Source of the DNA: a virus
Strand: one strand, 5' to 3'
Length of the DNA stretch: 51,378 bases
Virus record (IMG/VR): IMGVR_UViG_3300025168_000126
Span: 1 to 51,378 of that record
Shown here in pieces: positions 1-51,378 of the stretch. The notes beneath the pieces are model-generated. The model saw nothing but the letters and a program-made list of their open reading frames with translations, ran no database searches and was not told where the DNA came from. Positions within the stretch are counted from its first letter, which is position 1; each line of letters starts with the position of its first letter. The position numbers and the translations under genes were made by a program.

Positions 1-127
1 TTTGGATCTCTTGATTCTCTTCGAGTTCCTTCTTGGTGTCGTCCCAACGAAAGAAGAAGGTCATTGAAATCAAAAGAGAAATGATTGCAATGCAAACCAG
101 AAGTTCTAGCGTACTAAATGCTCTCAT
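1..127 (-). CDS. Prepilin-like membrane protein, N-terminal part (runs off left edge)
   Basis: The 42 visible residues start MRAFSTLELLVCIAIISLL, followed by a charged stretch (RWDDTKKELEEN). This matches the type IV prepilin N-terminus: a short positive leader, Ala at the cleavage position, Phe+1, Glu+5, then a hydrophobic helix. In the family, that helix packs into pilus or type II secretion pseudopilus fibres after prepilin peptidase cleavage. The start codon overlaps the stop of the upstream 93-residue gene (ATGA), so translation is probably coupled. The C-terminus lies outside the window. A plain single-span phage membrane protein is the alternative. Confidence 0.6.
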   Translation of the reverse strand, partial: MRAFSTLELLVCIAIISLLISMTFFFRWDDTKKELEENQEIQ

Positions 128-405
128 CGGTATCCTTGCCTCCACTCGTCGTTTGCTGCGTTTGCTTCATCCTTCGCGTACCATTCGCCGTAGATGATCA
201 GAGACTCTGGATCAGGAGCAGGACCACGAGCGTCTGCTTCGACAATCTCTTGTCCTCGTTCAGAAATCCAACCATCAAACTCATCAGTCCATCGACACAG
301 ATCATTCTTGCCGATAATCTTACCAGTAATAAAACAGATGTCTTCCATACCAATCCATTCTTCTACCATACGGGGCAGAACCTTTACCATAGTCTTGTCA
401 TTCAT
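124..405 (-). CDS. Small acidic protein of unknown function
   Basis: 93 residues from MNDKTMVKVLP. This start overlaps the stop of the upstream gene (ATGA) and is preferred over an in-frame GTG nine bases earlier. The sequence is rich in Glu, Asp and Trp, with no membrane segment and no motif I recognise. It sits between a basic 62-residue protein and the prepilin-like gene, coupled at both ends, so the three are probably made together from the promoter at 597-624. Confidence 0.65.
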   Translation of the reverse strand: MNDKTMVKVLPRMVEEWIGMEDICFITGKIIGKNDLCRWTDEFDGWISERGQEIVEADARGPAPDPESLIIYGEWYAKDEANAANDEWRQGYR

Positions 406-590
406 ACGAGCCACTTACCCCTTTTGATAATACGAGTAGTCTGAATACACTCACCGCGAGCGTGCATCTTTCGCTGCTTGGTGATTCCTTTACCCAAGCG
501 AGAAGTGGGAATGCCACCGTGTTGACGAATGGCACCCCCCTCTTTCTCGGCTTCTAAATCGAACTGATCGAGATGTCGCTTCTTGTTCAT
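402..590 (-). CDS. Small basic protein, likely leaderless mRNA
   Basis: 62 residues, strongly basic (MNKKRHLDQFDLEAEKEGG..., many Arg/Lys), no recognised family. A TTGACA-N16-TATAAT promoter ends only six bases before the ATG. The transcript should therefore begin at or next to the start codon with no room for a ribosome binding site. First gene of a three-gene coupled unit leading to the left edge. Confidence 0.65.
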   Translation of the reverse strand: MNKKRHLDQFDLEAEKEGGAIRQHGGIPTSRLGKGITKQRKMHARGECIQTTRIIKRGKWLV

Positions 591-596
591 TCACAA

Positions 597-624
597 ATTA
601 TACCACATCTACGGTCCGTGTCAA
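597..624 (-). promoter_or_regulatory. Sigma70-like promoter (leaderless type)
   Basis: On the minus strand, TTGACA (619-624) and TATAAT (597-602) are separated by 16 bases, with GG just before the -10. The ATG of the 62-residue gene begins six bases after the -10. It overlaps the 3' end of the preceding gene. Confidence 0.8.
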
Positions 625-1019
625 GTCCTGTCAGGTGGATAGGCAGGAATATTTTCCCCCATATCATTCCATCCATAAACTTTCCAAACATCACCCACCT
701 GAAAATCTTCGGGTGCTATAACTCTCGACCACCAGACACCCTTGCCATACTGTCTACTGCCATCTGGTGGTTGAACTTGAGCATATCCCGACACATTGGC
801 AGAGTCTGTTGCCAACTGGTGAATGATTTCTCCATCACGGTAGATCTCAATAACCCATTTTGCATTCGGGTTTGCTTCGGCCCATTCATCAACAGTCATT
901 TCACCATCAGATAAGTTTACAGATTGATATCCGTAACATCCTGCTGAAATGGCGGCTGGTCCTCCTGATCCCGTGTCGTCTGCGACATCGAAATCACCCT
1001 TGACTAGATCAACCGCCAC
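621..1019 (-). CDS. Unknown protein; possible C-terminal extension of the dockerin protein
   Basis: As a separate gene it would be 132 residues from a GTG, overlapping the dockerin gene by 16 bases. The sequence contains VIEIYRDGEIIHQLATDS and VGDVWKVYGWNDMGEN, suggesting a beta-rich domain; no family recognised. A perfect -1 slippery heptamer lies just upstream in the dockerin gene (1025-1031). Shifting there reads PKSG into this frame and would give one protein of about 404 residues. I see no clear ribosome binding site for the GTG, which favours the fusion reading; an assembly or natural frameshift is the other explanation. Confidence 0.6.
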   Translation of the reverse strand: MAVDLVKGDFDVADDTGSGGPAAISAGCYGYQSVNLSDGEMTVDEWAEANPNAKWVIEIYRDGEIIHQLATDSANVSGYAQVQPPDGSRQYGKGVWWSRVIAPEDFQVGDVWKVYGWNDMGENIPAYPPDRT

Positions 1020-1834
1020 TCCGCTTTTGGGACGATGAAATGCCCTCCTCGGGCATTGTCGTTCGGAGTTTCGTTCATAGTCAAGAGTAGAATATGATCA
1101 GCAGTCTCCCACAAAGGATTGAAGTCCTCGGTAATCTCGACTGGATCATCAGGTGGATCGGTGGGGTCAACATCACCCCCACCGTTCGCTGCTTCGATCT
1201 GATCCTGCCAAGAATCCGAGATGGCTTGGAATAGAATTTCCATGTCCACCATATCCACTACACCATCTTTGTTTAGATCATATAGAGGATTGTCGGTTCC
1301 GAGTGCGCCAATCAAGAGTGTCTGATCAAGTTCATCGACCCAACCATCACCATTGAAGTCTGCAAGTTGTCCTTCGAGACGAGTTACGATGTCCCATATA
1401 ACTGGGACTTCGATATTTTCGCCTGCTTCTACACGCTGACTCACGACGGTAATGATTCTCTTTGTGCTGGCTTCCCAACAAACTAAACCAGAATACTGTT
1501 CTGGAATAATAGGAATGATACCATCACTGAGTTGAACAGTAAGACGAATGCTCATAGTACGAGCAACTGAAGTGCTGTTCGTCCATTCGACTGTACCGTC
1601 TAGACCGAACGGTCCAACATAATCACCCATTGGTCGTTCATAAACTGCAACTACCTGTCGATCCCCCACATCACCTTCAGAAACGGTGAGAATGGATTCT
1701 ACGCCTTCGTCGCTCAACTGAGGAACTCTAGTCGTTGTAGTTGGTTTGGGCATCCGTGGAGGACAATCAATGTCCTGTGCGAATGCACTATTACTTGCCA
1801 GTACGGCTGCTAGCGTTAATGATTTCGAGATCAT
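1004..1834 (-). CDS. Exported protein with duplicated type I dockerin module
   Basis: 276 residues. Residues 1-20 form a Sec signal peptide ending AFA-Q. Residues about 30-155 look like a beta-sandwich. Residues 159-206 hold two dockerin calcium loops, DFNGDGWVDELD and DLNKDGVVDMVD, each a D-x-N-x-D-G pattern with the usual spacing. Dockerins bind cohesin domains on other proteins or on cell surfaces. A Pro/Asp-rich linker (about 217-232) leads to a short tail. The start has a good Shine-Dalgarno (GGGAG) and overlaps the holin-like gene by 44 bases. Probably transcribed with the protease-dockerin gene from the late promoter at 3411. The partner cohesin is not visible in this window. Confidence 0.85.
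   Translation of the reverse strand: MISKSLTLAAVLASNSAFAQDIDCPPRMPKPTTTTRVPQLSDEGVESILTVSEGDVGDRQVVAVYERPMGDYVGPFGLDGTVEWTNSTSVARTMSIRLTVQLSDGIIPIIPEQYSGLVCWEASTKRIITVVSQRVEAGENIEVPVIWDIVTRLEGQLADFNGDGWVDELDQTLLIGALGTDNPLYDLNKDGVVDMVDMEILFQAISDSWQDQIEAANGGGDVDPTDPPDDPVEITEDFNPLWETADHILLLTMNETPNDNARGGHFIVPKAEWRLI
1025..1031 (-). other. Candidate -1 ribosomal frameshift site CCCAAAA
   Basis: In the dockerin frame the sequence reads C-CCA-AAA, which fits the X-XXY-YYZ slippery rule exactly. It lies seven codons before the stop at 1004. The -1 frame continues as an open reading frame to 621. Confidence 0.45.
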
Positions 1835-2063
1835 CTGCTGCTCCCTTCGCTGATACCTTTACCCATGCTCTACTCCAGATATAACTGCACATCACTGCAC
1901 CTGCGACACTCCACATGGCGATCTCTCCGCCCTCTGTGACGGGCCAGTTCTTTAACCAACCCGTGCCTTCAAGAAGTGGAAGTCCACCAATTCCAATTGC
2001 TGCCCAAAACTCCGTGGACTTAATACCGGGTTTTGGATCTGTCGTTGTCTTTACTGTAGCCAT
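1791..2063 (-). CDS. Holin-like small membrane protein
   Basis: 90 residues. The N-terminus is short and hydrophilic (KPGIKSTEFWAAIGIGG), followed by a first hydrophobic segment near residues 19-32, a second near 48-66, and a basic tail. The KPG-K-TEFW start followed by two helices and a WSR-type end resembles a common phage holin-like family. The ribosome binding site is AGGAG. It sits between two dockerin genes, so a membrane role linked to export or release is plausible; lysis function is inference. Confidence 0.6.
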   Translation of the reverse strand: MATVKTTTDPKPGIKSTEFWAAIGIGGLPLLEGTGWLKNWPVTEGGEIAMWSVAGAVMCSYIWSRAWVKVSAKGAADDLEIINASSRTGK

Positions 2064-2079
2064 ATTATGCTCCTAATAA

Positions 2080-3174
2080 TTAGTCTGATGCTCCAAATCC
2101 CCACTCGTCCTCATTTGGATTTGCGGGTTTTCTTTCCTGTGCTGGTGGTGGTGGGTTCTCTGGATCGTAAGTTACCATTTCGGCAGTTACGCCCCACTTA
2201 GCAAAAATCTGTCCCATATCACCAGAATCGATTCTACCATCTTCATTGAGATCGAATTGTTCATAGTAACCTGCTCCCTTCATACCAAAGGCAGCAAGAA
2301 CATGTCCGAGATCAGCAGAGTCGATTACACCGTCGTTGTTGTAATCCATTCCTCCACCACTGAGTCGTGCGACCTTCCAGTCGTAACCAGTAGGACGCTT
2401 ATCACTGGTTGCACCTTTGACGAAATCGACAATCTCTTGTGTCGATTCACTGTCTTGTGTCAGGGGGAAACCACCCCACTTGTTTCCAAGCCAGTATAGT
2501 TTGCCGTTCTGTTCATCCTTAACAAAGGTAGGAGTACCAGAATCACCGCTCCAGATTGCTTCTCGTTCACCCATGATGTCGTCAACTTCATATTCAAAGT
2601 CATAGACGCGAGGGGGACGACCGCCGTAAGTGATAACCTTACCACCCTTAGTGTACATGTAGTGAAGCATACCCTGATTTGTCAACTGGTAAATCTTGCT
2701 TCCAACTGGCACATAAGCGATATCACATCCTTCGATTGGCGTGACATCTTCGGGTAGTTCTTCTTTGAATGTAATGATAATACGATCACCATTAAACTCG
2801 GTAGTTGATTCCCACTCAGGATAGTAGATCTTACCACTCTTGCCCATGAAACGCTGCTTGCGTTCTTGTGCAGGAACAGTTCTCCAATAATGACGGCAAC
2901 CAATTGCGTGCTTGGGTGTAATCAAAACTGTTGCCCAGTAACCACTGTTCCAATTGTTGATGTCGCTTAGGTTGTTGTTACCTGCTTTATTATTGTATCG
3001 GCGATTGCGAACATTGAAGGACGAAAGATCAAGTCCGTCTTGCATAGCGAACGAACCCTTCTTCCAACCAACGGGAATACCCTCAGTTCGTGTTGGAGGC
3101 GCGCCACCGATGTATGTTGGTTCAGGATCGTAAGCGTAGCAATCGCTCTCTTCGTATGTGTATTGTAGTCTCAT
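2080..3174 (-). CDS. Trypsin-like protease domain fused to a C-terminal dockerin
   Basis: 364 residues. Residues about 75-250 show a chymotrypsin-fold triad pattern: His95 in ITPKHAIGCRH, Asp151 in CDIAYVPV and Ser212 in WSGDSGTPTF. Residues 277-327 carry two dockerin loops (DYNNDGVIDSADLG and DLNEDGRIDSGDMG, ending FAKWG). The tail is Pro-rich. There is no signal peptide, unlike the downstream dockerin protein, so it may be released at lysis or be virion-bound. The start has a strong AAGGAG site. It shares the triad pattern with the N-terminal domain of the 1830-residue tail protein at 44-50 kb. Proteolytic activity is inferred from motifs only. Confidence 0.85.
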   Translation of the reverse strand: MRLQYTYEESDCYAYDPEPTYIGGAPPTRTEGIPVGWKKGSFAMQDGLDLSSFNVRNRRYNNKAGNNNLSDINNWNSGYWATVLITPKHAIGCRHYWRTVPAQERKQRFMGKSGKIYYPEWESTTEFNGDRIIITFKEELPEDVTPIEGCDIAYVPVGSKIYQLTNQGMLHYMYTKGGKVITYGGRPPRVYDFEYEVDDIMGEREAIWSGDSGTPTFVKDEQNGKLYWLGNKWGGFPLTQDSESTQEIVDFVKGATSDKRPTGYDWKVARLSGGGMDYNNDGVIDSADLGHVLAAFGMKGAGYYEQFDLNEDGRIDSGDMGQIFAKWGVTAEMVTYDPENPPPPAQERKPANPNEDEWGFGASD

Positions 3175-3189
3175 CGATGTCTCCTTTAA

Positions 3190-3393
3190 TCAAAGCCCAA
3201 ACACAAGTCGGATTCTTTCCCACAGGCCAGGAACATCTTCTGGATTGTTTTCTGCACGACGAGCAGCCCTACGAACCTCTGCGTCTGTAAGTAGAATCCA
3301 CACAGGATGACCATCGACTCGAAGTCGAGCAGGCCAGTAGTGGGTTGCTTCTTTTTTAGTTTTTCTTTCTTCGTTTTCTTTGCGAGTATCCAT
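3190..3393 (-). CDS. Small charged protein of unknown function
   Basis: 67 residues from MDTRKENEERKTKKEATHYW. The basic-acidic N-terminus is followed by WPARLRVDGHPVWILLTDAEVRRAARRAENNPED, a possible helix-rich DNA- or protein-binding unit. It starts 18 bases after a TATAAATA element with a GGAG site between. It leads the late operon that includes both dockerin proteins. No family recognised. Confidence 0.7.
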   Translation of the reverse strand: MDTRKENEERKTKKEATHYWPARLRVDGHPVWILLTDAEVRRAARRAENNPEDVPGLWERIRLVFGL

Positions 3394-3410
3394 AGTAGTT
3401 TCTCCACTAC

Positions 3411-3418
3411 TATTTATA
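3411..3418 (-). promoter_or_regulatory. T4-like late promoter TATAAATA
   Basis: Exact TATAAATA on the minus strand, just upstream of the 67-residue gene and immediately downstream of tRNA-Leu. In T4 this element is read by the late sigma gp55 with the sliding clamp. Confidence 0.75.
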
Positions 3419-3423
3419 ATCAA

Positions 3424-3507
3424 TACTGAGGACGGGACTCGAACCCGTATGTCCGTAAGGACGGCAGATTTTAAGTCTGCTGCGTATGCCAATTCCGCCA
3501 CCTCAGC
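3424..3507 (-). tRNA. tRNA-Leu (anticodon UAA)
   Basis: 84 nt with a long variable arm (GTCCTTACGGAC) and a closed cloverleaf: acceptor GCTGAGG/CCTCAGT, anticodon loop CTTAAAA, T-loop TTCGAGT, discriminator A. No encoded CCA. Its own promoter lies at 3520-3547. Confidence 0.95.
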
Positions 3508-3519
3508 GTTTGTTGCTAT

Positions 3520-3547
3520 AGTATAACACACACCGAGGTAGTGTCAA
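3520..3547 (-). promoter_or_regulatory. Sigma70-like promoter for tRNA-Leu
   Basis: TTGACA (3542-3547), 16-base spacer, TATACT (3520-3525) on the minus strand. The expected start of transcription is a few bases before the tRNA 5' end. The -35 overlaps the stop of the upstream gene. Confidence 0.8.
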
Positions 3548-5013
3548 GGGGTTTCCATGTAGTAGTTGATTAGACCCTGTGATGCTACGATATCCGTAGT
3601 TGGTGCCTTAGAACCAATTACATTTATCTTAACCTTTCCACTATTCGTCATTCTATAATCAACGTCACCGGCAAACCATTTACGATCATTAAGATTTGCT
3701 TGCCAGTAGTTCTTCCCCGCTAAAATTTTAGCCATATCTTCATTGGCACCCTTCGAGGCATTAAACTTCTTTGCAATTTCTCTACAGAAAAATGCAGTGA
3801 CAGACTTGGGTAAGTTCTTGACAACAACAGCATCAACGCCGGAATAATTCTGAATGGCTTTAACTACCTTGTTAGTAGTAGGAGTCATCTTTCCTTGTCG
3901 CAATGGTTCATATACATCCGCATATGGATCTTTGATTTGCGTCTTAGAAAATCCCAATAGTTTCCTAATACCATATTCGTAAATTATAGGTTTTGCTTTT
4001 CCTCTTGGTCCACCTTTTTTCGCTATTGCTACAGTTACTCCAAGAGACTCTGCAACTTTAACTATATCTTTCAATGGAGAATTTGACAATGATTTAGAAG
4101 GCACTGATAATGCCTCAGGTAATAAGTTAGTAAAGAATGATGCAGCAGCACCCTTTCCATATTTGTTTGATACGGGAATAATTGAACCATCTTTCATACA
4201 GAAAAATACATCAACTCCACTGAATGCAGGATCAGTAGGAACACAAAAACGTGAAACCTTTCCCTTACCACTTAATATGTTTGGATGAAATGCCCTTGAA
4301 GCATAGGTGGACATACCAATCAATCCTGTTATGACTTCTCCTGCATATTTACCAAGTTGGTTCATTTCGTTTTTTGGAATTGATTCATTCCATTCAAATC
4401 GATTCCATTTCTTGCTCTTTTGGTACTTCTTAAAATCTTCAGTGATATAGTCTGGTACTTTAGAGTTGTCATCAAGACCCTTTACCATAGATGCAGCGAT
4501 TTGATCAGCAGATGTAAAGGTTCTACATTCTACATCTTGAGTTCCATATCTTACTTTTTCTAATTTACCACCCAGAATTAGTGTTTCGGCTCGAACACCC
4601 AAAGTCTCAGACCCTGTGGGTCTATTCATTGTACTAGCAGAAACCTTACCAGATTGTCCCTGTTTACCAGCAGCACCACCAAACTCTGTTGACTTGGACA
4701 TATAAGATGCCGGGATAAAATACTCTTGCTTTTCGCTAGCGTAAAAACCATTGTAAAATAGTTTACCAGTGAAACTAGAAAGTTTCTTAACTACAGCCGC
4801 TCTCTTTTGTTTTGTATTTATAGCAGTTTTAAGAATCTCTGTATCTCTAGTACCGACACGAAAAACGATTCCATTTATCTTAAATGTTTTGCTAGTGGTC
4901 GTACCATCAGAATCTTTTTCCATGATAAAAGAATGTCCTTCACTGAACAGCCTGATCAGTGTTTCAATTCTCCCATCTCTTTGTTTGAGTTGGGTAAGTC
5001 CGAGAGCAGCCAT
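3544..5013 (-). CDS. Large phage protein of unknown function
   Basis: 489 residues, no membrane segment. Visible features are a positively charged N-terminal third, YMSKSTEFGGAAGKQGQSG near residues 103-121, and SNKYGKGAAASFFTNLLPEAL in the middle. The STEFGG and SNKYGKGA motifs are ones I associate with conserved phage proteins of unknown role, but I cannot name a function. It is the last gene of the late operon starting at 9903, 14 bases after the DUF6321-like gene. That context favours a virion-, head- or packaging-related role. The downstream boundary overlaps the tRNA-Leu promoter. Confidence 0.8.
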   Translation of the reverse strand: MAALGLTQLKQRDGRIETLIRLFSEGHSFIMEKDSDGTTTSKTFKINGIVFRVGTRDTEILKTAINTKQKRAAVVKKLSSFTGKLFYNGFYASEKQEYFIPASYMSKSTEFGGAAGKQGQSGKVSASTMNRPTGSETLGVRAETLILGGKLEKVRYGTQDVECRTFTSADQIAASMVKGLDDNSKVPDYITEDFKKYQKSKKWNRFEWNESIPKNEMNQLGKYAGEVITGLIGMSTYASRAFHPNILSGKGKVSRFCVPTDPAFSGVDVFFCMKDGSIIPVSNKYGKGAAASFFTNLLPEALSVPSKSLSNSPLKDIVKVAESLGVTVAIAKKGGPRGKAKPIIYEYGIRKLLGFSKTQIKDPYADVYEPLRQGKMTPTTNKVVKAIQNYSGVDAVVVKNLPKSVTAFFCREIAKKFNASKGANEDMAKILAGKNYWQANLNDRKWFAGDVDYRMTNSGKVKINVIGSKAPTTDIVASQGLINYYMETP

Positions 5014-5027
5014 TTATAAACTCCTAA

Positions 5028-6089
5028 TCAACAATCCCACTTACGAAGTGCTAATGCCTTACGAGTTGGTCTGCCCTTCTCGTCTTTCATGGCACCCTTC
5101 ATCCCACCCATTCTAGCACAGAATGACTTGCGTCTCTTTGCTGCCTTACCGTCTGGGTTCTTGCTCGCAGTCTTGGACGATACGGGTGCTTTGAGATCAC
5201 TACCGGGGTTCTCACGCTCGTAGGATGCTCTCCCTGCTGCGTTGAGACCACCCTCCTTGTTCTTCCCCTCTTTACGTTGCCATGCACCAGACGCTTCTCC
5301 TACGTCTTCCTTATCAGGCATATCTCTACGCTTGGTAACGGTAGTCTTACCGCCTGGTCCAACGGATCGAACCTCATAGCCTATCTTCTTCTTGGGATCG
5401 AGTTTGACCTTGATCTTTTTCTTTGCCTCTTCAACTGACACTTCTTCGTTGCTTTTGTTCTTCTCTGGTGCGGGGTTATTATCTTCTTGTTCTTTTCTTC
5501 TGGCACGAAGAGCAGCAAGGGACATTCCGCCCTTTCCACTTTTTTGATATGTGTGTCTATGTGATCCTTGTGGATCTCTGGTTCCTGTCATAACTTCATC
5601 GACCTGTTCCTCAGTCCCTTCGTTTCGAGGAACACAGTTAGGGACAACCTTTCCGCCCTTCATCTTTGTACCTCGTTGAACATGACTATCCCAACATGCC
5701 TCATCAACCTGCTCGACATCTTCGTTCGTACCATACGACTTCAAGGTTTTGGCGATTGCATCATTGCGACGAAGACCCTTGTGCTTTGGATCAGTATCAT
5801 CAGTAGGACGTTTTGTTCCGACACGATATCTACTACCAGAATCGGAGTTTACATTAAATGCTTTTTCTCTTCTCTGGGCCCTGGCTACCTTTCTCTGAAG
5901 AGATCGTCTTGCTACGTTCTTTTCAGAAGCGGGCAGATCCTTTCTATTTGAAATAGCAGCACCGATTCTACCCGCATCCTTAGAACTAACGTCTTCATTA
6001 GTCCCATCACAACCACAATCCTCTACCAACTCATCACAATCATCATGAGAATTCATCTTTTCGTTTAGGTAATCAGTGAATGATTTCAT
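5028..6089 (-). CDS. Modular head-associated candidate with C-terminal DUF6321-like domain
   Basis: 353 residues. It starts MKSFTDYLNEKMN, which resembles the T4 capsid-targeting N-terminus with a possible gp21-type cut after YLNE. Two linkers, EDVEQVDE and TEEQVDEV, separate basic modules. The last ~85 residues (SGAWQRKEGKNKEGGLN..., AKRRKSFCARMGG, ending ALRKWDC) match the DUF6321 pattern known from phages and algal viruses. The whole protein is rich in Lys/Arg, fitting a DNA-condensing internal protein. The ATG overlaps the stop of the 48-residue gene. The internal-head role is inference. Confidence 0.8.
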   Translation of the reverse strand: MKSFTDYLNEKMNSHDDCDELVEDCGCDGTNEDVSSKDAGRIGAAISNRKDLPASEKNVARRSLQRKVARAQRREKAFNVNSDSGSRYRVGTKRPTDDTDPKHKGLRRNDAIAKTLKSYGTNEDVEQVDEACWDSHVQRGTKMKGGKVVPNCVPRNEGTEEQVDEVMTGTRDPQGSHRHTYQKSGKGGMSLAALRARRKEQEDNNPAPEKNKSNEEVSVEEAKKKIKVKLDPKKKIGYEVRSVGPGGKTTVTKRRDMPDKEDVGEASGAWQRKEGKNKEGGLNAAGRASYERENPGSDLKAPVSSKTASKNPDGKAAKRRKSFCARMGGMKGAMKDEKGRPTRKALALRKWDC

Positions 6090-6232
6090 TTCTTCTTTTC
6101 CTTCTTGTAGGGAACTACACGGTCGTCCATCGCATCATCTGAGTTTTCTGCATCGAGAGCAGCATCATTTCTCTCTCGTCGCTTCTTCTCTTCTGGTGTC
6201 TCGTCATCATAATACTCTAGAAAACTTTTCAC
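6086..6232 (-). CDS. Tiny MKSFLEYY-type protein (GTG start)
   Basis: 48 residues, starting at a GTG that overlaps the stop of the 1224-residue gene (GTGA) and ending in a TGA that overlaps the next start (ATGA). The sequence begins MKSFLEYYDDETPEEKKRRERND and ends KKEKKK. The N-terminus follows the same MKxFxxY pattern as its neighbours. It is highly charged and probably disordered. The double overlap strongly supports translation. Confidence 0.75.
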   Translation of the reverse strand: MKSFLEYYDDETPEEKKRRERNDAALDAENSDDAMDDRVVPYKKEKKK

Positions 6233-9200
6233 TTAGGGCCTCGCAGTCTCATCTGAAGATCTCGCATCTTTCGTGGCTTGGTATTACCAGGCTTTCCAGC
6301 CTTGTCTGACTGATACTTCCTGACATAACGGGCGCGTTCAGCATCAGTTGATGGGAGTCTTACATTCGCCACTGTATTGCGAGTTGGGTTGTCTCGGTGC
6401 TTTCGATCACGCTCCTGTGCGGCAGTCATATCCTCAACACCTTCTCTGTTATTGAGCATAAATTTCTTATCTCGTTCTCGTCGTCTTGCTTCTCTATCAC
6501 CTGCACTTGATTTCTCTGGGTGGCCTGGATTGTGAACATTCTTTGGTGTTCTAGCGGCTAGAATCTTTGCTGCTCTCTTGGCACTATCAGCCATTCCCTC
6601 GGCAACTCCATGCTCAACATGATCCTTGGTGAGACGGGGGTTTCTTACATTGCGGGAATCGTATGGTTTAGTCTTGGGCTTACGAGCAGTCTTAATAAGT
6701 CTACCAATGTCGTTTGCTTTGATGGGAAGGCCAGGACTATCATCCTTGTATGCAGGATGACCGCTGTATTTCGTGCGAACCTCTCCACTCGTTCGTGATC
6801 CCTTCGGCCCGCGATCTCGTTTGCCCTTACCAGTGACCTTACCAGTAATACCCTGATCTGGGTGAGCAGCGTCATACTTGATTGCTTCACCTACGGTAAC
6901 GCGATCCATCGGACCCTTGAACATTGCACCCTTGTCGTTCTTGATGTGAACATTTCTACCATCAATCTTTACGACCTTACCCTTGACACCAGAACCACCT
7001 TTAGTGGCGTGTCCGAGGTGAACGGTATCACCGACCTTTGCTTCAATGACTTGTTCAACTTCTTCTCTCTTAAGTTCTGGTTCTAGTTTGTTCTTGCGAG
7101 CATCGAGACGAGAGAGTGCTGCAACCACGCCCTTTGCGGACTTGTTAGTTTTGGGGGAGTGTTTGCCAGTATAAAGATCACTCTGGACTTCTCCTCTTCT
7201 CTTGTGAACGTAAGAACGAAGAGTCTTCGATGAGACTTCATCAACCTGTTCTACATCTTCCTTGAAGACTTTCTTCATGCGAGGGCCTTCGTCGGTGCGT
7301 AGTATTTTACCACCATGCTTCTTCATGATCTTTGCCATCTGCTGATGCGCCCGTGTTGGACTACCGACACCTGCTCCTACTGGACCCTCTGTTCTGACCT
7401 TACCGTCACTGGTTCCAGTCGAAGATCCTAATCTTTTCTGTGAGATTTCTCGCATGAACTCTTGTGCGGTTTCTTTGTCTGCGAACTGAAACTCAAAGGA
7501 TTCCGTTAGTTCGACATCTTCACCCATACGACCCCTGTAGTTTTTACCGAGGATCTTACGCATGTCGATATCAGTCTTCGCCTTTACCACACCCCTTTGT
7601 CGCTTTCGCAACTTGTCCATCTCACCCTTGTCTGCTTTCATATGACTTGGTTTGTCTGCCATTCGAGTGACACGCTGGGTGTTGTCCTTCTGTGCCTTGC
7701 TGATGTACGATCTTAAGGTTTTTACCGTGAGTTCATCAACCTGTTCAGCATCTTCGCGGGTATACTTCTTACCAATCGCCTTCTTTCTACCCTTAGTGCG
7801 GTTTGCCAACTCACGCTCTAGGTCTGCTCTGTGCTTATCAGAGACTGGTCCGAGTTTCTTTGCCTTCAAGACGTTCTTGATACCTTCGATGTCACCTCTT
7901 GCCTTATCTGCATAAGATCCGAGGGTATCGCGGTTGAGTTCGTCAACCTGCTCGACTGCTTCCATGACATCACTGACTTTCAAATATATGTCACTATCGG
8001 CATCATAATACTTTCCTGCCTTTGTATCATAGTAGAAGACTTTACCAGACTTCTTACTGCGGTATGGACCTTCGAGTCCTTCTTTCTCACGGTTGGGGTT
8101 TCTCGCACGATCGATTGGTGGAACGATAAACTTTTTCTGGTATGTCTTGTAGTGTGCCTTTGCAGACATCTCATCAACCTGTTCTACTTCTTCTCTCTTA
8201 AGTTCTGGTTCTAGTTTGTTCTTACGAGCATCAAGACGAGAGAGTGCATTAACAACTCCCCTGTTGTTTTTCTTGAGTTTAGAATCGTTATGTCCGCCAT
8301 CTTCTCGGGAAAGATCCTTGACGGTTTGCTTTCGTCTCTTAGTAACATAAGACCGAAGGGTGTCTGACGAGACTTCATCAACTTGCTCGACTGACTCATA
8401 CTTGCTACGGATACCATCTTTACGTTCCTGTTCAATCTGCTTGGCACGGGCTGCTTGATCCTTCCTGACCTGAGCATAATACCTCTGCATGGAAGGAGTC
8501 TTCTGTGCATCCTTCAATCCATCCTTGTGAGCAATTCCTGGCCCCATGGCCTCACCAATCTTTAGATTGAGTTTCTTATTGCTGGGATGCTGCGAACCCA
8601 AACGTCTTACGCCACTGGTTCTTGCCTTCTTGCGGTGGAGTGAATCCATTGCTCCGTGCATATCCTCGGGGGAATATGGCTTTCCATCCTTACCGCCATC
8701 CTTGCTCATACGATACTTGGTGCGGAGACGAATCTCTTCTGCCGACTTCCTTGAGTCGAACTCTGCCTCTTCTAGATCTTCGCCTGGATGATCATGCTCA
8801 ACGTGATCGTAGTGTGCTTCTCCTAGATGGATCTGTAGGTCGTCCGTAGCGACTCCCTGCTCGATTCCATGCTCGAACATGACATCGTACCAGTCGATGT
8901 CACCGAACTCGTCAGGAGCAGCGTGCTGCGAGTGAATAGGGTTGCCATGTCCGAAGTCAGCGTGTTCAACATGGGTAGCACAGAAGTGAGTGCCCTTTGG
9001 ATACTTGCCATGTAGTTTGGTGATTCTCTTCTTCTTTGCCTCACTGAGGTCAAGATCAATCAACTCATCGTCGATTTCGAAACCTTCGGTGTGGACGATC
9101 TTTCCGCCCTTTGCTTCGACCGAGATCTTGGCGCCCTTGTTATTGGCTTTAGAGAATGCAACAACGTCCTTTAGTTCTCCGTGTTCAGCACCACGGAAAG

Positions 9201-9903
9201 TATCGACTACCTTACCACCCTTAATGGCAACAACAGTAAAGGGACCATCCTTCTTACTTACCTTCAACGCTTCATCGAGATCGACTTCTTCATTGGTGGA
9301 TTCCCAACTACCACCAGCGGCCTTGTAGTGCTTCGATGCCCATGCGTTAGCATAAGCAGAAGGATATACTTCAAACTTAGATTTGGCAGCAGAGATTGAC
9401 TTGGTCCATAAAGCAGGATTAGTGGGTTTGTTCTTCTCGTTGAGAAGATCTTCATTAATCTGCTCATTAATCATGTCGTTTAAAAATTCTTTTGCTGATT
9501 TCATATCTCGATCTTCCTTCTTAATATTGTTTGAAACGTTGATGGGTTTATTACCCGTTCCTGGCCTATCTGTATCTGGATCTTGTGCTTTCTTACGCTT
9601 CGCAGCGTTTCCGATTGCTTTCTTTCCGCCTTGAGACCGTAGTTGTCTTGCCTTCTTAGGAGATAAGCACTTTGGTTTACCTTCACCTGGCTTAGAGTCA
9701 CCACACTTACCGACTCGTTCGCCTTTAGTGTTGTATCTATCCCAACCTGCTTCTCCACCTGCGGATTGTCCGAACCACTTACCGAGTCCAGAGTTCTTAT
9801 AGACCTCTTTCACAGACTCGCCAGGTGTATCTTTCTTATACTTCTTCAAGAGTTCTTTAGTTCCAAAGAACCCTGCTCCAGCGGGTTTGTCTTTTTCACT
9901 CAT
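6229..9903 (-). CDS. Giant modular protein with EQVDE linkers and N-terminal DUF5872-like domain
   Basis: 1224 residues, very basic. Residues 1-120 contain GWDRYNTKGERVGKCGD, CLSPKKARQLRSQGGKKA and KRKKA, the DUF5872 pattern. At residue 133 a second beginning, MKSAKEFLNDMINEQ, follows an in-frame AAGGA and resembles a capsid-targeting N-terminus, so an internal start or a cut is possible. Then at least five units follow, each introduced by VEQVDE(L/V/M), several reading TLRSYxxKxR. Two units share a near-identical stretch ending LEPELKREEVE. Other inserted modules include an SH3/KOW-like stretch (GDTVHLGHATKGG). It is preceded by a late promoter at 9921 and AGGAG. Likely head-internal or scaffold-associated; function unproven. 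Confidence 0.85.
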   Translation of the reverse strand: MSEKDKPAGAGFFGTKELLKKYKKDTPGESVKEVYKNSGLGKWFGQSAGGEAGWDRYNTKGERVGKCGDSKPGEGKPKCLSPKKARQLRSQGGKKAIGNAAKRKKAQDPDTDRPGTGNKPINVSNNIKKEDRDMKSAKEFLNDMINEQINEDLLNEKNKPTNPALWTKSISAAKSKFEVYPSAYANAWASKHYKAAGGSWESTNEEVDLDEALKVSKKDGPFTVVAIKGGKVVDTFRGAEHGELKDVVAFSKANNKGAKISVEAKGGKIVHTEGFEIDDELIDLDLSEAKKKRITKLHGKYPKGTHFCATHVEHADFGHGNPIHSQHAAPDEFGDIDWYDVMFEHGIEQGVATDDLQIHLGEAHYDHVEHDHPGEDLEEAEFDSRKSAEEIRLRTKYRMSKDGGKDGKPYSPEDMHGAMDSLHRKKARTSGVRRLGSQHPSNKKLNLKIGEAMGPGIAHKDGLKDAQKTPSMQRYYAQVRKDQAARAKQIEQERKDGIRSKYESVEQVDEVSSDTLRSYVTKRRKQTVKDLSREDGGHNDSKLKKNNRGVVNALSRLDARKNKLEPELKREEVEQVDEMSAKAHYKTYQKKFIVPPIDRARNPNREKEGLEGPYRSKKSGKVFYYDTKAGKYYDADSDIYLKVSDVMEAVEQVDELNRDTLGSYADKARGDIEGIKNVLKAKKLGPVSDKHRADLERELANRTKGRKKAIGKKYTREDAEQVDELTVKTLRSYISKAQKDNTQRVTRMADKPSHMKADKGEMDKLRKRQRGVVKAKTDIDMRKILGKNYRGRMGEDVELTESFEFQFADKETAQEFMREISQKRLGSSTGTSDGKVRTEGPVGAGVGSPTRAHQQMAKIMKKHGGKILRTDEGPRMKKVFKEDVEQVDEVSSKTLRSYVHKRRGEVQSDLYTGKHSPKTNKSAKGVVAALSRLDARKNKLEPELKREEVEQVIEAKVGDTVHLGHATKGGSGVKGKVVKIDGRNVHIKNDKGAMFKGPMDRVTVGEAIKYDAAHPDQGITGKVTGKGKRDRGPKGSRTSGEVRTKYSGHPAYKDDSPGLPIKANDIGRLIKTARKPKTKPYDSRNVRNPRLTKDHVEHGVAEGMADSAKRAAKILAARTPKNVHNPGHPEKSSAGDREARRRERDKKFMLNNREGVEDMTAAQERDRKHRDNPTRNTVANVRLPSTDAERARYVRKYQSDKAGKPGNTKPRKMRDLQMRLRGPK
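7058..7119 (-). repeat. 62-bp direct repeat, copy A
   Basis: Matches 8186-8247 with two mismatches. It encodes the shared RLDARKNKLEPELKREEVE segment that precedes a linker in the 1224-residue protein. Both mismatches are silent, which points to a fairly recent or recombining duplication. Confidence 0.85.
8186..8247 (-). repeat. 62-bp direct repeat, copy B
   Basis: Second copy of the repeat at 7058-7119, 1128 bp away and in the same reading frame, so recombination between the copies would remove whole modules in frame. Confidence 0.85.
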
Positions 9904-9920
9904 CTACAGTCTCCTGAATG

Positions 9921-9928
9921 TATGTATA
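9921..9928 (-). promoter_or_regulatory. T4-like late promoter TATACATA
   Basis: TATACATA on the minus strand, 17 bases before the ATG of the 1224-residue gene. It shares bases with the U-tract of the terminator at 9926-9955. Confidence 0.7.
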
Positions 9929-9955
9929 AAAAATTAGGTGGCCGAAGCCACCCAA
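9926..9955 (-). terminator. Rho-independent terminator
   Basis: Minus-strand stem GGTGGC, loop TTCG, GCCACC, then TAATTTTTT. It closes the operon ending with the gene at 9957, and its U-tract runs into the next late promoter. Confidence 0.9.
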
Positions 9956-9956
9956 T

Positions 9957-10346
9957 TCAAGCCTGCGTTATCTGTAAGATACGTTCTGCTTGTAATTCTA
10001 CCTGTGCAGTTCTTTGTGCGCCAGGCCAATATAGATAATCCTTATCTCCGTTCTTCTTCAGATTGATCAGAAGAGGAAGAACTAACTGCTCAATCTCATT
10101 CATTTTGGCTGCAAGTAGTTCATCGTACTGTGCTTTCACGGCACCAGCACCCTCACAGGTACTATTCATTTCAACAATCAACTGAAGTTTGTCTTGAATA
10201 GCAGAAATTTGTTCTGGCGTTACTTGCTCTTCTTCGGTAACCCCACCAATGAGATCTTTTAGTTCATCTTCATTAACGGCCATAAAACCGAAAGATTGAT
10301 TACTATCAAAACCATCCATAAATTCTGGATTTGTGTTGTTTGTCAT
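9957..10346 (-). CDS. Conserved marine-phage protein, function unknown
   Basis: 129 residues. The N-terminal part is acidic, then a helical region (CEGAGAVKAQYDELLAAKMNEIEQLVLPLLINLKK), and near the C-terminus DKDYLYWPG followed by a helix. This ending resembles a small protein recurrent in T4-like marine phages, but I know no assigned role. The first base of its ATG is also the last base of the upstream gene's stop. Last gene before the terminator. Confidence 0.8.
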   Translation of the reverse strand: MTNNTNPEFMDGFDSNQSFGFMAVNEDELKDLIGGVTEEEQVTPEQISAIQDKLQLIVEMNSTCEGAGAVKAQYDELLAAKMNEIEQLVLPLLINLKKNGDKDYLYWPGAQRTAQVELQAERILQITQA

Positions 10347-10615
10347 TACTTAAACCTTTCTGAAATATTAGTATCAGTTTTCTCTTGCATTTCCATCCCG
10401 ACTTTACCTTCACTACGATAGATGGGAGGCCCTTCTACAGTCCATTTATTATCTTTTCGCTTGAATAAGTTATAGTCAGTATTATCAGCCCACATTTCTC
10501 TACTACCGTCCACCGAAATGATAAGAATTCTATCATCCTTTACTTCTTTTATAATCACAGTTTCAAGTGTGTTGCGATTGAGTGCAAACTTTCCTGGCTT
10601 AAATTCGAGTTCCAT
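10346..10615 (-). CDS. Small beta-rich protein of unknown function
   Basis: 89 residues; alternating hydrophobic pattern (ETVIIKEVKDDRILIISVDGSREMW) suggests a compact beta-barrel such as an SH3-like fold. The start overlaps the deaminase-like gene by 61 bases, a long overlap for this genome. A later start is unlikely because the N-terminal residues fit the fold. Family not recognised. Confidence 0.65.
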   Translation of the reverse strand: MELEFKPGKFALNRNTLETVIIKEVKDDRILIISVDGSREMWADNTDYNLFKRKDNKWTVEGPPIYRSEGKVGMEMQEKTDTNISERFK

Positions 10616-10974
10616 TCATGTTCCATTTCTAGCATCCCATCTCTCGAAGAGAAATGAATACTTTTAAATACTGCTTTACACCAAGGCATACAGAGACAAC
10701 AAGGCTTAGCGATTCTCATCTCGCCAAACCTGTTGAATCTAAAGTTATATAGGTGAAGGTTTTTACGCTGTTCTGTTTTCAGGAGTGCATTGAGTTCACT
10801 ATGCATTTCTGAATATCGATATCCAATAGCCTTGGCAATAGGATGTGTCTTATATTGATTGGTTCCAATTGAAACAATTTCACCCTTCGAAACGATGATC
10901 GAAACGTGCTTCTTCTTTCGATCTAAGTTCATGCAAAGAGGTTTTGCAATATCAATCAGTTTTTCGGTAAACAT
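10555..10974 (-). CDS. Cytidine/dCMP deaminase-like zinc protein
   Basis: 139 residues from MFTEKLIDIAKPLC. The zinc site is visible: HSELNAL (His and catalytic Glu) and PCCLCMPWC (P-C-x-x-C). This is the signature of the cytidine/deoxycytidylate deaminase superfamily. In phages these enzymes supply dUMP for dTMP synthesis or act on modified bases. A substrate cannot be read from the sequence; a small nucleoside or free-base deaminase is also possible. The start overlaps the gene upstream by 23 bases. It sits in the operon driven from 11948-11975. Confidence 0.75.
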   Translation of the reverse strand: MFTEKLIDIAKPLCMNLDRKKKHVSIIVSKGEIVSIGTNQYKTHPIAKAIGYRYSEMHSELNALLKTEQRKNLHLYNFRFNRFGEMRIAKPCCLCMPWCKAVFKSIHFSSRDGMLEMEHEWNSNLSQESLHSIATHLKL

Positions 10975-11128
10975 ATTTATTAGTAGAAGGCAGAGTATTG
11001 ACCCACTGCTGAACAATCTGACTAGACAACTGTTCGGCTGAAATATTGTTATAAACAGCGAAGTCGATTAATGATTTGAATTTATCCTCACTCAGTGGAA
11101 TGTTTACTGTAATAATTTTATCAGACAT
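10952..11128 (-). CDS. Small ribbon-helix-helix-like protein
   Basis: 58 residues from MSDKIITVNIPLSEDKF. A beta strand (IITVNIPLS) followed by two helices (KFKSLIDFAVYNN and SAEQLSSQIVQQWV) fits the Arc/CopG ribbon-helix-helix DNA-binding fold. It could act as a transcription regulator. Assignment rests on pattern only. Confidence 0.6.
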   Translation of the reverse strand: MSDKIITVNIPLSEDKFKSLIDFAVYNNISAEQLSSQIVQQWVNTLPSTNKYVYRKTD

Positions 11129-11152
11129 AAAATGAACCCTTTGTAAAATGAA

Positions 11153-11225
11153 CTCCACGGGCTGGACTCGAACCAGCAACCTTGCGGTTAACAGCCGCAC
11201 GCACTACCAATTGTGCTACCGTGGA
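11153..11225 (-). tRNA. tRNA-Asn (anticodon GUU)
   Basis: 73 nt, complete cloverleaf: acceptor TCCACGG/CCGTGGA, anticodon loop CTGTTAA, T-loop TTCGAGT, discriminator G, no CCA encoded. Confidence 0.95.
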
Positions 11226-11245
11226 AACACTGCCCTCCGAAGGAA

Positions 11246-11319
11246 CATGGGCGGCAGGACTCGAACCTGCGACCTGCGGATTAGAAGTCCGCTGCTCTAT
11301 CCAACTGAGCCACGCCCAC
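11246..11319 (-). tRNA. tRNA-Arg (anticodon UCU)
   Basis: 74 nt, complete cloverleaf with GCTC/GAGC D-stem, anticodon loop CTTCTAA, T-loop TTCGAGT, discriminator G. Acceptor has a G-U first pair. Reads AGA. Confidence 0.95.
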
Positions 11320-11324
11320 TTCAA

Positions 11325-11456
11325 TTATCGCAACTTCTTGCCATTACCGCAACGAGCGGTTTTAGCAGCAGCATTGCCCTTCTTCTTTTTAGAAGAACGA
11401 GGGCGTCCAACGTTCATACCACGGAACTCATCCTTTGCACGCATACTCTTAGACAT
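11325..11456 (-). CDS. Tiny basic protein
   Basis: 43 residues, MSKSMRAKDEFRGMNVGRP then a Lys-rich tail ending ARCGNGKKLR. A good AAGGA site lies upstream. It is highly basic and small, possibly nucleic-acid binding. It sits between the tRNA-Arg gene and the Sm-like gene in one operon. Confidence 0.65.
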   Translation of the reverse strand: MSKSMRAKDEFRGMNVGRPRSSKKKKGNAAAKTARCGNGKKLR

Positions 11457-11468
11457 TATTAATCCTTA

Positions 11469-11798
11469 TCAGTTAGTGAGTTTAAGACCAGCGGCATCTA
11501 CAAGACCCTGACCCTGCGGACCCTTGGGAACAACAAGTCCATTACCAAACTGAGAATTATAATGATTCTCAAGTTCAGGCTTAAGATCTAGAACAAACAA
11601 AACAAAGTCGTCTGGAAGATCCATACCATCATCAGCAACGTTAGTATAAGGCATATAAGGCATCAGCCCTACAGATCCTTCTCCAGTAGGAACAAGAATC
11701 ACGGGACTATCAAGATGAGCAGTCCCACCTTCATTAATCGTATACTTTCCAATCAGTTCCTCACCACTCTTAAGTCGAACAAGTTTCACTTCACTCAT
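11469..11798 (-). CDS. Sm-like/SH3-like conserved phage protein
   Basis: 109 residues. It starts MSEVKLVRLKSGEELIGKYTI, a typical Sm-like first strand pair with a LxSGEE(L/V)xG pattern, then PVILVPTGEGSVGLMPYMPYT and an acidic segment. Such proteins are widespread in marine T4-like phages with no proven role; RNA binding is a guess from the fold. The start overlaps the stop of the 45-residue gene (ATGA). Confidence 0.75.
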   Translation of the reverse strand: MSEVKLVRLKSGEELIGKYTINEGGTAHLDSPVILVPTGEGSVGLMPYMPYTNVADDGMDLPDDFVLFVLDLKPELENHYNSQFGNGLVVPKGPQGQGLVDAAGLKLTN

Positions 11799-11932
11799 TT
11801 TTTAGAATCCTTTTTGTTTGAGTTTTTTGTGTTTTTCTTTTTACCGAAAATCGCTTCATAGTTTTCGGCGTATTTCTTGCGGTCTACGGCTCTATACTTT
11901 GAACCCTTACCCGCTGCATGTTTATCACCCAT
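11795..11932 (-). CDS. Tiny conserved protein ending in FGKKK
   Basis: 45 residues: MGDKHAAGKGSKYRAVDRKK followed by YAENYEAIFGKKKN and a Lys/Asn-rich tail. The KGSKxRxVDxxKYxxNYxxIFGKKK pattern is one I recognise from many marine phage genomes, function unknown. First gene after the promoter at 11948-11975. Confidence 0.75.
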   Translation of the reverse strand: MGDKHAAGKGSKYRAVDRKKYAENYEAIFGKKKNTKNSNKKDSKK

Positions 11933-11947
11933 TATTTTCACTCCATT

Positions 11948-11975
11948 ATTATACAAGGTACAGTGAATAAGTCAA
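11948..11975 (-). promoter_or_regulatory. Sigma70-like promoter
   Basis: TTGACT (11970-11975), 16-base spacer, TATAAT (11948-11953) on the minus strand, driving the operon down to the terminator at 9926-9955. Confidence 0.8.
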
Positions 11976-11979
11976 GTCA

Positions 11980-11987
11980 TATACATA
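11980..11987 (+). promoter_or_regulatory. T4-like late promoter TATACATA, divergent
   Basis: TATACATA on the plus strand upstream of the isolated 70-residue gene, with AAAGGA before its ATG. It lies back to back with the early promoter at 11948-11975. Confidence 0.65.
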
Positions 11988-12018
11988 TATATCGAGGAAC
12001 TAACTAAAGGAATTTCTA

Positions 12019-12231
12019 ATGGACTACTTTGGAATTAAAGCAATTGACGCAGGTGTAACGGCGACCGACAACTACAAGGCATTTTATGCGAGTACTAGTT
12101 CTAGTATTGTATTTACATCAAAAGCAGGAGATGAAATAGTAACAGTAACCGTACCAGCAGGATCAATTCTTCCTGTGTTTAGTAGAGCAACTTACCCGGC
12201 ATCTACTGGTACATTTTTCGGTCTTTATTGA
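12019..12231 (+). CDS. Small beta-rich late protein, possible virion decoration protein
   Basis: 70 residues: MDYFGIKAIDAGVTATDNYK, then alternating strands (SSSIVFTSKAGDEIVTVTVPAGSILPVFSRATYP). Single late-promoter gene on the plus strand inside a long minus-strand region, closed by two strong hairpin terminators. That isolation and termination suggest high expression, as expected for a capsid surface or cement protein. This is inference; no homologue is certain. Confidence 0.75.
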   Translation: MDYFGIKAIDAGVTATDNYKAFYASTSSSIVFTSKAGDEIVTVTVPAGSILPVFSRATYPASTGTFFGLY

Positions 12232-12253
12232 ATTTGTGTGACCCCCGTCGCAC

Positions 12254-12295
12254 GGAAGCCCGCTGATGACTTCACACATCGGCGGGCTTCCCTCT
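12254..12295 (+). terminator. Strong terminator hairpin 1
   Basis: 15-bp stem GGAAGCCCGC-T-GATG paired with CATC-G-GCGGGCTTCC, eight-base loop. It lies 22 bases after the stop of the 70-residue gene. Confidence 0.85.
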
Positions 12296-12320
12296 AATTA
12301 AAAATAGGTGTGTACCCCGA

Positions 12321-12366
12321 GAAAGCCGGCTGAGACTTTATCTACCTCAGCCGGCTTTCACTTTAT
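12321..12366. terminator. Strong terminator hairpin 2
   Basis: Perfect 14-bp stem GAAAGCCGGCTGAG/CTCAGCCGGCTTTC. Being symmetric it can also stop minus-strand transcripts from the Mom-like gene. The next ~200 bases to 12576 hold no convincing gene. Confidence 0.8.
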
Positions 12367-12576
12367 ATCAATGGGACTCAGGGCTATTGTATACCTGAAG
12401 GAAACAGAACGAACGTACAATGTCTGTAGTAATCTGTTTCCACCACTCTACACATCCCGCTAAGGATCATCTCATACAAGCATTTCTGCATCATACGGAC
12501 AGGTCGCTAAACCATTTAGAGTTTGCACTATCCCCATTCGTAGAGGATTATTATGCGAGTCCCGTGCAAGGGGTAA

Positions 12577-13185
12577 TTAGTCCCTTACAATTTTTTTCCA
12601 TTTCACATCGAGAGTTTTGTCATACATCATTAGATAACGGTGCTTCCTACTTCTGTCTCGCCACTCGCCTTCGAGTCCACTCATCTTTCCTCTAGAGTGT
12701 TTAACGAAACTACCATCTTCTTGCTTGATCCAGAAATCCTTTTTAGGATCAGAGAGTCCATAGTAACCGAAGTTAGACGCCCTGTAAATAGTTCCTTCAT
12801 GGAATTCTGAATCAGCATAACTTAATACTGCTCGCACTTCACAACTTTGCCGCAACTTCCGCAGACATTTTGCCACGAACCATGACGCCAGATTCCTTTC
12901 AGAACTCTGTGGTGTCGGGTGCAAACACAACCGCGAGAGTTCAAAGAGTCCTTGCTGCTCCGTTCGCTTGAGTCCGAATGCAGACTGGGCGAGTTCTGGA
13001 ACTGGGAGGCCAGTGAAGATACAGACTCCAAGAGGGCCTTCAGCGGAGATGGGTTCGTCACGAAACAATCCATAGTTGTAACCACTTTTGAATCCTTTGG
13101 AATGATCCTTCAGGTAGTGGTACTTGAGAAGTAATTGTGCGGCTTCTTTCTTACCGATGGGTGAGATTGTGAAGTCACTTTTCAT
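12577..13185 (-). CDS. Mom-like DNA base modification protein (GNAT fold)
   Basis: 202 residues from MKSDFTISPIGKKEAAQLLLKYHYL. Family marks in order are KYHYLKD, a strand GPLGVCIFTGLPVP, FELSRLCLHP, SSERNLASWFVAKCLRKLRQ, and VLSYADSEFHEGTIYRASNFGYYG. This fits the phage Mu Mom family, a GNAT-fold enzyme that changes adenine to a carbamoylmethyl form and shields phage DNA from restriction. The start chosen follows tRNA-Gly directly. The exact modification is not predictable from sequence. Confidence 0.8.
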   Translation of the reverse strand: MKSDFTISPIGKKEAAQLLLKYHYLKDHSKGFKSGYNYGLFRDEPISAEGPLGVCIFTGLPVPELAQSAFGLKRTEQQGLFELSRLCLHPTPQSSERNLASWFVAKCLRKLRQSCEVRAVLSYADSEFHEGTIYRASNFGYYGLSDPKKDFWIKQEDGSFVKHSRGKMSGLEGEWRDRSRKHRYLMMYDKTLDVKWKKIVRD

Positions 13186-13187
13186 AA

Positions 13188-13258
13188 AGCGGGTGGAGAG
13201 AATCGAACTCTCATGAGCAGGTTGGAAACCTGCCGTAATGCCTTTATACGACACCCGC
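13188..13258 (-). tRNA. tRNA-Gly (anticodon UCC)
   Basis: 71 nt, acceptor GCGGGTG/CACCCGC, anticodon loop TTTCCAA, T-loop TTCGATT, discriminator U as usual for Gly. Reads GGA. Confidence 0.93.
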
Positions 13259-13264
13259 TATGGG

Positions 13265-13292
13265 GTCGGGTGGGGAGCATTCCCCACCCGAC
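13265..13292 (-). terminator. Perfect 12-bp hairpin between wHTH gene and tRNA-Gly
   Basis: GTCGGGTGGGGA, four-base loop, TCCCCACCCGAC. There is no U-tract on either side, so it may be a processing or stabilising hairpin rather than a classical terminator. Confidence 0.55.
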
Positions 13293-13315
13293 GATTTGGG
13301 TCTGATCAATTAAGA

Positions 13316-13588
13316 TCAGAGAGAGAAGCGGTTGCCCTCGGCGTCATAGCCGTAGGTGCGGTTGCCAGGATGAACATCATCCATGAAGTAACGGGTCATA
13401 CCAGTAGCGGTAGATTCGCTAGTGATTTCCCAGTTACCAAACGCTTCAACCTGCGACTTGATATCGCTAATGGTTGCTCGGAGGTTTCCGACGCCGAATC
13501 GTGACTTCGCCTCGTTGGGGGTGAGACCCTTGCCGCCGGCAAGGTAGTTCATGACGCGACGACGCTTGGTGAGAGTGTTACTAGACAT
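13316..13588 (-). CDS. Small winged-helix-like DNA-binding protein
   Basis: 90 residues from MSSNTLTKRRRVMNYLAGGKGLTPNEAKSRFG (AGGAA upstream). The segment LTPNEAKSRFGVGNLRATISDIKSQVE matches a helix-turn-helix followed by a wing, as in small phage transcription regulators that sense start-of-unit operators. It has its own promoter at 13664-13691. Role as a regulator is inferred. Confidence 0.7.
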   Translation of the reverse strand: MSSNTLTKRRRVMNYLAGGKGLTPNEAKSRFGVGNLRATISDIKSQVEAFGNWEITSESTATGMTRYFMDDVHPGNRTYGYDAEGNRFSL

Positions 13589-13663
13589 TACGCTGATTCC
13601 TATTGACTGGATAAAGAAGAAGTAAGTGTTGTGCGTACCAGTCCTTCGCACTCGACTTTGTAT

Positions 13664-13691
13664 ATTGTATCCGAATCTGGTTGGTTGTCAA
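13664..13691 (-). promoter_or_regulatory. Sigma70-like promoter
   Basis: TTGACA (13686-13691), 16-base spacer, TACAAT (13664-13669) on the minus strand, upstream of the winged-helix-like gene. Confidence 0.75.
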
Positions 13692-13714
13692 CCCTTTGAT
13701 TCGGTTTTTCTCAA

Positions 13715-13922
13715 AAAGTTGCGGGTGGCGAGTCCGCGTAACGCCAGGGTTTGACCTAAGATCCCTAAACTTGGATGCCTGTTGCTTGTTCCGAGAAGGT
13801 CGAACGATCTCGGGCTGAACTATAGGTCAGCGGGACTCATTTATATAAATCATATTATAAGTTAGGCTATTAGTCATCGGTCGTTACGGGATCTTAGTCA
13901 TTGAGTTCGTCTCCACTTGTGA
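13715..13922 (-). ncRNA. Candidate structured non-coding RNA
   Basis: About 208 bases with no open frame of note, placed between two promoters. The 5' part holds CTAAGATCCC and GTAACG, both of which have exact complements near the 3' end (GGGATCTTAG and CGTTAC). The middle has a CCGAGA/TCTCGG hairpin. The region ends ACCCGCAACTTTTTGAG. Its own promoter (13929-13956) would start it near 13922. No known RNA family recognised. A long 5' leader of the winged-helix gene is the alternative. Confidence 0.5.
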
Positions 13923-13928
13923 AATAGT

Positions 13929-13956
13929 ATTATACCATACATCGACTCTTTGTCAA
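13929..13956 (-). promoter_or_regulatory. Sigma70-like promoter for the candidate ncRNA
   Basis: TTGACA (13951-13956), 16-base spacer, TATAAT (13929-13934), preceded by GG at the -10. It overlaps the stop of the upstream gene, and no gene starts within 340 bases downstream. Confidence 0.8.
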
Positions 13957-14522
13957 CTCACCTGAAGAGAATCTTCCCAATTTTCTGAGAGATACCAGTT
14001 AGGCACATCGCTGTGTTTCCAAGAGGCAATTGCCTTTTTTTCTTTCAGGTAATACTGCCTATAGGCAGAAACTGCGTTCTTAGGCACTTTGCAGTAGTCA
14101 GGCATAGCCTGTGCAAATGGTGTCATCGTGAAGCAGTCTAGGATCCCTTGTGGTGCGTTCTGTTGACACCAGTCGAGGATGGTCTGGGAAGCGTGACGAC
14201 GACCGTAGCGACGGGTGTACTCGTTACAGAGAGCGATCCCGTGATCAACCAACCACCAGTAGTTCGCTACCGTCTCTCTAGCCCAGATGGTACAGGGATG
14301 GTTCACCATCGTCGAGCGATAGAGGAAGTTCTCTTGGGTAGGATGAACCCATGTCCTGATCCTTCTGCCATTCTTAGACAGCCTAATTGTTTCATCTCCA
14401 TTCAATACTCGATGAATGGTCGAAAGCATTTGGGCAGTTTCAAGAGGCATTTTTACCACATGCTTGTCGCACATTTGTTGTGCCGCAAGCCATGGGTTCT
14501 CAGACAGTACAAAAATGTTCAT
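13953..14522 (-). CDS. Conserved phage protein (CDKHVVKM family)
   Basis: 189 residues starting MNIFVLSENPWLAAQQMCDKH. Conserved-looking elements are CDKHVVKMPLETAQMLSTIHR, NHPCTIWARETVANYWWLVDHG, a Cys-rich helix and PFAQAMPDYCKVPKNAVSAYRQYY. I recognise the family from many phages, sometimes labelled a pyrimidine-dimer glycosylase, but I would not assert that activity. It is the last gene of the operon from 16346-16373. Confidence 0.85.
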   Translation of the reverse strand: MNIFVLSENPWLAAQQMCDKHVVKMPLETAQMLSTIHRVLNGDETIRLSKNGRRIRTWVHPTQENFLYRSTMVNHPCTIWARETVANYWWLVDHGIALCNEYTRRYGRRHASQTILDWCQQNAPQGILDCFTMTPFAQAMPDYCKVPKNAVSAYRQYYLKEKKAIASWKHSDVPNWYLSENWEDSLQVS

Positions 14523-14524
14523 TA

Positions 14525-14692
14525 CTATTCCGCGAGAAAGTAGGCGAGATCATGTTCACTCATGGTTTCACGAAGTCCGTCGAAGTCAACCTTATAAAAA
14601 GTCTTTCCTTCTACTTCCTGAACCTCTACGATTTTACCTACTCGTTTGCTGTTGGAATGAATTACTGATTCGTTTAGATTGTAGTTACTCAT
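14525..14692 (-). CDS. Tiny SH3/KOW-like protein
   Basis: 55 residues. RVGKIVEVQEVEGKTFYKVDFDG is a typical small beta-barrel turn pattern. The start overlaps the stop of the gene upstream (ATGA). No specific family. Confidence 0.65.
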   Translation of the reverse strand: MSNYNLNESVIHSNSKRVGKIVEVQEVEGKTFYKVDFDGLRETMSEHDLAYFLAE

Positions 14693-14916
14693 CGTTTTTT
14701 ACCTTTACGCTTTGCTTTAAGATGTTCAAAGTCATGATACTTATCACGATCTAATGGAAGAAGTGCTGCTAGGGTTTTTATTATAGTAGCAAGTTCACGA
14801 TAGTCAATCAGATCGAGTAGATATTTTTCATATCCAATTACCGCTGCTTCGCTGGCCTCAACAACACTCTGGACCCACTGTTTCTGATCGGGGTTCTGAT
14901 CGGCTTTGTAATTCAT
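14689..14916 (-). CDS. Small helical protein of unknown function
   Basis: 75 residues from MNYKADQNPDQKQWVQSVVE, with a strong AGGAGG ribosome site. Two amphipathic helices are followed by a very basic end (AKRKGKKR). It overlaps the upstream gene by 58 bases and is coupled to the next by ATGA. Confidence 0.65.
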   Translation of the reverse strand: MNYKADQNPDQKQWVQSVVEASEAAVIGYEKYLLDLIDYRELATIIKTLAALLPLDRDKYHDFEHLKAKRKGKKR

Positions 14917-15163
14917 CACTACCCTCCTTTGCAGATTCAAACAAACACGGTGTTTCCGCATCCGTCTTCTTTATATATTCCGCAGCCTCTCTGAAAATAT
15001 CAGAGAGTTCATCAAGAGTATCGGCGTCGAATCCATCAACCATACTATCAGCATTAAAGTTGAAGAGACAAGCACGCCAGTTGTTGTGGTTCCTTACGAG
15101 TTCAATCCGAGGAGTACCACAACCAACATAGTCCCAAGGCAATTTAAAAGTAGGTGTAAACAT
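14858..15163 (-). CDS. Small unknown protein
   Basis: 101 residues from MFTPTFKLPWDYVG with AAAGGA upstream. The middle DADTLDELSDIFREAAEYIKKTD is helical. The last ~25 residues overlap the next gene and look non-conserved. No family recognised. Confidence 0.6.
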   Translation of the reverse strand: MFTPTFKLPWDYVGCGTPRIELVRNHNNWRACLFNFNADSMVDGFDADTLDELSDIFREAAEYIKKTDAETPCLFESAKEGSDELQSRSEPRSETVGPECC

Positions 15164-15164
15164 T

Positions 15165-15443
15165 TCAATCGTTCCTTTCATCAATACGTCGGTTAAGTTC
15201 ATCATAATGTTGATCGCGGCCGCGGACTAGTTCATCATAGTCTGAGGCACGATCTCGTTCAATGCGACCGATCTCATCATCACGTTCCCATTGGTTTTCT
15301 CTGTCGCGGGCCGAGACGCACATGAGAGCAATAGCAATTCCTACAAAAACGTAGAACAGATTCATTTGATCAGTCTGCTGCCCGTAAAAGGCAAGACCAC
15401 CAAAGATTACGGCAAGATTAGTTGTGCTTGCAAGTTTAAACAT
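15165..15443 (-). CDS. Small membrane protein with charged cytoplasmic tail
   Basis: 92 residues. Two hydrophobic segments at about residues 5-20 and 27-44 (FYVFVGIAIALMCVSA), then a long Arg/Asp/Glu-rich tail, probably a coiled coil (DEIGRIERDRASDYDELV). Role unknown; an early-region inner membrane protein is plausible. Confidence 0.65.
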   Translation of the reverse strand: MFKLASTTNLAVIFGGLAFYGQQTDQMNLFYVFVGIAIALMCVSARDRENQWERDDEIGRIERDRASDYDELVRGRDQHYDELNRRIDERND

Positions 15444-15447
15444 TATA

Positions 15448-15714
15448 TTAGTCTCCTAGTTTTTCAATGTTAGGGGTAAAGTCAATTACGGTTTGCATGT
15501 CAAAGGATCTCCAACCATTTTTTTCGATGTCCCAAACAATCAACCGATTTCCATCATTCAAGTCTTCTACTGACATCTTCTCTCGTACAAGAACTTCAGG
15601 CGTCCATGTGCAGTACATCACACGCAAAAGAGCGTTTGATTTCTTTTTAAAGATTACTCGGCAAATTCCTTCTTCAAGAGATGCAACCAATTCTTCTGGT
15701 GTATACGTTCCCAT
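15448..15714 (-). CDS. WYL_2 / Sm-like SH3-fold protein
   Basis: 88 residues. ICRVIFKKKSNALLRVMYCTWTP and VWDIEKNGWRSFDMQTVIDF match the WYL_2 (Sm-like SH3 beta-barrel) pattern, a small domain common in T4-like and algal viruses with no settled function. The ATG at 15714 overlaps the upstream stop (TGATG). Confidence 0.8.
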   Translation of the reverse strand: MGTYTPEELVASLEEGICRVIFKKKSNALLRVMYCTWTPEVLVREKMSVEDLNDGNRLIVWDIEKNGWRSFDMQTVIDFTPNIEKLGD

Positions 15715-15866
15715 CAATTATCCTTCTTGTTTAGATTTCGCATTTTTTCACGAATGCGTTTGTTCTCGATCCGAGTCTTTTCTAGTTGTTCGTCTCGCGG
15801 GATTTGCCTTTTTGTAAAAGATCGAGCAGTTTCTCGCGGAACCCTGTTGTATTCTTTATCAGACAT
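15714..15866 (-). CDS. Tiny basic helical protein
   Basis: 50 residues, MSDKEYNRVPRETARSFTKR followed by a Lys/Arg/Glu helix (QLEKTRIENKRIREKMRN). It ends in a TGA that overlaps the next ATG. Probably a single charged helix; function unknown. Confidence 0.6.
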   Translation of the reverse strand: MSDKEYNRVPRETARSFTKRQIPRDEQLEKTRIENKRIREKMRNLNKKDN

Positions 15867-15875
15867 TATAGTTTC

Positions 15876-16244
15876 TCATTTCGGAAGTGGTGCTTCGTAA
15901 AAGATTTTGATACCCAATGCTCGGGCAAGAGCAAGTTCGGCGTTTGCGCCCCTACTCTTCTCCCAACCAGACATCATGTAGATTGCCGTACACTCATCAC
16001 AAATAGAATCCATATCACGCTTCAAAGCAGCACGCATAAACTCATGGTCTTCGTAACAATTGTCTGGGTCAAACTCGTAAGAGGGCGAAGTAGGTTTGCC
16101 CTGTTTACGATCTAGTTCTGCTGGATTAATTACATGCCAACCCTGCTCTAGAAGGACACGGGCGCATCGATCAAAAGCAGGGTAGTTGTAGTTCTCGAAC
16201 CCACGCATGGGCCCAGCGACGTAGATTGTTGGTTGTCGTTCCAT
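15876..16244 (-). CDS. DUF4406 / nucleoside 2-deoxyribosyltransferase-like protein
   Basis: 122 residues. IYVAGPMRGFENYNYPAFDRCA, NPAELDR, a helix RAALKRDMDSICDECTAIYMMSGWEKSRGANAELALARALGI: this is the DUF4406 pattern, related to deoxyribosyltransferases and other nucleotide hydrolases. In phages it is thought to act in nucleotide metabolism. The acid residue in GWEKSRGANAELALA is a likely catalytic position. It follows tRNA-Ile in the operon from 16346. Confidence 0.87.
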   Translation of the reverse strand: MERQPTIYVAGPMRGFENYNYPAFDRCARVLLEQGWHVINPAELDRKQGKPTSPSYEFDPDNCYEDHEFMRAALKRDMDSICDECTAIYMMSGWEKSRGANAELALARALGIKIFYEAPLPK

Positions 16245-16261
16245 CTTAAATAAACTCCAAG

Positions 16262-16334
16262 TGAGTCGGGGGAGACTCGAACTCCCGAAAATAACGTTAT
16301 AAGCGTTACTGCTGATGCCATCCGCTTCCGACCC
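16262..16334 (-). tRNA. tRNA-like gene with UAU anticodon (Ile, AUA)
   Basis: 73 nt with acceptor GGGTCGG/CCGACTC, anticodon stem TAACG/CGTTA around CTTATAA, T-arm GGGAG/CTCCC around TTCGAGT, discriminator A. The D-arm is irregular: A at position 8, and GCGG pairs with CAGC with one mismatch. The UAU anticodon is uncommon in bacteria, which normally read AUA with a modified CAU tRNA. Its own promoter is at 16346-16373. Confidence 0.8.
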
Positions 16335-16345
16335 TCGTTTTATAT

Positions 16346-16373
16346 ATTATACACTTTGCTCGTTGAATGTCAA
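16346..16373 (-). promoter_or_regulatory. Sigma70-like promoter for tRNA-Ile and following genes
   Basis: TTGACA (16368-16373), 16-base spacer, TATAAT (16346-16351). The expected start is a few bases before the tRNA 5' end. The promoter is embedded in the end of the upstream gene. Confidence 0.85.
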
Positions 16374-16604
16374 GCGAGTCTTCTTGTTATTTACATGACC
16401 TTCTTCGTTCTTGTTGAAGTAGTTCGACTTCTGTCGATCATCATCATGTCCCAAACGATAGTTCATTCCACTAACAGGTTCGTCAATCTTTGAACGATTA
16501 CCAACATGAACAGCAATAGAAGAAATCATATGGTTAGCAATACGAATTGCCTCATTCTCATCTGTGCCTAGTGGGATATCAATATGCAGTCTATACTCAC
16601 TCAT
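16347..16604 (-). CDS. Small unknown protein
   Basis: 85 residues from MSEYRLHIDIPLGTDENEAIRIAN; strand-helix start reminiscent of a small alpha/beta or ribbon fold, then a hydrophilic Asn/Lys-rich end. AAGGAAA upstream; start overlaps the upstream stop by eight bases. No family recognised. Confidence 0.65.
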   Translation of the reverse strand: MSEYRLHIDIPLGTDENEAIRIANHMISSIAVHVGNRSKIDEPVSGMNYRLGHDDDRQKSNYFNKNEEGHVNNKKTRLTFNEQSV

Positions 16605-16908
16605 CAACAATTTCCTTTCCAATGGAAGATACACGATACGCGATTTGAATAAATTCTTCTGGTGTCACTCGGGCCAAATGATTCTTACCTTTACCAAAGG
16701 GTACAGTTCCGCCATCTGAGTCTTGAACTGTAACCTGAACATTGGGTATTGAGAATAGATCTAGAAAATCATTATGGTAAGTTTCGGCTTCAACGTTAGA
16801 ACAATCCTGATCCGTACCCCAAGAGGCAGTGATACTATATGAGTTATCAAAAGTTAAAACAATTGATGTACGACCACTCTGTAGTTCAACATTGAATTCA
16901 CTACTCAT
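16597..16908 (-). CDS. Small beta-rich protein of unknown function
   Basis: 103 residues from MSSEFNVELQSGRTSIVLTFD with GGAGG upstream. The body alternates strands and turns and ends with a helix VTPEEFIQIAYRVSSIGKEIVDE. Coupled to genes on both sides. No family. Confidence 0.65.
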   Translation of the reverse strand: MSSEFNVELQSGRTSIVLTFDNSYSITASWGTDQDCSNVEAETYHNDFLDLFSIPNVQVTVQDSDGGTVPFGKGKNHLARVTPEEFIQIAYRVSSIGKEIVDE

Positions 16909-17002
16909 TATCATACCTCCGTATGAACGCAACGTACGTCAGCATAATGGCAGTAGCAATTAGCAGTAGATCGTATTCTGTTTCCAAGTTAGAAAATCTC
17001 AT
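16901..17002 (-). CDS. 33-residue single-span membrane peptide
   Basis: MRFSNLETEYDLLLIATAIM then LTYVAFIRRYDNE: one transmembrane helix with a basic end. The stop overlaps the next gene's start by eight bases. First gene after the promoter at 17044-17071. Too short for homology calls. Confidence 0.5.
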   Translation of the reverse strand: MRFSNLETEYDLLLIATAIMLTYVAFIRRYDNE

Positions 17003-17043
17003 TAGTGTTTTTAGTATTAATCATTGAAACCGCTACAAGGGTA

Positions 17044-17071
17044 ATTATAACATGAAGCGAAAACGTGTCAA
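17044..17071 (-). promoter_or_regulatory. Sigma70-like promoter
   Basis: TTGACA (17066-17071), 16-base spacer, TATAAT (17044-17049) on the minus strand, driving the peptide gene at 17002 and the two genes after it. Confidence 0.85.
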
Positions 17072-17388
17072 GGAATATTTGTCGTAATATTAGAACTGAC
17101 TTCTGGAGCATCCTCGCTTCGCGGATTTTCACTATTCTGAAAGAAAATATCTTGACCAGCACCATTGATAATATGTTCTATCATTTTGAACTGAGGGATT
17201 TGTTTGTTAGGTTGTTTGAATTTAAACTGATCGATAAATTCTCGAATCTTTTGATCTGCTAAAATTGAACTGGTGAAATCACCGAACAAATATTCAGATA
17301 TGATAGTAGGAGTCACCGACTCATCTAGAGGTGATCCGTAGTTATAACCATAACACACCCAAACACGATATACTTTTTCTAATGCCAT
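17068..17388 (-). CDS. Small unknown protein
   Basis: 106 residues from MALEKVYRVWVCYGYNYGSP; first 25 residues look like a beta strand pair, then a helical region and a polar, low-complexity end. AGGAG site upstream. No family recognised. Confidence 0.65.
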   Translation of the reverse strand: MALEKVYRVWVCYGYNYGSPLDESVTPTIISEYLFGDFTSSILADQKIREFIDQFKFKQPNKQIPQFKMIEHIINGAGQDIFFQNSENPRSEDAPEVSSNITTNIP

Positions 17389-17406
17389 CACATTCTCCTA
17401 GTATAT

Positions 17407-17649
17407 TTAGACGATGGAGATTGTGCCACCACAACCATACGCCAAATCGGTTAATTCATTTATGTCGATACTGTCTTCATCATTCCAGAACAGTTCGATT
17501 GAGTGTGTGTCACCACGATGGACACCACCAGTTTCAATAATCGGGGCCGTTCCTCGAATGATATCAACGAAAGACATTTTCAGTTCATACAAAGACTGTT
17601 CAAATTTGTTTCGATCATCACGGGTAATAAAAGTAAAACCTGCTTGCAT
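17407..17649 (-). CDS. Small unknown protein
   Basis: 80 residues from MQAGFTFITRDDRNKFEQSLYELK, then HSIELFWNDEDSIDINELTDLAYGCGG. Strand-helix-strand-helix order suggests a ferredoxin-like fold. Function unknown. Confidence 0.65.
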   Translation of the reverse strand: MQAGFTFITRDDRNKFEQSLYELKMSFVDIIRGTAPIIETGGVHRGDTHSIELFWNDEDSIDINELTDLAYGCGGTISIV

Positions 17650-17660
17650 TCTATGCTCCA

Positions 17661-17701
17661 ATAAAAAGAATCACCAGAGGGGATCTTACGATCCCCCCTG
17701 G
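17661..17701 (-). terminator. Rho-independent terminator
   Basis: 12-bp stem CCAGGGGGGATC/GATCCCCTCTGG with one A-C mismatch, then TGATTCTTTTTA on the minus strand, after the gene ending at 17708. Confidence 0.7.
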
Positions 17702-17707
17702 CATATG

Positions 17708-17926
17708 TCACCTTCGGTTAACGCGGAAGGCGGTTTCGATCTCTCGGTAGAGAGAGTCAGTGGAACGAAGCCACTTGTTTTGGTGAGAATTGATATCGAC
17801 GATGCTCGTCTTACCATTCTCGTCCGTGGCTTCGGTGATGTACCAGATGGTATCACCATGCTCCATCAGGTAAGTCACCTGAGTGTAGTGGTGCCGAACC
17901 ACGGTCTTTTCAAAAACGCTAGACAT
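17708..17926 (-). CDS. Small unknown protein
   Basis: 72 residues from MSSVFEKTVVRHHYTQVTYLM with TAGGAGA upstream. Strand-rich (TIWYITEATDENGKTSIVDINS), ends in a basic helix. Last gene before the terminator at 17661-17701. Confidence 0.65.
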   Translation of the reverse strand: MSSVFEKTVVRHHYTQVTYLMEHGDTIWYITEATDENGKTSIVDINSHQNKWLRSTDSLYREIETAFRVNRR

Positions 17927-17979
17927 GATATGTCTCCTATGCGTTTTAGTGAGGAGGAGAGAAACGTTCTCTCCATGTC

Positions 17980-18120
17980 TCATCCCACCCAGCAAATCTC
18001 GGATGGGTTGTTGTTCCACTTCTTACGATCCTGCTTTGGCGACTTATCTCGTCCCCAAGTCTTGGCTCGATTAGAAGGGCGTGCCTTGTCTCCACGCCAT
18101 TCCTTCTTTTCGTTTTTCAT
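17980..18120 (-). CDS. Tiny basic protein
   Basis: 46 residues: MKNEKKEWRGDKARPSNRAK, then TWGRDKSPKQDRKKWNNNPS and a short hydrophobic end. Start coupled to the upstream stop by ATGA. Very high Lys/Arg/Trp content. No family. Confidence 0.6.
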   Translation of the reverse strand: MKNEKKEWRGDKARPSNRAKTWGRDKSPKQDRKKWNNNPSEICWVG

Positions 18121-18485
18121 ACGCTTTCGACGTTCCATAGAATCCTCGAATCATCTGGGTCTGCACGAAGGGTCATGATGGCATGATAGTCATCATTACC
18201 AAGATTCTCATCGACCCACTTGTCTTCCTCTTGCTCCGTCATATCCTCGGGCATAGAAAGAAGAGTCCAGTCTCCACCAAACTTGGTGATATCTCTGAAG
18301 TAGATGTCTCGCCAAACCTTGGGCTGTCGCCTAGTTGCTTCGACTAGATTCTCTACTTCATCGAACGTCGTTTCGTTCGGGATCCACGACCAATACCGAT
18401 AGCCGTACTCTTCTTCTACAAGGATTTTGAGTTCTGTTGAAATCATCATGTTTCCGTCTGGTGTGTATATCGTTGCTGTGAACAT
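18117..18485 (-). CDS. Unknown protein, leaderless start candidate
   Basis: 122 residues from MFTATIYTPDGNMMISTELK. The promoter -10 TATAAT ends six bases before this ATG, giving a leaderless mRNA. A second possible start at 18512 overlaps the upstream stop (ATGA) and would add nine residues encoded by the promoter itself. Both could be used at different times. The protein is acidic with WRDIYFRDITKFGGDWTLLSMPEDMTEQEEDKW; family unknown. Confidence 0.7.
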   Translation of the reverse strand: MFTATIYTPDGNMMISTELKILVEEEYGYRYWSWIPNETTFDEVENLVEATRRQPKVWRDIYFRDITKFGGDWTLLSMPEDMTEQEEDKWVDENLGNDDYHAIMTLRADPDDSRILWNVESV

Positions 18486-18491
18486 GTATGT

Positions 18492-18519
18492 ATTATACCC
18501 TAAATCTCTCATGCGTCAA
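18492..18519 (-). promoter_or_regulatory. Sigma70-like promoter (leaderless type)
   Basis: TTGACG (18514-18519), 16-base spacer, TATAAT (18492-18497), six bases to the ATG at 18485. Confidence 0.75.
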
Positions 18520-18844
18520 GAGCATACTCCGACATATATTCATAACCAGACTTATCCTTGAGATACTCTGTCATGTTGTCTTCCATTTGCTTTGCCATTG
18601 CTGGTGAGTTCTTGGCAGTCTCTACATCCTTGAGAAAGTAACCATCTTGAGTGAGTTCTTCCCAAGCCTGTCTGGCATGAGATTGCACAACGTCAACAAC
18701 ACTCTCGGTGTGGCCCATCATGAACCGAACCTTCTCGCCGTTCAGCATGTAGATGATGATTCTATAATGTTGTCCGTCATTACCACAAAGAAGGTAGGTA
18801 ATGCGAGTATCCCATGTTGCTTTGTATCCTGCTTCTTCGTTCAT
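18509..18844 (-). CDS. Small unknown protein
   Basis: 111 residues, MNEEAGYKATWDTRITYLLCGNDG start, strand pair (QHYRIIIYMLNGEKVRFMMG) then helices. AGGA site upstream. Operon with the genes up to 19896. No family recognised. Confidence 0.7.
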   Translation of the reverse strand: MNEEAGYKATWDTRITYLLCGNDGQHYRIIIYMLNGEKVRFMMGHTESVVDVVQSHARQAWEELTQDGYFLKDVETAKNSPAMAKQMEDNMTEYLKDKSGYEYMSEYALDA

Positions 18845-18854
18845 CGTTCAATCC

Positions 18855-19184
18855 TCAAAAGGGCATGTCGGAGCGGAGCAGCAAATCTTCGTCCTCGCGG
18901 CGCCCCTCCTCGCGGAGGCGGCGGGCGGATTCCACGGCTTGACCATAGGTCTCAGACCACTGGTTCTCAACACTGAAGTGTTCCCGCTCCATGGCGCAGT
19001 TGCTCATGAAGATTTCCTTCGCCGCTTCCAGCGAGATCGGGGATTCGACGGTATCGTCGTTGGTTCGGACGGCGAGCATGAACTGAATGTCCACTCCGCC
19101 CAAGATGTCGATGCACCCGTTGCTGGTGATCAGGAGATCCATCACGCCAGTGACGGAAATTCGGTGTAGTACGGTATCGGTCAT
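18855..19184 (-). CDS. Small unknown protein
   Basis: 109 residues from MTDTVLHRISVTGVMDLLITSNG. Beta-rich first half with an acidic helical end (ESARRLREEGRREDEDLLL). The ATG overlaps the stop of the gene before it (ATGA). GC content is visibly higher than in the fibre genes. Confidence 0.65.
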   Translation of the reverse strand: MTDTVLHRISVTGVMDLLITSNGCIDILGGVDIQFMLAVRTNDDTVESPISLEAAKEIFMSNCAMEREHFSVENQWSETYGQAVESARRLREEGRREDEDLLLRSDMPF

Positions 19185-19375
19185 GGGTTTTTCTTCCTTC
19201 GTTTCCAGTTCATGATTTCCACGATGTACGGGGGCGGCGTGATGTCGGGGTTCGCGTTGAACCACTTGATGAGTTCTTTGCGGAGATCCCAGTATCGTCG
19301 GGCGTCGGAGGTATCCTGCACCTCTCGGCTTCGCTTATTGGCGGAAACGAATCTGTATCCTGTGTAACTACGCAT
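19181..19375 (-). CDS. Small basic unknown protein
   Basis: 64 residues from MRSYTGYRFVSANKRSREVQD, helical middle (DARRYWDLRKELIKWFNANPD), basic end WKRRKKNP. AAGGA upstream. No family. Confidence 0.6.
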   Translation of the reverse strand: MRSYTGYRFVSANKRSREVQDTSDARRYWDLRKELIKWFNANPDITPPPYIVEIMNWKRRKKNP

Positions 19376-19376
19376 A

Positions 19377-19667
19377 TCACCATCCTTCGTTTGAGTCGTG
19401 GCGGGACACAGCGTCCCAAGTCGGTTCGGGCGGATCGTAGATGTAATCATCATCGTTGGAGTCGCACGAATTGTACGGCTGCTGCATCACCAGCAGATCG
19501 GAGAGATAGTCGCCGAGGTCCGCCTTGGTGTAGATCCCGTATCCCGCCCAGTGATCGAGATCATCGATGAGGAGGAAACCACCCTTGGCATCGGCGTTGA
19601 TCGTCTTGATGTAGTGACGCAGATCGACGGCATCGGCAGTGGTCTGGTGGTTGTGTCGGTCGTTCAT
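19377..19667 (-). CDS. Small acidic unknown protein
   Basis: 96 residues from MNDRHNHQTTADAVDLRHYIK. Contains GGFLLIDDLDHWAGYGIYTKADLGDYLSDLL and a Tyr/Asp-rich end. Possible small acidic protein mimic of DNA, but nothing decisive. Directly follows the 75-residue gene. Confidence 0.6.
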   Translation of the reverse strand: MNDRHNHQTTADAVDLRHYIKTINADAKGGFLLIDDLDHWAGYGIYTKADLGDYLSDLLVMQQPYNSCDSNDDDYIYDPPEPTWDAVSRHDSNEGW

Positions 19668-19668
19668 A

Positions 19669-19896
19669 TCAGTTGTCCTCCGTGAAGATACCGCTAGCGG
19701 CACAGAAATCTTCCCAGTTCTCATAGGTGATGGTGGAATCGGGATTGATGCAGAACGCACGAGCAGCGGATTCAGAGATCTGCTCTTCTGTACCGTTGTC
19801 GGTATTGACGATCATGAAGACTCGCGTACCATCGTCGTCGCAGACGACGACTTCGAGGAAGTTGTTGATCGGGTAGTAGTTGACGATGTTGTCCAT
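19669..19896 (-). CDS. Small acidic unknown protein
   Basis: 75 residues, MDNIVNYYPINNFLEVVVCDDDG, beta-rich and acidic. First gene after the promoter at 19945-19972, with a leader of about 40 bases. No family. Confidence 0.65.
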   Translation of the reverse strand: MDNIVNYYPINNFLEVVVCDDDGTRVFMIVNTDNGTEEQISESAARAFCINPDSTITYENWEDFCAASGIFTEDN

Positions 19897-19944
19897 GTTT
19901 GGTTTCCGTTAGGACCAGTGAGTCGTCCCCGCTGGGACATGTAT

Positions 19945-19972
19945 ATTATACCATACTCAGGCAGGAATGCAA
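19945..19972 (-). promoter_or_regulatory. Sigma70-like promoter
   Basis: TTGCAT (19967-19972), 16-base spacer, TATAAT (19945-19950) with GG before it. Drives the small-gene operon 19896 to 18509. Confidence 0.75.
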
Positions 19973-20008
19973 CCCATTGAAGGAATATTCCCAAAATTGG
20001 GGACAAAT

Positions 20009-20017
20009 TGTGGATAA
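20009..20017 (-). other. DnaA-box-like 9-mer
   Basis: Exact TTATCCACA on the minus strand in the gap between the 75-residue gene's promoter and the ParB-like gene's terminator. Isolated here; the same 9-mer occurs twice at 25.6-25.8 kb. Confidence 0.4.
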
Positions 20018-20074
20018 CTTTTAGTGCCTATTTGACGAAAAATGGGGGTTTTTGGCTTGACTGGCATTATCGGA

Positions 20075-20103
20075 CGAAAAGGAGGAGCCCGAAGGCCCCT
20101 CCC
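20075..20103 (-). terminator. Rho-independent terminator
   Basis: Minus-strand stem GGAGGGGCC, loop TTCG, GGCTCCTCC (one G-U pair), then TTTT. It ends the ParB-like gene. Confidence 0.85.
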
Positions 20104-20136
20104 GTCCGTCCAACCAAATATTCAACCCAATATCGA

Positions 20137-21180
20137 TTACTCTGCGGGCGCAGGCGGCTGTTCGAGAATCATGTTGGTATGATCGTCGATAGGAATAGGC
20201 GACTTATCGTGTTCGCATGACATATCTTGAGGCAAGACATATGAGAATCGTGCGATATCACTAAGTTCTGGTTCCTTACCTTGTTCAAAACACCAGTTGA
20301 AGTAATACTTGTAGTTATCAAAAACTTCCTGTGCCTCGTCTATTACGCCGTGGCGGCCCTTCTTGAAATTTCCTCCCGCTGGTTCTCCGCCCAGACCGAG
20401 GGTCATGTAAGTCGGGCGATGTGTCGGGTTTCCCTTGTTTACATCACCATTACGAAAGCGTGCAACTGCCTTTCCCATCTCTCGCCATGCAGTTGCATTC
20501 TTCAAGACGGATTCGTAACCCTGCTTGTTGTCATTCCAACTACCGCCAGTTCCGATACCATGATTTGCCAACATTTTCTTAGATTCTGTGGCATCCCATG
20601 ACCTAAATTTAACTGGAACACCCGTTGCTCGCTTAACCATGTTCCGAAGACCTCGCTTAAAGGTAGCGCCTCGTTCGGGACACAGTTGATCAATCGCGGC
20701 ATCAATCTCTGCGTCGTTGTTCTTATCGATCAGACCTTGCTCGCAAAGGTCTTGAAGGTTTAGAGCCATCTCCGCCTTTGTGGGTTCCTTACATGGAAGA
20801 CCAATGTTCAATGCCTGCTGGAGAATATTCTTTTCCAAATCGCTATGGAATTCAATCACTTCACAATTCATTTCATAGTCTTCACCCTCCACGGCTTCGG
20901 CTGCGTCCGTGCTATGAAAACCATCAAACAGGCAAGGATTGCCATTCTCATCTAGATATACGACTGGTGGGTTAGATCGCTCGATATAACCAATGTTCGC
21001 AATAGAGTCTTTAATATGAGCCCTATTGTCAAGATCTTCACCACCAGCGATTGTTCGTGGTACATTGGTTTTTTTGTCCCGAAAGATATCCTTAATCTTA
21101 TACTTTCGGATACCATGCGAGGTAACTCCACCCTTATCGATAGCCAACTGAATCCTAAAATTCTTACTCGTCTGACTCAT
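20137..21180 (-). CDS. ParB-like nuclease/DNA-binding domain protein
   Basis: 347 residues. Residues about 50-110 read SIANIGYIERSNPPVVYLDENG then LFDGFHSTDAAEAVEGEDYE, the pattern of the ParB/sulfiredoxin N-terminal domain (PPVVxxxxGxxxxxDGxHR-like). A helical middle (about 130-200) could bind DNA. The C-terminal third has GGEPAGGNFKKGRHGVIDEAQE. Single-gene unit with a perfect TTGACA/TATAAT promoter and its own terminator, so expression is independent and probably early. Partition, CTPase or nuclease roles cannot be separated from sequence alone. Confidence 0.7.
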   Translation of the reverse strand: MSQTSKNFRIQLAIDKGGVTSHGIRKYKIKDIFRDKKTNVPRTIAGGEDLDNRAHIKDSIANIGYIERSNPPVVYLDENGNPCLFDGFHSTDAAEAVEGEDYEMNCEVIEFHSDLEKNILQQALNIGLPCKEPTKAEMALNLQDLCEQGLIDKNNDAEIDAAIDQLCPERGATFKRGLRNMVKRATGVPVKFRSWDATESKKMLANHGIGTGGSWNDNKQGYESVLKNATAWREMGKAVARFRNGDVNKGNPTHRPTYMTLGLGGEPAGGNFKKGRHGVIDEAQEVFDNYKYYFNWCFEQGKEPELSDIARFSYVLPQDMSCEHDKSPIPIDDHTNMILEQPPAPAE

Positions 21181-21252
21181 TTGAGTCTCCTATGTTCTGT
21201 CGTTAGATCCGTCTGTCACAACGTGTGAGAGATCGTCCTTACAACTGTGATC

Positions 21253-21280
21253 ATTATACACTAACTGTCGAGGGTGTCAA
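21253..21280 (-). promoter_or_regulatory. Consensus sigma70 promoter
   Basis: TTGACA (21275-21280), 16-base spacer, TATAAT (21253-21258), immediately before the ParB-like gene's leader. Confidence 0.85.
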
Positions 21281-21283
21281 CCC

Positions 21284-21451
21284 TCATTCAAACTTTTTCT
21301 CTACCCTGATCGGACTACCCCATGCGTCCTCTGCCCACTCGTACTTTTTTCTCTTCTCCGGTCGCTTTTTTTTCTCCACGGCCAGCAATTTTTTCAGCAG
21401 CATAATACTTTCCTCATGCCGCCGAATCTGCTCAATGATCAGTTCTTCCAT
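21284..21451 (-). CDS. Tiny basic helical protein
   Basis: 55 residues: MEELIIEQIRRHEESIMLLK then a Lys-rich helix and EWAEDAWGSPIRVEKKFE. Coupled to the transglycosylase gene by TGATG. Possibly an accessory of the lysis enzyme; this is only positional. Confidence 0.6.
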   Translation of the reverse strand: MEELIIEQIRRHEESIMLLKKLLAVEKKKRPEKRKKYEWAEDAWGSPIRVEKKFE

Positions 21452-21873
21452 CAGTTACCATCCCATCCGAGTTTGCGAAGTTGAATCTTAACCTTCTTCC
21501 AGTAACCGAGCGTGCTATCCTTACGATAACCATTCGGCCCGCCATTGTGAATGCGTGCAATGTCCTGCACCGTTACACTTCTTCCCAGTCTCTTTTCGGT
21601 AGCGTATCGTTTCATGTACGATTTCACAATGCGTTCCGCATACTTTCGATCGTAGCAATCTCGATACTCGCCGTTGATCCCTGAGAACTCCGTGGCATCC
21701 ATCCAGTACACTTCCCAGATCTGGAAAGCACCAATCGCATTCCCACCATCACCGACGGCACGATCGTCCCCACTCGACTCTACAATCCGAATGGCGTTGA
21801 GTACCATACTCATATCATCGGCGGGAGGAACGTTCGTATAACCGAGAACACACGGGAGAATGAATTCAATCAT
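21451..21873 (-). CDS. Lytic transglycosylase / lysozyme-like enzyme
   Basis: 140 residues. The first 18 residues are hydrophobic (MIEFILPCVLGYTNVPP) and could act as a signal or anchor. IRIVESSGDDRAVGDGGNAIGAFQIW holds the catalytic Glu32 of the SLT lysozyme-like fold and the GxFQI turn; DIARIHNGGPNGYRK gives the NGG loop. Enzymes of this type cut the glycan strands of peptidoglycan, here at lysis or as a local cutter. Coupled to small genes on both sides (ATGA, TGATG). A virion-borne role is less likely in this early-type operon. Confidence 0.85.
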   Translation of the reverse strand: MIEFILPCVLGYTNVPPADDMSMVLNAIRIVESSGDDRAVGDGGNAIGAFQIWEVYWMDATEFSGINGEYRDCYDRKYAERIVKSYMKRYATEKRLGRSVTVQDIARIHNGGPNGYRKDSTLGYWKKVKIQLRKLGWDGN

Positions 21874-21956
21874 TTCTTTTCCTGTTCCTTTTTCTTTTGT
21901 TCTTGTTCATCGCGTTCACGCTGAAGGTCCGCCGATTCATATCGATCTTCCATCAT
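21870..21956 (-). CDS. 28-residue charged peptide
   Basis: MMEDRYESADLQRERDEQEQ and a Lys/Glu end: a single charged helix. Both ends overlap neighbours by ATGA, which is the main support for it being translated. Confidence 0.5.
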   Translation of the reverse strand: MMEDRYESADLQRERDEQEQKKKEQEKK

Positions 21957-22105
21957 CCATCAATCCTATATTCTTCGAGATCGCCCTCTTCCAACTCATC
22001 ACACTCATCATAGAGGTTCGAGAGTTTAGTCTCTTGATCATGGAACAATTCCATGTAGTTACGTCGAGCCTGTTCGATTGCTTCTTCTTTGGTCATATCA
22101 GACAT
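21953..22105 (-). CDS. Small acidic helical protein
   Basis: 50 residues, MSDMTKEEAIEQARRNYMEL then an acidic helix ending LEEYRIDG. TGGAG upstream; overlaps the metallopeptidase stop by eight bases. Confidence 0.6.
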   Translation of the reverse strand: MSDMTKEEAIEQARRNYMELFHDQETKLSNLYDECDELEEGDLEEYRIDG

Positions 22106-22505
22106 TGCCGCATCTCCAGTATTCATCGGCCAGTTCGTATTGTAGTTGAGTCGCTTCACGTTCGCCTTCGCCCTTCCATGTTCCGCGTTCCCACTGCCAC
22201 AGATGCACGCATTCGTGGAACACCGTAGCGAGCGTATCGCGTACCGACTGATCGACTGCAATGTCAATCACATAATCGACACCGCCCTGATCCCACTCGT
22301 AGCATTGTCCGTAACACTCGATATCCTTGTACTGTCTGGCGTTCGTGGTGATCGTGATGTCCTCATGTTCACCATCGAAGTCGTTGAGTTGCATGTTGTA
22401 TCGGTTCAGGAACCATCGAATGGCGTTGACGACCATGAGACCCTCATCCTTCGTACAACCCGAAGCGGGATACCCGATAATGTAATTCTTTTTCACGTTC
22501 TTCAT
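22098..22505 (-). CDS. Zinc metallopeptidase-like protein (HECVH)
   Basis: 135 residues. TLATVFHECVHLWQWERG has the gluzincin HExxH motif (His97, Glu98, His101) and a third ligand may be Glu114 or Glu116 in GEGEREATQ. The N-terminal half is an alpha/beta region with GEHEDITITTNARQYKD. Small HExxH proteins in phages include SprT- and ImmA-like proteases; neither full signature is present. It lies between the muralytic enzyme and a run of tiny membrane proteins. Confidence 0.75.
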   Translation of the reverse strand: MKNVKKNYIIGYPASGCTKDEGLMVVNAIRWFLNRYNMQLNDFDGEHEDITITTNARQYKDIECYGQCYEWDQGGVDYVIDIAVDQSVRDTLATVFHECVHLWQWERGTWKGEGEREATQLQYELADEYWRCGNV

Positions 22506-22600
22506 GGCTTATCGTTTCGCATAGACCAGATAATGAGGAAGGTAAATACCAAGAAACAAACGGTAACGGTGTTGAGAATAAGAGAGATGCTGTCTGTCAT
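22502..22600 (-). CDS. 32-residue membrane peptide
   Basis: MTDSISLILNTVTVCFLVFT followed by a short basic end: one transmembrane helix. AAGGA upstream, ATGA overlap with the metallopeptidase gene. Confidence 0.55.
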   Translation of the reverse strand: MTDSISLILNTVTVCFLVFTFLIIWSMRNDKP

Positions 22601-22737
22601 TTGTTTTCCTTGAGTGAATGTCGAAAGGCAATTTGATCTTCTATCAGATTCATTATAGTATAACCGATCATGGTGAAAATTACAATGATACTCATGATGA
22701 TTTCCGCAGTAAATTGTGATTCAATATCGGCGATCAT
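22597..22737 (-). CDS. 46-residue membrane peptide
   Basis: MIADIESQFTAEIIMSIIVI FTMIGYTIMN gives one long transmembrane helix with a basic tail. ATGA overlap with the next gene. Part of a series of three small membrane proteins. Confidence 0.55.
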   Translation of the reverse strand: MIADIESQFTAEIIMSIIVIFTMIGYTIMNLIEDQIAFRHSLKENK

Positions 22738-22918
22738 TGATCATTCTCCTTCCGCCACTACGCTTTCTTTCTTTTCTTCGCTCGATTGTGTGATCGACAC
22801 GCTCGAAGAGATGATAGAACACGAAGAGGATACCCGCGAGGAATCCCACGATAATATACGGAGCCAATTCATCCATCATTCGATCCTGTGCCGTTTGGAT
22901 TACGAAATCTTCGATCAT
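22721..22918 (-). CDS. 65-residue membrane protein
   Basis: One transmembrane helix (PYIIVGFLAGILFVFYHLF) followed by a very basic tail (RRKERKRSGGRRMINDRRY), so N-out/C-in is likely. Next to a 175-base stretch (22919-23093) with no gene and no clear promoter. Confidence 0.6.
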   Translation of the reverse strand: MIEDFVIQTAQDRMMDELAPYIIVGFLAGILFVFYHLFERVDHTIERRKERKRSGGRRMINDRRY

Positions 22919-23093
22919 TGCGAAAACCCTTTGAAAAAAGGTATTTGGGGTGAAAAATATCCCCGGAGAATTTTTGGGATTTGGAGTCCCGTAAAAGTTT
23001 CTGAGAATCCCTCCGAGAAGAAAATAGGGACCGATCTGCTAGCGATCTGGAACCGCTAGGGAACCTAGATCGCGTGGCACTGTTAGGATGGTA

Positions 23094-23498
23094 TTAGGCA
23101 GTCATCGCTCGACCGAGAACGGTATCCGTCAGCACATCGACGGCATCACCCACCACATCCTCGCAGCATTCGCCGGCGACATCTTCGACAATGGTAACGT
23201 GATCAGACTCTAGTGCGTCTTCGTTCTTCATGTTACGATACGATGCGAGTTCTGGCACGCTATACAAACCACGCTTGATAACACGCTTCTGGTCCTTCAC
23301 GATCCAAGCAGGCGCCCATGCGATACCATGATCGTTGGCGATAACCTTGAGATCCTTACGGGAGAACTCCGTGGTAGTCATGCTACCAATGGATTCGGCG
23401 ATGCATCGAATGAATGCTTGCTGCTTCGCCTTGAGGTTGGTATAGAGGGAGGGATCGATGTCGGTCATGAGATTGGTATTGTTGTTCTGTTCGTTCAT
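23094..23498 (-). CDS. Stand-alone paralogue of the CobS-like protein's N-terminal domain
   Basis: 134 residues. Residues about 20-85 (KAKQQAFIRCIAESIG, SRKDLKVIANDHGIAWAPAWIV, KRGLYSVPEL) align with residues 4-61 of the AAA ATPase encoded at 25423 (KKQTAFVDACRAAG, KRSDLVAVANSMGQKYAPSWLV, DRGWFTIPNL). The rest is an acidic tail. The domain looks like a small helical DNA- or protein-binding unit. It could compete with or escort the ATPase. In the same operon. Confidence 0.75.
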   Translation of the reverse strand: MNEQNNNTNLMTDIDPSLYTNLKAKQQAFIRCIAESIGSMTTTEFSRKDLKVIANDHGIAWAPAWIVKDQKRVIKRGLYSVPELASYRNMKNEDALESDHVTIVEDVAGECCEDVVGDAVDVLTDTVLGRAMTA

Positions 23499-23515
23499 GT
23501 GATTCTTGTCCTTGT

Positions 23516-23779
23516 TCAGAGTGATTCGAGGGCGTCAGTGATATCAGAGGCCCATTCAATAAATTCGCTAATGATTTCTTCTTCGGTGTCAGTGAGGAAC
23601 GATTCCCCTACTAGGGAGAGAAGTCTAATAGTCATCCCTACCTGCACCATCTGTACGCTAGCATCGATGACACGATCGCTCAATGCTTGTACTTCGGGGT
23701 CTTGTGGGTCGATGGTTTCCATCATCTGTACCATGACGTTCAATTGATCGGAGATGTCAGCAGTGTTATCTACTTTCAC
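23516..23779 (-). CDS. Small acidic helical protein (GTG start)
   Basis: 87 residues from a GTG that overlaps the upstream stop (GTGA): VKVDNTADISDQLNVMVQMM and two long helices ending EFIEWASDITDALESL. Strongly acidic. No family recognised. Confidence 0.6.
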   Translation of the reverse strand: MKVDNTADISDQLNVMVQMMETIDPQDPEVQALSDRVIDASVQMVQVGMTIRLLSLVGESFLTDTEEEIISEFIEWASDITDALESL

Positions 23780-23949
23780 AGGGCGAAGTCCTCTTCGTGA
23801 GTGTTGATCGGCTCGGCGATACCAGTACAATGGTAGCAATCGCAATTAGTGGTGATGACCATCTGGCCGATGGGCAATCCATCGTAGTTGTCTTCGATCG
23901 CGGGATCGAGGGTCGGGTCGGATGATGCGTCGATGTACGGATTCAGCAT
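23776..23949 (-). CDS. Small acidic protein with Cys pair
   Basis: 57 residues from MLNPYIDASSDPTLDPAIED; later TTNCDCYHCTG, which could bind zinc. GGAG upstream. Directly downstream of tRNA-Lys. Confidence 0.6.
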   Translation of the reverse strand: MLNPYIDASSDPTLDPAIEDNYDGLPIGQMVITTNCDCYHCTGIAEPINTHEEDFAL

Positions 23950-23972
23950 TGAATGCTCCAAGAGAAGTGAAA

Positions 23973-24045
23973 TGGTCCCGCTCGGGCTCGAACCGAGGAC
24001 TGTCGGCTTAAAAGGCCGCTACTCTACCAACTGAGTTACAGGACC
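23973..24045 (-). tRNA. tRNA-Lys (anticodon UUU)
   Basis: 73 nt: acceptor GGTCCTG/CGGGACC, anticodon loop CTTTTAA, T-arm CTCGG/CCGAG around TTCGAGC, discriminator A. The first anticodon-stem pair is a G-A mismatch. Lies within the CobS-like operon. Confidence 0.93.
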
Positions 24046-24058
24046 GGGGGTTGGAGGA

Positions 24059-25423
24059 TCAGAAGGGCGACGTTTCCGCAGCGGTGGGGTTGAACTGGTT
24101 CCAGAAGTCGGGATCCAGATTCACGGTCTCGGCATTGGTATGCCACTTTCGACGCTGATCGTCCCACTTCGCTCCACGGTTCTTCACTTCGTCCTTCTGG
24201 CTGAAGGAAGTGTCGAGGTACATAACCGTCGAGGGATCGAGAGTAGCAGTGTTCACGCTAGTGTCGATGGTATCATCGAGTTTCGCGTAGAAGTCGCGGA
24301 ATGCGACCTTCGTATCGTCATCGAATCGGTTCAGTGCCATATCGATGGCAGTCTCACGCGACTGGAAGATGGCGAACGCCTTGACCACGTTTTCGAGTCG
24401 GCGGGTGGTGATGATCTCATCAATGGCACCCTCGCGGAATGCTCGGCGGATCATGTCTGCCCATTCCGTGAGACGACCAGCGAAATCCTTGTCTTCGCAT
24501 CCGAGCGTCTTCATCTTCTTCAGAAGAATACGCTTCTCGGTACTCTTAGGAGCATATTCCTGCTCAAGAGTCCAATCGAATCGGTCGAGCATGGCTTCAT
24601 TCATGATATTCGTACCAGCGAATCGACCATCGTCGCTACCCTTGCCCTTCGTGTTCGCAGTGGCGAAGATTGTGAAACCAGCAGCGGGCTGCACCCACTC
24701 GTTAATCTTCTTCAGGTAGATACCCTTCCCTTCGAGAACCGACTGAAGACACATCATCAGATGCGTACCGAGGTCGATCTCATCGAGGAGGAGAACCGCG
24801 CCACGTCGCATAGCGTTGACCACGGGACCATCCTGCCAGACGGTCTCGCCGTTGATCAGGCGGAAACCACCCAGCAAATCGTCTTCGTCCGTGGCGCTGG
24901 TAATGTTGACGCGGAAACACTCACGATTGAGGTTCGCACAGGCTTGCATGACCATCGTGGTCTTGCCGTTACCAGACAATCCCGTAACGTACATCGGAGC
25001 GAACATACCGCTCTTGATCACGGTTTCTACCGTATCATGATGGCCCCATGAGACGTACGTCTTCAGACGATCGGGAACCAGACTAGCAGCGCCGGCGGTC
25101 ATACCACGAATGGCAGACAGTTCCGCAGTGACCGGGGTATCGTTACCCTTCGGAGCGGGGGCAGCAGTCTTCTCCGCAGCATCGAGCGCCATGGCTCGGT
25201 CGAATGCTTCAGCATTCTGCTCACCGATCGAGTCTTCGAGATTCGGGATGGTAAACCATCCACGATCGACGCGGAATTCGTCCGACTGGACGAGCCACGA
25301 AGGAGCGTACTTCTGGCCCATGCTGTTAGCGACGGCAACGAGGTCGCTACGCTTCGCAGGACTGGCAAGACCAGCGGCTCGACATGCATCGACGAATGCG
25401 GTTTGCTTCTTGGTGAGTTTCAT
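24059..25423 (-). CDS. cobS: CobS/MoxR-like AAA+ ATPase with C-terminal DUF5710-like domain
   Basis: 454 residues. An N-terminal domain (about 4-61) is shared with the gene at 23498. The AAA core has Walker A GLSGNGKT (148-155) and Walker B LLLDEID (211-217), followed by the sensor region TIFATANTKGKG and a helical lid. Residues about 402-432 read DTSFSQKDEVKNRGAKWDDQRRKWH, the DUF5710 pattern. T4-like marine phages carry this CobS-type ATPase, named after the cobaltochelatase subunit. Together with the divergent VWA protein it recalls MoxR-VWA pairs that remodel proteins. Cobalt chelation itself is unproven. Confidence 0.9.
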   Translation of the reverse strand: MKLTKKQTAFVDACRAAGLASPAKRSDLVAVANSMGQKYAPSWLVQSDEFRVDRGWFTIPNLEDSIGEQNAEAFDRAMALDAAEKTAAPAPKGNDTPVTAELSAIRGMTAGAASLVPDRLKTYVSWGHHDTVETVIKSGMFAPMYVTGLSGNGKTTMVMQACANLNRECFRVNITSATDEDDLLGGFRLINGETVWQDGPVVNAMRRGAVLLLDEIDLGTHLMMCLQSVLEGKGIYLKKINEWVQPAAGFTIFATANTKGKGSDDGRFAGTNIMNEAMLDRFDWTLEQEYAPKSTEKRILLKKMKTLGCEDKDFAGRLTEWADMIRRAFREGAIDEIITTRRLENVVKAFAIFQSRETAIDMALNRFDDDTKVAFRDFYAKLDDTIDTSVNTATLDPSTVMYLDTSFSQKDEVKNRGAKWDDQRRKWHTNAETVNLDPDFWNQFNPTAAETSPF

Positions 25424-25479
25424 TATCGGATGGTTCCGCTTGAGTCTTCGTTTTCGAGGATCATTTCCTCGACAGGTAA

Positions 25480-25507
25480 ATTATACCACAACCACGCCCC
25501 AAGGCAA
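25480..25507 (-). promoter_or_regulatory. Sigma70-like promoter of the CobS-like operon
   Basis: TTGCCT (25502-25507), 16-base spacer, TATAAT (25480-25485). It lies inside the left copy of the 33-bp inverted repeat. The leader to the ATG is about 50 bases with a weak ribosome site. Confidence 0.8.
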
Positions 25508-25512
25508 CCCAT
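25480..25512 (-). repeat. 33-bp inverted repeat, left copy (promoter)
   Basis: Perfect inverted match to 25777-25809, covering both -35 and -10 boxes and four bases upstream of them. The two copies face away from each other across 264 bases. Confidence 0.95.
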
Positions 25513-25589
25513 TCATGCGATATAAAGCCCAGATTGGTGAGATTTTGACGTAAACCCTTGCCGAATCAGCAGTTATGGGTCGAAAAGAG

Positions 25590-25756
25590 TTATCCACAAG
25601 GATATCGGACGTTCGGAGGGAGCGACTATAGAAGGAACGCGCCCGCACGCACGCGAATACCATAAAATTGGCTGCTTGTCAACCCGATTTCGACAAAAAT
25701 GGGAAAAATAGTCCATTTTTCACCGGATTTCCTTGGTTTTCCACATTTTATCCACA
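25590..25756. other. Candidate replication origin segment with DnaA-box-like sites
   Basis: Contains exact TTATCCACA at 25590-25598 and 25748-25756, and TTTTCCACA at 25737-25745, in an AT-rich stretch with no gene. All genes to the left for 25 kb read leftward (one exception) and those to the right read rightward for 18 kb (one exception). Function as an origin is inference. Confidence 0.4.
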
Positions 25757-25776
25757 TTTTGAGAAATATCTTCCGT

Positions 25777-25809
25777 ATGGGTTGCCTTGGGGCGTGGTTG
25801 TGGTATAAT
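25777..25809 (+). repeat. 33-bp inverted repeat, right copy (promoter)
   Basis: Right copy of the repeat at 25480-25512. It ends exactly at the -10 box; sequences diverge after it, so the conserved unit is the promoter itself. Confidence 0.95.
25782..25809 (+). promoter_or_regulatory. Sigma70-like promoter of the VWA gene (leaderless type)
   Basis: TTGCCT (25782-25787), 16-base spacer, TATAAT (25804-25809), six bases to the ATG at 25816. Confidence 0.85.
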
Positions 25810-25815
25810 ATACGC

Positions 25816-27930
25816 ATGAGCAACACGAAAACCATCCTCGCGGGTCTCCTCGCAACCGAAAATCTCTCGGTTGTGCATGATCCAGCCGCCCAGACTGCTT
25901 CCTTCGATCTCAAGAACCGAGTTCTTACGCTGCCAGTCTGGCAGGACATGTCGAACAGTCTGTACGATATGCTCGTGGGACACGAAGTCGCCCATGCCTT
26001 GCATACTCCGTGCGATGGTTGGAAGGATAACATTGAAGAATTGTCTTCGATGCATGGTCTTCCCTATGCTCACGTCCAGCAGTACGTTAACGTGGTCGAG
26101 GATGCACGAATCGAGCGATTGATCAAGAAGCAGTTCCCCGGACTGCGCCGAGACTTCCTCGATGCGTATGTCGATCTCATGAACCGCGATCTCTTCAGCC
26201 TCGAAGGTCGATCAATCTCCGACCTCGGTCTCATCGACCGACTGAATCTCGAATTCAAGGTGGGTATCCATGCTGGTGAGACGATTCCGTTCGCCCCTAG
26301 CGAAGTTCAGTGGATTGACCGAATCAAGTCTGCCGATACCTTCTCCGACGTTCTCGACATCGTGAACGACCTCCTCGCATCGATCATCGATGATAATGAG
26401 GAGCAGGAGCAGGAGCAGGAATCCACCGAATCCGAGTCGGGCGACGGCGACGGCGAAGGTTCGCCCGAGTCTTCCGACGATTCGGATGACGATTCGGGTG
26501 AGGATCAGCAGCAGGGCTCCGGTTCAGCCGGAGACGACGACACCGAAGACGGTGCCGATGCTGATTCCTCACCCGATGCGGGTGACGATGCATCCGACGA
26601 GGATGCTGGCCGGCAGGGTGCAAGCGTACCTGAGTCGATCACCGAACAGGCATTCTCGAAGGTTTCCGACGCTATGCGGGACGGAAGCGGCGCATCGTAT
26701 GATAGCGGCGAGAAGACGATGGAGCGGGTTGACCTCGAACGTCATATCATCGACTACAAGCGTTTCCATCGTCTTCTTGCTGGTTCGCTGCTGGTGAATG
26801 CTGCGAAGGAAACGAGCGATAGGGAATGCCGCCATTTCATCGTCCGATCCAAGCCCACGGTTAACGTACTGACGAAGCAGTTCGAGATGAAGAAGCAGGC
26901 AGATGCCCACAAGCGGGTGCAGATTGCCAAGACTGGTACTCTCGATACCGTGAAGATGATGAACTACAAGTGGTCCGAAGATGTCTTCCGCAAGGCAACC
27001 ACCGTCCGCGATGGTAAGAACCACGGGCTGGTTATGTTCCTCGATTGGTCTGGTAGCATGTGCGACCAGATTGTCGAAACGATGGAACAGGTCATGCAGT
27101 TGGTTCTCTTCTGCAAGAAGGTGAACATTCCCTTCGAGGTCTACGCCTTCACCAGTGCCATGCCGCACGAATTCGATGAGAATCGTACCGAGAAGTCGGA
27201 TAACGATGCATGGCAGGACACCGAGTACCGTTTCGCCCTGCTCAATCTCTTCTCCAGCCGCATGAACAAGCGAGAACTCGACGCTGCTATGCCGCAGTGT
27301 TACGCCCTCGCCAAGTCGCAGTCATGGAACTCCCGAAACCCGCTGCCGACCGTCGGACGCGAGTTCGGTCTTGGTGGTACTCCGCTCAACGAAGCGATTC
27401 TTGCTGCCATCGACATCGTTCCTTCCTTCAAGAAGAACAACAATGTCCAGATTGTGAACAGCGTTTTCCTCACGGACGGTAGCGGTAACGGGATGCACGT
27501 TCCTCACAACGGTACGCTCAAGATTGAGGGAGACCGCATCGGAACCCGCGTCAACCAGCAGAACGCCACGAACCTGCTCACGAAGATGCTTCAGGAGCGT
27601 ACTGGTTCCAAGGTCGTCAACTTCTTCCTCGCCGACTGGACTCCTGCGAAGTTCGAACGCCACTCCTACTACTACTTCCGCGACCACGATAAGATGTACG
27701 CGGGACTCGAAACGTGGAAGTCGGATAACTACGCTATCGCCACCACCGATAGCATGGGATGGGATGAACAGTACCTGATCCGCACCGTCAAGGTTGACAC
27801 TTCCGACGCGATGGATGCGGTCAAGGATACCGATACCACCGCCAAGAAGAAGAATGCTTTCCTTAAGAGCATGAAGGGTCGATCCACCTCCCGAGTCGTC
27901 CTCAACCGCTTCATCGACATGATCGCCTGA
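25816..27930 (+). CDS. CobT-like protein: HExxH metallopeptidase-like domain plus VWA domain
   Basis: 704 residues from MSNTKTILAGLL. LVGHEVAHALHTP (His56, Glu57, His60) with VNVVEDARIERL (Glu95) gives a zinc-protease-like site. A long Asp/Glu/Ser/Gln tract follows (about 195-260). Residue 410 on reads DWSGSM, the metal-binding start of a von Willebrand A domain, with a late Thr/Asp pair in LTDGSG. This order (peptidase-like, acidic linker, VWA) is that of CobT-like proteins that partner MoxR/CobS AAA ATPases. It is divergent from the AAA gene with an identical promoter. The ATG follows the -10 by six bases, so its mRNA is probably leaderless. The codon choice is more GC-rich than in the structural genes. 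Confidence 0.9.
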   Translation: MSNTKTILAGLLATENLSVVHDPAAQTASFDLKNRVLTLPVWQDMSNSLYDMLVGHEVAHALHTPCDGWKDNIEELSSMHGLPYAHVQQYVNVVEDARIERLIKKQFPGLRRDFLDAYVDLMNRDLFSLEGRSISDLGLIDRLNLEFKVGIHAGETIPFAPSEVQWIDRIKSADTFSDVLDIVNDLLASIIDDNEEQEQEQESTESESGDGDGEGSPESSDDSDDDSGEDQQQGSGSAGDDDTEDGADADSSPDAGDDASDEDAGRQGASVPESITEQAFSKVSDAMRDGSGASYDSGEKTMERVDLERHIIDYKRFHRLLAGSLLVNAAKETSDRECRHFIVRSKPTVNVLTKQFEMKKQADAHKRVQIAKTGTLDTVKMMNYKWSEDVFRKATTVRDGKNHGLVMFLDWSGSMCDQIVETMEQVMQLVLFCKKVNIPFEVYAFTSAMPHEFDENRTEKSDNDAWQDTEYRFALLNLFSSRMNKRELDAAMPQCYALAKSQSWNSRNPLPTVGREFGLGGTPLNEAILAAIDIVPSFKKNNNVQIVNSVFLTDGSGNGMHVPHNGTLKIEGDRIGTRVNQQNATNLLTKMLQERTGSKVVNFFLADWTPAKFERHSYYYFRDHDKMYAGLETWKSDNYAIATTDSMGWDEQYLIRTVKVDTSDAMDAVKDTDTTAKKKNAFLKSMKGRSTSRVVLNRFIDMIA

Positions 27931-27951
27931 TCCGCTCATAATCAGGCACTG

Positions 27952-27979
27952 AAACCCCTTAGAAATAAGGGGTTTTTGT
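27952..27979 (+). terminator. Rho-independent terminator
   Basis: AAACCCCTT, loop AGAAAT, AAGGGGTTTTTG. It closes the VWA gene and also works weakly in reverse. Confidence 0.9.
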
Positions 27980-28006
27980 TTGCATTCACACATTGCCCTG
28001 CTAAGG

Positions 28007-28014
28007 TATAAATA
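28007..28014 (+). promoter_or_regulatory. T4-like late promoter TATAAATA
   Basis: Exact TATAAATA 16 bases before the ATG at 28031, with GGAG between. First of the rightward late promoters. Confidence 0.8.
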
Positions 28015-28030
28015 CCTATGGAGATATACC

Positions 28031-28318
28031 ATGAAACAGTTGAAACCAACCTATCCCATCCTAGAGGTGATATGGATAGACGCCGAGGAGTATGGCGAAA
28101 CTGGTTGGAATTCCACCAAAGAAATACTCAGAGAAGCCAAGAAGGCATGCCCCCATATGCATTCAGTAGGTTACTGCATCCACAGAGACGATGATCACAT
28201 TACCCTACTCTCCTCATGGAATAAAGACCATTGCTCTACCATAGAGAAGATCCCTACTGGCTTCATCCATAAAATCACAGAACTAACCGCTAAGGAACAA
28301 ACCGATGCCGATCTATGA
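28031..28318 (+). CDS. Conserved small phage protein, function unknown
   Basis: 95 residues from MKQLKPTYPILEVIWIDAEE. The order VIWIDAEEYGETGWNSTKEILREA, SVGYCIHRDDDHITLLSSWN, IEKIPTGFIHKITEL resembles a recurrent phage protein with two strand-helix units. First gene after the late promoter; overlaps the zinc-ribbon gene by 14 bases. Confidence 0.75.
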   Translation: MKQLKPTYPILEVIWIDAEEYGETGWNSTKEILREAKKACPHMHSVGYCIHRDDDHITLLSSWNKDHCSTIEKIPTGFIHKITELTAKEQTDADL

Positions 28319-28595
28319 ATATACATGTAAAAAGTGCAATCACATCCATGACTCCATGCGACCCATTGATTCACGAGATTCCCCTATTGATTGTCCTGAA
28401 TGCGAGCATAACGAATGCTCTCGGAATATAACTGGCGCTATGGGTGCTGTTGATACGCTATTGACGCCTGATCGTGCTACTGGTGGTCAATTCTCGCAAA
28501 TGATCGACAAGATCAAACGTGGCACCCCTAAATCTTACCATAAGAATCTAGATCGCACATCTAACCACAATGGTTCCATCTGGGGAAATAACTGA
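28305..28595 (+). CDS. FmdB-type zinc-ribbon protein
   Basis: 96 residues. MPIYEYTCKKCNHIHDSMRP and DCPECEHNECS give two CxxC pairs, the FmdB/putative regulatory zinc-ribbon pattern. The rest is a polar tail (GGQFSQMIDKIKRGTPKSYHK). In phages this small protein is often near structural genes; the role is unknown. Confidence 0.85.
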   Translation: MPIYEYTCKKCNHIHDSMRPIDSRDSPIDCPECEHNECSRNITGAMGAVDTLLTPDRATGGQFSQMIDKIKRGTPKSYHKNLDRTSNHNGSIWGNN

Positions 28596-28686
28596 CATTC
28601 TCTCCGTTCCTCATTACATTACCCCCATTTAGCCCCACATTAACCCACCGTCCCCCACACCTACAAATATAGGGTTTTAGCATACA

Positions 28687-29016
28687 ATGAAGTACTTACA
28701 CACATATGAGTTTGATAGTTGCATCTTTACCAAGAAGGGTAAGGCTGCTGTTCGTAAGGGTGAATTCATTAGTGGTAAGAAACTATACAAGTATACCATT
28801 CCCTATGAAATACAACGTTTTAATAAGATTATTCATGATATTTCATATTTGAATGATAAGCATATGATCATGGTTTCTCCTCCTTGTATTCCATACGTTA
28901 AGGCGTATCTTTCTATCCGTGGACTCACTGGCATCAACATTGTAAATGTTCGTAAGATAGGCCGTGATAAGTTTGTTGCAGGTTTGGAGCGTAAGGGCTT
29001 TAAGATTCATACATAG
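28687..29016 (+). CDS. Small basic unknown protein
   Basis: 109 residues, MKYLHTYEFDSCIFTKKGKA, Lys/Tyr-rich, with HMIMVSPPCIPYVKAYLSIRG in the middle. The 91-base C-rich gap before it has no clear promoter and only a weak ribosome site. Just upstream of the large fibre genes. No family. Confidence 0.65.
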   Translation: MKYLHTYEFDSCIFTKKGKAAVRKGEFISGKKLYKYTIPYEIQRFNKIIHDISYLNDKHMIMVSPPCIPYVKAYLSIRGLTGINIVNVRKIGRDKFVAGLERKGFKIHT

Positions 29017-29042
29017 AATAGCATTTGTCATATGGGGTTATT

Positions 29043-31688
29043 ATGCCTATTCTGTATCATCCACAAGCATCATACGAATTTTATATCGCTCCTGGCTCTA
29101 GTAGTGTTAACATCACTGCTTCTATCTTCAACCTTGGTGGTGTGACGTTAGATGTTGAGACAAAGGCACAATCAGTTGCAACAGGTAACTGGGAACCATT
29201 CAGTACGGCTCGTAGTGAGATTGGGGCATTGTCGGCTGGACAGGTGATTGACTTCGGCACACGCAAGTTTGCTGCATCCTTCTCTGATCATGAAGCAGAA
29301 GGGATCAACCTCACTGCACGGAGTGTGGGGATTAGTGGTGGTCGATTCAGCATGGGCAAGACGGCAACATGGGTTGATGTTGGTGATGGTGTGTATGCGG
29401 CAGATCATGACTTCAGTGAGTACCGAAGTCCCATGATGTATATTATGGATGAGAATGCTTCATCCAAACCAAAAATGGCGATTGATCCCGCATCTCCCGC
29501 CGATATGGACATCTATCGATTTGTCTACAATGGTAATTGGTTCATCGTCAACAACAGCAACAAGGGCATCACCAACGGCGTGGTGCATACCGTTGGTGGA
29601 GACAACGATAGTGGGTCGAGTATTACTGGATGGACAATCACCGATGCGTCACTCAAAGCAGAAGTCAACGCTTTCCTCGCCGGCGTGACTGCAAACGCTG
29701 ATGCAGGGCCATGGACATTGATTCATAGTTCTGCGAACACCGTGGCTCCTGCAAGGATCACTCACTGGGATAACACTACGGGTGGAATAACACTCGAATC
29801 ATTTGGTACATCCACAACCACTACTTATAGTGGAACCTACCTTGAGTTTGCTCTGTGTGGTCTACCAGGCCAGACTCTAGAGAATGGTGAATACATGATC
29901 GACTTCACACAGGGTGTGACTACGGGTCGTGTTCTCTATAAACCAACAAACGGCAATGCGAGTGATGGACGTATTCCTGTCTCTGATTATTGCTTCAAAG
30001 TCGGTGGTGCAGGAAATACATACACAATTAATAATGTGACAATTGAAGGACAAGGAGCGATTGGTTCGGCGCCTGGAGCCATTCGAGACGACGGGGCGGG
30101 CGCCTCCTCTTGTACCATCACCAATTGCACTATCTCTGAGGGATCTAGTTTCTTCAGAATCAATTACACTCCAATCACAGTGGACAAGTGTTCGCTCAAG
30201 CGATCCACAGGCCGTGCTGGTGCTGTGGTAGCGGGTAGCACATTCACAAACAATGTGGTCTTCCACGTTGAGGGTTTCTCTGGATTCCTCATTCAGTGTC
30301 AGGATGGTGTCACTGCGATTCCTCACACATATTTTGCAAACAATGTGATGTCCCTAGAAGCATCTACTCACGGACAGGGTATGTCATTGTATAAGGACGC
30401 ATGGCGTAATGCGACAGTTAAACACAACATTTTCTATAATTGTCAAAGGGCACACTCTTTCCAGCCTGGTACTACACAGAGGCCTAATACAGAGGCATAT
30501 GGGTATAAGTTCGAGAACAACCTCGTTGTCGTCGATAAGGTTCTTGATATTCAGGGGTTCGCGTCGGGTCAAAAGTCTTTGGCATTCAACGGAGCAATAG
30601 ATACAGGACTCAATGGGAGTAACGGGGCACAAACAGTTGATATTAGATACAATTTATTGTATGTGTCAGATACCGTTCCCACCACGTTCACGTTAGGTAA
30701 TAAAAAGCAACTCAGTTCTATAGATATGTCAAACCTTAAGTACTCGTCCGTATCTGTGGAGAGTAACATTGCGGCAGTTATCTCTGCGTCGGCAACCGCA
30801 GATCAGAACGCTGGACACACGCACGCAAATAACTTAACTACTTTCTACGATAGTAACAATAACAGTGTTTCACTTACAGATAAGTTGATTCACCGTAACA
30901 GGGACGACTTCCTTGAACCAAGTACCTTCCAAGGCAAAACAGTCGCCGGCGGCGCTGCTGATGGAGGCGCACTTGGTATTAGGTGGTCTACGATTCCAAC
31001 CTCCTTGCAGATTGAAAACATAATTACAAACGATGATGTCAACTGGGCGTCTACTTATCCCGCACTAACATTACCAGCGGGTGGATCTTATTCAAATGCC
31101 AGTTATCAGAAACTTGAATATGGTCTAACTGGTGGTGGTACTGGTGATCTTGGATTCTGGTCTGATAGTAATGCTTCGTGGGATTCGGGCGGTGGCGTTC
31201 ATACATGGGCAACTGGTGCATCAATCATGGGTGCTTCGGGTTGGTTGCCAGGTGGTCACCGAATTCACTGTAGTCCAAACTATGGTGGAGATTTGGTGAT
31301 GTTCCTGTGGGACTTTGGTGGTAGAGAAACAGAGAAAACTAGATTCATAGAAGGCATCTCCGCCGAGTACCTCAGACTATCGGTTACAGTGACTAAGGGT
31401 GGTAGTGGAAACAACTCGGCCGGCGGATACTATGCGGGCAACACAGGTCAAATCTATAACTATTACTGGTGGCCATCAACAGTATCCTCGTTCTCAACAG
31501 ATGCGGCGAGATGGAAACTTAGTCAACTCGGGACGGGAAGTAGTGAGTGGCCAAATGGTGGTATGACTGGATCACTATGGGGAGATAACCCTCTATATTC
31601 AGTGGCCTTCCAATCTACACCATTCCCCGAAGCAACAAATACCTACACATACACATATTCAATAACTCACGATAATTACGGAGACTGA
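29043..31688 (+). CDS. Large fibre-like protein with right-handed beta-helix
   Basis: 881 residues from MPILYHPQASYEFYIAPGSS (six residues shorter than the longest open frame). The centre (about 330-560) has repeated short strands with stacked Asn/Ser/Thr/Gly turns (NNVTIEGQG, SSCTITNCTISEGSSF, NNVVFHVEGFSG), typical of a pectate-lyase-like beta-helix as in tail spikes. The ends are beta-sandwich-like and Gly-rich. Likely a receptor-binding or host-surface-degrading fibre. Enzymatic residues cannot be assigned. Confidence 0.8.
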   Translation: MPILYHPQASYEFYIAPGSSSVNITASIFNLGGVTLDVETKAQSVATGNWEPFSTARSEIGALSAGQVIDFGTRKFAASFSDHEAEGINLTARSVGISGGRFSMGKTATWVDVGDGVYAADHDFSEYRSPMMYIMDENASSKPKMAIDPASPADMDIYRFVYNGNWFIVNNSNKGITNGVVHTVGGDNDSGSSITGWTITDASLKAEVNAFLAGVTANADAGPWTLIHSSANTVAPARITHWDNTTGGITLESFGTSTTTTYSGTYLEFALCGLPGQTLENGEYMIDFTQGVTTGRVLYKPTNGNASDGRIPVSDYCFKVGGAGNTYTINNVTIEGQGAIGSAPGAIRDDGAGASSCTITNCTISEGSSFFRINYTPITVDKCSLKRSTGRAGAVVAGSTFTNNVVFHVEGFSGFLIQCQDGVTAIPHTYFANNVMSLEASTHGQGMSLYKDAWRNATVKHNIFYNCQRAHSFQPGTTQRPNTEAYGYKFENNLVVVDKVLDIQGFASGQKSLAFNGAIDTGLNGSNGAQTVDIRYNLLYVSDTVPTTFTLGNKKQLSSIDMSNLKYSSVSVESNIAAVISASATADQNAGHTHANNLTTFYDSNNNSVSLTDKLIHRNRDDFLEPSTFQGKTVAGGAADGGALGIRWSTIPTSLQIENIITNDDVNWASTYPALTLPAGGSYSNASYQKLEYGLTGGGTGDLGFWSDSNASWDSGGGVHTWATGASIMGASGWLPGGHRIHCSPNYGGDLVMFLWDFGGRETEKTRFIEGISAEYLRLSVTVTKGGSGNNSAGGYYAGNTGQIYNYYWWPSTVSSFSTDAARWKLSQLGTGSSEWPNGGMTGSLWGDNPLYSVAFQSTPFPEATNTYTYTYSITHDNYGD

Positions 31689-31693
31689 GTTTA

Positions 31694-34204
31694 ATGCCAC
31701 AAACAGATACCTATCAATGGACAATCAAGAGCAGTGCCTCTGTCACATCAGGAACATTCTTCGATGGTACGCCTTGGATTGTTGACAATGGTGGCTTGAC
31801 TCTCACCAACGTGACACCAGCACGAGTTACGACATCAATTCACCCAGAGGGCTCGACTTTTACTGGCGAAACGATGATCACCGTACTAAACCCAGACTTT
31901 GGTCTATTAATACCAGCGTCACAGGGTATCACTAGTGACGTGTATAGTGTGTCTACCACCAAGACGTATGCGACTGGACCATCTGCGGGTGAAGCAGTCA
32001 CTCAGTCGAGGGTGTTGTCTCCATTCGACTTTAGGGCAGGAACATACACAAATGGTGGAACTGGAAATGTTGGAGTAGGATTCGATTCGACGCAGGGCTT
32101 GACTCTTCCTGGCGAGTATAAACTATCTGCGGGTGACATGATCGTCACGAACTATGGATATACTGGAGACATTACATCTGATGACTTCAATAAGCCATGG
32201 ACCGAATCATATGGGTGTCTCACGGTTCTTGCATCTGCACCAGGCGCAAGTGCGTTCCGACCTCCCGTGAACTGGGATCCCAACGACAAAGTGAATCGGC
32301 CTGTGTTTTATGAGAACGACACATTCTCTAATGATCTATTCACATATCCAAACTATAGTATCTCAGGCGCCTCTGCTTGGACGAACACATATATTGCGTA
32401 CTCTCCTACCAACAGCGACATAAATCTGGACAGACCAGGCACCATCACACCATTCCTGGCTGGGAGAGATCCTAGTAGTGCAAGAGGTACACTAAAGATA
32501 CAGTCTTGTGTCGATAATGAGTACGGAAACTATCAAGCAATAGCCGAAGATGCAATGATGTTGTCTGTGTTCGATCCAGCAGTCGCAGGTGCAACCAGAG
32601 ATATATTCCGCAGAACAATAGCACAGAGGGGTATTGATACATGGGGACAGATTGGCTCTATGGGCGCTCCGCTTCGACCAAATGGTGGACACAACCCAGA
32701 GTATCATCCCCGCGTGTTCTTCGCATGGTGTGTGACTGGCGCCACGGCAATGTTGGACTTCCTCAACCTCACTGCATATGGTGCTACTGCAAGTGGAACT
32801 CGTCTCAACAGACAACAAAAGCCAGGTGAACCATTCGGACTGGGTGATTATAATGCCGATATTCACGAACAGGCATTCGTCTCGTTCGGAAATCAAATGT
32901 GTTCTTTCAGACACTTTGATGTTCCTGTGGTGTCTCAAGGATCTACGGCAAATGAAAATTGGGTACGAATATCTCGTCCTGCGACTAAAACTGATTATGA
33001 AGGAACAGGTAAAACGGGTTACGCTCCAATTTGGTTGAGTACCACTCCTACTGCAAACGCTGGACGAAACTGGGGCTTCTGTGACAACAACAAATATGTT
33101 GGGAAGCAAGGTCAATTCTCACAAATTAATAGTGGTTACATAAGAATCAAGGGAACCAGTGGAGGTTCAGCGTACTCGGCGACGAGTCGAATTATCTGGA
33201 CAGATTGGTATAACCAGAGTGGTGATCTAACAACCTCCGCTGAAGATAAGAGAAATCCATACGAGGCACGTTTCTGGTTACAGGACAATGTGGTTCCAAC
33301 TTCTGGAACCATAACCGAAGTTGATTTATGTGACGCGATCCAAGAAACCAGAAGTAGTCACATGGCACGGCACATTACATACACGTTATCAAACTTTACC
33401 GCAGAATCTGCCACACAGGCGTACACATACTCAACGATGTCGAACCTGTTATCCGCATGGAAACTAGTTCAAGCAAAGGGTGGTAGTGGTAGTGTTCCCT
33501 ACTGGGGCGCACGAAAGGCACAACATGCTGAGTATATGGCTGGTGATATCAGAGGTAAGCAGATGCTGCTGTCTAACTGGAGCGGCGTATATAACTGGGG
33601 TGCGAGTGACCCTAAAGACAGTCTCTACTATGCACTGATGCGACAGGGGCCAGGTGGAGGTAAGTCTCTCGCGTACACTCCATATGAATACACCAATGGT
33701 TACGCTCCAACCACACCTGGCACAACGGCAGAAATGTGGAATGCTGGTTACACACTATCGGCTTCTGGTACATGGGAAGAACTAGGTTTTGATCTTGATA
33801 GAATCAGAGTATGGACTACACTGAGAACTAGCAATAATAGCGACGACTATTATCGCTACACTCAATTCGGTGGAACTGGTGGTGGTGCAACTGGAACCAC
33901 ATTCACGGATGGTGTGCAATGGACAGTTGCCTCCTACAAGACTGACGGAAGTCTCAGTGTGCGAGTACGAAGCAACGGTGTTACATGGGGTATGTTTAAT
34001 AGAAATGATTGGTCTACATGGGCTTGGACTAGAGGATTGACTGGACCAATAGGTTTGACTTTAGAATCAACCACCGCCACAAATGATGCCGACGCCAGTT
34101 GGGATTCATACTATGTTCCAGTAAATCCCGTGCCATCAATGGACTCTGCATATCCACCCCCAACAAATTCAGGAACAACTATTTTATGGGCAGATAATAC
34201 ATGA
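31694..34204 (+). CDS. Large fibre-like structural protein
   Basis: 836 residues from MPQTDTYQWTIKSSASVTSG. Gly/Ser/Thr/Asn-rich and strand-rich throughout, few charged helices, no signal peptide. It lies five bases after the beta-helix protein, so both are made together. The C-terminal part has Gly-rich, strand-rich segments like those of its neighbour. Probably a tail-fibre or virion surface subunit; family not recognised. Confidence 0.75.
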   Translation: MPQTDTYQWTIKSSASVTSGTFFDGTPWIVDNGGLTLTNVTPARVTTSIHPEGSTFTGETMITVLNPDFGLLIPASQGITSDVYSVSTTKTYATGPSAGEAVTQSRVLSPFDFRAGTYTNGGTGNVGVGFDSTQGLTLPGEYKLSAGDMIVTNYGYTGDITSDDFNKPWTESYGCLTVLASAPGASAFRPPVNWDPNDKVNRPVFYENDTFSNDLFTYPNYSISGASAWTNTYIAYSPTNSDINLDRPGTITPFLAGRDPSSARGTLKIQSCVDNEYGNYQAIAEDAMMLSVFDPAVAGATRDIFRRTIAQRGIDTWGQIGSMGAPLRPNGGHNPEYHPRVFFAWCVTGATAMLDFLNLTAYGATASGTRLNRQQKPGEPFGLGDYNADIHEQAFVSFGNQMCSFRHFDVPVVSQGSTANENWVRISRPATKTDYEGTGKTGYAPIWLSTTPTANAGRNWGFCDNNKYVGKQGQFSQINSGYIRIKGTSGGSAYSATSRIIWTDWYNQSGDLTTSAEDKRNPYEARFWLQDNVVPTSGTITEVDLCDAIQETRSSHMARHITYTLSNFTAESATQAYTYSTMSNLLSAWKLVQAKGGSGSVPYWGARKAQHAEYMAGDIRGKQMLLSNWSGVYNWGASDPKDSLYYALMRQGPGGGKSLAYTPYEYTNGYAPTTPGTTAEMWNAGYTLSASGTWEELGFDLDRIRVWTTLRTSNNSDDYYRYTQFGGTGGGATGTTFTDGVQWTVASYKTDGSLSVRVRSNGVTWGMFNRNDWSTWAWTRGLTGPIGLTLESTTATNDADASWDSYYVPVNPVPSMDSAYPPPTNSGTTILWADNT

Positions 34205-34371
34205 TATCATTCAAACAATATATAATGGAGGTATCCCCACCTGGCTTCAAAGGTACAGTCAAGGCTATGAAAAAGCACAAAGAGATTGACAATCCTTATG
34301 CTTTGGCATGGTACATGAAGAACAAGGGTGATAAGTCTCACTACACTGCGGATGGTAAGAAGAAGAAATGA
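34201..34371 (+). CDS. Small PPGFKGTVKAMKKH-type protein with CTS-like start
   Basis: 56 residues: MISFKQYIMEVSPPGFKGTV, then a Lys-rich segment (NPYALAWYMKNKGDKSHYT) and a KKKK end. The conserved NPYALAW(Y)MKNKG pattern recurs in small phage proteins of unknown role. The start MISFKQYIME resembles the T4 capsid-targeting signal with an IxE cut. Overlaps both neighbours by four bases (ATGA). Confidence 0.8.
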   Translation: MISFKQYIMEVSPPGFKGTVKAMKKHKEIDNPYALAWYMKNKGDKSHYTADGKKKK

Positions 34372-35516
34372 AAGCATTTAGTAAATATCTAAGTGAAGCC
34401 CGTTTAGTGAATGTCAAGGGTTGGGCAAATGGTCGCAAGAGAAAACTTGTCCTTTGGAAGCCCAAGGCTAGTCATGACATCAGACCATACCATACTCAGC
34501 ACTTAACAAACAATCCAAAGGACTATGGTCTGAAGGAAGAGGACTTTCTGAAAGTCTTGGCGAGATCCTATGGTTTCGATCCCGAGGACATGGAAACACT
34601 TCGTGCGTTGGATGGTATTAAGTCTGGTAAATATGATCGTGATAAAGACATCGACAACTTTATGTACGGTCAAGGATGGGCCCGCATTGTGTTGAATGAT
34701 GGAATAGGTTCCATTGAAGGACCAATTAAGGCGAACCTACACGCCGCTGCGAAACTCATAGCAAAGAAGTTCTCATGGGAACAAATCGACTTCATGGAAA
34801 TTGGTGACGTTCTCAAGGATAACGCCGAATCGATCGGCGACGAGGACACATGGAAGAGTTATCTGAAGACAGGTCGAGTTCCAAAGCGAACCACTATTGG
34901 CTCTACGATGGCACGCTTTCGTGAACAGGTTGATCTATCAGAGGCATACAAGGGTAACATGCTCATTGGGTGGGTGGACCCCAAGAACAAACTAATCCTG
35001 CACCCCGAGGGTGGTAGAGGATGGAAGTTTCATACTCAGGTTCTCACCAACAAGATGTCGGCAGAAGAGTTCCGCAAGTTCCAACCAAACAGAATCGGTG
35101 TGGGGATTGCAAATGATATGGTCAAGTTCGTGAAGAGTGGTGACATGACCGAAGCACAACTCAAGCACATCATTGATAAGTCATACGAAAACATCTACAA
35201 TGCACTCAAGTCAGGTAAGTCTGATGGTGACTATGATGCTGAGTTGAATCTAGAGAAAGCAGGATGGGTCAAGATCCGCATTGATAGAAAACCCAATGGT
35301 CGTTCTTCTGTTCTTGGTGATCTCGATCGATGTCAAGCAGCAGCAAAGGTGATTGACAAGAAACTCGGTGGTTGGCAGGGTATCAAGACCGATCAGTTCT
35401 GGGTGAGAGACGGCGGCACAATGGTTGCAGATGAGAAGACATGGGACACATACGTCAAGACAGGACGAGTACCAAAGCGAACCGACATCGGTAAAACCAT
35501 GTCACGATTTAGATAA
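34368..35516 (+). CDS. Two-unit duplicated protein with LSEA at each unit start
   Basis: 382 residues. Unit 1 (about 1-187) and unit 2 (about 190-382) are homologous: both have YHTQ/FHTQ-LTN, end DE-TW-(S/T)Y-KTGRVPKRT-IG-TM-RFR, and start near LSEA (YLSEARLVN, DLSEAYKGN). The junction reads EQVDLSEA. The N-terminus MKAFSKYLSE fits the capsid-targeting pattern, and LSE before A is a gp21-type cut. It may be a head-internal protein split into two equal parts. ATGA with the gene before. Confidence 0.85.
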   Translation: MKAFSKYLSEARLVNVKGWANGRKRKLVLWKPKASHDIRPYHTQHLTNNPKDYGLKEEDFLKVLARSYGFDPEDMETLRALDGIKSGKYDRDKDIDNFMYGQGWARIVLNDGIGSIEGPIKANLHAAAKLIAKKFSWEQIDFMEIGDVLKDNAESIGDEDTWKSYLKTGRVPKRTTIGSTMARFREQVDLSEAYKGNMLIGWVDPKNKLILHPEGGRGWKFHTQVLTNKMSAEEFRKFQPNRIGVGIANDMVKFVKSGDMTEAQLKHIIDKSYENIYNALKSGKSDGDYDAELNLEKAGWVKIRIDRKPNGRSSVLGDLDRCQAAAKVIDKKLGGWQGIKTDQFWVRDGGTMVADEKTWDTYVKTGRVPKRTDIGKTMSRFR

Positions 35517-35617
35517 ACCCTCAGGCTGGCACTATGGCAGGTAGAGTGTTTTTGGTAACATTCCCACACGCCTATTCTCTGCGCCCCACGGAGAGTGTCA
35601 GTCTGAGGTTTTTTATT
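35514..35617 (+). terminator. Long-range stem with U-tract (terminator or structured RNA)
   Basis: CCTCAGGCTGGCAC (35519-35532) pairs with GTGTCAGTCTGAGG (35595-35608), 14 bp with two G-U pairs, followed by TTTTTT. The loop of about 62 bases contains further GC-rich segments. A simple terminator would not need so large a loop. Confidence 0.55.
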
Positions 35618-35619
35618 TG

Positions 35620-35627
35620 TATACATA
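35620..35627 (+). promoter_or_regulatory. T4-like late promoter TATACATA
   Basis: TATACATA starting about 11 bases after the U-tract of the stem at 35514-35617; the ATG at 35654 follows with CAGGAG. Confidence 0.65.
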
Positions 35628-35653
35628 CTTTACTGAACAACAGGAGCATCCTC

Positions 35654-36283
35654 ATGGAAGTATCACGAAAAGTAACTGAACAAGATCTACAAGAGCGTAG
35701 TGATCACGAAGAGAGAGAACTTCATTTATATGCTGATAACCACGCTGATCTACACAGACAGCGTACTTCTATGGTTCACAAGAACCTTCGTAACAAGATG
35801 GCTTCTGGCTCCTACGACAGCAACAAGGCACACCGTGCCTTCGTACACGTTGCCAAGGATGCTGCTGGACGTTACGACAAGGAACACAATGCAAAGGGTG
35901 GCAAAACATTCAGTAAAGATCACATTCACAACGTCGCAAGGAAGATGAGAGACGACTTTGAAGGCGAAGCAAAGGGTGGTAATTATGATCACCTCCTACA
36001 CAAGAAGCATCAGAAGAAGAAGACTAAGAGCGAAGACGTAGAACTAGACAACGATGCAATCCTAGAAACAGTAGAACTCACAGAATACGAAGATATCGCA
36101 CTACGCATTATCGAAGACAGACAAGTCAGACGATTCGACAATCTTATCGAAGAAGAGATTCTAGAAGAAGGTATTGAAGTAGAACTAGACGAAGATGCAA
36201 TAATCGAGAAGATGATTGAAGCAGGATACAGTGACGAAGAAATCGCAGAAGCAATCGAAGAACTACAAATAACCGAAGAGTGA
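35654..36283 (+). CDS. Conserved phage protein with acidic, linker-bearing tail
   Basis: 209 residues from MEVSRKVTEQDLQERSDHEE. Residues about 30-115 (ADNHADLHRQRTSMVHKNLRNK, SGSYDSNKAHRAFVHVAKDA, FSKDHIHNVARKMRDDFEG) match a helical module common in phages. The last 75 residues are very acidic with SEDVELDNDAILETVELTEYED, echoing the EDVExVDE linkers. Unknown function; the acidic tail may bind the basic linker proteins. Confidence 0.8.
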   Translation: MEVSRKVTEQDLQERSDHEERELHLYADNHADLHRQRTSMVHKNLRNKMASGSYDSNKAHRAFVHVAKDAAGRYDKEHNAKGGKTFSKDHIHNVARKMRDDFEGEAKGGNYDHLLHKKHQKKKTKSEDVELDNDAILETVELTEYEDIALRIIEDRQVRRFDNLIEEEILEEGIEVELDEDAIIEKMIEAGYSDEEIAEAIEELQITEE

Positions 36284-36314
36284 GAAACTAAAATAGAATA
36301 GATGTTGTGAATGT

Positions 36315-36334
36315 GGGAGGGCCTAGGCCCTCCC
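36315..36334. terminator. Perfect 20-bp palindrome hairpin
   Basis: GGGAGGGCC-TA-GGCCCTCCC with no clear U-tract. It sits between the acidic-tail gene and the next late promoter ten bases downstream. Confidence 0.6.
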
Positions 36335-36343
36335 AATTTCATA

Positions 36344-36351
36344 TATAAATA
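36344..36351 (+). promoter_or_regulatory. T4-like late promoter TATAAATA
   Basis: Exact TATAAATA upstream of AAGGAG and the ATG at 36371. Confidence 0.8.
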
Positions 36352-36370
36352 TAGTAACAAGGAGAACGTT

Positions 36371-36817
36371 ATGCAACCAGGCCCATTTAACGCAAAGAAT
36401 CAGAAGTTCTATAATAGCATCGCAGATGCTATGGCTAAAATCAATGCTGATAGAGAGCAAGCAAGAATTGATGATAGTCCCATCTCTGAACTTAAGATGC
36501 CCGCTAAGGACGCAAAGGGTAACGTCAAGAGCCGTAAGGTTCGTGGTGCTTTTGCAAAGGGTGCAGACAAGGCACAGGGTGCAAGTAATCGAGCAATGGA
36601 TAAGGCTCTTGGCAGTAAGGGCGATCGACCAGAAATCGACTCGACTATCGACAATATCGACAAGTCGATCGCAGCAGACGACAGAAGAGACGATCGAAAG
36701 CGAAAGGCTCGTAAGGAAGAAGTCGAAGTCGAAGAAGGCAAGTTAGTGGATCGTATTATGCGAAAGCGTAAGCAAATGAAAAACAAGGGAACTATTCCCG
36801 GATCGGATGGTTATTGA
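36371..36817 (+). CDS. Small basic head-associated candidate
   Basis: 148 residues from MQPGPFNAKNQKFYNSIADA. Helical, rich in Lys, Arg, Asp; contains AKGADKAQGASNRAMDKALG and ends KEEVEVEEGKLVDRIMRKRK plus GTIPGSDGY. The EEVEVEEGKLVD run is a typical linker of T4-like marine phage internal proteins. No known enzyme motif. A DNA-associated internal protein is likely. Confidence 0.75.
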   Translation: MQPGPFNAKNQKFYNSIADAMAKINADREQARIDDSPISELKMPAKDAKGNVKSRKVRGAFAKGADKAQGASNRAMDKALGSKGDRPEIDSTIDNIDKSIAADDRRDDRKRKARKEEVEVEEGKLVDRIMRKRKQMKNKGTIPGSDGY

Positions 36818-36818
36818 A

Positions 36819-37013
36819 ATGGATATGAGAAACTTCTTTGGTTGGGTTCAAGGAATTAGAGCCAATGGGGCAGGCAAGGATAACTATCAGGCTGCTCAAA
36901 ACATGAATGGCGAGATGTCAAATAATGGATGGAAACCTGAGGCTAAAAGCGTCGAAGATGTGTATATAAAGATGCAAGGTTTAGATAAACCAGTTGACAA
37001 ATCTACAGAATAA
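36819..37013 (+). CDS. Small unknown protein
   Basis: 64 residues from MDMRNFFGWVQGIRANGAGK; Asn/Gly-rich with a helical end (VEDVYIKMQGLDK). Starts one base after the stop of the gene before. The promoter for the nuclease is buried in its last codons. Confidence 0.6.
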   Translation: MDMRNFFGWVQGIRANGAGKDNYQAAQNMNGEMSNNGWKPEAKSVEDVYIKMQGLDKPVDKSTE

Positions 37014-37021
37014 GGTATAAT
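36994..37021 (+). promoter_or_regulatory. Sigma70-like promoter (leaderless type)
   Basis: TTGACA (36994-36999), 16-base spacer, TATAAT (37016-37021) with GG before it; ATG of the nuclease gene begins six bases later at 37028. Confidence 0.85.
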
Positions 37022-37027
37022 ATTTAC

Positions 37028-37705
37028 ATGATGTATCAAGGTAACTTTACGCACGACATGGTAGAGGACATCGAGCCTCTTTCCACGGTGCAGGATGAAA
37101 CAGGTCGGTTCTACAATACGCCACATGGCAAAATGGCAAGCGTAACAACCGTTACAGGGTGGGAAAAGCAGAAGTTCTTCGCAAAGTGGAGACGGGAAAA
37201 CCCCGAAGAGTCTAAGCGTGTGTGTTCACGCGGCAACTATCTCCACGATGCGATTGAACAATATCTTCTCAACAACGAGGTGACAGAGGATCAACTGCCA
37301 GGTGGCAGTAAGTATCTCTTTGCACAAATGAAAGAAAGTTTAGACAAGATCAGCAAGGTTCGTGCCTTAGAGGCTCCTCTATGGAGTCAGGCTACGTCTC
37401 TCGCTGGTCGCGTTGACTGTGTTGCTGACTACGAAGGTGAACTATCGATTATCGACTTCAAGGGTTCGACTCGCAAGAAGAGAATCCGAGACATCGACAA
37501 CTACTTCATGCAGGCTACTGCTTATGCAATCGCATGGCAGGAGCGAGTGGAACAGCCAGTGAATCAGATTGTGATTCTCATTGCGTCGGAGGAGGGAACC
37601 AATCAGGTTTTCAAATCTACTCCACAACTACATACAAAGCCTCTTCTAGAGGCAATCAAGAAGTATAATCAACACTTCGCTCAACAACAGGGTCAACTAT
37701 GGTAA
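37028..37705 (+). CDS. RecB-like PD-(D/E)XK exonuclease
   Basis: 225 residues. RGNYLHDAIEQYL (His73), AGRVDCVADYEGE (Asp130) and IIDFKGS (Asp143-Lys145) give the PD-(D/E)XK nuclease order of the RecB/Cas4-type exonucleases found in T4-like marine phages. These are thought to act in DNA replication or recombination. Expressed from a leaderless-type sigma70 promoter in the middle of late genes, so probably early. Overlaps the DUF6267 gene by seven bases. Confidence 0.88.
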   Translation: MMYQGNFTHDMVEDIEPLSTVQDETGRFYNTPHGKMASVTTVTGWEKQKFFAKWRRENPEESKRVCSRGNYLHDAIEQYLLNNEVTEDQLPGGSKYLFAQMKESLDKISKVRALEAPLWSQATSLAGRVDCVADYEGELSIIDFKGSTRKKRIRDIDNYFMQATAYAIAWQERVEQPVNQIVILIASEEGTNQVFKSTPQLHTKPLLEAIKKYNQHFAQQQGQLW

Positions 37706-38910
37706 ACTTCACTTCCTTTCTCAATGAGGGTAAGAACACACACCTTACTCATGCAGCCGATCTAGTCTTCGAGGGTTATGCAAGGACTAACCTGGCTGTG
37801 AACTTCATTGAGAGTGTGGCTACCATGCTGGAAGGAAACTCCAAGTCTAAACTCAACGTCACACGCAAGTGGGACGGCGCACCCGCAGTGTTTGTGGGGA
37901 TCAACCCAGAGAACGACAAGTTCTTCGTGGGAACCAAGAGTGTCTTCAACAAAGGCACACCCAAGATCAACTACACGAACGCAGATATCACCCGCAACCA
38001 CGGACACGCTCCTGGCCTCGTAGAGAAACTCAAGGTTGCTCTCAAGGATCTCAAGAGCGTTGTGGTGGGTGGTATCTATCAGGGTGACATGCTCTTCACC
38101 AAGAGCGACCTAGAGAAGCAAGAGATCAACGGTGAGTCGTTCATTGCGTTCACACCGAACACGATCACCTATGCGATTCCATCTGACTCTGATATGGCAA
38201 AAAAGATTGCTAGATCCAGCATGGGTATCGCATTCCACACCAAGTATACTGGTAAGGACATGGCGAGCATGAAGTCATCGTTCAATGTTACCAAGAAGAG
38301 TTTCAAGAAGAGCAGCAAGGTTCTCGTCGAGGATGCCACATACTTTGATCAGAGTGGTAGAGTCACGTTCACTGCTGCTGAGATGAAGGTTGTGACCCGA
38401 GAAGTTACCAAGGCACGACAACTCGCAGACGCTAATAAGGGTGGACTCAACTGGCTCGCCGGCGAGAACAAGATCGTTGCACTCCTCAACATCTACGCCA
38501 ACTCTACGGTCAAGGCGGGTGATCTCAGCATGCGAACTACAGACTTCGTTGCGATGATCAAGGAGCGATACGAGACAGACGCAGCCAAACTCAAGCGAGA
38601 AGCAAACCAGAAGAACAAGATAGCACAAGGTAAGCAACTGATCGCTACTATCCAACGAAACAAGAAGAGTATGGATGGGATCTTTAAACTACACGCAGTG
38701 TTAAATAAAGCAACTCTACTCTTGATTGGTAAACTGGAGGGAATCAAGAGTTATAAAACATTCCTCAAGCGACCAGACGGCTTTGAAGTTACTGGTGAAG
38801 AGGGATTTGTAGCGAGTGATCATTTAGGAAATGTAATTAAACTAGTCGATCGTCTTCAGTTCTCCCGAGCAAACATGACGATTGACAAAAATTGGATAAA
38901 GGGTAAATAA
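37699..38910 (+). CDS. DUF6267-like protein with ligase-type KWDG motif
   Basis: 403 residues. The N-terminus MVNFTSFLNEGKN fits the capsid-targeting pattern. The DUF6267 hallmark is visible: TRKWDGAPAVFVG (Lys57-Asp59-Gly60) and GTKSVFNKG. Further on, GGIYQGDMLF, EEGFVASD (Glu368-Gly369) and IKLVDR (Lys381) match the order of motifs I, III, IV and V of the covalent nucleotidyltransferase (DNA/RNA ligase) fold. I infer a ligase-like core inside a virion-targeted protein. Function not established. Confidence 0.85.
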   Translation: MVNFTSFLNEGKNTHLTHAADLVFEGYARTNLAVNFIESVATMLEGNSKSKLNVTRKWDGAPAVFVGINPENDKFFVGTKSVFNKGTPKINYTNADITRNHGHAPGLVEKLKVALKDLKSVVVGGIYQGDMLFTKSDLEKQEINGESFIAFTPNTITYAIPSDSDMAKKIARSSMGIAFHTKYTGKDMASMKSSFNVTKKSFKKSSKVLVEDATYFDQSGRVTFTAAEMKVVTREVTKARQLADANKGGLNWLAGENKIVALLNIYANSTVKAGDLSMRTTDFVAMIKERYETDAAKLKREANQKNKIAQGKQLIATIQRNKKSMDGIFKLHAVLNKATLLLIGKLEGIKSYKTFLKRPDGFEVTGEEGFVASDHLGNVIKLVDRLQFSRANMTIDKNWIKGK

Positions 38911-39245
38911 TGAATAAGCAAGATATTAACTTGGTCAATACCCGCACTTGGGTTCTTTGTAACGATGGTACAAATCCTCGCGGATTTAGAGAAATGTTTA
39001 TGAAAGAACACGGTGGTAAGTTTACTATGAATAGTAGAAGGCAATGGGTATGGAAAGATATTCAGGAGAAGAAAGAACCAAAGGTAATCTACGTCGTAGT
39101 TGATCCAGATGGTAATGAAATTATTCCTGAGAATTTTCAGGGGTTTTGTCGAGAAAATGACCTAAATAAGAGTGCGTTGTATGGTGTAGCCAAGGGCGAC
39201 AGAAAGCACCATAAGAATTACACATGTTATCGAAAGGAAGTATGA
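38910..39245 (+). CDS. Small protein with NUMOD/IENR1-like DNA-binding segment
   Basis: 111 residues. VVDPDGNEIIPENFQGFCREN then DLNKSALYGVAKGDRKHHKN resembles the C-terminal DNA-binding repeat of homing endonucleases (helix, then xxSxLYxVxKGxxxxHK). There is no HNH or GIY-YIG nuclease motif, so this is either a stand-alone binder or a remnant. Confidence 0.7.
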   Translation: MNKQDINLVNTRTWVLCNDGTNPRGFREMFMKEHGGKFTMNSRRQWVWKDIQEKKEPKVIYVVVDPDGNEIIPENFQGFCRENDLNKSALYGVAKGDRKHHKNYTCYRKEV

Positions 39246-39246
39246 T

Positions 39247-39372
39247 ATGGAAGCATTACAAACAGCATTAGGCACGGTATTTTATAGTATCTTGCTATTC
39301 ATTGCAGGAGCAGCAGTTGGTGTTCCAGCGTGGGCCTGGGTAAGAAAGTTCTTTCCTTGGAATCGAGATTGA
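39247..39372 (+). CDS. 41-residue membrane peptide
   Basis: MEALQTALGTVFYSILLFIAGA and a VPAWAWVRKFFPWNRD end: one transmembrane helix with aromatic-basic tail. Begins one base after the stop upstream. Confidence 0.6.
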   Translation: MEALQTALGTVFYSILLFIAGAAVGVPAWAWVRKFFPWNRD

Positions 39373-39374
39373 TA

Positions 39375-39474
39375 ATGATCCGTATTTCTACGGAGGTCGC
39401 TCTTAAAATAAACAAAGAGTGCAATATAAAGAAGTACGGATCATAGGAGGGGCATCCCCCCTCCTATCTTTTTA
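39375..39474 (+). promoter_or_regulatory. Structured RNA leader with competing stems before a terminator
   Basis: ATGATCCGTATTT (39375-39387) can pair with AAGTACGGATCAT (39432-39444), with an inner CTCTT/AAGAG hairpin. The outer 3' arm touches the first bases of the terminator stem (39443-39467), so the two folds compete at the junction. Ligand or protein control is unknown. Confidence 0.4.
39443..39472 (+). terminator. Rho-independent terminator
   Basis: ATAGGAGGGG, five-base loop, CCCCTCCTAT, then CTTTTTAT. The U-tract merges into the TATACATA element. Confidence 0.9.
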
Positions 39475-39480
39475 TACATA
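39473..39480 (+). promoter_or_regulatory. T4-like late promoter TATACATA
   Basis: TATACATA immediately after the terminator; the ATG at 39485 is only four bases away, so transcription would begin at the start codon. Confidence 0.55.
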
Positions 39481-39484
39481 TAAT

Positions 39485-40144
39485 ATGAAAAAAGCAGCAT
39501 TCACATTTGGACGTATGAATCCACCACACATCGGTCATGAACTGGTAGTGGAGGCTGTTCGTAAAGCAGGAGGAAGAAACTCTTTCCTCTTCACTTCACA
39601 ATCAACTGATCCGAAAAAGAATCCCCTCAACTACCGCAAGAAGGCAACATACCTTCGTAAGATGTTCGGTAAGAGAATAAAGGTTATTAGCGATGCCAAA
39701 ATCCGTGACGTTCATGGCGCCCTCGAATACTTGTCTGACAATGGGTTTACGCACCTGCGTATGGTTGTTGGATCAGATCAGGTTGAAGGATTCAAAAAGG
39801 CTGTTATGCCATATATCGACGATTATGGTATTGAGTTCTTTGAGGTGGTTTCCGCAGGAACTAGAGATCCCGATGCTAGTGATGTCTCTGGTATGTCCGC
39901 TTCCAAACTTCGTAAGATCGTGGCTGCTGGAGACTTCGACGCCTTCCAAGTTGGAATGCCTAGAACAATCTCCGACAAAGACCAGAAGAAACTATACAAT
40001 GACCTCCGCAGTGGCATGGGTCTGAGCGAAGACACAGAGTCATACTGGTTCGACTATGAAGAGTTTTCTATCTTCGAGAAGATGTACGATATGACAGAAG
40101 ATCAGGACTTGTTGAAACAAGTTACAAATTTCATTGGTGAATAA
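39485..40144 (+). CDS. Adenylyltransferase-like protein (HxGH nucleotidyltransferase)
   Basis: 219 residues from MKKAAFTFGRMNPPHIGHEL. His15-x-Gly17-His18 is the HxGH site of the nucleotidyltransferase alpha/beta phosphodiesterase superfamily; GMSASKLRKIV gives the second (SxTxxR-like) motif. The family includes NMN and pantetheine adenylyltransferases; phage members may remake NAD. The C-terminal 45 residues are acidic. Start chosen after the promoter; an earlier in-frame start would read through the terminator. No ribosome site precedes the ATG. Confidence 0.85.
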   Translation: MKKAAFTFGRMNPPHIGHELVVEAVRKAGGRNSFLFTSQSTDPKKNPLNYRKKATYLRKMFGKRIKVISDAKIRDVHGALEYLSDNGFTHLRMVVGSDQVEGFKKAVMPYIDDYGIEFFEVVSAGTRDPDASDVSGMSASKLRKIVAAGDFDAFQVGMPRTISDKDQKKLYNDLRSGMGLSEDTESYWFDYEEFSIFEKMYDMTEDQDLLKQVTNFIGE

Positions 40145-40171
40145 AAAACCCACTCTTGCGAGTGGGTTTTT
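40143..40171. terminator. Bidirectional terminator
   Basis: AAAAACCCACTC, loop TTGC, GAGTGGGTTTTT between the adenylyltransferase gene and the convergent membrane gene. Confidence 0.93.
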
Positions 40172-40189
40172 CAGTGATAGGATTTCAAC

Positions 40190-40459
40190 TTACTCACCTG
40201 ACATCTTTTCCAACTGATATCGAATCCAAGTTAGATCCGTTTTAATTCCCGCTAAATCGGTGGCTATGTTTAATCTTATAACATCAGCCTCATCTAATCT
40301 TGTATCGAGTTCTTTGATGTCGGTCTCAATCGCAGATATTCTGGAAGAATAATTAGCATCTTTAACTGCTACATTCCAAATCAATGTTCCAAATGTAAGT
40401 ACCCATGCTGTTAATGACCCAATCACTGCCCAACTACTTTTACGAGCCTCGGTCATCAT
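40190..40459 (-). CDS. Membrane-anchored coiled-coil protein (holin/spanin-like shape)
   Basis: 89 residues from MMTEARKSSWAVIG. One transmembrane helix (about 9-31) followed by a coiled coil (SRISAIETDIKELDTRLDEADV, later LTWIRYQLEKMSGE). GGAGG upstream. Late promoter TATAAATA at 40544-40551. Similar shape to inner-membrane lysis components or tail-tube helpers; no family match certain. Only minus gene in this rightward block. Confidence 0.75.
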   Translation of the reverse strand: MMTEARKSSWAVIGSLTAWVLTFGTLIWNVAVKDANYSSRISAIETDIKELDTRLDEADVIRLNIATDLAGIKTDLTWIRYQLEKMSGE

Positions 40460-40543
40460 ATTCCTCCATTAAGTAAGATATGTATGAAAATTCTTAAGTC
40501 ATGGGTGGGAATTGACCCACCCTATAGATATCAAGAACCACTG

Positions 40544-40551
40544 TATTTATA
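40544..40551 (-). promoter_or_regulatory. T4-like late promoter TATAAATA
   Basis: Exact TATAAATA on the minus strand, 84 bases before the ATG at 40459. Confidence 0.7.
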
Positions 40552-40573
40552 AAAAACTCGAAATAGTCCTTGA

Positions 40574-40581
40574 TATACATA
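40574..40581 (+). promoter_or_regulatory. T4-like late promoter TATACATA
   Basis: TATACATA on the plus strand, back to back with the element at 40544-40551; AAGGA and the ATG at 40608 follow. Confidence 0.65.
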
Positions 40582-40607
40582 CTATGCTTTAATTAAGGAA
40601 CAATCCA

Positions 40608-41744
40608 ATGAGATACAAAGAACTGCTTAACCTTTTAGAGAGTGAATACGACGTACAAGTCGGGGGTGCCTCTGGCGTCCTAAGATCTGCACAAAGTGAT
40701 TTCGGCACATACCGTGTCGAGAATGCTGCTATGATTACAAGAATAAATGCCTTTATTCATAATTATCTAAAGGAAGCATGTCTTGAACCAAAGCAAACTA
40801 TCTTTGGTCTTCGACAGAAACTCAATCAAGTTGGTCTTGACTTTGAGTTCTCGAATAAGAACACTGTCGCTGAAGGTACAATGAATTTAAAGTTGACTCG
40901 CTTCGGTGGTATCTTTGGTAAGAGTGATACCACTCCGTTCGATCAGTTCGACAACGAAGATGGGTTCGAGAAGACAATGGGTCATGGACTTACTCTTAAC
41001 CTAGAAATGAGCATCAGTGAGAGTGGTCTCTACAAGTTAGAAGGTAAGGTTGTTCCTACTATCTCCGAAACCTCTGAAGAGGTAGAACTCGACGAACTCG
41101 ATAAATCAACCGTAAAAAATTATGAGCGAAAAGCGAAGATCGGTTACGATATTGCCAAGGACATGTCAAAGCATGAACCAGATAAGGATGATCGTGACGA
41201 AATGAAAAGAGTCGCAAAAAGAAGAGCCATGGGTATGGCTAGAGCGTCTGCACGAACAGAAGAGGTTGGTGTAGAAGAAGCCAAGGCAAACAAAGACTAT
41301 GATGGTGATGGTAAGGTAGAGTCTGGAACTGATGAGTGGAAGGGTTCTAGAGATAAGGCCATCAAGAAATCAATGGCATCTAGAACTGAAGATGTCGAAC
41401 AGGATAAAAAAGACTTTAAACCTCATATGATGTATGATCCCAAAACTGGCAAGGGTTATAAGGCAGATACCTTTGAAGATCATCTCGATATGAAGGAAAA
41501 GGGATATGTTCATAAGAAACCTGAAGTTGAAGATACCGAACAGGTTGATGAACTCAAGAAGTTCACTCTCATGAGTTACAAGGATAAGGCTAAGAAGAGT
41601 GAACGAAGCGGCAGAGACACAGGGTTCGAGGGTGAAACCCCATCCGAACGAGAAGCAGGCGTTCGACAGGTAAAGAAAAGAAAGAAGGGTATTGATGGTG
41701 CAACCAAGAGACTCGTCGCTCGTCAATACGATAAAGAAGATTGA
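40608..41744 (+). CDS. Modular head-associated candidate with EQVDEL linker and EF-hand-like loop
   Basis: 378 residues. N-terminus MRYKELLNLLESEYD. Residues 1-155 form one domain (GLRQKLNQVGLDFEFSNKN, TRFGGIFGKSDTTPFDQFD). Then linkers EEVELDELDKSTVKNYERKA, EEVGVEEAKANK, a calcium-type loop DYDGDGKVESGTDE, and TEQVDELKKFTLMSYKDKA. The linkers match those of the proteins at 5.0-9.9 kb. Probably another internal-head protein with cuttable joints. Confidence 0.82.
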   Translation: MRYKELLNLLESEYDVQVGGASGVLRSAQSDFGTYRVENAAMITRINAFIHNYLKEACLEPKQTIFGLRQKLNQVGLDFEFSNKNTVAEGTMNLKLTRFGGIFGKSDTTPFDQFDNEDGFEKTMGHGLTLNLEMSISESGLYKLEGKVVPTISETSEEVELDELDKSTVKNYERKAKIGYDIAKDMSKHEPDKDDRDEMKRVAKRRAMGMARASARTEEVGVEEAKANKDYDGDGKVESGTDEWKGSRDKAIKKSMASRTEDVEQDKKDFKPHMMYDPKTGKGYKADTFEDHLDMKEKGYVHKKPEVEDTEQVDELKKFTLMSYKDKAKKSERSGRDTGFEGETPSEREAGVRQVKKRKKGIDGATKRLVARQYDKED

Positions 41745-41768
41745 ACATATTGAGATAAAAACTATACT

Positions 41769-42149
41769 ATGAATTTCCCTTTACTTGATGATGACAGTTT
41801 TATGATGTATGCAATGAAGATGTATGAAAATCCTCAGTGTACAGAACTATCGGAGTTCTATGAGGATCTAAACCGCATCAAGTATATCAAGAGGTTGCTA
41901 GGTAGATACCATACGAAGGGAAGTTTAAAGGATAGACTAATATTAAACCATATAATTATTTTGGGAAATGTTTTCACTCCGACTGGAACTTCTCGAATGC
42001 TCTTTCTGAAGGTAGAACCGCATCTACACTCGTACTTGAAAACGTTCTTAGTGTTCCTCAACTATCTACCAAACAGCGTACCAGAAGTTCCGTCCATAGA
42101 AAATATACCTTTTGATGGTTTCATCCTCAAGACTCTGAGAGAAAACTGA
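41769..42149 (+). CDS. Conserved T4-like marine-phage protein
   Basis: 126 residues. SFMMYAMKMYENPQCTELSEF, FYEDLNRIKYIKRLLGRYHTKG, LKDRLILNHIIILGNVF and TSRMLFLKVE: a helical protein I recognise as conserved in T4-like marine phages, role unknown. Directly followed by the 304-residue gene after one base. Confidence 0.85.
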   Translation: MNFPLLDDDSFMMYAMKMYENPQCTELSEFYEDLNRIKYIKRLLGRYHTKGSLKDRLILNHIIILGNVFTPTGTSRMLFLKVEPHLHSYLKTFLVFLNYLPNSVPEVPSIENIPFDGFILKTLREN

Positions 42150-42150
42150 A

Positions 42151-43065
42151 ATGAACAGACTAGTAAATGCATTCGTCATATATCAGTTTATTCGCCTGCT
42201 TATCAAACCATTTGATAAAACCGATGCGTTCAAATTGGGTATTATCGATAAAGATGGCAACTACCTTAAGAAACAAGGCGACCTAAAAACAATGGAAGAA
42301 AAGAAGGCGAGTAATATATTTACTCGCTTGGTCTGGAACATCAAGAAAATTCTAATGAAGATTCCCATAGTTCGTAGCAAACTTGGTTCTTTTGCTACTG
42401 CACTATACCTAGTCAGAGAACAAGCCGAATATATTGGCGCCGATGGTGATGTCATCGAAGAAGTTCTTATTGGATATTTCAATCAGACATACCCATCTAT
42501 AATATCAGAGTTAAAAAGTATGGATTTTGATTATGATACTATTCTTATAGAAAACCTAGAACTAAATCCAGTCGGATCATTCATGGGTATTCCCATGTAT
42601 AGAGTAGAAAATAATATTGTCTCAGCAGTAGAACTAGATGAAATCCTAAACGTAGCAGGTGGTAATATCGGCGGAGCAGAGGTTCCAAACCCATCACCAA
42701 ACATCAAAGGTCACAGTAAGCCTTTGATGAAGGGTGTTGAAGGTTTCACCTACGGAACTCCTCTCAGTAAAACTACTATGCATAGACGAGACAATCCCAT
42801 GTTAGTCGGTGGTAAGAAATTATCATTCAAAGAGAATCGTGATGTCTTCTTAGGTAAGCAAGTATTTGAAATGGATAACCAAGACTACTACAACTGTGTC
42901 AATGGACGCAAGAAGTATGAGAGATGGTCTAACAAAGTAAACGTAGAAGACATCGAACATGCCGAACTAAAGAGACGTATTCAGAAGTTCGGAGAAGCCA
43001 TAATCAAGAATAAGATGACTGGTGAAATGTGTATATTTAGAAATGTTGATATTCAGGAGGATTGA
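42151..43065 (+). CDS. Conserved T4-like marine-phage protein
   Basis: 304 residues. The start MNRLVNAFVIYQFIRLLIKPF is amphipathic; FKLGIIDKDGNYLKKQGDLK and ASNIFTRLVWNIKKILMKIP follow, a conserved order in cyanophage-like genomes. The C-terminal half is polar with GAEVPNPSPNIKGHSKP. Possibly virion-associated; function unknown. Confidence 0.85.
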   Translation: MNRLVNAFVIYQFIRLLIKPFDKTDAFKLGIIDKDGNYLKKQGDLKTMEEKKASNIFTRLVWNIKKILMKIPIVRSKLGSFATALYLVREQAEYIGADGDVIEEVLIGYFNQTYPSIISELKSMDFDYDTILIENLELNPVGSFMGIPMYRVENNIVSAVELDEILNVAGGNIGGAEVPNPSPNIKGHSKPLMKGVEGFTYGTPLSKTTMHRRDNPMLVGGKKLSFKENRDVFLGKQVFEMDNQDYYNCVNGRKKYERWSNKVNVEDIEHAELKRRIQKFGEAIIKNKMTGEMCIFRNVDIQED

Positions 43066-43067
43066 TT

Positions 43068-43520
43068 ATGTTGGAATCCTTTTTAACCACCGAGTTCCTT
43101 TCACTCGTAGGTGGCAGTATTGCAGGGTTTATCTTTAAGAGCCTTGCGGAGAAACGCCAAGATGAAAAAGAAAGATTCGAGAGAACAATTCAACTCATCG
43201 ACAAAAAGAAAGAAGTCGCCGATGCTGCCGTTAAAAGAGTTCCACTCGAAGCAGGTAAGGTGGTCAGGCGGATTATCGTGCTATGCATACTCTTTGGGAC
43301 GATCATCGCCCCATTCATTCTACCTTTCTTTTCCATACCAACAGTAGTAGAACTAGAAGAAAGTCGCTACGCACCCCTTGACTTCTTCGGTCTGTTCGGC
43401 AAAAATACCTACATCTCGTTCCAGACGATTAACGGATATCTGTTTACTACAGAAAACAGGCAAATTCTCGTCACAATCGTTGGTTTTTACTTCGGACAGG
43501 CGTCCGCTAGGGTTAAATAG
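43068..43520 (+). CDS. 3TM holin-like membrane protein
   Basis: 150 residues from MLESFLTTEFLSLVGGSIAG (AGGAGG upstream). A short N-terminal membrane helix, a charged coiled coil (KRQDEKERFERTIQLIDKKKE), a second helix near 68-90 and an end IVGFYFGQASARVK. This order is that of the 3TM-type holin family used for phage or gene-transfer-agent release. A tail-membrane role is the alternative. Confidence 0.7.
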   Translation: MLESFLTTEFLSLVGGSIAGFIFKSLAEKRQDEKERFERTIQLIDKKKEVADAAVKRVPLEAGKVVRRIIVLCILFGTIIAPFILPFFSIPTVVELEESRYAPLDFFGLFGKNTYISFQTINGYLFTTENRQILVTIVGFYFGQASARVK

Positions 43521-43541
43521 GGTTTAATTAGAGGTTAAGTT

Positions 43542-43802
43542 ATGATCAGACGAATACTACATCATTTTACTATACAAATCGCTCTATGGGGTGTTCTCGT
43601 CCCTCTCATGGGATGTGCGGGTGAACAGGTACTTTTAGGTAAAAACGATGACAAATCAAGGGTATCTGTGCCTGCTCCAGAGGTTATCGGGGAACTAGGA
43701 GCATGGTATCCCGTGATAGGCTATACTGTTTGGGTTCTTTCACTCACATGCATTGCAGCATTCTGGTGGTGGTCAGGTCGTCGAGCCGATAGTTCCGAAT
43801 AG
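43542..43802 (+). CDS. Lipoprotein-like protein with C-terminal membrane helix
   Basis: 86 residues. Signal MIRRILHHFTIQIALWGVLV then LMGC, a lipobox that would lipidate Cys25. After a short polar region comes a transmembrane helix (WYPVIGYTVWVLSLTCIAAF). Lipid anchor plus helix recalls spanin or o-spanin parts, placed directly after the holin-like gene. The 3' end overlaps the convergent resolvase gene by 30 bases. Confidence 0.65.
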   Translation: MIRRILHHFTIQIALWGVLVPLMGCAGEQVLLGKNDDKSRVSVPAPEVIGELGAWYPVIGYTVWVLSLTCIAAFWWWSGRRADSSE

Positions 43803-44342
43803 ATGCTTACAAATGTAATATGAATCTACAATGTCACCAACAGGCGATCCAATCGCCTTCTTGTTTGGTGTCATCATCCGCCGAATATCAACACCAGTTT
43901 CTTTTAAGAAGGATTGATACATATCATCCTTTGAGGCGTTACCCTTACCAGTGGCAAGTTTCTTCACAGTAGTGGGTGGTACGACTTCGAGAGGTTTTCC
44001 TGCCTTCCATAACTTATACTTCAGAACGCCAGTATTCTCAGCGATCTGAAATACTCTACCAGTTGCATTGAAAGCATAACCCTCTAGGGCAATCTGATCA
44101 CAGGCGAGAGTCTTCTCTTCTGCCCAATCTGCTATAGATTCATAACGTTGCTCTTGGGTGTCCCAGTCAATGAAACCTTGTCCGAATATATTAGACTTGT
44201 AGGTTTTGGCGTGACGTTTAGTTTCCGTCAGAAAATAGAAACTACAACCTCTGTAAGAAAAAACATCTTCATCATTTTCTGAAGCAAAAACACAAATGGC
44301 GGGACATGTTAAGGAATAATCTATACCTGCAATAATCTTCAT
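43773..44342 (-). CDS. RuvC-like Holliday junction resolvase
   Basis: 189 residues. IAGIDYSLTCPAICV (Asp8), IALEGYAFNATGRVFQIAEN (Glu87), VKKLATGKGNASKDDM and PVGDIVDSYYI (Asp170, Asp173) give the four acidic residues of the RNase-H-fold RuvC-type resolvase of phages and large DNA viruses. It trims recombination and packaging junctions. No own promoter visible; it follows the tail protein gene by 33 bases. Confidence 0.88.
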   Translation of the reverse strand: MKIIAGIDYSLTCPAICVFASENDEDVFSYRGCSFYFLTETKRHAKTYKSNIFGQGFIDWDTQEQRYESIADWAEEKTLACDQIALEGYAFNATGRVFQIAENTGVLKYKLWKAGKPLEVVPPTTVKKLATGKGNASKDDMYQSFLKETGVDIRRMMTPNKKAIGSPVGDIVDSYYICKHLFGTIGSTT

Positions 44343-44375
44343 GTAAGTATTTAGATGTTCTACAGTTCACCTATT

Positions 44376-47300
44376 CTAGAACATTTTGTACGTTGGTGAA
44401 ACAACACCATAGAGTTCCCTATACCAACTAACATAGAACTTTTTGTACAGATTATTATACATATCAAAACTAGTAAATTCTCCTTGATAACCCATGAGTC
44501 GATATCTCATCTTATCATTATCAGAGAGAGTCCCTGCACTCCAACCCGCAAAATCCTTCCAATAATTATTATCATCGATAATATTAAATCCAGCAATATG
44601 CTTCATATAATATGGAAGAATTGCGGAACGTTCTGGCAACAATTTATCAGGATTATCTACATCATTTGCTCTTGTACCACCGATACTACTCACATCAGGA
44701 TACTCCGCCCCTAGTGAAATGTCTGTTATACCATTATTAAAGGCAATGTCCCACTGAGAAGGACTGAGACAATTTAGAGAAGTATTAGAATATTGTGGGT
44801 TCACCATAAACAAAGTCTTGTCTCTAATAGGTCTGTATGCTTTAGAAACTTGATCAATTACTCTTTCAAAACCAGCAGTTCCTGTCCCTGTTGGGAATGA
44901 CCACACATTACCAGCATCTGGTTTATCTTGTTTCGCAATTGCAATTGTGTAATCTAAGTTATCACCACTTGGACCAGTAACAAACAAACCAGAGTTAATC
45001 CATTCATTGTTGATACGCTTCTGTGTAAATTGCATCCACTGATCGTGTGAATGTGTAATACCATCTACCAGTGCTGGTGGATTATTAGACAAACCTTCCC
45101 ACCAACCCTGATAACTATCAATACCATAAATTCCAATTTTACTGAAACCATAACGGGCACGGAACATCTGAGCCATTCTCTTGTTTGCTTCAACTAATGT
45201 AGGCCACCAAATTGACACAAAATCTGCTGTAGGATAGTTGTTATAAAATTCATATTCTTTGCCGAACGGAGTAACCACAGTGCCAAATGTTACCCCACCG
45301 GCAGTTGTACCGGCATTATCGTAAGTTTCTCCTCTATATTGGTACATCCAATCGTTCCACATAGCAGATCCAACAGCATCAATTCCCATGTTCAAGATTG
45401 CTGTGTCAGATGATTTACCCCAACCAGCATTCATTTGCGTATCGTGGAGATCAAACATCTTTTTCATCAAGCCAGTTGCACCTGAGTTGGTGATAGTACC
45501 ATTTAATGTTACACCATCAAAAACTCTAAACTCAAAATCAGCAGTGGTGCCTGGAATGAATCCAGCACTAACACCTCCGTTAGAATCAGTCCAGAAACCA
45601 TCCTGTGCAGTCAACCAATAGATAAAATCAGATTGGTCATTGGGTATTTCTGAATCTGTTGAAAACTCTTGTCTGAAATCTACAGTAGCACCTGATCCAG
45701 ATGGCGATATTCCTTGATCGGTTAATCTAGGAGAGGAAGAATAAATCTTGGTTTTCATATCTTCGGTGAGGAGGTTTCCATAGTCATCATAAATGTCTAA
45801 ATACAACCATTGTGTTGCATCTGGAGAATCAGCAGCGGCTCCTGCAAGTCTTGTATTAATATACTTCTGTAGTCTACCTGCAAGAGAAATATCTTCACGG
45901 GATGATCCATCGTTTCTAATAAGTCTTTCTGTACTAGTTCTACCATTTACTTGATTATACCCAAGACTAAATGCAGGAGTATAGCCTGAATCTATCATAA
46001 GATCAAGATCATCTTTCATTAACTTCTCATTATAATAACGAGGGATGTTATCAAAAAAGTCTGCGTCGGAAACACTAACACTAGCAGGAGCCGGCTCGGT
46101 TAATACGGGAGTTTCTGTTGGACTTGAGAGTCTTTTTACTTGCTCTCCTGTACTTGGATCTTGTAGTCTAAAACTAGCATTCCAGCCAGCCGTATCTTGT
46201 GCTGTATTACCATTACCAAATATTAACCACATATGGAGATTAGGCATACCCAACGCAGAGTCAAAGGTAGAACCATCACTAAATTTCAATTCTTGTTCTG
46301 GTCCACTACCCATAGGAAGATCACTAATATATTTCCTAGTATTAAAATCTGGAGTAGGAAGTCCATCGCCAGATATACCACCAAGATCTGGTCTTGGATT
46401 ATACATTTTGTTTTTCTTGAAGTTGAAGTTTTTCCAACCTCTAGTTTCTGCATATCCAGCGCCATTGTCAGTCAATGCAAGAAACTGTATGTCTCTAACA
46501 TATGATCTAAAGAAAGCACGATTTGGTATTGATGGCCCAGGCTGCTCCGCGTCCATAGGCCATGCTTCCGATCCAACGAGCAAATCTTTGTTTTCTAAGT
46601 ATTCTACAAAGCCAGGATTAGTTAGACTCACATCAGACGAAGCATCCAACCATATACCATTAAGTCCTATACTTCTCCAAGGGGTTAACTGCTGATCCCA
46701 GAAAAATTGATCAGAAGTTGATCCTGATATTCCCCAATTGGCGATAGCGGTTGCTCCAGTTCCACCTACTCTTGGTTCTATTGCTCTTCTCCAAGGACTT
46801 ACTGCACCTTGTCCTTGTCTAGCAGCAGTAACTCCTCCTTGGTTGTTTCCACCAGATCCTCCAATAATTTGCCAACCACCATTACCCGAAGATTGATTGG
46901 TCCCAAACTTATCTACTATTGATAAGTTACCCCAATCTAAATCGGCAGTTGTGGCGTTTGCAGCACCCGCTATTGTTGTATATGGAACTTTAGATCCCTG
47001 ATAAACATAGAAACTAATAGGATCTCCCTGTTCGGCTTTACTCAATCTCCACGCATCAAAGTATGTCAACCAAGAGTCTTGTCTGTTTCTTTCAAATCCG
47101 TATTTACTTATGGGACTTGTTGATGTTGGATCGTCAATATTCCAATTACCGAGTATTTTACCACCATCGTTAAACCAACCATTAGGATAACCATTAGTTG
47201 TCCATGGCCTAGCATAACCAGTTGTTAGTGGATCATAGTATTTAAGATCAACCATCTCTAACGACCAAGCATCAGTTAATTTTAATAGGTTTCCGTTAGG

Positions 47301-49868
47301 GTCTAAAGAACCCGATCCACCCATCGCTGTCCATGATGCGGCGGGGAATTGTCCCGAACCTTGAACAAATTTATCTCGTAAAATAGTATCACCACTCGCA
47401 TTAATCCAAGAAGCCGTACCTCCACTCATACCAAAATCAGGAGAATCATAATTTAAAATGTCTATAGTTTGTGCAAGATTGCCAGCAGGAGTCCAATATA
47501 AAAATCTTCTAAAACCCAACTTATACGCTGGTTCAAAATAAGCGTTTATGAGGAATTGAATGCCATCTTCAGATTCTTCAGCAAATAGTTCGGCTTTTTG
47601 TGTTTCTGTTAAAGAATTAAGATTAGCCTCAATTCTATCATCATTTAAACTTCTTGTTCTTGACTGATTTCTGGCTATAGTACTGAGTGGTGTTCCTGCA
47701 CGGAAGAATGTTCGTGTAATACCATTATTTTCATCACCAGAAATTATATTTTCATCTTGAAAAGAAACGCCGCCGGCATAGTAATTACTACCATTTTCCT
47801 TTGACCAAGGAACGGACGCCATTGGACCACTACCATAAAAATTATTAAAGTAAATCGCACCACTTGTAGGGCCTTTTAAATCATCGTTAGGATTATCACC
47901 AACGGGATTGTATATGATCGAACGGGTCTGGATGTCATCTAGTGGATCATTAACGCTAAACTTGTTATTAACAGTAATAAAACATGTTAATACTTGACCT
48001 GACCTAGATGGATTATTTGGGATAGTTACAAAATCACCATTTCCGAAGCCTTGAGTAGCGACTATCTCAAAACCACCCTCTGTGTCACTATTATAAAAGA
48101 TAAGGAATTTATAATCATGAGTTATTCCTTTTTCAAACGCTGTTCCTTCATTAATTAAAAATTGAAGTTTTCCTGTTTCACTATCAAACGTAGCGCCAGG
48201 TCCAGTAGATCCAGTAAAACCCTCCAGATACCATTCCTGAGTAACACTATCACTACCTGTTTCTGATGCGATCTCGTATCTAGCCGTTAGTGTTTTTCCT
48301 ATTTGATCATTGATCGCAGCGTCAAATATACCTTCGCTGCCTCCTTCAGAACTCGTAAATATCTCGATTCCTTGATCATCAAAAAACTTAAGAGCCTCAT
48401 AGTTTACCGTGGCGGTTCCTTCCGCGAAAGGTAAATTATTCGTAAGTATTTTATAACTCGATCCTTTGATTTCTCCTAGTCTATTATAGTTGAGAAGCAC
48501 AAACAAGTTATGACCGGGAATCACATCAGGTTGGGCTGCCCATAGGCTCTTGGAATCTATATTATACATGGTGAGTCCCGAATTAAACACAGGAGGAGCA
48601 AGAGTAGCACCCAAAGTTCCCAATACATTTGAAGTTAACTTATCTGTATTTGTTTCACTAGTTGCAGTAACTTCTGCAAATATACCACCACCTAAAGCCC
48701 CTTCAGGCGGAGTTATAACTAAATCACTAGTTCCATCCAGTGATTCAGGTCCAGAGATTCCTACTTCTAATTCATAAGCATTTTGAAATGAAGGTGTTTC
48801 TAGTATTCTATACTCAGGATCACCCGTAACAAATCTCATGAGGTCCATTACTGGAGACCTGAGATTGGCACTGGCCGTCGCGTGGCCCATAATCCATTGT
48901 CCTGCAAATTCATGATCAGAAGGCATCCTGTAAAAAGGTTGAGTTCCTGAATCACCATCCCAAGTCTTCACTTCTGTTCCACCTAACAGACCACCTATTC
49001 CCTTTATTTTATCTCCGTTCCTGCTATACATGATTGGTATCATTATACCCATTCCGTGAAACCATAAAGCATTACCAAAACCACGATTTTGAACCTCCAT
49101 GTTTATCATTTTTTTAACAGCAGGAACTCCATCGTCGCCAGGATCAGTAGTTAATCTAAAGTAGATTAAATCGCTCGAAGCGGTGACAAGTAGTTCTGGT
49201 GGGGCTCCGTTATCTGCTGCTATTTGTTGGATTTCTCGCGTTTTATTCCAGATTCCGCCGTCGTCGAATCCTTTCGCCCTATTGGCAATAGTCCAATCTT
49301 CAATATCATAGTTTAAGGTAGCACCTTCGGCTGACATAAATTGTACTGAACCTGAAAGTGGGGCTAGATATCGAAAAAAGTCAGGACAGCCCCCCGGAGG
49401 CGGATTTTCGGTACAGGATTCGAGTGGCTTGCTGACCCCCGCTAGGCAGTGCCCGCAGGTGCAGACCCATCGGTCACCTAAGTAAATAATTCGAGGATGA
49501 CCTCCGTTAGTATAATCCGTAGGATTTGATGGTCGCCCACCAACGAACGCTGGGCCCTGCGTGACTCCTTTTTCTACAGTTAAAGTAAAAGGCCCTTTTA
49601 CATTTGGTCTACGCCAACTACCTGAAGTTGCTCCGGAGTTCAGATATTTAAACCTATTCGACCATCCAATAGCCCTATAATCACAAAAATCTGCACCGTA
49701 TCGATTAATCCAATAATTATTGTAATTAATCCCTGTTACATTTTGATCGTTAACGACATCAGTCCCGCTAGAGCCTGGGGCCAAAGAATTCCAATCTCTA
49801 TCGTAAGTGTAAACTTCATTATATGTTACACCATAGGTTTCGTAATTATAATTATAAAAGTGACCCAT
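44376..49868 (-). CDS. Very large tail-associated protein with N-terminal trypsin-like domain
   Basis: 1830 residues. Residues about 105-360 carry a chymotrypsin-like triad pattern: His140 in WVCTCGHCLAG, Asp233 in SSDLIYFRL and Ser307 in WDGDSGTQPF. Two or more beta-sandwich regions (to about 700) follow, then modules with GLNGIWLDASSD, GSEAWPMD and FSKIGIYGIDSYQGWW, which look like pieces of a glycoside-hydrolase-type barrel. Mostly Gly/Ser/Asp/Asn-rich. Probably a fibre or baseplate protein with a built-in cutter. AT-richer than the 24-28 kb genes. Three bases after its small partner. Confidence 0.85.
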   Translation of the reverse strand: MGHFYNYNYETYGVTYNEVYTYDRDWNSLAPGSSGTDVVNDQNVTGINYNNYWINRYGADFCDYRAIGWSNRFKYLNSGATSGSWRRPNVKGPFTLTVEKGVTQGPAFVGGRPSNPTDYTNGGHPRIIYLGDRWVCTCGHCLAGVSKPLESCTENPPPGGCPDFFRYLAPLSGSVQFMSAEGATLNYDIEDWTIANRAKGFDDGGIWNKTREIQQIAADNGAPPELLVTASSDLIYFRLTTDPGDDGVPAVKKMINMEVQNRGFGNALWFHGMGIMIPIMYSRNGDKIKGIGGLLGGTEVKTWDGDSGTQPFYRMPSDHEFAGQWIMGHATASANLRSPVMDLMRFVTGDPEYRILETPSFQNAYELEVGISGPESLDGTSDLVITPPEGALGGGIFAEVTATSETNTDKLTSNVLGTLGATLAPPVFNSGLTMYNIDSKSLWAAQPDVIPGHNLFVLLNYNRLGEIKGSSYKILTNNLPFAEGTATVNYEALKFFDDQGIEIFTSSEGGSEGIFDAAINDQIGKTLTARYEIASETGSDSVTQEWYLEGFTGSTGPGATFDSETGKLQFLINEGTAFEKGITHDYKFLIFYNSDTEGGFEIVATQGFGNGDFVTIPNNPSRSGQVLTCFITVNNKFSVNDPLDDIQTRSIIYNPVGDNPNDDLKGPTSGAIYFNNFYGSGPMASVPWSKENGSNYYAGGVSFQDENIISGDENNGITRTFFRAGTPLSTIARNQSRTRSLNDDRIEANLNSLTETQKAELFAEESEDGIQFLINAYFEPAYKLGFRRFLYWTPAGNLAQTIDILNYDSPDFGMSGGTASWINASGDTILRDKFVQGSGQFPAASWTAMGGSGSLDPNGNLLKLTDAWSLEMVDLKYYDPLTTGYARPWTTNGYPNGWFNDGGKILGNWNIDDPTSTSPISKYGFERNRQDSWLTYFDAWRLSKAEQGDPISFYVYQGSKVPYTTIAGAANATTADLDWGNLSIVDKFGTNQSSGNGGWQIIGGSGGNNQGGVTAARQGQGAVSPWRRAIEPRVGGTGATAIANWGISGSTSDQFFWDQQLTPWRSIGLNGIWLDASSDVSLTNPGFVEYLENKDLLVGSEAWPMDAEQPGPSIPNRAFFRSYVRDIQFLALTDNGAGYAETRGWKNFNFKKNKMYNPRPDLGGISGDGLPTPDFNTRKYISDLPMGSGPEQELKFSDGSTFDSALGMPNLHMWLIFGNGNTAQDTAGWNASFRLQDPSTGEQVKRLSSPTETPVLTEPAPASVSVSDADFFDNIPRYYNEKLMKDDLDLMIDSGYTPAFSLGYNQVNGRTSTERLIRNDGSSREDISLAGRLQKYINTRLAGAAADSPDATQWLYLDIYDDYGNLLTEDMKTKIYSSSPRLTDQGISPSGSGATVDFRQEFSTDSEIPNDQSDFIYWLTAQDGFWTDSNGGVSAGFIPGTTADFEFRVFDGVTLNGTITNSGATGLMKKMFDLHDTQMNAGWGKSSDTAILNMGIDAVGSAMWNDWMYQYRGETYDNAGTTAGGVTFGTVVTPFGKEYEFYNNYPTADFVSIWWPTLVEANKRMAQMFRARYGFSKIGIYGIDSYQGWWEGLSNNPPALVDGITHSHDQWMQFTQKRINNEWINSGLFVTGPSGDNLDYTIAIAKQDKPDAGNVWSFPTGTGTAGFERVIDQVSKAYRPIRDKTLFMVNPQYSNTSLNCLSPSQWDIAFNNGITDISLGAEYPDVSSIGGTRANDVDNPDKLLPERSAILPYYMKHIAGFNIIDDNNYWKDFAGWSAGTLSDNDKMRYRLMGYQGEFTSFDMYNNLYKKFYVSWYRELYGVVSPTYKMF

Positions 49869-49871
49869 GTA

Positions 49872-50420
49872 TTATACTTTCCATGATTCGGGAGGCGTAA
49901 TAAACCAACTTGTATCTGTTGTAACGCCCTCTGTTTTATTTATTTCAAATGATAACGTTGTTCCGTTAGTAATTCCAAATATACCTCCAGTTATAGATGC
50001 AGAAAGCACCTCTACAAAATCAACACTGGAACCAGCAAGAGTAACAAAACCGCCAGTACTACCCAACACAACACCACTTCCACCTACAGTTCTGAGAGAA
50101 ATCTCTTGAACATCACCAACAACACCAGAGGCTAATAATTCAAAAGGAATATTTGTAGAGATCCATCCACTTTGATATTGATATTGTATTAGTACTTCGG
50201 CAGATCCCCCAACAACAGCAGCATCTACTTGAAAAGTAGTGCCTACAACAGGAAAAATATTAGAAAGAGTAAATACACTAAACTTACCAAAGTTTGGATC
50301 AGTCGATGAACTTGCAGGTGGAGTGGAAGATGAATTACTCTTTATAAAATTAGTTGAGTCTGCTGATGATTTTTTATCTTCAAATGAAAACGTAATAATT
50401 TTTGAGGGACTATCAGCCAT
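49872..50420 (-). CDS. Small partner of the 1830-residue tail protein
   Basis: 182 residues. A Ser/Asp-rich N-terminus (MADSPSKIITFSFEDKKSSA), then a beta-sandwich-like body and an end TSWFITPPESWKV. It lies three bases before the large tail gene, so the two proteins are likely stoichiometric partners or a fibre-attachment piece. Late promoter at 50447-50454, GGAG before the ATG. Confidence 0.75.
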   Translation of the reverse strand: MADSPSKIITFSFEDKKSSADSTNFIKSNSSSTPPASSSTDPNFGKFSVFTLSNIFPVVGTTFQVDAAVVGGSAEVLIQYQYQSGWISTNIPFELLASGVVGDVQEISLRTVGGSGVVLGSTGGFVTLAGSSVDFVEVLSASITGGIFGITNGTTLSFEINKTEGVTTDTSWFITPPESWKV

Positions 50421-50446
50421 ATTAATACAACTCCACTTTATATCTG

Positions 50447-50454
50447 TATGTATA
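50447..50454 (-). promoter_or_regulatory. T4-like late promoter TATACATA
   Basis: TATACATA on the minus strand, in contact with the U-tract of the terminator at 50451-50489. Confidence 0.7.
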
Positions 50455-50489
50455 AAAAAACAGGGAGGGGAGCGAAAACTCCCCTCCCT
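50451..50489 (-). terminator. Rho-independent terminator
   Basis: 11-bp perfect stem AGGGAGGGGAG/CTCCCCTCCCT, six-base loop, then GTTTTTTTA on the minus strand. It closes the gene ending at 50522. Confidence 0.93.
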
Positions 50490-50521
50490 ACGGAGGTCAT
50501 CTCAAATATAAAAAAACTATA

Positions 50522-50779
50522 TCAGTCTGCGGCGCGTTCACGACGAACGGGACGATCATCACGCATTGGACGATCACCACGCTCTACGATCTTAGCACCA
50601 CCGTCCCAGATTCCTGTGACGGTTCTTGCACTCCAAGCAACACCGCGAGCGGTGAAGGGAAGGACTGCGAAAAGCAGTACCCAAGTGCATAGAGGAAGTC
50701 CGAAGACTCGTTTACCAAGCCACCCACAGGGACATGGGGAGCAACTAGTCGAACATGTTTCTTTTACTTTATTAGTCAT
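50522..50779 (-). CDS. Small cysteine-rich membrane protein
   Basis: 85 residues from MTNKVKETCSTSCSPCPCGW. A Cys/Pro-rich N-terminus, one hydrophobic helix (PLCTWVLLFAVLPFTARGVAWSA), and an Arg/Asp-rich tail (RGDRPMRDDRPVRRE). AAAGGAAA upstream. It lies between the barrel gene and the tail operon. Metal or disulfide binding possible; no family. Confidence 0.7.
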   Translation of the reverse strand: MTNKVKETCSTSCSPCPCGWLGKRVFGLPLCTWVLLFAVLPFTARGVAWSARTVTGIWDGGAKIVERGDRPMRDDRPVRRERAAD

Positions 50780-50803
50780 TTTTTATTTCCTTTCTAAAAA
50801 AAA

Positions 50804-51378
50804 TCAGAAACTAAGAGTGATACCACTGCGGAGAACGAACTGTCCCGAATCGGAACCAGCACGCCATCCAGTGTTATCAGTTACAAAATTAGTACCAAGA
50901 CTCTGAATAGCAAACCCGAAGGTGTTGGTCCAGACGAGTCCGTGAGCAAGATCGTAGTTACCACCTACGGTGAGTAGGTTAAGACTACCATCATAGTCAC
51001 CAATTTCCCACTGTGCAAATCCTTCGAAGTCATCGAAGAACTTGTATGCAGCGGTAGTGACGATGGACCAGTTGTTGAGACTGCCTCCATCATCGTTGAC
51101 GATCCAATCACCACCGATGCTAAGAGGGCCGTCGGCGTATGCAGCACCGAAGGTGAGACTATTCACACCTTCCGTAACAGAATCATAAGCCCAACCACCG
51201 TTAAGAGACACAGTATTATCCACATAATAAATTGCTGCGAAACCAATGGCATAGTTGTTGTCACCGACTCCTGCACCAGCGGTGTCGAAACCGTTGTTGT
51301 AGAAGGCACTGACTTCGAAGTCGCCGAAGGATCGGAAGGCTTCGACTCCAGTTCCTCGTCCCTGACCGAAGGTAAGGG
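50804..51378 (-). CDS. Porin-like outer-membrane beta-barrel, C-terminal part (runs off right edge)
   Basis: The frame is open to the window edge; a GTG at 51223 is internal. Visible residues show repeated amphipathic strands (LTFGQGRGTGVEAFRSFGDF, NYAIGFAAIYYVDNTVSLNG, YDLAHGLVWTNTFGFAIQSLG) with Tyr/Trp/Phe girdles. The protein ends RSGITLSF: a final Phe is the sorting mark of Gram-negative barrels. About 190 residues are seen, against 300-400 in full porins. A phage-encoded porin is unusual; misjoined host DNA must be considered, but the gene lies close to phage genes on the same strand. Confidence 0.75.
   Translation of the reverse strand, partial: LTFGQGRGTGVEAFRSFGDFEVSAFYNNGFDTAGAGVGDNNYAIGFAAIYYVDNTVSLNGGWAYDSVTEGVNSLTFGAAYADGPLSIGGDWIVNDDGGSLNNWSIVTTAAYKFFDDFEGFAQWEIGDYDGSLNLLTVGGNYDLAHGLVWTNTFGFAIQSLGTNFVTDNTGWRAGSDSGQFVLRSGITLSF

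Follow-up and report, generated by a model that had tools for sequence, protein, structure and literature searches.

Genes for a CobS-like ATPase and for a "peptidase" that is a CobT-like protein are genome neighbours in cyanophages, pelagiphages and haloarchaeal tailed viruses (PMC8651126, PMC3037559; PHROG 249 and 459). Tailed viruses widely carry the cobST cluster, which belongs to the cyanophage core; cobT is mostly mis-annotated as a peptidase, and the viral proteins have been proposed to recruit host CobN (PMC8651126). The two genes lie there in tandem on one strand, the peptidase followed by cobS. Leaderless mRNAs are reportedly frequent in phages (PMC5312081), and T4-type phages carry PeSL elements, which, as presented in a paper citing their original descriptions, are short promoter cassettes with stem-loops (Arbiol 2010 and Comeau 2014, via PMC4503421).

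The window, i.e., the whole stretch of 51,378 nucleotides of the virus record IMGVR_UViG_3300025168_000126, encodes the same two families as adjoining genes, with 392 bp from start codon to start codon. What differs from the known tandem pair is the divergent layout, with transcription predicted from two matched promoters. The locus contains the following features:

24059 to 25423, minus strand: CobS-like MoxR-family AAA+ ATPase of 454 aa with an extra C-terminal DUF5710 (PHROG 249, E 6.8e-101; Pfam AAA_5 and DUF5710)
25454 to 25473, minus strand: 5'-terminal stem-loop of the CobS-like mRNA at its predicted start (-9.9 kcal/mol, shuffle p 0.002)
25480 to 25512, minus strand: left arm of a 33-bp inverted repeat, the predicted promoter of the CobS-like gene (-10 TATAAT at 25480-25485)
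25590 to 25598, plus strand: DnaA-box-like TTATCCACA, kept in all five close genomes
25624 to 25667, no strand: central conserved non-coding GC-rich element GACTATAGAAGGAACGCGCCCGCACGCACGCGAATACCATAAAA (42 of 44 positions invariant in the five close genomes)
25654 to 25682, minus strand: possible third promoter, TTGACA-N17-TATTCG, directed towards the CobS-like gene (from sequence; same spacing in the distant members L020 and L023)
25737 to 25756, plus strand: tandem DnaA-box-like TTTTCCACA (25737-25745) and TTATCCACA (25748-25756), from sequence and comparison of close genomes
25777 to 25809, plus strand: right arm of the repeat, the predicted promoter of the CobT-like gene (-35 TTGCCT at 25782-25787, 16-bp spacer, TGG-TATAAT at 25804-25809)
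25810 to 25818, plus strand: the 6 nt between the -10 and the ATG at 25816, where the CobT-like mRNA is predicted to start without a leader (a distance of 6-8 nt in 12 of 13 genomes)
25816 to 27930, plus strand: CobT-like protein of 704 aa with an N-terminal HExxH...E, an acidic linker and a C-terminal VWA domain with MIDAS (PHROG 459 "peptidase", E 1.2e-181)

Homology and predicted fold support the proposal, made in a sequence-only reading of this DNA, that the two proteins are AAA+/VWA partners by kind. The ATPase is predicted to be nearest in fold to NorQ/CbbQ (Foldseek E 3.5e-15), and the CobT-like protein to the VWA domain of NorD (Z 16.8) and the MIDAS of MDN1 (Z 16.2), the AlphaFold models being of middling confidence (pLDDT 73.0 and 69.4). 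The best predicted fold matches of both phage proteins are found in NorQ-NorD, CbbQ-CbbO, CobS-CobT and the single-chain MDN1/Rea1, and the two probably form a remodelling complex of the NorQ/NorD or CobS/CobT type. The phage VWA protein differs from these MoxR AAA+/VWA systems by its invariant N-terminal HExxH...E. The site noticed at the first reading is real: H56-E-x-x-H60, followed by a DWSGS...T...D MIDAS. The gluzincin signature, HExxH with a further E downstream as the third ligand (H56, E57, H60, E95, E100), is present, the MIDAS is intact (DxSxS, T and D; D410, S412, S414, T522, D554), and all of these residues are invariant in 30 CobT-like sequences. No separate fold match was obtained for the half that carries HExxH, the list of structural matches being filled by the VWA domain.

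The curated models place the pair at some distance from the cobaltochelatase proteins. Against the NCBIfam CobS equivalog (TIGR01650) the ATPase scores 87.7 bits, far under the cut-off of 558.55 bits, and the CobT-like protein of the window (P0002) reaches a non-significant 10.3 bits against Pfam CobT (PF06213, gathering cut-off 26.1), which matches only one of the 30 CobT-like homologues (E 0.0015). By these cut-offs, neither protein qualifies as a genuine CobS or CobT. Searching the PDB by sequence with profiles of the VWA protein gave nothing useful, CobT reaching no better than E 1.4 with a match that lies outside the VWA domain. The DUF5710 of the ATPase lies at its C-terminus (24125-24223, minus strand, E 4e-8), and shorter cyanophage homologues seem to stop before it.

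A search for the paired arrangement in other phages, advised in the first reading, found the pair. It is in tandem order in 65 loci scored, including every cyanophage and pelagiphage locus scored, and divergent at the loci of the window's clade wherever the fetched stretch holds both genes, as well as in two MAG-derived members. The layout requires a single change on the tree of 30 proteins, the split having an SH-aLRT of 100 in this unrooted tree, and we take the tandem order, being the more widespread, to be the older one. The divergent layout therefore is, on the sequences compared, the mark of one clade, which is probably T4-like given that three long relatives (G007, G011 and G013) carry a Gp23-type capsid gene; this gene was not found in the window or in the other shorter records, which are possibly fragments. 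The CobT-like proteins of this clade are 38-63% identical across nine lineages. The first reading's view of T4-like phages as better known for CobS by itself fails for this branch, since cyanophages and pelagiphages have both genes, side by side, and cobST is reported as widespread and part of the cyanophage core (PMC8651126). A search for the host among genome contigs returned no close relative. Two distant members of the clade, L141 and L142, are on short contigs in MAG bins assigned to Latescibacterota and Phycisphaerae, bins that we do not trust as hosts.

The two promoters are the arms of a 33-bp perfect inverted repeat (25480-25512 and 25777-25809) separated by 264 bp. The arms are exact reverse complements, as first described, and belong to a longer pair of 48 nt with 88% complementarity (BLAST E 1.4e-12 for the match inside the record); on an estimate that treats bases as independent, about 1e-11 perfect repeats of 33 bp are expected in 51 kb. 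Both read TTGCCT-N16-TATAAT with TGG immediately 5' of the -10, i.e., an extended -10 of sigma70 type. The repeat had been said to cover nothing beyond the -10, which stands for the exact match, three of the next four bases being still identical. The pattern TTG-N15-TGNTATAAT had no match because the real spacing is different, and an Rfam search of 25000-26200 with E values up to 1 gave none either. The further idea that only the promoter was copied holds, from the aligned sequences, for the window together with the genome closest to it; it does not hold for the clade, as identity extends past the -10 in G010, G011 and L141, and G007 has 94 bp of homology upstream of the -10.

The likeness of the two promoters recurs across the clade. 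Left and right promoters of the same genome are identical at 30.6 of 48 positions (nine lineages). Between genomes the values are 23.5 for left with left, 23.4 for right with right and 23.4 for shuffled partners, an excess within genomes with P=4e-5 (9 lineages). Left and right are each other's best match among the sigma70-like sites in 10 of 11 genomes (Fisher P 1e-7, 8 lineages), far above the mean match to such sites of 15-19 of 48, although in G005 and G006 they barely exceed the next site; in G011 the match is best from the right side only, the left promoter having one better match elsewhere. Statistically, then, the promoters are shown to be kept alike within each genome while drifting apart between genomes. 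Their likeness covers the spacer and flanking positions outside the promoter consensus. In the five closest genomes, left and right promoters alike contain the core ATGGGTTGCC...TATAAT, apart from minor changes, and among these genomes the full identical tract (33-34 bp) is common to the window and G002 only. The spacers of the left and right promoters are unequal in three of these five genomes, so the two promoters need not be exactly the same.

G007 provides an unlinked case. This genome is nested in the divergent clade in the protein tree, and its two genes are about 99 kb apart, yet their promoters are reciprocal best matches of 325 sites. They share 94 bp of upstream homology, at 79% identity and ending at the -10, in a cassette found exactly twice in the record; the word TTCCTGATATC, which is confined to the two copies, is not independent of this homology. 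Unlinked genes with matched promoters favour, short of proof, selection for joint control, and the match could also be one of recent inheritance. Overall, the comparison of promoters supports matched or joint transcription of the two partners.

The module is present in the window a third time, in diverged form, with a gene behind it:

19941 to 20018, minus strand: third module, with TTATCCACA, a -35 region ATGGGTTGC, TATGGTATAAT and then the stem-loop GTCCCAGCGGGGAC (74% identity over 78 bp, E 3.6e-7)
19669 to 19896, minus strand: ORF of 75 aa with no assigned function, present in G001 and G004

The ORF was looked for in distant relatives and not found, being restricted to close ones. The word GTCCGATAA, which several distant members have in the intergenic region of the pair, occurs once in the window, beside this module (19669-20075). 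Since the third module drives another gene in the window's clade, promoters of this family do not serve the pair exclusively.

The stretch between the arms is itself conserved. TTATCCACA, the E. coli DnaA-box consensus, occurs there in five of nine clade lineages, the other four having no exact box, and this region accounts for half of the sites of this kind in seven records. On visual inspection, the central element can still be made out in L020 and L023, two members with CobT-like proteins of no more than 38-39% identity. The putative promoter in the centre of the intergenic region (TTGACA-N17-TATTCG) might produce a small RNA or an extended ATPase transcript. Some distant members have direct repeats with an 11-bp period ([CT]TAAC-N6-[CT]TAAC) that are almost absent elsewhere in their records. 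Taken together, DnaA boxes, central element and repeats hint at an additional layer of control, which may be exerted by DnaA or by a response regulator. The 11-bp repeats resemble PhoB/OmpR-type boxes and lie upstream of the pair in L024 (399-1080), L029 (4800-4980), L025, L028 and L022.

The two mRNAs are predicted to start very differently, transcription starts and leaderless status being read from the positions of the -10. With its ATG 6-8 nt past the -10, the CobT-like mRNA is predicted to be leaderless (ATG at +1). In a census of the window and its relatives G001-G013, the -10 and a following ATG are separated by exactly 6 nt at 24 of about 129 promoters, where about 3 are expected, with only a mild excess in tandem-layout controls; leaderless genes thus appear to be common in this phage clade. 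Predicted starts of this type lie at 590, 18485, 25816 and 37028 in the window, including that of an exonuclease gene (37028-37705). The resemblance to known leaderless phage mRNAs is the ATG at the predicted transcription start (PMC5312081); the difference is that here it is a recurring trait of a clade and that the partner gene has a structured leader behind a matched promoter. The CobS-like mRNA has a predicted leader of about 50 nt that begins with the stem-loop. A stem at this 5' end is found in 12 of 13 genomes with differing sequences, being absent in L142, weak in L141 and not above shuffles in G005; MAFFT placed the stems out of register, and each was judged singly against its shuffles, with no covariation count. 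PeSL is a promoter-terminator motif by the title of the 2014 paper; the stem-loop of the window, set against the definition available through the citing paper, lies at the mRNA 5' end, downstream of the start site, and has no U-run. Since the predicted 5' ends differ, equal promoters do not imply equal protein output, and equal expression of the two genes is doubtful. Of the equal and simultaneous expression proposed in the sequence-only reading, the joint transcription is in line with the likeness of promoters within genomes, including G007, while the equality does not follow, given the predicted mRNA starts.

We consider it probable that this is a divergent cobST-like pair whose promoters are kept alike by selection for joint transcription, with an unequal ratio of the two proteins. 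A tandem cobST-like operon would have become divergent a single time, in an ancestor from which a separate T4-like clade descends (the tree gives the single change, and we infer its direction). After this, each gene would have needed its own promoter. The likeness would have been maintained by selection for joint transcription by the host sigma70-type polymerase, with new copies arising when gene conversion or template switching wrote one promoter over the other, and the exact 33-bp repeat of the window may be such an event caught early. Outputs would be matched in transcription and not in translation, since one mRNA is predicted to start at its AUG and the other with a stem-loop and leader, which makes a fixed but unequal protein ratio likelier than an equal one. 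A bolder version, somewhat short of an even chance in our view, is concerted evolution of the two promoters by repeated copying, even across 99 kb, giving operon-like joint transcription without an operon and leaving the mRNA starts to set the protein ratio. Such copying might also be neutral: near inverted copies would undergo conversion again and again through template switching or recombination, and co-expression would not be under selection. That the likeness includes spacer and flanks outside the consensus agrees with this, and so does the single identical tract of the window and G002, but the match in G007 persists at 99 kb with its long upstream homology, and even allowing for a recent separation or long-distance conversion there we judge a purely neutral origin unlikely.

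It could be argued instead that all sigma70 promoters of one phage are alike, having been fitted to the host. TGGTATAAT and TTG are indeed common to other promoters of the window, and the third module at 19945 is close, but this idea is largely refuted by the mutual best matches and by the extension of the likeness into spacer and flanks, and we give it very little credence. More compatible with joint transcription is a region that mainly serves as replication origin or DnaA-controlled switch, around which the promoters would be symmetric. The enrichment of TTATCCACA between the arms and the conserved GC-rich centre point this way; gene orientation and GC skew also switch near here in the window, but skew follows the coding strand and is not independent, and we dropped it as evidence. 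T4-like phages replicate with their own proteins, and with four of nine lineages lacking an exact box we doubt that this is the main role of the region. As for function, a true cobaltochelatase accessory module, in which CobS and CobT borrow host CobN to raise the cobalamin supply, is a published proposal (PMC8651126) that draws on the AAA+/VWA architecture, the pairing and the CobS-like sequence similarity. The missed CobS and CobT cut-offs and the predicted folds, nearest to NorQ and NorD, make it quite unlikely here.

The pair occurs in hundreds of sequenced marine phages without a proven client, and its joint regulation in this clade would back the view that it is one machine. An identical promoter pair with opposite types of mRNA start may be useful to compare the output of leaderless mRNAs with that of structured leaders. 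The clade also offers a natural test of why the genes of partner proteins stay in operons: here the operon seems to have been lost and the likeness of promoters kept, even where the genes are unlinked.
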